47,340 nt of DNA from Saccoglossus kowalevskii (taxonomy: Eukaryota; Hemichordata; Enteropneusta; Harrimaniidae): the NCBI RefSeq assembly GCF_000003605.2, contig NW_003135356.1, forward strand, positions 52,043 to 99,382, in the 5' to 3' direction. Every line of letters begins with the position of its first letter. Positions within the stretch are counted from its first letter, which is position 1. Under the pieces are notes generated by a model. The model did not search any database. It saw nothing but the letters and a program-made list of their open reading frames with translations, and was not told the origin of the DNA. Positions 1-47,340 of the stretch are shown in pieces. The translations under genes and the position numbers were made by a program.

Positions 1-43
1 TCCCAACAGTTGAAGCGTGCTTATATACGTACAACGTAAATAG

Positions 44-151
44 CCACCAAGATCTCGTTGGGAACAACACAGTCACGAGACTTGAATTTGCTGCAGAGGA
101 ACAATGGACGCGATTGCCTTTTGGTTTTCTCTCACAACGAGATATTGGCGG
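44..151. mobile_element. Short inverted-repeat element (MITE-like)
   Basis: The left arm CCACCAAGATCTCGTTG (44-60) and the right arm CAACGAGATATTGGCGG (135-151) are inverted copies matching at 15 of 17 positions, about 75 bp apart. The same arm sequence recurs at 3470-3486 and 35981-35997, which suggests a dispersed family terminus rather than a chance hairpin. No coding sequence lies between the arms, and no clear target duplication is visible because the ends are not sharply defined. MITE-like is an inference from size and structure. Confidence 0.4.
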
Positions 152-634
152 CCATTTGTTTCTAAGGTATATTAATTTCTAATAGACATGAAATTATATT
201 CTCATTATACTCGTTATATTATTAATTTAATATTCATGAATAAATAACATAGGACACTGTTTCCTGGGATTACCTATACCAGGCATGCCGCGTGACTGTA
301 AAGCCGTAAAGGGTGAAGAGCAAGTTTACTGTGACGAGATTAAACATTTAATCCGTGAATAGTTTTGTATGGGATTTTTATACGATGGTGTGAAAGAAGA
401 TTACAGAGGGGAATTCCGCAGCACATGGCCTGAGCTTTGATTCTTCTGAACCTAGATTAGCCTCTAATTCAACTGTGTATATGTTGAGAGTAGCACAGTT
501 ATATACTGGGAATGTTAGACAGTGTGTTCCGGTCAATTTTATAAACTGAAGTGTATTGTGTCTGTAATTTCGTTATTTATATAATGCGTTATCGTTACCT
601 TCATTAGCCAAATATAGCACAACAAGACATATAA
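152..634. other. Non-coding stretch, nothing recognised
   Basis: AT-rich sequence dense with stops in all frames. I see no repeat, RNA gene or promoter here. The 5' end of the truncated LINE falls at or near its right edge. Confidence 0.4.
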
Positions 635-1232
635 GGCGTTGTTGTCAATGTATTAGCATTGATTGAAATGCAAAATCACACCCAGGATGATCATTGGCTG
701 TCAAGACTAACAAAAATTGAAAAGGAATACATTATTAACCAAGATGTCACAACGCTGAACTTTCAAAAAATCTCTGCAAGTCACTGTCTTGATATCTGGA
801 AAAAGGACATGCAAAGGGCTGATTCAAAACTCAGAACATATCAGCTTTTTCAAAAATGATATAAAACAAGAAGTCTACATAGATCAGCTTAATGATAGAC
901 AGGCAATCAGAATTCTAAGCAAATTCAGACTGAGCAGCCCCAAATTACATATAGAAACAGGTAGACATACACGACCAAAAACAAATATTGAGGACAGAAA
1001 ATGCATAAAGTGCCAAGTCATAGAGGATGAAGTGCACTTTATCACAGAATGTGTACTTTATGAATCTGAAAGACGGGAATTATATTACTTGTTTGATAAC
1101 ATCAATGGTATCAAAAACAAGGAACAATTTATATATATTATGAATGCCCATACTAGACAACAATTACTGGGGTTAATTAAATATATCAAAACAGCGTATA
1201 CAATAAGAGAGCAAATAATATTAACACAGTAG
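635..1232 (+). pseudogene. LINE ORF2 C-terminal fragment with CCHC motif, frameshifted
   Basis: Two overlapping frames together read as one protein tail. The first runs from 635 to the stop ending at 859, the second is open to the stop ending at 1232, and they join around the T5/A5 runs at 846-855, where a one-base indel explains the switch. The second frame holds an RxxLSKFRLSS-like segment and then C-K-C-(7)-H-(4)-C, in KCIKCQVIEDEVHF, at about nucleotides 1000-1052. That C-x2-C-x7-H-x4-C pattern is the nucleic-acid-binding knuckle found C-terminal to the reverse transcriptase of many LINEs. With no RT domain and a frameshift, the copy is dead. A host gene is unlikely given the simple-repeat tail. 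Confidence 0.75.
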
Positions 1233-1354
1233 TTTACTTTTTCTTGTTTGTTTGTAACACTTTTTGTTTTGTTTTTAGTTTTATTACATTCTACATGTGT
1301 AGAAACCAAAAAAAGAATTGTCAAATGTTCTTTAACGTTGTAATAAAGCAATAA

Positions 1355-1446
1355 TCTATTCTATTCTATTCTATTCTATTCTATTCTATTCTATTCTATT
1401 CTATTCTATTCTATTCTATTCTATTCTATTCTATTCTATTCTATTT
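1355..1446 (+). repeat. (TTCTA)n pentanucleotide microsatellite, LINE tail
   Basis: About 18 nearly perfect TTCTA units follow directly after the LINE 3' UTR. The position makes this the element's own 3' tail, probably lengthened by slippage. Confidence 0.95.
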
Positions 1447-2243
1447 AGACGATATGCAGCGATTGTATGGCGTTCGTACATGCATCCAAATTAGGTGAAT
1501 CTTTCTCTCTGTGAGTACATTGTTACAATAGGAATACATTTTTTTTAAAACAATACGATAATTGATGGTGCTTCAGTGGACTCAACCAACAATGGCTTTC
1601 CGTGCTGTCGTGCGCGTTACACATTTACATTAAACAATTCAGTCAACTGGACTCAGTGAATTGTAACAAATTAGCTATTTTGAGGGCTTTAATGTCAGTA
1701 TACAGACTCCTGTATGAAGTGAAAGGTTAACCACGCCGAGCTGTGAATCATTCATATACGTCTTCCCACGGAAACCAGGAGAAAATACCCGTTATTTCGT
1801 CTCCTTAACGTCATGTACGTAGTCTAGATTGATGAAAAGTATCATTAACGCCAACGCTTGTCACTACGAATGGGGGTTAAACCAAGTCCACCACGCTCAT
1901 TTAACGCGTAAATAGATACACATGGCTTTCTGACTATCAATATGTCCTGCACCTGTCCTGTATGTGGTTATTAATTTAACAATTAGGCTATGTGGACGTC
2001 ACGAAAAAGGGATTAGTTATTTCCTTAAAACACGTTCTAATTGGAAAGTGGTAGCAATAACACATCAGTACTAAGCCAGTCAATGTAGTCATTTGTGCCC
2101 TGTAGAGGATCGAGCTGACCAATTCTTCATGTACATGATACGATTAGAAAGTTTGTTTTTTACCCATGTTTACTGATGTATTATTGATATCTTCAAGTTA
2201 GCAATTAGAGGACCGGCAAGGGGTATTTTCCTAAACTGTAATT
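1447..2243. other. Non-coding stretch with one small hairpin
   Basis: No gene or repeat family recognised. ACAATTCA (1634-1641) and TGAATTGT (1657-1664) form an 8-bp stem with a 15-nt loop, which could be chance. Confidence 0.4.
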
Positions 2244-2376
2244 AGTTGTTTTTATTTTCGTAATAATGTAATTTAAATAAAAAAAAACAAAAACGTAAAT
2301 TCGTAGACATAGTTGTTTTTATTTTCGTAATAATGTAATTTAAATAAAAAAAACAAAAACGTAAATTCGTAGACAT
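2244..2376 (+). repeat. Tandem duplication, 67-bp unit, two copies
   Basis: The unit starting AGTTGTTTTTATTTTCG occurs at 2244-2310 and again at 2311-2376. The copies are identical apart from one A in the poly-A run. Such high identity points to a recent duplication or slippage. The open frame crossing it on the minus strand is a by-product of the repeat. Confidence 0.95.
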
Positions 2377-5300
2377 AGGCAAGGTGTAAAATGTAATCAG
2401 CTATTTTATTCGTTCGTAATTTGTACAAAGATCTTATTTTTTGTAAGTTATTTAAATGTTGTAATCCGTACGTGATTTCTAATTTCATTTCTTAAACAAA
2501 AAATATCAAATATATTATGAAAATGTATAATGTAACCAGCAACTTCCTTTATCTATAAAGTTTAAAACCCTATTTTTTACTGTAAATAGAACTTACCAGA
2601 GCTACCAAAAAATAAATAAAATATGCCTACAGTAAAATGACATCTTCATTGTTCTTGAAATATGTGATTTTAAATAAAAAAAAAATACTTTAAACCTGAG
2701 TCTCCGTGTAATGGCGTCGCGAATATTTTTTCATCACTAACATTAGAAATGAACATAATTACTGTAGTTATTCGACAATATTCTAGCACACTGGATCACA
2801 ATCGATTGATTGGTCAAAAAAGGGTTGGTACCCTCTCATATTTCATAAGTGTTTATAACTTCTAAGCAATATCAATGCATAATAAACTATGCACACAAGT
2901 AAGGATATCCCATGGTGCATTTCAGTTCATTCCACTTAATTAACTAGCTGATAATGTCATGGTAAAGAACATGTAATGACTTAGTATGCGATTTGTAAAT
3001 ATGATTACATGTTACGCCCACTCCCCACTAGGTTGCTTTTTTAAAATTGTCGTCGCCAAAAATCTCAAGATCTAGCGACAATTCCATATTTGCAGTCATC
3101 TAAGTGGCAGCATTATAAATGACCGGTCATTTCAAAATGAGTTTATTGTTAGTTCGGCCAAATACAAGACATGCAGAAATGAGACAATCTGCTCACGAAA
3201 GTCTGAACGAGAGGAGTACAGTGCATATAATCTTGGATTAGACGCATGGTTGTTAAGATAACATAGTATGTTAGTTTAGCAGAGATTCTGTCATCAATAA
3301 TACGTCAATCTTCGTCACGTAAGCGATTTGTTTCAATGGTATGTTGTTACCCGTGGCAACGTAACATATATGCTTCAATGGAAACACTGTGCTATCATAC
3401 TCAACAAACATCTTAGTCATCATCTCATCTCAACAGTTCAATTCAACAATAATACACGAACGAAAGGGACCGCCAAGATCTCGTTAGTAACGCGAGAGAG
3501 CGACGTGAGCTGTTTTTGCCACTAAATGATACTCCATCCTCTTCTGTCATCGTGTCCATCACTATGGCGACATAGATCCGGGGAACAGTAGACGCCATGA
3601 CGGAAGAGAATGGAGACAAAACATCTCATTTTAAACAAATCTCGCAAGATTTTGGATTTTAACAAAATAACACACTGTATTTTGTGATAAGATAAGAAAC
3701 CTATTCTCCACAACAAATATGCAACAACATACACACTACATTCACTTGATCTTTGAATTATTGGTACGTACAATCAATATAACGCTTGTGCATGTGATAA
3801 ATCATGTACTATGGAACACAGTAAGGAAACATTCAAAGTTTGCTACTTTTTCTCTGACATTTTTTGTACATGCATTGAACAAATTTCGATCTCGATTTTT
3901 TTTTCAAACTAACCTATTGTTGCACAAAGTGCCATGCGCAAAAAGCATATACAGCAATTGCAGTGATATTTTTCGAGGGCAGTGATCACAGTCGTTATCG
4001 AGTGCAGTAAAACACATTTTTTTGCGATAATCCAATCTCAGCAGACGTCGTACTGTGTCGTATCATGCAGACATGGATTCTGTCAAATTACTTTAATGCA
4101 TTAATGCATGCAATAGAAGTATACACGTGAAACACGTCAACATGAAACCCATACTACGACCCAACACGCAATCAGATTAAACCTTGTCAAATTATTGTCC
4201 CACATAATATGCGCCAAGGGCAGCGATGAAAGGACAAACACAGATCAAGTGCGTTTACCGCGAGTTTCCTCAGCGATGCAGTCCGGGAAATAACTAAAAT
4301 GTTCGATCATTGCTCGCGAGTTCACGAAGGTTTAACAAAACCGATACGACCCGGAAAACGTTAAAGCGCGATGGCCGTCGCACCGCTCATGTGTGACATT
4401 TGTGTTGATAAACATTGATTTTCCCAAAATCCAATGCATTCTTCTAATGCGTTTTGACCTGGGCGCGTCTGGTACTAATTACAAATGACTCCTTCATACA
4501 TTCCAACCACCACCATATGAGCTTGGTAACGTCTAGATGCGTACTTGCTCGTCTGCGCAATAGTCAATTATCCCGCGCATGCGTGGAGCGATGACCACCG
4601 CCCTTAATTGTCACTTCGACATTAGAAATTTCATGAGAGACAGAATTTGTATATTTCAAATCCATTTCAGTCCGATTTCCATTTGACTAGTTGAATATTC
4701 GCAGATGTCAAATCTAGTAAAAAAGATAGTAACTAGATAGTTCAGCGATAACGACTGCGCAGATGTGAGAAGGGTGTACATAACTGAACTCATGAACGTT
4801 TCCAACATTTAATAGAATTGGTGCATGAGCTATTTGGTTTGACAACGTAATTGGCGTGTATGATCGCTCTTGTATTGTATCGCGATGTCGCGCTCGTCCA
4901 CTATCTTGTGTACGTGCCAAGCTGCTGCGGCTTTACACGATGTCGCACTGAATGGCGTGAATCACGGTTACAAGAAAAAACGGTTAGGAAACTGTCTCGG
5001 TTCTTTTGCTAGGATGCGTTTCTCGATAAACATTTCTTCTAGTAACCGTGTGTAAATGTACATTACGAATAATAGTTATTTCAGTGAAAATCTGCGAGTG
5101 ACGGCTTGTATTTTTTTAATTAAATGAGCCTAAATAAAGCAGTGTCTAGACATAACACACACTGTCAGAGACAATGTAGTAGCAAGTGATTGCTATCAAT
5201 ATGGATGACATTGATTTCTTTGAAATGGAAAACAAATCGTACTGATTGTCGCCCGATGTTGATAAAACGCGCCACCCATTTGACGACAGATCCTTATTGG

Positions 5301-6246
5301 TTCGGCATTATACCAGTTGCCCCTCTGATAAGCTATATCACTAAACAAAACAAAACGATTCACACTGGTCTTGTTGAACTGACGAGCTTCAATCAATTTC
5401 CTCTGTACGAACAAGGCAACGTGTAAGGAGTACTTGGACACAAATACCAAATAACACTGAAACCGGGGAAGTAGACTATTGGAATACTGGTATTAAATAC
5501 ACGTTAGCATATATAGCAAGAATAGACGTGATTTCTCCTTACTTCAAACAATAGCCATGTATCACATCGTATTTGTCGTCGTAGGAAGCGTGTGGGTCAC
5601 AATATGGTTACATCGCGCGTAAGCACGTACAAACTGACTGCGCTATTGTCGGTCTTGTCGTGTCTATTTATTATATATTGTGTGTTATATTGAAAATGTT
5701 GTTCGCACTACGTGCGACAAAGACGGCAATTGTAGTTGAGAATTCGTTGAAAACGTTTCTGAGTAAGACTGATCACACGCCGCGATCACACGTCGTGATT
5801 CCTCCACTAGATAGTATCATATAAACAGGACTAACCGGCGTACGTGCAAATTATATATATTTAGATCGTATTTCCTGTGCGCCTTCAGTTGCTTCAGGGC
5901 GTACGGGTGAAGAATGGACGTATTGTATTGTTGATTCGAATGATTGCTGGTAATAAATGCACTCTATATTTTAGTTAAAGTCACGCACACGTGACATAAT
6001 ATATTGGCTAACGCGAGAATGAAGACAGAGATTTGTTTGTGTAAGCACAGAATATGATGTCTTGAAAATTGCTATGTCTAAGTATATCATAACTTCTCAA
6101 TGTTATTTCCACTAATATGAACAGTACGTTGTTTAAAAATGAAAGAACAATGTTTAAATGGCACAGTCGACGTGCCGCGCCCGCGTTAACAGGTATTGTT
6201 TACGTCACGTCATACCCACATCAAATACGACACCTTGCGCTGTGAG
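2377..6246. other. Long non-coding stretch, minor structures only
   Basis: No frame here looks like a protein; all are under 90 codons and lack recognisable motifs. Small items seen: a 10-bp inverted repeat, TTTTACTGTA (2575-2584) and TACAGTAAAA (2629-2638), resembling a tiny MITE remnant with the same end as the TACTGTA family; a copy of the CCGCCAAGATCTCGTTA motif at 3470-3486; a CpG-rich patch with GCGCATGCG near 4575; and a doubled GATCACACG at 5771-5798. Confidence 0.35.
3470..3486 (+). repeat. Solo copy of the CCGCCAAGATCTCGTTA motif
   Basis: The 17 bases are the exact reverse complement of 35981-35997 and nearly match both arms of the element at 44-151. Beyond the core, both copies continue into a GCGAGAGAGC-like segment, so homology extends to roughly 35 bp. 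It is probably the end of a decayed mobile element. Confidence 0.45.
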
Positions 6247-6474
6247 ATATCGTCATATATCGTAACATATCGTGGGACATTGTGTTAAATCGTGATGAAT
6301 CGAGATGAATCGTGGTGGTACGTCGCGAAACATCGCGTTACGTCGTTGTGTATTGCCATATATATAATATATCGCGCAACAACGTGATGTAACGTGGTAC
6401 ATCGTGATGCGTTATGATGCACCGTAGTTCATCGTCATACACCGTGATAAATCGCGGTACATCGCAATACATGG
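6247..6474 (+). repeat. Degenerate array, period near 10 bp, ATCG core
   Basis: ATCG or a one-base variant recurs roughly every 10-11 bases (for example AAATCGTGATGAATCGAGAT), about 16-20 times. The units are too diverged for recent expansion. There is no open frame of note. Confidence 0.75.
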
Positions 6475-7085
6475 CTACAAGTATTGCGCCGTGTCATGTT
6501 TGATAGTGCTCCCATGGCGACGTACACGGCATGTTTTCACGAGATTTAAACACGCGCTGTTCAACAAACACCGCCATTTAACAACATGGATATGTACGTA
6601 GTCATAGAAATGACCATGATTCCGTAACATGACCATGTTTTCTAAGATATATTTACAATATTGGAATACAAGTTCTAGTTGGCTTCCTTCCATTTGACAC
6701 AATTTTGACGTTTCTGTATCACTCGCCCAGTGAGAAATAAAACCTTCATGAACATTCTGTGGATTGGTCAGCAATAAATTTTGACTAGTTTGGGTACCCG
6801 GTATTTGGTCGGAATGTGATTCATGACATCATCAATAGCATGAATATTCACATGTAGATTGAAGAGTTTGTTGCGAAAACAAGGTTGTTTATTTCTGTGA
6901 GCAAATTGCATAGTAATCCTGGGTAATTATTTGGGAATTCCCAGTATTTTGTTTTGGAAACTGGAATAACATCTTGTATGTCATAGCATATAATCGGGAG
7001 CATACATATTGCTGATGTACACCGTATGCGATATATGTTCAATCCTTGAATGTGAAAACGCAACATATTGTAAATTGTTAGCATA
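6475..7085. other. Non-coding stretch, nothing recognised
   Basis: Two minus-strand frames of about 90-100 codons cover parts of this stretch. Their translations have no recognisable motif, and I regard both as chance. Confidence 0.35.
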
Positions 7086-7280
7086 CTGTAAAACAATATA
7101 TTTTCAGTTGTATTTAATTTCACTACTTTTATGCTTTGAAAAATCTCACTAAGTTTTATGTTCTAGGACATTACAATTAAATCAATAAGTGTTATTGTTA
7201 TTTTACGTGTTCATGTAGATTCAATTTACCGAATTTTTACAGCGTAATTAAAAATCGGCGAATAATGAATGCTTTTCCAG
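7086..7280. mobile_element. MITE, TACTGTA family, copy 1 (195 bp)
   Basis: The element starts CTGTAAAAC and ends TTTTCCAG, with TA on both sides (7084-7085 and 7281-7282), consistent with a TA target duplication. Inside it shares TTAATTTCACTACTTTT and the end segment GAATGAATGC/AACGAATGCATT with the copy at 33566-33749. No coding capacity. A Tc1/mariner-like origin is inferred from the TA flanks alone. Confidence 0.65.
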
Positions 7281-7529
7281 TATGCGTGTTATATGTAGTC
7301 TATACCAGCACGTACGTGCAGAAGTCGATTGAAGATCTCCTACACGTTTTCTCAAGAGGCGCGTGCTTATAACATGTCAAATACTTCGTCTTTTGGGGGT
7401 AGTACATTTAGTATTGTCGTGCTATGGTAATTGTGACGTCATGGTGTAGTGACGTCGAGATACGATTTGCGAAGGTACATCTAGTACATCTGAGCCTGTG
7501 AGTATATAACGCGTGTATCCTGGGGTTGG

Positions 7530-7850
7530 AGCTACGTCACAAGACGTTCTACTGTACCACGTATTTCTACGGGTTCTGAGCGCGCTGCTGAGAAACGCGG
7601 AACGCCGAGCGAAGAGCCGCTGAAAATTCGAGAAAACATCATGAACTCAACTTTGAAGTAATCCTGAACAATCAAATTAATATGCGTGATACACGCAGGG
7701 GTAATCTTGTTAAACTGTTCAGGGGAGTCTCAACAACCATCCCAAAGTACCATTTTCTGAGAGTTTTCGGTCTTTGTTTTCACAGTGATGGTTGCCATGC
7801 GGTGAAAATGCCCGGATGTCCGCCCCCGATAATAAAATACGTCATTCTAT
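7530..7850 (+). repeat. Dispersed repeat, copy A (pair with 37440-37878)
   Basis: Extended collinear similarity to 37440-37878 in the same orientation. Shared words include ACGTCACA, GTATTTCTA, TCGAGAAAACA, TCAACTTTGAA and CTGAGAGTTTTCGGT. Copy A lacks the MITE that interrupts copy B, and it carries an extra segment of about 25 bp near 7775-7800. The family is not recognised and has no clear terminal repeats or protein. The ORF at 7682-7888 lies over it and is not conserved in copy B. Confidence 0.75.
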
Positions 7851-10800
7851 TGTGGCACTCTAACACGATTTGTAACCAACTTGAATAACATGTTTGAAAG
7901 TAGAATGACCAAACTATAACAACAATATAATAGTATTTCAACAACCGAACGCTCGTGTGAAGGTACCACGTGAAGTTCACCCAATTGCACTTCTCGAGGC
8001 AAAGACAGAGTGTGGACAAATAATCACAGAACGTGTGCATTTCCTTTTGAGAATTGAATCAATTTCATCTGAGATTACAGTTACTGGTAACAGCACGGTA
8101 CAGTTTGCTGAGAATACAACATTAACATTCCTTCCACGTTATGATATTGCAACAACGCCATAGCGAGGTAAACCATGTCCCCATTGGTGTTATTTAATAC
8201 ACGTTGTACTGACTAACATTACGGCTCATAATATCAGTATCGCTCAGTATCCCCATAGGTCGAGGCAATCAAGACAGTCCAGCATTCGTACATGTATCCG
8301 CAGTTAGAATCACGTCCCACTTTAACCCCATTAACGTGAGATCTCTCTTCGTCAAAAAGGCATTATACATTTGGTTTTCATATTCGAATATTTCTATCTG
8401 TTATATTAGGCGTACTACGCAATACTTTAAGTATTATTTTATAGACTTCGAACACAAGATGGATTAACATTAAGATGCATGATTTGAGGATTATCAAATG
8501 GCGGTGACAGTGTCCAGTCACGCTCGATCGTTATAGTCTTTGTCCGTCTTCACGGCTTATGTTGTTAAGTTTCTGTCTGTTTATCTTTCTTCATTCATTT
8601 TTCAAATGTTTTAGCCTGCTTATGTGTTATCTTCCCAGCATGCTTTGTTTTAAATATTTATTTTCGTATTGTCACTATCTCCGTACAGTGTCCAATATTG
8701 TAACCGTGTGTGGTGTAACTCGACGCGACACCATGCAACACTGTTCATGAGGATGCCGGTGGTAAGTAGAGTCGGACACCAAAAACACAGAATTCGGGGG
8801 GAGAAGGCGATACTTGAGATTTGATATTACACGTCATGGCCGTTATTTCCACTATAATCCCCTCGACGAGCACTCACTAATACACGGATAACATATTGTG
8901 TTTTGCGAGAAAATTGATATTTGCGTATCGTATTTACACCAGATTCATTTTACTAATATATTCCCAATATCCGCCATTCCGAGTAAAGCAGTAAAAATCA
9001 AAAGAAACTTGACATATCATTTTACGGATGTGACTACGATCACTGGCAAAATCCACATCTTACAGGCAAACTAGGTCGCGATTTTTTTCTGACCTCAATA
9101 AGAAGTAAAAAAGTCGACGAAAATAGACACACCAAAATAGAACACGTCCCCCCAACACCAATGACCAGTTGGAGACATATTGTAGATATGTGAGCTATGT
9201 ATTAATCGATATTAAAAACAACGCTTTTTACAAGTACACGTTGCATGACCCAGAAGAAACACTATGCGTCGCGATGATTAATTTCTTGAAAGATTTTTTT
9301 TGATCAGATTGAAGATCATAATAACATATTGTTTAGTGCTTAGTAGCATACCCGTATGTTCATTTCATTTGGCTACTGGCAACATAAAAATGCTGAACAA
9401 TGCCGGAAAAAACAAAAATATCACCATGGCAAAATGTTCCAGTGTGTATTTCACATTATATTCAATAAAACGTTCTATAATTCGAACTGCATTAAATCAA
9501 CCAGAGTGCGAAGGGCAGAATTAATATACTGCTGGAAATCATCATCATCTATTACTATCGACCGAGCTGTGAACAATCAGGATATTTCAGCATGTGTATC
9601 TAATGTTTCTCTGCATTTTGATCTTGAACTTGTGAATTCCCTTTGCAAATATGTATTATGCGTGACCCCAAAGGTCATATAACAGCAATAACAGTATACA
9701 ATGTTAACTACTTTTGAATTTCAATGACAATTGAACGGAGTATATAAGAAACTCACATTGATGGCGTATCTAAGTGCGCCCTAAGAAAGTACTGTGTGAA
9801 CTTTAGGTGACTTATTTGCATAATGTTCATTATGCATTCGGATATCAAATAATTATCACGTGTTTGTTACGTTACACGTTATAGACGCGATCGATCAATG
9901 AGAATGGAACAGTAGACACTTGATTATATCAGTCTCACTGAGATATCTCGGCGACCAGGTATGTTTGCGTAGTTTGGTCGCGCAGAAAAAGTATTCATCG
10001 TAAGTGTAACAGTAAAAATCTATAAGATCAACATTTACATAAATTACATGACTAAATTGTACAAATATTCTCACGTGACGTAATTAATTCGTACATGTAT
10101 TGCCCAGTGCAAACTCGGGCAATTGGCTGAACATATCGTATTATTATAGCCATACGGGTGTCGTATCGAAAAGAATAATTAGTCGTTTTTTTAAGTTATG
10201 CGTTACTTTTATATCAAAGCAAGGCTACATGAATCTAACGTTATTTCTTGGAGCCCTCGATAATAATATATGCGTAGTCTAAGTCCACTGAATCCACATA
10301 CTAATAAGTTCATATCATCCCACGCGTAAATAAGTACATGATTTAGGAATGTCGCAAAGACTGTTGAATCATTCAGCCATTTTATGTATTTTATATGAGC
10401 GTGTAACGGGTTATTGCAATCGGACCATCGCCTTATATAGTAAAATAAGCGAATATTACAGATTGACAAGTGTGTGGTTAGTTTTAACTATAGGGACTGT
10501 TATCCCCTGTAGGCGCTTGTACGACAAACGTTTATTTGCTAAGAATATTCGTGACGTTTTAGTAACCGTTAGTTCCGATCGCGCCTGCCCGGGCTAATTT
10601 GACGCTGCACGCATGTGTGGTTGATTACGTCAGCTATGTGTAGGCTCGTTCGCGACTACTAATTAGTACTAACACGCTATACATTGGCAGGATATTGTCA
10701 CACTTCAAATGCACCATTATACAGTAGTAAACAGGTTAATGGAGTAGACATGACTATGTGATCATCGATGTGCCTAGCTACGAATATCGCGGGCGTTTCA

Positions 10801-13800
10801 ATGATTTGAAGGCATATTGGATTGTTAAACATTTGTTTAATTTCCAAGTCTTATGTAAACCTACTTTTCTATTATATTAGAAACTATTTTCTAATGAATC
10901 ATTTATGAATGACGTTTGAATGGACTTAAATGTAATTACAGTGATAATTTTTAATATATTTATGTGAGATTTCTATGATGTATGTGACATGCTATAAAAA
11001 GGGATTTGCTAACCGATGGGGCGATTAGTCAGCGACGTTGAAGGCATACTAATGGAACAACTAATGGGTCGACACTTTATAAATGACAGCAATGTTTTTA
11101 CGTAACATAAGTCACCTTCGACGAATTGTTTCCTTGATTAATCATGATCATTGCTCACACGCTTCAAATATTCAAAAAATTCATATTTTTCTTAGGAAAC
11201 AGAATTATGAAATTGAAAGTGGCAGGTGTGAAAATGCAAAATAACAAAAGTCACATGAGTATTGGGGAACGTGCGATGTTGCACCAGGGACACGTGAACA
11301 ACAGAAGTGTATATTGGTTGCACGGATGGATGGGTTTTAACAGTGGGCATATGTGATTTATTTACTTTCGAGAGGAACTGTGGTCGGATACGGAATAGGT
11401 GGGTGCCGGTACGACATTTCTTTCCCTAGATATTAAGCATGTCGTGGAATTGAATTGAGTATTAGGTGCCGCGTTTTTACTTAAGCACTCTGTGCTTTCA
11501 ATAAAATCGATGGGACACTGTGACAGTGGGAAGGTATTTTAAAAATCAACTGACAATCAATTGACAATCAGTTGGGTTAAGTTATAACAAGTTTGTCACG
11601 AAATGGTTATATAAGAGGAAACACAGTAATGTGGTATGTAGTTTCCGATAGCATGCTGTATAATGATCAAACGCCACTCCTCCAAAAAGGTATAATCAGT
11701 TGATGGCATACACAGCCAGACAAATATTATAAAAAAGAAATAATGAATATATAAAGAATCGTGTCGCAGTCATGGCAACAATATATTACGATTAGTACGA
11801 CGTAGTATTGACGATTATGCAAATAATGTGCTGGATTATGAAGGACCGCGGCAACCATGTAACAGTCGTAATTCCAACAATGCTACTTTTACAACATGTG
11901 TATTGCGGGTTAAACAAACAGCACTATGACTAGATGGTATGGGGAAGGGGGGGTCTTTATAAAATGAAATGCTATGATTTACGCCAAGTTTGGTGTTAGT
12001 GGGTGGAAAATTCGGTGAACACAAACGCGTGTTCATTTCATCTATTTTAAAACATGCTCTAATTCTGAAAAATGGCGGAATGCCCTTGTGATTGTTTGAA
12101 ACTAATTTACCGTGGTCACCTGTCAATCATTAGTCAAGCTGAAAAGGACTAGTCACAGATGGGACAGAATTATTGGCGGTTGATTTCAATTCAATCTTGT
12201 TATTTAGTTCATTCATCTAACGCGGGCGATGTTTTCACTGTTATCGAACCCACCCTAAACGATCCACTCTTTGTTGGTCGATAAAGTCATTCACAATGTA
12301 ATATCAATTCTATATCCTAACAATTTTGGGGTTGGATATTATATGTCGTGATCATTATTTTTGCTTACCCACAATGCATCGCGAAATTGAATATTTCCGT
12401 TTTTTTTAAAAGTATTTTTTGAAAAAATGCAGTGAAAATATTGCCAATATGTATACAACGTTTCTTCCCCACGAATACGATATGATACCTAGAAGTCACA
12501 TCCTGTGGTGACCGGAATGGACAGAATAAATGTTTTCCTTGGCAAACCGGTTACCGTATCATACGTCACTTAACAAACACGATATGTGAACAAAGAGAAA
12601 TTAATTATTTTTGTTTTCATTCCCGTGTTGACCGGGAATATAATGTCTTGTTTTCGTAAGCTAGTACATGTTTTATAGATCATGTGAACGGCAACATTGT
12701 AGTAGAGCTTTAATACATTCTCGTGGAAATGCTCTGATTTAGTGAAAGAAGAAAAACAATATGTGTCTTACTGGACTCGATATTCCTTAAACACAGTGAC
12801 TATTTTTGAAATCACTATATGTTTCCATTACAGTGGCGACTAGGACTAAACAACTATACGCGACAAAACACCACCATATTAGAACAAGGCTTACGATTGA
12901 AGTATAAATAGATATGGCATCGGAGTACGTGTAACTTTTATTCGCTGCATACTGTCTACCATACTGTAAATAACACTGTCTATATATGGCGAGCGTTGTC
13001 AGCTCAAATCGACTGACGATAAATCAAGTTGAATTTGATAACCGCCACGTATTTATTGGCGAATAATGTTGTTTTATCATTCGATCGTTACGGCCGACCA
13101 CATGAACAATATGGTCAGCATTAAAAGGGTCACTGGAAATATGAGAGATGGGGGTTAATGTTTGCTGTTACATCGAGGCGTGGATGGCGGGGATTAAACG
13201 GGACATGTGGCATACAAAAACAATCCTTCTTTTTCAGTTCAATCCATGAACGTCAAACTGATAACACATACACAAATAAAAACTACTGACCTGTTTAATA
13301 TTACTAGTTTATATATCGGTCCGAGGACAAATAGAGTTGTTTCTCAGTCTCCTGTCACCAAATACCGATCGTTGTCTATAGCGACGTACGACTGCAACAG
13401 AAAGAATGGTTGTTTTAGACAAGAGTTTGCACCAACGCGGTACTCATCGGGGTCGTCGAGAACTAAATCTGTTTACGTGTTTCATCGAATACAAACATCG
13501 AGTCGTCATCTGGGTTTAGAGAGGGTGTCTGACTGAATAGGCACCAAATACTTATTGATTTTAAAATTACATCTATCAATACCAAGTGAGTATTTCAGAT
13601 TATATCAGGTAATGGACATACATCCGGTATGCAACGCACGAGAGCCCGACCTGTCGTCTGCTTGGTGCCGACGCCAACTGTTTCGAGTTGTCAGTGGACA
13701 AGTGATATGACATATATAATTTGCATGATATTGGTTAAACACATTTGCGTGCCGATAAAGCCCGCCATCTATCAGCAAGCCACTGACTACACACAATGTT

Positions 13801-15348
13801 GGAGTGATGTAATGTAATAAGCGCAGCGATGGTTCGACCGAAGAGAAGCAACGGAAGTTGTTTATTGTGTGGCTGGTATAGATGAGCTTCTGACTTCATT
13901 TAAAGTGGCAGAGTTGTCGTGCTGCGTCGTCTTCGATAAAGGTCTCGCGCGGCTAATACAATGTTCAACTGTATACAATGTATACAATGTGTTTACTCTG
14001 CATTCGAACGTGCACTAAACGTCGACTGTGACGCGGAGCAACATTGTATGAAATTGCGCTTTGACCGATTAAGATATAGTTGTACGACTACAACTTTTGC
14101 ATTTATTTCATTCACGCGTTGTCGAAATATTGATATTAGGTGAACTATATAGTGAAAATCACACAAATAGCTGCGAAAAAAACAGAGAACCTGGTGGATT
14201 AAATGACGTTTTAGTCTTAGCGAGAACTTGAATACCACAAGCCACAGTGATTGAAACCCACAAATAGCACATTATATATTCATAAAGGCAGCCATATTGT
14301 CAATACTATAAACATATTTGATGTTCAGTCACGTATTCTGAGCACACATGCACAATAAAATCACAAACATAAAAGCAGGTGAAAACAACTGGAGCATACA
14401 TATTGCATTTCCTGGTTTCCATTTACCAGTTGCACGGTCAGCGAGCGAATGAAATTGCCGCCATATCTCGCAAGCCTTGGGCTAAATAACGAGAGTTTGA
14501 TTACAATATTTATTATTCATCTTGGTAATATAAAATACTCAAATGGCAATCAAGAAATGATAAACAGAAAGTTTCAAGCTGTTGGGAAAATGTGATTATG
14601 AGATAATCGACGGAACGTTGGTGTCAAAGTTGACGAAAAACGGCCCGGGGATGCGCACGGCAGAATACTAAATGCCATAATTCCCCCGGTATGTCTTTTT
14701 CTGTATTTTTTTTCGATATTTTTACATAACGATTATCATTTCCTATTGACTGTAGGTCTTATGCACGTTTATTTCGAGTAATAATTATTGATATTAGAGG
14801 TCAAAGATTAAAGACAACAAGATTAGAGAGGACATTGTATTCCTGCTCATTCTCACAAGCTGAGTTGCGTTTTTGACTCTGTCATTTTTGGGAATTTATA
14901 TTGACGTGAAAAATAAATTGAAGTGATATAAATAAACGCCAATTCACGGATTGACCTATGACCCCCAACTCTCTTATTTCTCGTGATTAGGTTCTATACA
15001 TTACACATATCTTATTATCATATAAACTGAATCTCTGAGAGGTTAAAGGTTATGCAAATTAAGTCAGTTGTCCTTGCCACAATATATATGATATGCATAT
15101 ATATACATATATATATCCCGACTCGTATCGTATTCTTTTTAAATTGTCACAGTCATCACAAGAATTCATGTTTGAACGCATTTACATTTCTTCAGAGCTC
15201 GATTTATGTTCATGATAGGGAGCGGCTACTCAATATGGTAACATCATGTTATTTTTGCTATAAACGAACATTTCTTAATTACGTTTTCATCAAAATCGCA
15301 TGTAATCTAATGCACGCATTCAAGAACCCAAAGAGTTACATTCTTGTG
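7851..15348. other. Long non-coding stretch, no gene recognised
   Basis: Frames here reach at most about 110 codons (the longest, 13207-13536, starts at GTG) and none carries a domain or motif I recognise. Minor items: TATA-like sequences at 9740, 10993 and 12903; a 7-G run at 11947-11953; a doubled GTATACAAT near 13971-13988; AT-rich ATATAT runs near 15080-15115. Confidence 0.35.
10991..11031 (+). promoter_or_regulatory. TATA-box-like candidate core promoter
   Basis: GCTATAAAAAGGG (10991-11003) is a close match to the animal TATA consensus. An initiator-like TTAGTCAG lies 32-39 bp downstream (11025-11032). An ATG at 11053 opens only 17 codons. In AT-rich DNA such matches arise by chance, so this is weak. 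Confidence 0.15.
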
Positions 15349-15522
15349 CGTGGGTGATACCCTGCCCTTCAGCTTGCGCGGGGATACCATTCTCTATATG
15401 GAACTATTGCCCTCTGCGTACCTCTGTTTGGGGAAAATGGCCCTATATTTGTCGTTACTTTCCTCTGCGCGGCAATACTGCCCTTTGTGTGGAGATACTG
15501 CCCTCGTGTGGAGGAGACTAGA
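15349..15522 (+). repeat. Degenerate minisatellite, period about 20 bp
   Basis: Units resembling GGAGATACTGCCCTCTGTG repeat about eight times; the last two, at about 15465-15510, are the clearest. Similar ATACTGCCC-centred units form the array at 18398-18730. The overlapping plus and minus ORFs are repeat artefacts. Confidence 0.7.
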
Positions 15523-18397
15523 GTTAACCGCGGTGCAGCCGTAGTAACATTCACCACAGAATAGGTTCAATACAAAATTGTGTTAACACAATTGAGAGAG
15601 TATACAATCATGGTGAATATTCAAATATATGTAAATGAGGACATCCATTTAAAAGTGGGTATTATTATTTGTCGTTATTCTGTCATACATCATAAATATA
15701 TTACAAAGATAAATTCGATTTTGCTCAGCGTATTAAAATAAACCTTGTAATCTTTAGCAACGACGTTCAAATGCTCATTAATATTAATAGAAAGGAACCC
15801 TTACAAGGGTCACAATTCGTTGTTTTTAATTTCGCTGCAACCCAGCTTTCGCCATTTATACACTTCCATAGTATTTAATTTAATTTTAAATTAATAAAAA
15901 CACAACAAATAAATAAGAGACTATATGCTAGGCTATGTTAATCTAAGTCGACGTCTTACTGCTTCCGATGTTGATGGCTGCTTTAGTAGTATATGTGATC
16001 CGATATTCCATATTCGCCAGATTGATTAGAATGAACATTGAGTGGTTACATAACAGTAACATAGCAAAGAGGACTCCTGCAATGACTTTTGTACAGACAT
16101 ATTTACGAACTATATCTCATCTTGAACCAAATAAGCATTATGTTACTTTACATTCTTACGTATGTTGTGTAACACGTGGCATGCAGACAAGGCGTCAGAC
16201 GGGACTTGTTTGCGGATGGCGACAGATGCTACTGGTTATAAACAAGACGTACGTGACCATATTATAGTTTTGTTGGTATGTAAATTATAGTGTAACCTTT
16301 TCACCTTACTACGCAGAATAATCATAATCTGTTTATATTATTTCCAAAATTCAAACAATTTTATCACGATAAATATAGTATTTTGTGTTCTAAACAATTA
16401 GTACCAATATTTTTTGACAGAAAAACAATCTACCTGCGCACTGAAGTTTGAAGACGCTACATCGTGTTTCACGCGATGAGCCTGGATGCAAGGATGATCT
16501 AGGCGTAGCAGGTGATTGAACCGATGTGGAACGATGATGAATGTGCCCAACTTTAGTTCAATCGCGACAATTGCCCATTTCGACTTAAATAAAAGAATCC
16601 CAACAATAGACAGTAAAGAAATCCTATTATATAAAACCTAAATGACGTGCATTTGATCAGTTAAGTTGATAAAAATATGAACTGCGACAGACCTCCAGTG
16701 ATTTGTGCTTGCGATTAAAGGATTGCATGTCTAGACATATTAGTCAGATTTGAATTACTAAAATACTGTCATCACGTCGGCAATAAACAATCCGTGGTTT
16801 CTGTCACGCTGGTGCACGGTGTTTTGTCCGATATAGTGCCGGAGTAGGTCCCTGTTCCGAAGGGTAGTGACAATGGTTGCGCAACTGGCTGCGAACGAGA
16901 CATCATAATGCATATCGTAATCAGACAAAATGCTACTTGATGCTGAAGCATGCACATCGACTATTGATAATACCATTTACCGAACATTACGTGTAAAAAA
17001 AACGATGACGTCATAACCTGCATTCTTTTATACAAAATGGGTATGATGCCATCGTTTGTGACATCGAAAACCCGCTGGACATGTGTCAGTCTTCTGCCAG
17101 GCCGGTCGTTGTTAACCACGTAACACACGTCGGACGTCCACTTTACGTCATTATACTTTAGCTAGATCGTATTCAACGACCGTTTTGTTTCGTTTTGCAT
17201 GTATCGCATATTGTTTGTTCGTATTAACTCTGAATTGGCATGATTGATCCCGTTCTCGCATACCTGGCGGAGCCAATTTTTCAGCATGGATTCTCTAATT
17301 TACATTGCGTCGTCTTCTGAAAAAGACAGAATGCTCTCTCTGCCTGGAAATCACAAATATTTAGCCAAATCAGTCAAATAATGGTCGCTCCTAAGCCAAA
17401 ACTAACGCTGCCGAGATATAACATACACAGGCATTTTATAATATTCTCACAGAAGCACTGCTGTCAAGACCCAGTCAACATCTCACTGGCACTCGACGAC
17501 ATGCACAAACACAGTTAATTGCAAAAACGAGCACAAATGCGCAATTTTCATTTCCACGTTTTACTATGGCAACCGTATTTTCAGACAGCTGCTCGGCTGT
17601 GAAAACGCGTGAAGTAGCGTGGATAGGAAATTAGTCGGTGGGAGAACAATCCGCTGGAACGGGCACGTAATTAGTTAACCTCATAGAGTACTTTCGAATC
17701 AGCTTTTTCTAACCGGTTAAACAAGGGTCGCCTTTATCAGTTTTCAACAAAATGTGTCTGATATAAACCACTTTATTATATCAGTAGCGCAAGCGATGAG
17801 TCTGATATTAAAACGTACCGGCTGTGTTGATAGTCTACATTTGCAAACTCGGTTATCAGGCTGTGAAGTCTCGAATAATTCAGATACAGTTATAGGCATC
17901 AGGCCACTATTACTTTACGAAGATTACATTCGAGCTGCTCCCTCTGAGCAAGTAGCCATAAAACAGGCACTTGAATTGGCGCCTGCCATTCTGGTGAAAC
18001 AATTGGCGTGGTCAATTGCTGTCCTAAATTACCGGGACAGTGCCGGATTATCAGAGTAGGCACGTTCTAGCGATTATAAAATTGTTAATACGGTCACTTA
18101 TTCGCCTTGCCTAGTGCTCTCCGTAACAATGTTACAAGTTTCGTCCGGAGCGTTCATCAAGTTATTTTAGAACATAGCATGACGTCATCGTTGACGTGTT
18201 ACGTACATTTAACTAAATTAAATTCTTAGCTGAAATGATCGTTTACTTTGAAGTAAGTTGTTGACTACTACATAGACCACGGCAAGATTACAATGCAATT
18301 ACGTCATTTTTGAACATTCCAATAAAGCAAAGAGATGAAACTCCTTATGGCAATAATGATTGTCAGTTTGACTGCCATATTTCACTAAATAGTCTAG
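15523..18397. other. Non-coding stretch, no gene recognised
   Basis: The largest frames are 15968-16267 (starts at TTG) and 17754-18059 (101 codons, starts at GTG). Neither shows a known motif, signal peptide or splice-flanked structure. I see no repeat families in this stretch. Confidence 0.35.
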
Positions 18398-18730
18398 CCG
18401 GTATTATACGGTACTGCCCGGTACTGTTGGATACTGACCGGTAGGCTGACAAACTTCTCTGGAAGGAGAAATACAGCCCGATATGCAGATATATTGCCCG
18501 GTCAGTAAACGTAATGCCGGATAAGTAGACATATTTCCCGGCAAAGAGACATACTACCCGATAAATAATCAGATTTTCATATAGACATAATCATATAGAC
18601 ATGCTTCCCTGTAATTTGGTGTCCACTTACCAACCGGTAGCTACTGTCCGGTATATAGTTCTACGTTCTATTGTCCGATAAGTAGACTTTTTGACTGTGA
18701 ACATACAACCAGGCAGGGAGACGGACATAA
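18398..18730 (+). repeat. Degenerate minisatellite, period about 20 bp, CCCGGTA core
   Basis: Units resembling AGACATACTGCCCGGTAAGT recur at roughly 19-21 base spacing (for example around 18495, 18515, 18535 and 18555), with a more decayed middle. The shared ATACTGCCC core ties it to the array at 15349-15522. Confidence 0.7.
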
Positions 18731-21700
18731 TATATAACAAGGTTGTAAATTATTACACTGTGGTTGTGAATGGAATGTTGACACATGATTTGTGAGACAA
18801 TGCAAACATTCGAAAGTGCAAGCGATTTTTTGTTATATTTTTAGCAAGCGCCCCATAGCTTAAATGGTCGTCTGCCACGTCCACACTTTTGATATACAGT
18901 AGATGAAAGATATATTTTCTACCTGAGGTGAATGGCCATAGTAATGTTATCAACATTTCGCATTATTCAACATATCGGCATCGCTTCTATGGTTTTTTTT
19001 CATCAGGTCTCTTTGAGCAGAATTATTTTTTGAACCGATTTTCACGTAAAGCGAATGTTGTGCTATGAATCACTTCATTACGTAGCTGATTTGATTAGAG
19101 GGTCATTCTCACACATTTTAATATGACAGGTCATGGAATGATTTTTTTTAACGAAATATATCAAAAAACGGAAGTTTCTAATTTCGTGTGCTCGAAATGA
19201 CTACGTCAGAGAGAGGACGACACGCTGATAAGCTAGGTCAATAACATTGTTTGCAAATAGAGCAAAAGAATCCCGCCTTGCGCCGTTGGACGTATCTATT
19301 AGTTCACAGTGGACGTGTGTGCTCTTACAAAAATAGCTGTTGCCAGCACAATATGACACTGGACTACATTCTATAGGAAGTATGTCTAGGTCGCGATTCT
19401 GTTTGGTACACCGCTGTGGTCAAACGCCAAATATGCGCGTAATTATTGGCCACTGTTTCGCAACTACATGTAGTAGTGAAAGGCCGGAAACCGATTTACA
19501 ATCCATCTATGTAATGTATGTACTCGCAATTTGCACATCAGATTAGACCTTTCTAAGGTCTGTGGTTAGACAAGGCAATGTCGTCAACTGTAGCTTGACA
19601 CAACGGTCAATATATAATATACATGGTATATTATATTAGTATGTTTTCAGCAATTTGGGCACCAATTTTAATACCATCATGTGAATTATTTCTGTAATCA
19701 ATTTCTCATATCCGTATTGCCCTGTTGTGCTTAAGTTGATGGCTGTGTCCGAAATTTATTATAAACATGTCAGATTCAAGAGCAGTAGATTAAATTTTAC
19801 AGTTCTCTGTGTGGGGCCTCTTAAACATTTATAATGTTGTGGGGTGACGCCTAGCATAAAACCGGTTGAACTTTAAAGTGAGCATTGAACGAGGTAATTG
19901 TAGAATGTACGGACCTCTTCAAAAAGTAACTACGAGAAAGACTGGACAGATCATGATGATTTTAGAATGCCTGGTTCTTTTTTGAAGGGGCTGTGACGGG
20001 AGTGGTCAAATCAGAAGAGAGAGGAGGGAACGCTGGGCGAACCTATACATAACATAGCATAGCTAAATTTAAACAGTCGCAGTCACCAGAGTCTCCGCTG
20101 TCAAAAGTATGAGTGTAACATATGTGAAATCATACAAGCAGGATATTTAAATATGTTTATATTGGTCTATCATGGCGCATTTTTTCGGCAACAATAACAT
20201 TGTTGCAACCCCACGAACTCGCCCGTCGACTGAGGGCAAAGATAAAACACACAAGCCTGCGGCATGATTAAAAAGAATAATTACGGCACATGAACGTAAG
20301 TGTTAAAAGTTTGAGTTACTGACTGTGGGTGTCAAAGCGCAGTGGTGGTCGCGCAGCGCGTGTTCGAATTCCATGTAAATAAACAATGTATTTTACACGC
20401 GTTGTATACGTCGCTAGGAGTCCCATATCGCACAGGACGCGACACTACGACTGCCACCATTTAAGCAACAATATATTTTGTGCGTTAATTTAACTGTTGA
20501 TAACATTTCGAGTTAATAACATCGACTTATGATTTTAACGTGGTTTTAGAAAACTAGGCGTGGTGTTTAAAATATGGGCGTCTTCGGTTTGTAACTCTAT
20601 GTATGGTCGAACAGTTCAGCGTCTGATTTTCTGATGGTATAGGTATCGCGCTAAAAATATAGATAAACGATCCTTTTTATGAAATTACATCACAGTCATG
20701 AACTGCCATGCACAACTCAGCACAGATATTTCATTTATAATTTATTCTGAGCACAGGGCGTTGGTTAATGCACATGACCCCGGTATGTGGGGTAGATTCT
20801 TTTCTTGAAATAAAAATGAATATCAGGTTGCTCGCTCGCAGTGAAGAAGATGGGTTATTTGCAATAACCTCGTGCTGGTATGTCGGTATCAACGTACTAT
20901 TCCGAACATAGCACTACGGCGGTGCAAGTACGTTCCGTGGTGATTCTGGTATTCCGTCAGCTGAAATAAATAGCGTAGATAAACAGAGACATCTCAGAAA
21001 AGAGTATCCACTGTGAGCTCATCAAGTGAAATATAAAACTCACAAGCTTTGTACTAAATTGTTCCAGACGTTTATCTATCAAAACAATGTTAATCACATA
21101 CGCCATAGTGCATAGAGTATTGTGTTTATTGTGTAAATATGGGAAAAGTGAGGTTGTACCGACGTGCAATTAAACATCCGTAGTAGTATATTTACGGGAG
21201 GCTGTGGTTGACAATTGAAAAAAAATGTGTTCATGGTTAAGTCGGGAGGTATTTGCTGTCACATCAGGGACGAAATGAGACGAGGGGCACATTCTTGTCA
21301 TTCCTCTTTCTCGCATCAGGTGAATTATAGACATGATAATTAGAAACTTGATTTGTCAAATCGCGTCTTTTCGACTGCCATTGCTGAAAACAACTTTTTT
21401 TCAGGCAAATAAGTGTTTTAGAATTGATAGTAAGCGAATGCTCCTTCCAGGGTGCAAAACGTATGGAGCAGGCAATCCTCGTCAGTCATGAAGTTTTCCC
21501 CCGTTTTTTATTCACAGTGGCATACTGTAAACGTTCTTGGCTGAATTATTCTTCTCTCGTCATATCCGTTTTGAGATACAAGCTTAGAAAAAAGTAGTGC
21601 GTGATAAAACTACACTCTCGCCTGATTCCTGTACATTGGTACATACATGTACGAAATTGTAGCACACTTAACAATGTCTACAGACATTGTAACTTTGGGA

Positions 21701-22937
21701 GACGCAGTCCATCGTTTAGAAAGTCTTGAGTTTGAGTTTTCGCAAAATGTTTAATTTTTTTTTGGCGTGGCATATTGTCTCTGAGTGGGCAATTACCCAA
21801 AACGTGCATCAATTTTCGGTAGATTGAACTTCCACGTATAAGTGCTTTTAACTTTGATCTAAGGTTTACAGCATCTCAGTTTTGTGGAATATGTATCAGT
21901 ATTGACAGACGTCTGTCATTACGACGTCACTCCACATATAATCATGCACGGACGAATACACAATGCAAAACATTAACGTATCGATTTTCCGCCATAAACT
22001 GCAGATCACACTCGCTCGAGCACACAATAGCGAATAATAGAACGAAACAGCTTGAGGTCGAAAAGTGGTAAACTACAAAGATTTTGCGAACTTAATCTGC
22101 TCGTTCAGACTGGCAATAACTCAGACAGGTCATTACCACCGTGGAATGTCAACATCATGTAAATCACACACAACACTGTCAAGCATCCTATATCAACGGG
22201 AAATTATGTTCCGTGGCACATTCGTCCAGGGAGCGAAAATATGTTCTCACACGGCTAGTTATTTCACGAATTCCTGACTGGTTAGACTTTTTATTCAAAA
22301 AACTCATGGACGGGGTAATTGTTTCAATCATATCGGTGATAAGCTGTAATTTACACCGTCTTGGGGTGCTCTTGAGACCCGGTACACGATGTGCGTCTGT
22401 TTTATATTTCCAGCATTCTCCGTTTAACGACTAAGTTAACTTTGTCTTGTATTTTTTTCAATCTAGAGTTACGCCACAAGTGCCCTTTCCACATAATTCA
22501 AATGTGATCAGTTAATCAACCCTGTTGCTCCAAATACCGCCCCCAGAAGGAAGTGGCATAACAATCATTTGGTTGGTTTAGTGGTGAAGACGTCTGCTGG
22601 TCCAGAGGAAAACTGGCTCTGTCGTGGCATGGAATCGGTCATACGCCTTGTTCAGTGTATTTTATTTGTTTATTCTCACGTGAACTCAATCAAAATGTAA
22701 CACGTAGGCTAATGCACGCATCTACCGATGCACGTTCGCAACTATCAATGTCTAGACATCCCACGGCAACAATGATGCTGCGTTTTTTTACTTGAACCTG
22801 GGGGACACATGTCCCTCAGTTTGACAACGACTGGATGCCATATTGCCATCACTGAATACCTGCTGCTGATTGTTTCGCCGACCAAGGGATTAAAATCTGT
22901 AATCACCCTGATGAGTGGGCAGACACGGCAGCCATTA
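18731..22937. other. Non-coding stretch with small palindromes
   Basis: No protein-like frame. Noted: an AT hairpin TAATATAC/GTATATTA around 19612-19636; a tRNA-promoter-like pair of motifs near 20334-20371 (AGCGCAGTGG and GTTCGAATTCC) that is too compact for a tRNA; and ACAATGTC/GACATTGT at about 21671-21690, an 8-bp stem with a 4-nt loop. Confidence 0.35.
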
Positions 22938-23090
22938 AAGCGGACGGGTCGTCACATGCGCACGCGCGGCAATTGAGTCCCAAGCGATGATAACAACACA
23001 CGCTAAGAGCAAAGGCTCATGGGTAGACGCTTGTAAACAATGACGCGCTATGGCAATCTGACGCATGCGTAGGTGACGACTCCCTCGCTG
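22938..23090 (+). mobile_element. MITE, AAGCGG family, copy 1 (153 bp)
   Basis: The terminal inverted repeats start AAGCGGACGGGTCGTCAC and end GGTGACGACTCCCTCGCTG, and the flanks read TA (22936-22937 and 23091-23092). The internal segment with CCCAAGCGATGATAACA and TTGTAAACAATGAC is shared with the copies at 30410, 36697 and 39259. If the outer A belongs to the target site, the duplication could instead be TTAA, with one mutated base on the right. The ends carry TGCGCA/GCATGCG, resembling NRF1 sites. It is non-coding and non-autonomous. Confidence 0.9.
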
Positions 23091-24268
23091 TAAGCCACAC
23101 ATGGGGTGTCTTCACGTATCCCATATACTAATCACTCATACTGGTTAACGACATTACTCACTGGATTAAAATTGAGGACAAAACAAATCAGGAAGTCAGA
23201 AAGGAGGTTTTATGTCCATACACCTGTCGCGCGATTAAATTGCTTCCAAAGGAACGTAGTGTATGGGGACATCTCGCAGTTGAAAGTACTGACAGCTCCC
23301 TGGATCGATACCACGGCAAATTTGGCTCAAAACTTAAGAGCATTTGAAGAATACATCTTGTAACGTACTATTTTTCTGTGCGGATTAATTTAAGCGACAC
23401 ATTGTGACAACAGAAACTCGTATCAAGGCGCTAGATTGCGTGAACGCCAAAGAATGATATCTCCTATATATTATGTCAACAGTTCATTGACAAGCATAAG
23501 CAAGTATGTAAACGATTTGGTAAAACATGGAGGTAAACGACAGTTACCTCCATGGTAAAAACTAATCGTTTTTCTACAAGCATGTCGGACTAGTAACACA
23601 TACGCATTGATGCAGACTAAAAACTGTGATATTATCAATTTTACGAACATTTTTTTTTTGTAATTTTGTACATGGGCTTTCACGGAGAGATTTAATATTT
23701 GTAATATAATATATAATGTATTTTTTTATTAGTTGGCAGTATAAGAATGTTGTAAATAAACTCACTAACTGAACGAACTTAAGGGAGTACACATCAAATT
23801 ATGTTCAAATAAATGTCACGGGTATACGAGCAGTTACTAGTCGTATTCATTCTACATCATATACAGGAGTAAGATTTAAGTAATCGCTTATGTTTGTATA
23901 TCGGTAAAATCCAATTGCGTTCGCGCAAGGGAGGAAACAACATCTATCATGGGCAAAGAACACCGAAACATGTTCAAGAATATACTAGTTTTACTGTGCA
24001 TTCCTTTTAACCATGTTTACCCAGTACATTAACCAGGAAGGTATTAACTGTTGGATTTATGGTTAAACAAAACAATGACAAAACAAATTCAGAAAGTTCA
24101 GAGTAAACTGTCTCATCGTCAGCGCATTTTTTTCGAGAATAATGTGCACGCGTTGATTGTCAGGTTCGTAATTGCATACCGAAACTGACTTTTAGCTATG
24201 AATATGATAGTACATCTTCCAAGTAGACATTGAATACAACGCAGTTGTGGGCGCCTAACCTGGGCTAA
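23091..24268. other. Non-coding stretch with one stable hairpin
   Basis: No protein-like frame. The only structure is the hairpin at 23510-23571, listed separately. Confidence 0.35.
23510..23571. repeat. Two-tier hairpin
   Basis: The inner stem CATGGAGGTAA (23526-23536) pairs perfectly with TTACCTCCATG (23544-23554) around a 7-nt loop. Outside it, AAACGATT (23510-23517) pairs with AATCGTTT (23564-23571). The 8-9 nt between the tiers do not pair. It may be a decayed small inverted-repeat element; nothing shows that it is transcribed. Confidence 0.6.
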
Positions 24269-24407
24269 GCGTTCGTGCACACTTCGTTAGCCCGTGCTAA
24301 GGGTTTAGCGGATAGTAAAAACAGGCCATATTTAGCTCATGCTTACCGTTTCTTAGCACGGCACGGGCTTACATTTTAGTCCGTGTTAAGTAGCTGTACG
24401 CGAACGC
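24269..24407. mobile_element. Palindromic block, MITE-like
   Basis: The outer arms GCGTTCGTGCAC (24269-24280) and GTACGCGAACGC (24396-24407) are inverted at 10 of 12 positions. Inside, TTAGCCCGTGCTAAG (24287-24301) and CTTAGCACGGCACGGGCTTA (24352-24371) form a second inverted pair, and a third related word, TAGTCCGTGTTAAG, follows. The nested symmetry suggests a foldback element. No target duplication was found. Confidence 0.45.
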
Positions 24408-25095
24408 AACTATTTTCCTGTGATGAAACCGTTAAAGTGTTAAAACATTATGCGAGTAAATGCCATAAAGATTATACAGTTAGTGACTAGGTTTTACGAG
24501 CAATGATCTAAATAACAGCGATTACGAGTGTGTGCTGCGAAAACAGGTTTTGAGACAGCTGTTCCGCGTGCAGCCATCTCATAAACAAAAGGAGAGAAAA
24601 AGAGACTTGTTCAATTATTTTCGAAGAGCTAAACTCTCAAGTGTAAGAATAACGATGCTATCAAACAGGATGCCTGTTGGTGTCTGGGTATTGTACTTTT
24701 AACAGTGGCATATTGGCGGGGAAGTTGGTTTTATGTTGATATTATGTTTTGAATTCGGTATTCCCGCTTTATATTATGTTTGCAATCCGAATGGCAGACG
24801 TCTTCGAGCGCCTGGCAGTAAGCGCGTATCATTGAGACACACAGATGACTCACTGTGTCATCGTTATGCAATAGAATGTAAAGTTAATACTTGTTGATAG
24901 AAAGTGTATTTTCTTAGTTTATTTTTATTGTACAACCTCTGACCAATTTACAACAAATTTAAATTATTGAAGTCGTAACATGAATATTATGCATGTTTAG
25001 GTCCAAGAAAATTCAGTTGTATAGCGCTGTAACTTAATGACGTAATGTATCGAAAAATGACAACCATTGTCACTACCACAAAATTTAACCATATA
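24408..25095. other. Non-coding stretch, nothing recognised
   Basis: AT-rich with no protein-like frame or repeat that I can see. Confidence 0.35.
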
Positions 25096-25305
25096 CTGTA
25101 AGATACTTTATTTTAGCTGGAATTAATTTTCGCTGAATAATAAACTTATTGGGTGTTTTGTATGGAATTTATTTTCACTGATTTTTGACAAGTTGAATGT
25201 AAAATATAGGAACAACGGCATATTCGCTGAATTTTATTTTCACTGAATTATTCCTTCAGCGGAAATAGCGAACAATATTTCTATGTGAAAAAAAGTATTA
25301 CACAG
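25096..25305. mobile_element. MITE, TACTGTA family, copy 2 (210 bp)
   Basis: It starts CTGTAAGATACTTTATTTT and ends AAGTATTACACAG, inverted ends of about 15 bp with a few mismatches, flanked by TA on both sides (25094-25095 and 25306-25307). Internally TTTTCRCTGAAT-like words recur three or four times, a trait shared with copy 3. Non-coding. Confidence 0.75.
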
Positions 25306-28300
25306 TATGTTTGTTCATATTTGTTTTCAACAATTATGACGCTAAAAAAGTTTAAGTAAATAATAAACAAGAAAAATGTGTGTACACTGAATTGGATCAC
25401 CATAACTGTCTAGCAATCCATAGGTACATGTTTATTGTTGCACTTTACATTTATGTTTAATTTGTTAAGAAATATGCGTAATATAACTTTATTAACACGT
25501 TGCAAACATGAGAGTATTTACTGTATATGGCGCATTGAAAACATAATGGAACATGATAAAACAGAATAGTGAAAACAAAACTGAACGGTAACCCACATAA
25601 ACAAATTATTCTTTAAATATTTTTTTTTCTGTCAATGAAAATGCATAGTTCAAGCATGTGTTAGATAAATAGATAGCACTTATTGAATAGTGTGTTTCTT
25701 TCTGCTTCGAAACATTTAAAAATGAAATTCAATCCATCTTCATCTGTCTTCCAAGTTAATTATAAGTTCATGATGTCGACTCTAAATGGCGTCTACTTAG
25801 TCTCAACTAATTAAGCTTTTTACGAGATTTAAAATTCAAATGATATTTGAGTAATTAAAAACAACATCTTCTTTAAATAATCGATAAGTCCTAAATGTAT
25901 TTCCTTCACCAATATACCATTGGTTTTCTTAATTTGTGCTTTCCAGGTGGATGAATGACCATTCATCATATTATATGTAACTAAATTAGTCAATGAAACT
26001 AGGTTTTCCATGTTGTGATGTATTTGTTCACTTAGTGGGAATTGCTCTAAAATTTAAATTGCGACAGTTGCGGTGTTCGCGCGAAAAAAAGTTTCTTGAC
26101 AATCATCGACTGAAAAATACCACGTATTTCCATACAATCGCCTATGATTGTTTTTTTTAGCATGCTAGGGTGGCATCAAGTCACTGAATCGTACACTTGT
26201 TTTCTGATAAACGATCGAAGATGGGCCATATCGCAAAATCAATATTTGATGAAAAGAATTTGCCATTACGATTAGTCTGAGGTGCGCTCTAGACGCTTGA
26301 GTTATTTCCTGTATAGCCATTAGGTCCATTCCATTTGATTTGTAGAACGACTATTTCAATTATGTTACCACTACGTCCGAGCGAACATCGCGTATTATGT
26401 ACTCCCTAGTTACGCTAAGTTTAGCGCGCACCGTAGCAATTTGCGAACAGGGGTGTATTGCAGTAAAAAGTCTAAACTGTGATCAGTACAACGCACGCAC
26501 GTCTGAACTTCAGATTTGATTATTCAGATTCATATGTTATTACACAACACGTTACGAGTTTGCATGTTTTTTTTTTTATTTCCTTAGAATTTGAGAGGGA
26601 GAATGTAACCGCTTGCAATGAGAACCAGTGTGACTGGCCTGCCGACGGGGTTCCAAGGGTGGTTTTTCAATGTTTAATAAACGATAGAGTTTTTGTTTTA
26701 TTTTACCCGTGAATCAACAATCACTTACGATTAAAACAATTTAATAGAGACTACTTTAAATGAAAATGGAATGTATTTATTTGGGTAGTTATTCTTGTTC
26801 AAATCTAACAATCAGTTACTTGGTTAAAAATTGATTTTGTAACATTTCTTAACCAACCTCTGTTTAATATATTGAATGTACATTGTGATCCTAATAGTAA
26901 TGACATGATGATGTAGATCGCAAAGCGAAATGCATTGTGGTAGCCATCACTGTCACACGAGAGGATCGGCCCACGAAGGGTCGCCGAACATGATTGCGTG
27001 TACACTGACGTCCGCCCGCTAATACAGATATCTGATACACCCTAGTGTGATCATCAATGTACGGCACGTCTGGAAAGTGTGCGATTGACACAATGGTACG
27101 ACGACGTGTCGAATCGAAACGTCAGATAACTAATAGACACATCAATTAATTTGATTAAATGTTAATTGAAATTAAATTGTGTAATAATTTATTTTCTATA
27201 TGTTTGCGTGCTCGCTCTTTTCCCGCACGTATTGTGTCACCAGTTGGCAATTTGAGTCGGAAGAATATGCCGATCTCCCCGATGGGTAAACTGTCCGTAT
27301 TAGTTAATGGATTGACTGAGACGACAAGAAGCGTTAAGGGACAAGGACACTATTAATGTTTGCCAAGAACACGGCCATGCCCACCTGGTGTGTACTTTGA
27401 TCTCAGAGGTTTGGTGGAATAAAATGCTAGGGTTTGTTTATTGTTGAAGTTTTTAGGTTCAGTGTAACTCGTGAAGATCACGAAATGAACACATCTGAGA
27501 GAGGTGTACCTATATGTAGTATGGCGGATATGTGTTTGATACTTCAATGTAACGAAGGCGTCCTCTATCATTGATTCGGAGAAATGTTTACGATTGAAAG
27601 TTCCAGAGATCAGCCGGGGAGAAGTAAATATGCCTCTATGATGTGTCATTGATTACTGATCTGAAAACTACTATGTATTTAAATTTGCTAACCTACTTTT
27701 TATTACGTGCACAGTACCTTCTAGTGATTATTGTGATCACCGTGAAAAAAAACAAGATTAGTTGAGATATTGGATATCGGAAGTACTTGAGCTATCATGT
27801 GCTGAAGATCGCAGTGTTTAATCACTAAATCAAACATACTTTTCATTGTTTGTAATCACTCAAGATCACTTTAATCCATTTTGAGAGCAACTTCAAAATT
27901 AAATTTTTCAATTTCCTCATGAACTGTGCAAAATCCAAAGCCCTTATGGGTGCTTAGAGGGGTCCATGAGAGGTTTCTCTACAGATCTGAAAAGTGAGAA
28001 TGCATCAATAATATACGCGCCAATTGTCGGATGCAATGTAGTCGTTCTACACAACGCATGATTCGGGGTTCTGAAAGTAAACATACTAACGTTGATAGTG
28101 TCCCAGATTAATATTTCACATCAATAAAACAATACAAATTCAGCTACACTGAAATTTGCCAGTGGAAAACATCTCATTAAACAGAACTAGTGACAGAAAT
28201 TTCCCAACAGTGATTGGTGCTATATTATTATATTTTGGTTTTCAAACAACAACTTGAATGAACTCTCGCAAATATTCGACTACGCCCGATTCTATACTAT

Positions 28301-28406
28301 TTTTCCTTATAAAATATACTAAAATGGCGATGTAGAGAATGCGTATTCGGCCGTCTACTGTTGTGATATTCATTACTACTATAGAAATGCTATGTAATGT
28401 ACTAAT
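25306..28406. other. Non-coding stretch, one weak exon-like segment
   Basis: No gene called. At 26588-26658 a polypyrimidine-AG boundary precedes a Cys-containing open segment, discussed in the findings. The rest is AT-rich without repeats that I recognise. Confidence 0.35.
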
Positions 28407-28742
28407 GACCAGTTAGCTAGGTAGGCAAACCTAGGTAATAATGTCCAGTTAGCTAGGTAGGCTAACCATAATGGAGGTTACCTCCATGGGCTAACCTAGG
28501 TGATAATGTCCAGTTAGCTAGGTAGGCAAACCTAGGTAATAATGTCCAGTTAGCTAGGTAGGCTAACCATAATGGGGGTTACCTCCATGGGCTAACCTAG
28601 GTGATAATGTCCAGTTAGCTAGGTAGGCAAACCTAGGTAATAATGTCCAGTTAGCTAGGTAGGTTAACCCAGGTAATGATGTCCAGTTAGCTAGGCAGGC
28701 TAACCCAGGTGATAATGCCCTGTTACGTAGGTAGGCTGACTC
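28407..28742 (+). repeat. Higher-order minisatellite (36-bp and 65-bp subunits, 101-bp period)
   Basis: Two subunits, both starting GTCCAGTTAGCTAGGTAGGC, alternate. One is 36 bp (28407, 28508, 28609). The other is 65 bp (28443, 28544) and adds a palindromic insert around GGAGGTTACCTCC. They form a 101-bp higher-order period. Two further 36-bp units (28645 and 28681) and a decayed partial unit (28717-28742) close the array. Near-identity between the 65-bp copies (GGAGG versus GGGGG) points to recent expansion. Confidence 0.95.
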
Positions 28743-30409
28743 GGCTACGAAATGAAATTTGATAGCATGTATATGATTACTGCTAATTAATATTAATTTG
28801 TTCTTGCTTGACCACAGTAAAAATGAGCTTGATATTTGTCATCTATCCCCAGTAATAGCCCAGTGTCACGCGTCACAGTCAAACTCCCGTACTGTCAAGT
28901 GCTCTGGTTCCACGGCGTAAGGTTGCCAGCATTTGGAACCTGTGTTTTGCAAGAAGGGGGGGGGGGGTCAGCTAATATTGGTATCTTCTCTACACGGACT
29001 TTGTTCAAGTAGCGTGACGTTGCGACTACTTTATTATACTACTTATGCAATCATTGAGACACCGTCGTTTGAAAACTATCAGACAGACTTCGTCGCTAGT
29101 GTTGCCGTGTAATACTAAAACACTATTGGGAATGACTACACTGTGCAAACTGTTGGTCTAGCTCAGCTGGGTTATTGATCAATATTGATATTGTTCGTCA
29201 AGTATGTAAAATCTATATGATTGATTAATGTTACAGACCTGTTACATAATATAATGTTAATTATCAATCTCACATTATATGATCGTGTGCTTTTGTTTGA
29301 CCAATGATGTGATATTCTGGTGTGTGAGATATTGGCGGTCAGGTTCAATGGGAGATCTCGTATTCCCTTTTGTAACTATAAGCGTATATTCCCCAAAACG
29401 GATCGGAACAGGAAGTCAGTAGAAGACACCGGATTTTGTTTTTCGTTAGCATGGGGGAAATTGGTTGGCGTGAGAGAAACAGGTGTTTTTCCAAGAATCC
29501 ATTCGTCTATTCTTGTTAGTGATTAGTCACGATAACGTTGGGGGGGGGGGTCGTGACGTAGGAATCAATATATTACAGTTTAGAGAAGGATAGATTATTC
29601 GATTTGATATAACGGATGTAATCGATAGCTGAACGATCAATCAGTACTAACGAGGTGGTTTGTGGGAAGATAATCGGATCAGGGTATAGGAACCTCTTCC
29701 ATAAAGATTACAGATTACGGTACTCGTGGGAGCAAAGGGTCTCGCGAGAATTTGCCGTCATAATCGAGGTCGAACGGAACCGTCTTTGACAGCAAACTTG
29801 CACGAAAACTCTAAGATGACAGTACCACAAAGGACACTGTTCCGGGGGTGGTATCTATGGAAACCACAACTTACGCGTACGTGCCTTCAACTGTGCAACA
29901 TCTCGGTTCGTGCCCAAAAGTGATTCCACGTTCGTATATATGGCGGTCTCCTTGCTTTTTGATGAGCTGCTTTTCTATTCAGGAACTGTGCTTATCGGAG
30001 GATAAAATAAAGTTGAACATGCACATCAAATGTTATCAGAACCGTAAACATCGTGTTAAACGTGACGGGAATCACTCAAACGTGAATCTCGCGTGACTGG
30101 TCACGTGACGTGGAATGCTAGTAAGACGGAACAATTTTGATAGTGTTTTGACCTTGTGAAAAAAGATAATGTACAGTCATCAATTTGCGTTAACGTTTTC
30201 TGAAAGTTTGAACTCACTAAGCTGTAGAACGGGTTATCATTTGCGAAATCATAAGATCAATTTTGTGTACTATTCGCATGATGGAAACCAGATGATGGAA
30301 TGGATGAATTAATAGATGGAAACCAGCATAGTCGAGTTGTTGCCACTCGCAAACGTCATAATCACGCGAGAGCTCGTTCATCAATATCGCAAAGGATTTC
30401 AATGATATA
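28743..30409. other. Non-coding stretch with two G-runs
   Basis: Two long G-runs, 28956-28967 (12 G) and 29540-29550 (11 G), each followed by TC. GAGATATTGGCGG at 29326-29338 matches the right arm of the element at 44-151. GATGGAAACCAG is repeated near 30282 and 30316. No protein-like frame. Confidence 0.4.
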
Positions 30410-30566
30410 AAGCGGTGGAATCGTCACCTGCGCGTGCGTCAGATGGCCATAGCGTGTCATTGTTTACAAACAAGCGTCTACCTATGAGCCTTTGCGTTCA
30501 TCGTGTGTTGTTATCGTCGCTTGGGACCCAATTCCCGCGCGTGCGCAGGTGACGACCCTCCCGCTT
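30410..30566 (-). mobile_element. MITE, AAGCGG family, copy 2 (157 bp)
   Basis: This copy is inverted relative to those at 22938 and 39259: the interior reads TCATTGTTTACAAACAAGCG and then TTGTTATCGTCGCTTGGGA. Its ends are AAGCGGTGGAATCGTCACC and GGTGACGACCCTCCCGCTT, flanked by TA (30408-30409 and 30567-30568). Under the alternative TTAA reading the left flank would be ATAA. Confidence 0.9.
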
Positions 30567-33565
30567 TAATAAATGAACAGTTTTCACTACTGATAAAGCA
30601 AATAACAGAGACGACATATCATCATATCAACAGCGAACCTAAGGCGTAAGCTGCTCCATCTATTAAGGTGCACAAAATATATAAAAAATGTCGTTATTTT
30701 TTTTGAATAGTACTGTTTGCAAGTTGTTGAGATTTACATCGATTAATTACAATATAGAAAAGATATTTCCGGATTATGCACGACTTGACACAAATTCAAA
30801 AGTGGCGCCATCGTGGGATTTTGAGAACAAAAGAGTTGTACTAAGGGGCCGTATGTTACTTCCATTCAGGTATAATAAAGATGACTGTGCTAATTATAGT
30901 AACTATGACGTCACAACCTGTACTTGTTAAAAAAAAAACAAAGAATGGAGAAAAACTTGTTTCGCGGTGGTTTAGACCTAGATCGTGATATCTGAATTTT
31001 GCTGCAGTAAGATGTAGGGCGTGATTGTATTGGCAATCACGGGGCAATCTGTTTGTGAAACAATATGTAAATAACATTGCACTGAGTTTTCACATCGCTT
31101 ATTAATTGTGAATGTCATGTGACCTATCCCTAAGTCGTCTTGCCGACAAATATTGCGCTCTATAGTCTGCACTAGTAGTTTACTGGTGGCTAGGGTAAAT
31201 TTAATACGTTCACATATTTGCATAATTGCTTCTACGTGCTAATGTTACGCACACATGATTCGCGCAGACGCGCAGGTTTAGTGAACGCGTAGCTACGGAG
31301 ACGTACACGCGCCAGCCGAATCTCTGACGCGTCAGAAACAACCACATACAGTAGAAAAGAGTAACAAAAAACCTGCTCCCAATATACTAGGGCCATAGGG
31401 TCTCTGGGGAATGCCGCCATGCCCGCGGAGCTTCAGGAAATTACGTTTGAATTCTGGATAGTACTCCTGTAACACCGAAGGACATAGCATACATATCGCG
31501 AGAGTGCACGTTTAATGCCCAATGGACCATTGATGTTTGTGTTTTGTTATTTACTGCCATTACTTATTATATTTAGTTAGCAGCATCCTTGTAAATTTTA
31601 CGCGCTTCATATGAATTTTTGTTTGTGTGTGGCATGCGCGTCATGTTTTCGCGCGTTCGGCACATGGGCAACCCTTTGACGCGTGTGCATGGAAAGCAAA
31701 CGATCCGCGCCTACAAAAGCGTCCTCGCCATTTTGATCTCAGTTGTGAAAGTATTTGCAGAGGCATTCCAAAACAAGTGTTAATCACTTAACGCACAGCT
31801 GTAGATAACGCAACGTCGAAAATGAGCGCAATATCTTTGATTTAAAAATCTATCATCCGGGAAAATAATAGAGCATCGCGAACTCTACATCTCCGTTCAT
31901 GCAGCAGTGTCTTACGATTTCTATAAATATAGAACGAGGTTTGTGATATTTATGGGAGCATTACCCGTGAGACATCGGCAGATTTACGCTGAGTGATCAT
32001 ACGAGAAACCATTATGCTAATGTGATATATTTATATGCTGTTTTATTGTACTACATGTACGTCTACATATTTTAGCATTCCTATTAAAAATGGAAAAGTA
32101 GTTATCTTAAAATGGGAAAGTAGTTTTTTTTTTTTTTCAATTGAAAAAAATGGAAAGGTAGTTTTCCTAAACATTCTATGTACTCTGTAAATATTGTTAC
32201 ATTTGCAAAGCTATAATCGCAGTACAGTGACAACGCCCACTAATTCAGCCAACCAATGAGACTACGTGTCTTATCAGTGGTTCTTGACGATATTTGCATA
32301 TCAATGCAATATATGATCGTAGATGCGGTTTGAAAATCTATAAATGGACTGGGACATTAAAGTTAGTTGAGTAATAAAGACGTGTCAGTTATTTCATGGT
32401 TAAACTGTTTAAAACTGCCGAAAATCAGGGAAATTGCTAGTTGTGACGTTACCCTGGACCGAGGAGAGACCTTCCCTTTCGCAAGTTGTGCTTCGTCCTC
32501 CTGTCGGAGTTTCGCCGTGAGTTGACAAGGCCCTTTGAATTCTGGACGACTAGCCAACTTACTCACATCAGTCAATATTTCATCGTTGTCAAGAGATGTA
32601 TCGCTAACATGGACATAAATACAGTGTTTACCTTTAAGTTACGTATTTACATAACCATGGCTTATATGCCCCTGGATGGTTCGAAACTAAGCGATATGCA
32701 AATGACCCGTCTGTGCGGCATTATTTGCTGACACAGTAACGGCGAAGGTTTGCTTGTCGGCCGATGACTCGCCTTTCAAGAGTACAAACAATGAACTAAG
32801 AAAACATAAAATCGTCTGTCACGTGATTCAAAGTGCCAGCCAATACATCATCTAAGTCACGCCCTCTAGCGACTGAGGCCCTTCTGTGACGTCATGGGTT
32901 TAAGAAATGACATTCACTACGTTGATAATATTTTTGATTGGCGGGTATCCGGAAACAGCATAATATTTTTTTTTAAGATTTAGTTTGCTTTTAAATGACG
33001 AACTACTACATAGTAAATCAAATTTGCGGCTTCATGTACACATTACGTCATTGTGACGTCAACGAAGGTTATTGACAGATACTAAAGGTACCAACCACCG
33101 TATATATACGTCAGTTCACATAGTTTCATTTCACCAACGAAATATATTGATATAGATTTTAGGCCTGTTGGTTTTCTATTACACCTTGCAATTCTATTGA
33201 GTGATTATGCTTTCGAATTTATATAGTGTTACTTCTAAGTGAACGAAACGAGTCGAGTATTGTGCGTGTTTTCCATGTGAACCAAATTGCTGGTTCCAGG
33301 TACCTAGATATAATACCATGTACATTGTGGTTTTACTTTATACTGTTGTCCGCGAAGCCCAGAGCAACATACCACTATAATCGAACGAAATTCCATTGTT
33401 TGTGTTCTTTTCTCCCGGCAAATATTTCCCTCTCGGTCATAAATACGAGAATTGATGACTTGCGTCGAATTAATAATAGTAAGAGACAAACTGTCCACTT
33501 TATTTAATAAACTGACCCCCAACCACGAATCAAATAAACACAGTATTAAACCTCGCAATAAAGTA
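30567..33565. other. Non-coding stretch with a small tandem repeat
   Basis: No gene recognised. CpG-rich patches occur at 31260-31340 and 31620-31730 without protein-like frames. CRE-like TGACGTCA occurs near 32886 and 33053. Confidence 0.35.
32086..32172 (+). repeat. Three imperfect tandem units, AAATGGAAAAGTAGTT
   Basis: AAAATGGAAAAGTAGTTATC, AAAATGGGAAAGTAGTTTTT and AAAATGGAAAGGTAGTTTTC follow each other at 32087, 32109 and 32147. The second and third are separated by a T-run and CAATTGAA. Confidence 0.75.
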
Positions 33566-33749
33566 CTGTAAGATTATTTATTTTCACTGACACTTAATTT
33601 CACTACTTTTGATGCTTCGAGCAAAACACTGAGGTTTTATTTCACGAATTTGTTAGGGAACAATGAGTTCTATTGTTTTTTACATGTTCACATAGATTTA
33701 ATTTTGCTCAGCGAAGTTAAAACCCAGTGAGTAACGAATGCATTCACAG
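33566..33749. mobile_element. MITE, TACTGTA family, copy 3 (184 bp)
   Basis: It starts CTGTAAGATTATTTATTTTC and ends GAATGCATTCACAG, with flanking TA at 33564-33565 and 33750-33751. Shared interior words with copy 1 include TTAATTTCACTACTTTT, GTTCA(C/T)(A/G)TAGATT and AATGAATGC-like ends. Non-coding. Confidence 0.75.
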
Positions 33750-35640
33750 TAGGACGATGCGAGCCATACATGTTGCGTTATTTCCGAGTTTTGAAATTGA
33801 AACCACGTCTTCACCGAACGTTATCAAGATACGATCGGATGTAGATAACTTGTGACCACGAAGACGATAAACACGTTATTGCGGTTTTTAGGTGACTAGC
33901 GTGAATTTCAATTACAACGACGTCACAACCGTTATCAATATTTCTTATTTTCGCGTTTTGGCAGAATTAAACAAACTTATGAATACTCATGAGATAATAG
34001 TGACGTAATTTCACATTACCCAATCGTATGACGCGTTCGCTAAACTGTAGTTATCGGTACCGTTATATATCCGGGATATCGTTAAACAATCACGTAACTA
34101 CATAACCTTTCTGCACAGTGACGCAATGTAATACTGTCCACTGTCTTTAAACATAAACAAACTAAAAACTAAAACAACTTTTCATCATATAACAAATCAA
34201 AATGTATGTCGATTCCATTATAATTTAACACAATTTTAGAAAATTTGCTCAAGTAATTTATCGGAAAAAAACTGATCAACCATTGCTTCACGAAAGATAT
34301 ATATTTACTTGTATTTCCGTTTCGTACATCTGTTTTGTGAAAACTATTGATGTATTGTCTGTAGTCGTGTCTACTGTGACTATGACACTGTGCAATTTTC
34401 CATCGATAAAGAGACTTTAATTTCCTATCGACCGTAAACTAAACATCCCGATGATAATAATAGAGTAGTTCGTGTTTTGCCGGCGGGGCAAGCTACGCTA
34501 TCCTCAACTCAACCATTACTAAGCCGCTCGTCGAATCCCATGCGATCAGTGGATATCTGCCAGAATGCACAGCCGTATTTTTTTTTAATTTCATGGGTTT
34601 GTTCGCCGTGCAAGTCATCGCCAAGGGGTAGTGAAATATGGAATATACATTTGCAGATTTGATTCGGAGATTATTGATTTATTTAAGTTGCACGTTTCGA
34701 GCCGAAATCTGATTGATAAGACATCCATATTGTATGAACAATGTCTTGGGAAACAGCGGGAAGCCTGAGTAAACGGTAACATAAATGGTATGCTCAGTGT
34801 ACTCACTGTAGCGTGACCCAAATTAGCATAAACGACGACGAATCGCCAAGCACACAGCGCGGTATACTCTCAATTTAACCAGGGCATATCGCAAAAAGCA
34901 CTGAGTTTCCTAGCGGCGTAGAAAAGTGTAACTTTTCGCCATCACGAAATAAATAGGTTCATTATGGAACGCTGTTAATAATCAAACCACTTAATTTTGT
35001 AATTCGCTGTCACAATCCTAGCATGCGGTCACAGCCACGTAGTGATCGGGAAATGGATTTATATATTTGAAATCAGACTATACAGTGTAGATTTCACAGT
35101 GGAATAATCAAAAGGTCAATATTTAACGATGACACAATTGACAGTGACATTGCCCCCACCTTGAATTTCTCGCTACGATGCCCATTCCGTTAACGCATCA
35201 CGGGAAGCGCAAACACGGTTAATGAAGCGAAGTGCCGACCAAGAAGCAAAACGTTGTTGCCTCGGTGACAATGACTTTGCTAATAGATGTAATTTTTTAT
35301 ACGTATGAAAAGAGGTTAGTTTATATTTTGTATGACGTCTAATTGGCGTTGACAGATTTCCATTACTGAGCGAATTTAACTCCGTATTTAGGAATACGAG
35401 AGCGAGAATTGCAAACACAAGTCGTGAAAACAATTCGCGATTTAGGAGATACGAAGCTACAATGTGACGGACAAACAGTGATGTTGGTCGACGTTAACGA
35501 CGTAGGCCGATGAACAGCGATTAGAGCCGATGGAAAACGAAAGAAAGAAAAGAAAACGGCCGAGGAAGACCTGTAATATTTGTACTGCCTTACGTGCTTG
35601 CGAGAGCTATTGTTTGCAAGGCTGTCAAATGTTTTTAACA
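33750..35640. other. Non-coding stretch, nothing recognised
   Basis: Frames of 60-92 codons without motifs. CpG content rises towards the right edge, ahead of the candidate promoter. Confidence 0.35.
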
Positions 35641-35688
35641 TACACGTACAAGGTATGGGTCATGTTCCAAAGGGTGGTAGTCGTCGCG

Positions 35689-35737
35689 CCACGCATGCGC
35701 GAGATATATGGGTCTCATATAAACAAAGATGGCGACT
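35689..35737 (+). promoter_or_regulatory. Candidate promoter: NRF1-like and YY1-like motifs
   Basis: ACGCATGCGCG (near 35691) resembles the NRF1 palindrome TGCGCATGCGCA, and ACAAAGATGGCGAC (35723-35736) resembles the YY1 element AAGATGGCGGC, which in animals often overlaps the start codon of TATA-less genes. Their spacing of about 30 bp, with an ATG inside the YY1-like site, is typical of such promoters. The motif matches are seen; promoter function is inferred. Confidence 0.3.
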
Positions 35738-35803
35738 TTGACTGTTAGGCAGATCAACGAGTACGAACTGAGACGTAACCAGGCTTTAATTTGGTATTTT
35801 CAG
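35729..35803 (+). CDS. Possible first coding exon of an unidentified gene
   Basis: An ATG in good context (AAAGATGG) opens 25 codons beginning MATLTVRQINEYELRR and ending ...WYFQ, where CAG is followed by GTGATT, an acceptable splice donor. Without splicing the frame stops at 35837-35839 (36 codons). Charged and aromatic residues are balanced, unlike the Ile/Leu/Phe-rich noise frames elsewhere, and the start lies inside a YY1-like motif. I do not recognise the peptide and cannot find a matching downstream exon in the window, so this may be a chance frame. Transcript evidence is lacking. Confidence 0.25.
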
Positions 35804-35980
35804 GTGATTAGAAGGTTTCCAAGGAGTCACCGGCGGTAATTAGTGCAATTATTAATGCAATTCATCACTTTAACACAAATGTCGCACATGCGCATCGCAG
35901 CGACGACCGCCATTTAACCAAAGTATTATAAGCAGTACTAGTGATGGACAATAAAAAAAGTCCCGCAGCTCTCTCGCTCT

Positions 35981-35997
35981 TAACGAGATCTTGGCGG
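35981..35997 (-). repeat. Solo copy of the CCGCCAAGATCTCGTTA motif, inverted
   Basis: TAACGAGATCTTGGCGG is an exact inverse of 3470-3486. The adjacent GCAGCTCTCTCGC also aligns with the flank of the other copy. Confidence 0.45.
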
Positions 35998-36696
35998 ACA
36001 CATGCGACGCGCTCGCTGAACGACGATTTTAACGATTTGAGAAGAATATTTTACTTTCTATATTTCTACATTAATTTGAGATTCAATTGATAAAGTTAAT
36101 TTCCATCATTATTCTGGTGGCTAACTTGGTAGATTTTGCAATTATATATTTTTTTGTATTTATTTTTTTGATGTCAAAGGGTTACAATCTATTCTTATCG
36201 CAAATAAATCGACGTCAAATCGTACTGAGGTCGTGCACTATTATTCTACATGACTAAACTTGAAACGGTTCAAGGAAGTTTGCGATTCATAGCCGCGGGT
36301 CAACTGTTTTCAAACTGATATAATTGGCCAATTTTACGAGTTTTACTCAATTTGAGGTTTTTTAAAAGCAATACAGCTGTGTAAAATTGCCGCAATTTGT
36401 TGCCGGCCAGCTTGAATCTGAAATGACGGTGTTCGTCCATTAGCGGAATACGTCTCGTAAAATAAAAAGAAATGTTAACACGTGACCTATTAATGGAATG
36501 TTTAACTTTATCACACGTACAGCTTGTTCTATATCACCGCTTGTGAGATATTTAACAAAAATAATCTTTCTATATTCCTTCAAAAATGTGAAGACGTCTT
36601 GATGTGAAGTTTATGACGACGTAGCGCGTGATCTTGGATACCAAATAACGATCATGATCTTATTTTAAAATTAAAATTAAATCACGTGCACTTTGA
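35998..36696. other. Non-coding stretch, nothing recognised
   Basis: AT-rich without protein-like frames or repeats that I can see. Confidence 0.35.
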
Positions 36697-36825
36697 AAGC
36701 GGGGGAGTCGTCACTTGATGGCCGTAGCATGTCCTTGTTTACAAGCAAGCGTCTACCAATGAGCCTTTGCGTTTTTAGCGTGTGTTGTTATCGTTGCTTG
36801 GAACTCAATTCCCGCGCGTGCGCGT
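36697..36825 (-). mobile_element. MITE, AAGCGG family, copy 3, truncated
   Basis: Same orientation as the copy at 30410. The left end AAGCGGGGGAGTCGTCAC is intact, and the interior TTGTTTACAAGCAAGCGTC and TGTTGTTATCGTTGCTTGG is present. Homology stops after CCCGCGCGTGCGCG, so the right end is lost. About 15 bases next to the left end are also missing. The left flank is GA in place of TA. Confidence 0.85.
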
Positions 36826-37439
36826 TAACCCATGCAGTATACGTATTTTTTTTTTTTTTATTTAACACCGCGGTGCAGCGAGTTCGTCGGCACTGACATT
36901 CCTGGAAGAGAAAAGCGTATCAATTAACGCAACGTTATCGGTTTGACACCATATTTTTTTTTTCAAATATGCTTCAGACAAACAAGATGAAATTAAATCA
37001 AATGAAATTATTTCCGCGAGTGTAACGAAGAAGGAATTGAGATGTTCGTTTCTCTATTTGCTTATTGGAGCGTTAATTCGTGCATTTGCTTGGTTGCTTA
37101 ACAACATTTATGTCTTTACGTAGTCATTCATCCGTTAGGTTTAATCATATATTATTTGCATAATCCGAAACAACTCCCAGGGGATCCACGTCCAGGAGCT
37201 GTCAGATCCCAAGACAATTCCCTCAATATCGGACGGAGTACCTTTTATCGGCCAGTGACACGATGTTTACGAGTAATTACCACGTGTCCTTGGTGAACAC
37301 TGAAGATGCATATTTCTCATAGCGCCTTCAATTATGACACATCCGAGTCAATACTGGGGTGATACGGCGATATTAGCGTTCAACCTCACTACGTCAGACG
37401 CGTTCTAACAAAAAAATACCGCTACGATATTCTCGAGAG
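36826..37439. other. Non-coding stretch, nothing recognised
   Basis: Contains a 13-T run near 36847 and a 9-T run near 36953. No gene or repeat family seen. Confidence 0.35.
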
Positions 37440-37878
37440 CGGAGGCACGTCACAGAACGTTCACAGGGGTGGATACAGGAATTTTTTATGGGGCGGGGGT
37501 CCAAACTTTAAAATCGCCAGACTAAGTTAATGATTTTTTTATATTATACAAAAACAAATTGAATACATTATTCAACGGGGGACCCCCCCACCCCAGATCC
37601 GCCACTGGTTCATTATTGTTTGGACGCGCACCCATGTACAATGTATTTCTATAGTCTAGAAAGGAAAGAAAAACGGCTAAAGTCGAGAAAACAGCACAAA
37701 TTCAACTTTGAATTAATTCTGAGCAACCAAATTTATATATATTGTACACATAGGGGCACTCTTGCTTAACTGTTCAATAGTCTTAACAACTATCCCAAAA
37801 TACACTTTTCTGAGAGTTTTCGGTATTGAAAATGACCGGGACGTCCGCTTCGAGGATAACATCACTATGTCATACACG
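37440..37878 (+). repeat. Dispersed repeat, copy B, interrupted by a MITE
   Basis: Collinear with 7530-7850. The left flank CACGTCACAGAACGTTCA aligns to 7533-7556, and similarity resumes after the inserted element at GTTCATTATTG and continues through TCGAGAAAACAG, TTCAACTTTGAA and CTGAGAGTTTTCGGT. The repeat family itself is not recognised. Confidence 0.75.
37464..37607. mobile_element. MITE with CAG...CTG ends (hAT-like), 144 bp
   Basis: The left end CAGGGGTGGATACAGG and the inverted right end CAGTGGCGGATCTGGG agree at 9 of the first 11 bases, and G-runs follow inside each end. GTTCA stands directly on both sides (37459-37463 and 37608-37612), a 5-bp target duplication. Ends of the form CAGNGGCGGAT are common in non-autonomous hAT elements, but classical hATs duplicate 8 bp, so the superfamily is uncertain. 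The uninterrupted relative at 7530-7850 gives the empty site. Confidence 0.8.
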
Positions 37879-38279
37879 TTCAAACAGTACGCGTTATAAT
37901 CTTCGCTAGCCCAGTTTTATTTATTCGGATGTCGCCTTACCATTGTATCTTGGCAGAATTCCCACCATAAAACTGTCAATGAAATCAACTACAGTGGCCC
38001 GTACTCTAGTGCGTTTCCATGGTAAATGGATCACGACGGAAGTCAAGTGTTGTGACGTGTTCCCATGAGAAATAGAACGCCAAGTCGCGTGTTTTTGACG
38101 TGACATGAGACGGCAAAGAATGTTAGTTCAAATTTGAAATTGATTCCTATTTTTATTTTTTGGGCGGTGAGTTGTCTCTGCTGCCTTCATACCGCGTCGT
38201 ATTCGATATGATCCCATTCCACGTGTACAACGCGCGTTTCTTTACAGTCAATGTTTTTTTTACAGGATACGCTGAATTG

Positions 38280-38560
38280 TTCGAGTTATGCAAATCGAGG
38301 TACGAAAAAATCGAGTTACCAAAATGACCATGGCCACTTTTGTGAAACCACGTTAAAATTGTAACAAGACATTCAATTAACAGTTAATCGAGTTTCGAGT
38401 TACGAGCAACTTCAATTTGTTTTTTGTCTAACGTTGTATATTTCCCTGATATTTCCAGTAAATCTAAGTTCGGTTAACTGTTAATTTCGAGATACTAAAT
38501 TTGAACGTTAAGCAAAACAACAAAAATCTAAGTTGCCCGTAACTCGAAGTTTTTTTTTAG
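38280..38560. mobile_element. Foldback block with TCGAGTTACGAGCAACTT arms
   Basis: TTCGAGTTACGAGCAACTT (38394-38412) and AAGTTGCCCGTAACTCGAA (38530-38548) are inverted with one mismatch in 19 bases, about 117 bp apart. TTAACAGTTAATCGAG and GGTTAACTGTTAATTTCGAG-type words occur next to or inside the arms, and CGAGTTA recurs at about 38300 and 38333. Repeated CGAGTTA words are seen in some Tc1/mariner-derived MITEs, but no TA-bounded ends are clear here. Confidence 0.5.
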
Positions 38561-39258
38561 GATTGCCACACATGCAGTGGTGCGCGTCCCAACAAAACAG
38601 AACGTTCCGTGGCGTAAGCTGATTGGCAACATAATTTCAACACCTAATAGTGAGACCAATCAGAAAGCATCTTATTTGTTGGCAGATTTATTAGACGAAA
38701 CAAATACTGCGTTGTATACTACTAGTATGTTTCGACTCAACCGCCAATCACGGGCCCGATCCGACGCAACACGCTACAACATAGGTTGCCCGCTGAAGGT
38801 CGTATGCAATGGCACGTTTGTTCTGGATCTAGGCGATCACCGCCCACTCCCATATAGACTCCGTTTGCTCCCATTAAACACCGTCTGTCACGCGAAACAT
38901 CTTATTTATTACCATGAAATGAAACTGTCCATCGATAATTGGTGTTTTGTTGCTAATTTCACGATAACAAATTTCCAATACCCCAACCATGTAATGATGC
39001 TATGACTTATTTGAAAAAAATATCACAAGTATACTCCTCTAATTACGGCGTATCATCAATTGAAACGATCGATTCATACAAATATATTTTATTGAACAAG
39101 GCATTTGTAAATTGGTATGATTACTATTCTAAACACGCAAGGTTGATGCACGACAAAGGCGATATTCATTGTAGTTTTTGTTTCCATGGCGATAGAAGGC
39201 GATAACTCTGAAATTAGCACAATGACCTAGTTTATATACAAATTTATTCTGAACTTTA
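38561..39258. other. Open frame without recognisable motif
   Basis: A plus-strand frame runs 38577-39005. It begins at GTG, and its first ATG is at 38727, leaving 92 codons. I see no domain, signal peptide or bordering splice sites. It lies between two mobile elements and may be chance or a decayed transposon fragment, so I do not call it a gene. Confidence 0.2.
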
Positions 39259-39417
39259 AAGCGGGAGGGTCGTCACCTGCGCACGCGCGAGAATTGAATC
39301 CCAAGCGACGATAACAGCACACACTGAAAACGCAAAGGCTCGTGGGTACAGGCTTGTTTGTAAACAATGACACGTTATGGCCATCTGACGCATGCGCAGG
39401 TAACGACTCCCCCGCTT
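39259..39417 (+). mobile_element. MITE, AAGCGG family, copy 4 (159 bp, best preserved)
   Basis: The terminal inverted repeats are about 29 bp and match at 25 of 29 positions: the left starts AAGCGGGAGGGTCGTCACC and the inverted right starts AAGCGGGGGAGTCGTTACC. Each includes a TGCGCA(C/T)GCG word resembling an NRF1 site. Flanks are TA (39257-39258 and 39418-39419). Shifting the boundary by one base gives perfect TTAA on both sides, so TA versus TTAA remains open. It lies 8 bp from the start of the THAP transposon. Confidence 0.92.
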
Positions 39418-39425
39418 TAAGTTAA

Positions 39426-41086
39426 AGTGCCTGTGAAATGGCTGCTATTTTCACGCCTAAAATTATCCATTGATACATAAATATTATTAATTTTTATGTT
39501 TCTAAACATAAATAATTTTTTGTAAGTGAAAAAATGTGTTTTAAACTCAGTCTACGGATTTTTTTTTTTGTATTTTAAAACGAGGCTCCTTGTGACGTCA
39601 GAAGTGGAAGTCGCTGGGCAGCTTGCATTGCCGATACGTGTAAATAAGACAAATTTCTTGTGCTGTTTTCTCGTCTTTGACTAAATTGCCACTTATGTAT
39701 TTGTTCGTCGAGAAAGAGTGGACCATAATGAACACATAGTATCAAGTTTGTTGCTTGGGGTTGAATCAGATGCGAAATATGTCCGGTCTGGTGTAGCTAG
39801 TCACCGTGGTCGTCACCGTCACCGGAGCACGTTTGTACACTGTCGCTGGACTCCGGCATTGGACAAAATCAAATTTGACGGCTGAATGGTCTTGTTATTT
39901 AGCAGGTTACTAGACACTATTGATTTATAAAATAGAGAAATAATTTTAAAAAAACGACAAAACACAGTTGTAATGGTTGAACGCGTCGGGTCATGAGGGG
40001 GACAAGTGCGTGAATGGCGGCGTTTAATTGGATAACAAAAATAATTGAGAGCGACTCACATACAGACAAATTCAGAGTGGATTTAGCGTGATTTTCATGA
40101 TTATGGCATCATATTAAAGAAATACATTGACAGCTCAAGCCCGGATTCTTATTCCGTAAATTATTACGCCAATCAAGCTGCAAGTAAAGGCAACAAAGGT
40201 GTGAATTCGACATTCAACACCAATAACCGAACAATTCAGACACTTTTAGCCTGCGAAAATGAAAACATCCGGAGGGCTGCGTAATTTCCTGTTTGTCCGA
40301 CGCTTCGTTTTCGCGTCATTATCAAAATTACTGCTACCTTTTACATAACACGGATGGTCTCTATAAAGTGATAATCAGGGTCGCAAAAAAAATCAAATCA
40401 TTTGAAACACATACTCGACGTCTCTCTCCCTTCTGAAAAACGTTTTGTATTTTCGGCGTTTCTCGTTAAAACCTAGTTGTTTTGTCATGGACAAGGACAG
40501 TTTTTCAACAACAAAAAAATAATCTGAGGAGAAGTGGACACTGCATATGACGCTGTTAGGAGGAAGTCCACCCCAACCTTTTCTTGTTATTTTCACGGCT
40601 TTCGTCCACCGATTTCGCACCTTCGGATCGATTCGAAACGTGTAAATACTTACACTATAACTATACGCATTACTGCAACCGCCCACAATACAACGTTTAA
40701 TCATCATAAAAGTTTGTTGTGAAAACAACTTCTTAAAATTTGCTCTCTCAAAAATAAAATAAAATAGACAAAAGAAATGCTGATTAAAAAATGTATATCG
40801 TTTAAAATTACAGTTGTACGTTGAATGACACAGTGACATAAAAGTACGGCCCAGGGGTATGGCTTCCTCTCATATTTTTGCATTTGGTGGCGCACTTTTG
40901 GCGAGAGTTGGAAATCCGGAAACAGTCGACCGTTTCAGGATAGGTGGGCGTGGCTACAACACGGGAAATATCTCAAATTTACTTGGATACGAGTAATGAT
41001 TTTCAGCAAAAAAATCAATAATTGCCCATTTCAGTGGGGCACAGATCTAAAATGGGAAGTGTGTGGGTGGGCATTGCACAGGCACT
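39426..41086 (-). mobile_element. Kolobok-like DNA transposon carrying a THAP gene (1661 bp)
   Basis: Perfect TTAA stands at both borders (39422-39425 and 41087-41090). The left end AGTGCCTGTGAAATG and the inverted right end AGTGCCTGTGCAATG match at 14 of 15 bases. Inside, on the minus strand, is a THAP-domain frame (40393-40707). TTAA target duplications together with a THAP domain are the known combination of the Kolobok superfamily; piggyBac also uses TTAA but has no THAP domain. The rest of the element (39450-40390 and 40840-41060) shows no long frame, so the transposase is missing or split into exons I cannot join by eye. It is probably a non-autonomous derivative. Confidence 0.85.
40393..40707 (-). 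CDS. THAP-domain (C2CH zinc finger) protein of the transposon
   Basis: The frame encodes 104 residues from the ATG at 40707, a second ATG following directly. It begins MMIKRCIVGGCSN, the usual start of a THAP domain, which is why I prefer this start over the longer open frame reaching 40839, whose first 44 residues are Phe-rich and unlike protein. Zinc ligands, numbered from this start, are Cys6, Cys11, Cys55 and His58 (C-x4-C-x43-C-x2-H, in VICSVHFSSDYF). The invariant Trp is present in RNRWTKA, as are Pro28 and the Phe after the His. The closing AVPTIF motif is not recognisable, so the domain end has diverged. THAP domains bind specific DNA, here probably the transposon ends. A strong splice donor (GTATGTGT) follows 40415, so the tail may be replaced by a second exon. 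Confidence 0.85.
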   Translation of the reverse strand: MMIKRCIVGGCSNAYSYSVSIYTFRIDPKVRNRWTKAVKITRKGWGGLPPNSVICSVHFSSDYFFVVEKLSLSMTKQLGFNEKRRKYKTFFRRERDVEYVFQMI

Positions 41087-41090
41087 TTAA

Positions 41091-43292
41091 GATATAAAAG
41101 TAAGCATACTGTGATGACGTTAGTTAGAGGCACACCGCGCATAGGGTGATGGGTAATTATCGCTAAGTAGTGGAATTGTTACAGTCACCGAGTTAGTATT
41201 ATTTCTACATTAAAATAATATATTCATAACTCAATCTTTTCAACGTACACTCACTTCCGTACTAATGGATGTACCACGTAGCGGCGTTAAGTACAATCAC
41301 TTAATTTAAAACCCATGTTTATAAGATACTAAGACGGTAACCGCTCAGTGCCGCTAATATAATCTCAACAAATGACTATACAAACGTTTTGTTATAATTA
41401 ATTAAACCTTCGTCAAACCAGATTAATATCGTTAACTATCACTCAGTTGTTCATAATAAACCATAACTATATCGTAACGTCATTAGCAGTGGGACCCCCC
41501 CCCCCCATCAGGTTATCACCATAGTATTGAATTGTGCAAATTCATTCTAATCATCTCATGACAAAAAATTCTAGGGGGGGGGGGGCAAGAGGAAGCCATA
41601 AAATAATACCTTGTCAAATTTACTAACACTGGTTTTAAAAAACACAGAAACTGATAGAAGGACTGTGTTCGCTTCCAGGACGTGTATACAAGAATAATAA
41701 TGACTGTGCCCTCTCGCCACCCGACAACCAAGTTTGAATAATATGTGTACATTGTCATAATGACATGCATAGTTACTGACAGAGAGTGGCAATTATTCAT
41801 TGAAATTCTTTTTCCTTGAATGCCACCTTAATTGATTGCGTAAGCACTTTCACTGTCCTTAATTATGATTTGTTGGCGCAGTTCAACCACGCCTGGGATA
41901 GGTGGCACTTCCCTAGGTAAATATAACAATTATGGCACCTGTTCTTTGTTTTCGGTCGGTTTAACAATAGTCACACAGGAAAGGGTGACCAGGGCAAATG
42001 TAACTTTATAATATATAGCTATACATTCACATGGCCACTTTGCTGTGACTGTGTACTACAGTAAGTATCGCGAGTGACGTCATTATAGTGGCGACTACCA
42101 CACATGGACCGTCTCGATTCATTCAACCATAATTCCAATGAGTCTATGGTTCAATGGAACGCTGTAATTTATGTCATGAAAACGAGAAAACATTATTGTT
42201 AATTACTCTATTATAGCTCGAGACATTAGGATAATGACGATCAAGTCTCATTTTAATAGAATAATTGGCAATATCCGCGACGTTTTAAATAGTTAGACAA
42301 TTAGCTGTTGCAGCCCGCCATTTTGTTTGCGGGGATCTCAGTTTGGTTACGTTATAAATGCCACTATAAATGGACACAACTACTCATTCTTCATCTTCAT
42401 TCATGTGATATGCTGTCAAAAGAGTGCACTGTTACCGGATAGCAATTTAGAATAATCATAAAAAATAATCAATTTAATTTACTGCATGCAGTTATCCGTT
42501 ACCATAATGCATCATCACGAGCGCGTGCGCGATTTGACTGAATAAAAATGACGTCCGTTTGCACGTGTCAATTTATTATTTATCAGTATTGAAATAAATT
42601 TGATGCATTCTGTGGGAATTATAACGACGTTACGATAATAGAACTCACTAATCGAATTACTCGTACATAGTGGGACATTGCTTAGCTATACTGCATTGCA
42701 TAGATCAGGGCAACATTCGACACAATTCTCCGAGACCATTTGCGTCACAGACTTCTTGAGAAGCCATAGACAAATTGTTACCGTTTTTTCAGAATTATTG
42801 TCAATTGGATTTTTGAATCTCACAATGGCGAAAAATATTTGATCAAAGATTTCCAGCGCGTCCGAATGTTGGTTTTGATATCCTAACGCTAACGTCAGTG
42901 AGTAGTTTTTTTTGAATAAGCAATTATGAAGCACCGATGCCTCTATCCACGTTACGCGGCAATTCGGGAAAAGGTGAATATCAAACATGCCATATATTGG
43001 TCCCCAAAGTCAAATAATGGTGTTGGAATGATATCAGTATGCGAAGTATAATTTATAGTGTGAGAATACTTAGCTTCAATGAGGTATAGGTGGGGTAGGG
43101 GGTAATAAACAAGTTGACCTCATTATACGCTACGAGGAGAAGCTAGCAGTCCCTCCAGTCGGGCAATATGTCGCCAAGGCATCACACAACTATGGGGGGG
43201 GGGGTGTAAGGTAATAAGCATGTTGGACCAATAGTGTTGTCGATATTAATTCCGACTCATGTCATATGTCATTATATTCCACAATCAACAAT

Positions 43293-43298
<6 letters not shown>
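41091..43298. other. Non-coding stretch with C-run/G-run pair
   Basis: No protein-like frame. A C12 run (41495-41506) and a G12 run (41574-41585) face each other as an 80-bp inverted pair. CAAAATGGCGGGC on the minus strand near 42310-42322 is YY1-like, followed by a 5-codon frame only. An 11-G run lies at 43194-43204. Confidence 0.4.

Positions 43299-43326
<28 letters not shown>
43299..43326. repeat. (AT)14 dinucleotide microsatellite
   Basis: A perfect run of 14 AT units. Confidence 0.97.
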
Positions 43327-44561
43327 GACGTCCATTTGCATAGCTGATGGTAGCAAATTGAATCACCTTTAAATTTGAATTTCGAAAATCGCAAAAGCAA
43401 CAATATTTTCAGGAAATGGAAATAGAATAAACAATGGTGAACAATTAATTAACACCTCTGCGTTATTCGTAACCACGGTGACTGAATCATTTGATTTCAA
43501 GTTTGTAATAACATTGTCCCGCGATAGCCAATCTAAGCGCGTCACATAAACACATTGCGTTATTGCATTCGAGAGAAATTGAGCAACACGGGCCTTAAGC
43601 TTGACCCCCGAAAGGATACACATCCGGGCACATTCAGTAATAATCTCTATTACCATGTATGGCATATTCGTAATCGAACTCTCGTAGCGTTCTGCAGCAA
43701 ATGTCCGATCTGCTAATCGCCGACTCGTTAAATACGGGAAATCTTTTTTTAATATGTAGCCTGAACTACTTTTTATCATTGCGCAAGGTGAAAACTCGAT
43801 TACAATTTGTTTTATTCATGTGTAGTACGGTCGACTGAGAATAAGTAATCAATCAGAAAACACGACAGTTCGCGGATGGAGAAAATTGAAAAGCGCAAAT
43901 TCTATTTGGAACGGTAATCTATAACCCTATGTCCATATCCATAGAGAGATTCCGTTCGCTCGTACAGGTGTTCCAACAAGCCGAATAACGTCCTGACATG
44001 GTCATTTCATTTGAGATACTTAATTATCAAGACAAAAAAAAAATTTCATTTCAGTTTCTTTTCAAATATTTATAAATTTCATAATATTATTTAAACTAGG
44101 GGGAATTGAATAGAATTGAGACATTGTATAATGACGTCATTGCACACTTCAACTCATTGGTTGAATTTGCTGGTTGAATTCAACGTTTTAATGAATTATG
44201 AGCAACACTATGTTTTAAAATTGAGTATATCCATTATCAAAACGATGTGCGCCCACGCAATTCCGACTAAAAAACGCTGTGTCTGTGTAGTCAATGTATG
44301 TGCCCGTTTTCCTCCGTGTCCTTGTTCTATGCCATGGCACTCGCCAAAATAACCAACTCACTCCTGAATATCGCTACAATATCACGGAAATATTTGTTCA
44401 AAAACCTATCCTATTATATTGTAATTTTTTGTCATATTTACCATGGTTTTGAATTGTTTTTGTATTTTTGAGAAAAAAATTAAGTAGGTCACAGGACGTT
44501 TAGTGAAATAAGCCCGGAGAATCTCATCAATACATTGTGTGATTGTCTGTGTAAAAAAACA
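43327..44561. other. Non-coding stretch, nothing recognised
   Basis: A minus-strand frame at 43369-43779 (136 codons) has no motif I recognise and no supporting signals. Otherwise AT-rich sequence. Confidence 0.3.
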
Positions 44562-44635
44562 AGGCTTGGTACATTGGTTAGCTTGCAAGCCTCGCAATCG
44601 GGTGGTCCCGGTCAACTGTGGACACAGAACATTCT
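44562..44635 (+). repeat. tRNA-like relic, possible SINE head
   Basis: TTGGTACATTGGTTAGC (44566-44582) resembles the tRNA D-arm and box A (TRGCNNAGTGGTTAGC). It is followed by CAAGCCTCGCAATCGGGTGG, in the place of an anticodon arm and variable region, and by CCCGGTCAACTG (44607-44618), resembling a damaged box B (GGTTCGANTCC). Order and spacing fit a tRNA-derived promoter, but the acceptor and T stems do not close, so it is not a functional tRNA. A SINE body downstream is not evident. Confidence 0.3.
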
Positions 44636-46030
44636 ATTTAAACCACACAACTCGCCGTATTACGTTTGGAAGTCTGGCCTTCTGTCAGATGGATACAACT
44701 CGCGAACTAGTTCTGTCCCAGTCCTCAACACACGTTAAATGTACCTTGTTCTCTTATCACACAGATTAGCGCATTTTCTGCAGGATAATGACTTCATATT
44801 TTTCACGTCAAACCCTAGTAAGGGCTGGGACATCCACACATGTAATCGGCCTTTCTATCTGTTGAAGTGACCTATAAATAACAATCCCCGCGGGCCGATA
44901 AACACCAATAGTTTTACGCTTCAAATATAACTTGTATCAGGAACCCATTTATTTTCAGAACAACCACGTTATAAAAAGATGACAAGCGTGTACATCAATG
45001 TAATAGCATAATATCTAAGCCATATATTTACTCGTAGAAAGGTCGGACAAATACACTTACTGTCACCTGGGTCAGATCGTCCAAATTTACCAGTAACAAT
45101 ATGGTTCAGCTTTATTTACACGCCAAGCGTAGTGATACTATTTGGTTTCAAACGTGAGACAAATTTCTAATATTTGGGGTATCTGGGGTGTGAGACACTG
45201 TCAACTGTTTGGTACAACAATAGTATTTGTTTACGTCGCGTCAATGAATAGTTGGGTAATACTTGTAAAACTGTTGCTGCGCATGCGCCTATATTGTGTA
45301 CGGTATAAAATAGAATATATTTTCTCAATATCGCTATAGTTAATAATAACCAAATGCGATTAGTGACATTACATAATCCATTTTCAATTTGTATGTTCCT
45401 TTATCACATTTCAATTTAAAATATGTAACCGAGGAATGCATCGATTGCAATTTTGAAAGACTGAAGTACGCAACACATAATTTGAGAAATTTAGTAAAAA
45501 TATAACGTGTATCCAATGATGACGTCATGGGTGTATGTCGTGTAGAACGTGACTGACGCCATCTTGTTTTTCTCTGTCCGACCGAATTATTGAAACGCAG
45601 TATGATTTGCGCAAGCTTCTCATTTGCAGTCTTGTGCGCTATCTTATTTATGTGGTTATATATTGCCACAATTATATTAACAATATATAGATAGTTCACA
45701 GGGTCAACCAATATGTCATTTGAACTTTGTACTTTGAGAAACGCGGGTAGACTGAAAAAGAAATCATCCAAATCAGTGAGGCCAAACACGTATTTATTTC
45801 AGTTCAACTCGCTCATCAGTTTAAATCAATTGGGCCGCTCAGGACACTTTTTCAGATATCTGTCAGATTACATGCTGAAAATTAAAAGAAACGTGACGGA
45901 CTGAAAACGGCGCTCACCACAGAATTTCTTTAACATATCAAGACCCCCCCCCCCAAATGACTACTATGCACAGTATGTGTATATAAGTCAGTAATTATAT
46001 AAATTAAGAGCCTGTTGTCTGAAAGCAGTC
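44636..46030. other. Non-coding stretch, one 149-codon frame without motif
   Basis: The minus-strand frame 45340-45789 is the longest in the window but shows no recognisable domain and covers AT-rich sequence. On the same strand, AACAAGATGGCGTCA (ATG at 45562) is YY1-like and a CRE-like TGACGTCA lies just inside. That ATG opens 23 codons in another frame with no good donor. An 11-C run sits at 45944-45954. Confidence 0.3.
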
Positions 46031-46656
46031 ATTGCTCATATTACGTCATGCATAATAATCATATATTACGTCATACATATTACATCATATATTACGTCAT
46101 ACGTATTACATCATATATTACACCATACATATTACATCATATATTACACCACACGTATTACATCATATATTACGTCATACATATTCACCGTATATTACGT
46201 CATACATATTACATCATATATTACGCCATACGTATTACATCATATATTACACCATACGTATTACATCATATTTTACGTCATGCATATTCATAATATATTA
46301 CGTCATGCGTATTGCATCGTATATTACGTCATACATACTCATAGAATACACTATACATAATCATCACACATTACGTCATACATGTTCACATATATTACGT
46401 AATACATATTACATCATATATCACTTCATACATATTACATCATATATAACGTCATACATATTACATTATATATTACATCACACACATAGTACATCATATA
46501 TAACGCCTTACGTATTACAACATGTATTACGTCATACATGTTCACATATATTACGTAATACATATTACATCATATATCACTTCATACATATTACATCATA
46601 TATAACGCCTTACGTATTACAATATGTATTACGTCATACATATTCATCATATATTA
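46031..46656 (+). repeat. 26-bp minisatellite with 156-bp higher-order unit
   Basis: About 24 monomers of 26 bp fill this block; each carries TTACGTCATA (or TTACACCATA) and ATTACATCATATA. In the second half, a block of six monomers beginning TTACGTCATACATGTTCAC occurs at 46371 and again at 46527, exactly 156 bp (6 x 26) apart, so the array has a higher-order period there. TTACGTCA (TGACGTAA on the other strand) resembles a CRE/ATF site and occurs at least eleven times. The long open frames over the array (46015-46293 and 46305-46685) are repeat artefacts: Tyr/Ile/His/Thr-rich and without stops by composition. Confidence 0.95.
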
Positions 46657-47340
46657 AGTCGCGCTCTGTCAATCAATGTGAGTAAGTCGACAGTTTTAGT
46701 AAACCTACAATTAAATTCCATTGGGACCGTAATGTTTACGGATGATGTATAACTCAAAAGGTGGAAAACTCCACCCTCACTTTTATGCGTGCAGTTAATC
46801 TTACCGACAATTTCTGAGTGTTCGGTATCGCTTCAGCGCCTCGTCGATCAACAGCGGGGAACGCAAAGTGGCATAAAGTAGGAGTTAATAGGGAATAAAA
46901 ACTGAGATTATTGGGATGTGTCGCGTGTTAGTAGAGACGAAATCACCATTTATGATTTGCACCCACAATCTGTCATCTGCGCCAGCACGCCGAGACACTG
47001 TCCATTGCACAGACCGGTCACGCAGACAGAAGTTAATTGTTGATTTCATAACTCCATGACGCATCATCCATCACAGACGAGTAGGCACACTGGCACGCAT
47101 TTCCGCCTACGTAGAATTTGATATATTAATAACAATGTTTCTATTAATTTTTAGCAAAGTAGACGTGTACATAGCTGCTTGAAACACTATTTTTTCTCTT
47201 GACGAGGAAAGGTTCGAGAACACGTGATCACTTGTATGCGTTTTTGTTAATTCACTTCATTTATGCAATAGTATAAGGAGAAAGACTGTTGTTACGCAAT
47301 GTTTATAAATAGTTATACCACAGAAAAACAAAAACAAAAA
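46657..47340. other. Non-coding stretch to the window end
   Basis: No gene or repeat recognised. The window ends in an A-rich CAAAAACAAAAA segment. Confidence 0.35.

Follow-up and report, generated by a model that had tools for sequence, protein, structure and literature searches.

A TTAA-flanked element of Saccoglossus kowalevskii as a probable non-autonomous Kolobok-type copy with a decaying THAP exon

A short stretch of DNA in the hemichordate Saccoglossus kowalevskii carries a THAP zinc-finger frame between two TTAA sites and no visible transposase, raising the question of whether it is a disabled transposon, the source of a stand-alone DNA-binding protein, or part of a host gene. An earlier note, made from the letters alone, had read it as a compact Kolobok-like derivative whose THAP protein might act as a repressor. 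We investigated the element in the window (the whole analysed stretch of 47,340 nucleotides of contig NW_003135356.1, whose numbering is used throughout) and in the source genome. We conclude that it is very probably one copy of a multicopy, non-autonomous and internally deleted Kolobok-type family with a decaying THAP exon.

The element is bounded by a perfect TTAA on each side and by inverted ends of the form AGTGCCTGTG(A/C)AATG, which match at 14 of their 15 bp, in agreement with the earlier description (Table 1). All 362 TTAA sites of the window were paired at spacings of 60 bp to 12 kb and searched for 15-bp inverted arms with at most one mismatch; the pair of this element was the only one found, against a chance rate of 0.017 such pairs per window in 60 dinucleotide shuffles. 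The termini of the window element and of its copies are AG..CT, the 5'-RR...YY-3' form of Kolobok elements. The flanks agree in TTAA alone and not over 8 bases, as the target duplication of P elements would have it; TTAA is palindromic, and its duplication is indistinguishable from an extension of the terminal inverted repeat without an empty site.

The window contains further repeats. A 165-bp MITE (39256-39420), which ends in TTAA and carries inverted repeats of the AGCGGGAGGGTCGTC type, lies one base from the TTAA of the element, and more copies of it were found at 22935-23093, 30408-30569 and 36696-36823, the last of them partial. Tandem repeats occupy 28399-28737 and 46038-46660 (units of 36/101 bp and 12/26 bp), and a 157-codon frame at 759-1232, with no Pfam match, presumably resembles the tail of an animal LINE. 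No match came from scanning the window with Rfam or for tRNAs.

Table 1. Features of the element, in window positions.
Feature	Position	Strand	Basis
TTAA target site, left	39422..39425	.	sequence
Left terminal inverted repeat AGTGCCTGTGAAATG	39426..39440	+	exact or near-exact in other copies
Whole element, 1661 bp, no transposase visible	39426..41086	- (sense of its THAP frame)	
Splice donor relic GTATGTGT	40407..40414	-	aligned with the donors GTAAGTG (L043/L053) and GTAAGTT (L064)
Exon 1 remnant: decayed THAP frame, M to donor	40415..40704	-	L043/L053 and L064 have longer homologues of the frame
C2CH part of THAP (Pfam profile positions 1-62 of 87), lacking the AVPTIF box	40483..40692	-	Pfam; box loss by alignment with L043
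Right terminal inverted repeat AGTGCCTGTGCAATG	41072..41086	-	
TTAA target site, right	41087..41090	.	sequence

With the element as query, the 572-Mb source genome yielded at least 76 matching pieces, a lower bound on copy number, as 40 of 583 first-look candidates were scored. We chose 37 loci, on 35 contigs, for a survey of copies. Both ends were in hand for 20 loci, 16 of which have TTAA on both sides, while the remaining four have one side altered (TTAT, GTAA, ATTC or CTAA); on 15 contigs one end or none was in hand, and some of these reach N or the limit of the fetched stretch. The 300-base flanks of the 20 two-ended copies are unrelated to one another except for two short matching pairs, so that the copies look like independent insertions. 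The majority consensus of fifteen full-length copies measures 1761 bp, and the individual copies diverge from it by 1.7 to 7.7 percent. Copies with the same ends and TTAA flanks are thus present elsewhere in the genome, and together with the AG..CT termini and the THAP frame they bear out the mobile, Kolobok-like element that had been proposed. Left out of the consensus set was L014 (C1962), which has a nested insertion at about element positions 165-983, with a 102-codon open frame. In viral contigs no relative was found by the exact terminal inverted repeat, and none of four pattern matches by protein was confirmed; in phages no relative was found.

The minus-strand frame of the window copy (40393-40869) has 158 codons, with a methionine at 40704. 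The C2CH THAP signature noticed in it corresponds to a match to the Pfam THAP profile PF05485 above the curated cut-off (E 5.1e-10 when translated from the methionine, 2.7e-9 over the whole frame), and by sequence the best-matching chains of known structure are labelled THAP domain-containing protein 2 and 1. The match stops at profile position 62 of 87, indicating that the C-terminal AVPTIF part is missing; this box occurs as AIPTIL in the related loci L043/L053 and as AVPIIY in L064. THAP is the sole long frame in the 1661 bp, as expected for a deletion and as the earlier description of a derivative without visible transposase had it.

A splice donor had been predicted after 40415, and the prediction was exact: the GT lies at 40414-40413 on the minus strand, in the context GA/GTATGTG (slash at the exon boundary), and aligns with the donors of relatives. 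GT occupies the aligned site in 48 of 57 motif hits of related loci, several of which overlap one element, and GC stands in its place in L061/L062 (one element) and in L067. The second half of the element is alike in L062, L067 and the family. The 42-codon segment at 39771-39896, which had been taken as a hint of a spliced second part, is indeed an open frame (39766-39894), but no support was found for its role as an exon: it has no Pfam match, and the protein alignment of the second half falls in several frames with stops. A resemblance to a possible exon 2 in L064 (DIPPNLL/DVPSNLL) was matched by 25 of 2000 shuffles, and is therefore not relied on.

The THAP frame is open through the C2CH signature in five of the 15 full-length copies (L001, L002, L005, L011 and L027), broken earlier in nine and lost in one, so that it is broken or absent in ten. 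Only L001, the window copy, is open as far as the donor. A further run of 37 consensus positions is missing from this copy and from L009 and L016 (3/15), and in the window copy it is this gap that leaves the frame open. Differences from the consensus fall evenly over the codon positions (43/44/46, P 0.95), and within the family we counted 33.5 synonymous differences per 571 sites and 90.5 nonsynonymous differences per 2015, giving a pN/pS of 0.77, which does not depart significantly from neutrality (binomial P about 0.16-0.23). Comparison of the consensus with L063, L065 and L064 over the THAP codons gives pS of 0.70, 0.70 and 0.88 and pN of 0.18, 0.19 and 0.31, a clear constraint between families. 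The comparison with L062 reverses this pattern (pS 0.05, pN 0.14), which we read as the decay of that single copy. Constraint between families and near-neutrality within this one suggest that THAP was working in the ancestors and became a passenger after the spread, and the frame of this family looks like a relic rather than a conserved stand-alone protein.

The open frame of the window copy, with its 158 codons and its unique reach to the donor, is what would be expected if the frame belonged to the host, either as an exon of a single-copy THAP gene or as a copy that had recently been taken over. We consider this extremely improbable, as many copies end at the terminal inverted repeat, the copy number already speaks against it, and the THAP frame lies wholly inside the element.

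A protein search of the genome with the window THAP peptide gave at least 150 matches, from the 150 of 317 candidates that were scored. No stop interrupts the matched stretch in 14 of the best 30, although these stretches are often short. Among the 150 matches listed, 56 cover THAP residues 2-5 to 37-38 alone. One of these, L067 (C3949, 3514-5158), has the same exact ends, 1637 bp between its TTAAs and about 60 bases missing from within THAP, and residues 3-37 are left in its subgroup. Taken together, the matches limited to the front of THAP and the deletion in L067 may point to a high-copy subgroup with a deleted THAP.

These results bear on the repressor function raised for the window copy, in which transposition would be blocked by a truncated THAP protein, translated from a spliced transcript of the short element and bound to its ends. 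There is a precedent in P elements, whose KP protein has 207 residues (PMC7776569), and the widely kept donor GT, the constraint on THAP between families and the uninterrupted stretches among the best protein matches would all be consistent with it. However, the breakage or loss of the frame in two thirds of the full-length copies, the near-neutral pN/pS, the even spread of substitutions over codon positions and the loss of the AVPTIF box in the group of the window copy argue against a functional stand-alone protein, as does the failure to find a convincing second exon. The repressor claim for the window copy is therefore not supported, and we hold such a reading of the short element to be improbable. 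Equally slight is the chance that the older subgroup with a full box, of the L043/L053/L058 type, or a few intact young copies, produce by splicing a protein of THAP alone that recognises the AGTGCC ends and damps its own family, a KP-like device that would have arisen independently in Kolobok. If true, it would be a parallel to KP in another superfamily.

The decaying passenger exon has more complete counterparts in older relatives. In L043 and L053 an exact TTAA-AGTGCCTGTGCAATG end precedes a THAP exon that reads through LKPGAIPTIL to the donor CGG/GTAAGTG (in L043, GGTAAGTG; the terminal inverted repeat of L043 is exact), with a tryptophan replaced by a stop in both and a frameshift after DSF in L053. 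Both match the family up to consensus position about 970, past which L043 differs for about 150 bases and then enters 3.6 kb of N at C4345:121.9-125.5 kb, and L053 has 36 bases left before its contig, C3593, ends. They may be longer parents of the family, L043 being the best candidate, or rearranged copies, with interiors that fall in the N or beyond the contig end. The locus L064 has the same end with one mismatch in the terminal inverted repeat, a THAP match of E 7.5e-17 over profile positions 1-86 of 87, and the donor GG/GTAAGT. It was rejected as an autonomous element: it has a complete THAP, a donor and one terminal inverted repeat, yet no right terminal inverted repeat at up to three mismatches as far as C4581:42300, and no transposase match in ten ORFs of L064/L068, where the few weak Pfam matches fell below their cut-offs. 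Its THAP gave 81 matches in the genome (109 of 109 candidates scored) and no close second copy; of its two relatives, the one on C1007 reaches 71 percent over 41 residues and the one on C128, which contains stops, 62 percent. A further locus, L066, is an old, degraded relative.

We additionally scanned the loci in hand for the AVPTIF box segment with up to 5 edits, collapsing overlapping loci and judging the forms by eye. The segment is full on three contigs (C4345, C3593 and C728) and shortened or eroded on 12, with hits in L066 and L067 set aside as chance or degraded; none was found in the window copy and its closest relatives. One locus, L058 (C728), has a full box and can nevertheless be matched to both halves of the short element, up to consensus position 1363; this points to loss of the interior before that of the THAP box.

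THAP was also found behind other ends. A second TTAA family is represented by L063 (295-1660), whose ends TTAAAGTGTAACTGAATTG are perfect on both sides and whose THAP relic contains a stop. The family, whose ends are also given as AGTGTAACTGAATTG, further includes L065, L069 and L070; L069 and L070 resemble it, and L070 keeps LKPDAVPTIW in another frame than its front part. The presence of THAP both in relatives with AGTGCC ends and in this second family suggests that it is a recurrent front exon of TTAA elements in this genome.

The piggyBac transposase also uses TTAA, and a non-autonomous element moved by it, with a THAP exon acquired by chance, would likewise have TTAA flanks and need show no transposase of its own. 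We think this improbable, since THAP recurs behind the same ends in older relatives and behind other ends in the L063 family, as expected if it belongs to the transposon. Moreover, the ends of the element begin with AG, and RR..YY ends are given as a difference between Kolobok and piggyBac (PMC9587614). Taken together, the TTAA flanks, the AG..CT termini and the front exon with THAP instead fit Kolobok, an assignment well supported by ends and THAP and not proved by an enzyme: no transposase was seen in any relative in hand (L043 runs into N, the contig of L053 ends, and L064 is without a right end).

We propose the following history of this Kolobok-type family. The ancestor would have had TTAA-flanked AGTGCC ends and a first exon with a complete THAP domain and a GT donor, as seen in the relatives. 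Internal sequence, presumably the transposase exons, would then have been lost, and the short element would have multiplied with the help of a transposase acting in trans, which recognised its ends and inserted it at TTAA, by analogy with Kolobok biology. The family most likely moved solely when a related transposase was supplied from elsewhere in the genome. The THAP exon would have been left as a passenger and eroded, as traced by the full, eroded and lost forms of its box, and the window copy would owe a frame open to the donor to its own indels relative to the consensus. Directly observed were the ends, the flanks, the many separate copies and the decay of the exon.

The main interest of the family lies in this readable order of decay, probably the interior first and then the THAP folding box and the reading frame, with almost no change in the ends on which mobility depends, and in a predicted donor that was confirmed. 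It also advises caution, as a transposon may give an unambiguous zinc-finger match without encoding a working protein.

Compared with known systems, the family resembles internally deleted P elements such as KP in that shortening has spared the THAP end of a transposase gene. In contrast, 31-bp terminal inverted repeats and 8-bp target duplications are features of P elements, and KP makes a protein whereas the frame of the window family is decaying (PMC7776569). With piggyBac elements it shares the TTAA target, and differs from them in its terminal bases (PMC9587614) and its THAP exon. A THAP-bearing deletion family of this kind did not appear among titles and openings of abstracts, a sample that includes few subscription journals and has little bearing on novelty. 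The closest likeness is to Kolobok, including the T2-MITEs and XKol of Xenopus (PMC6004289; PMC9587614), with which it shares TTAA, AG..CT ends and many short derivatives, as well as a THAP exon in its longer relatives. As described for Xenopus, AG termini are present in all ten full-length Kolobok elements and TTAA flanks every end but one, and the transposases contain DDE, THAP (C2CH, PWF, AVPTIF) and H2CH parts, although AVPTIF is conserved in just 17 of 38 and 12 of 24 of them (PMC6004289); the box has been suggested to promote proper folding (PMC6944463). THAP is reported in Kolobok-1_XT and Kolobok-2_BF (PMC2203978), and is not mentioned in a paper on Kolobok lineages (PMC9587614), so that it need not occur in every one of them. 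Unlike these transposases, the family yielded no DDE or H2CH part here, and its THAP box is decayed. Our best reading is thus of another member of a known Kolobok kind, an ordinary genomic parasite.
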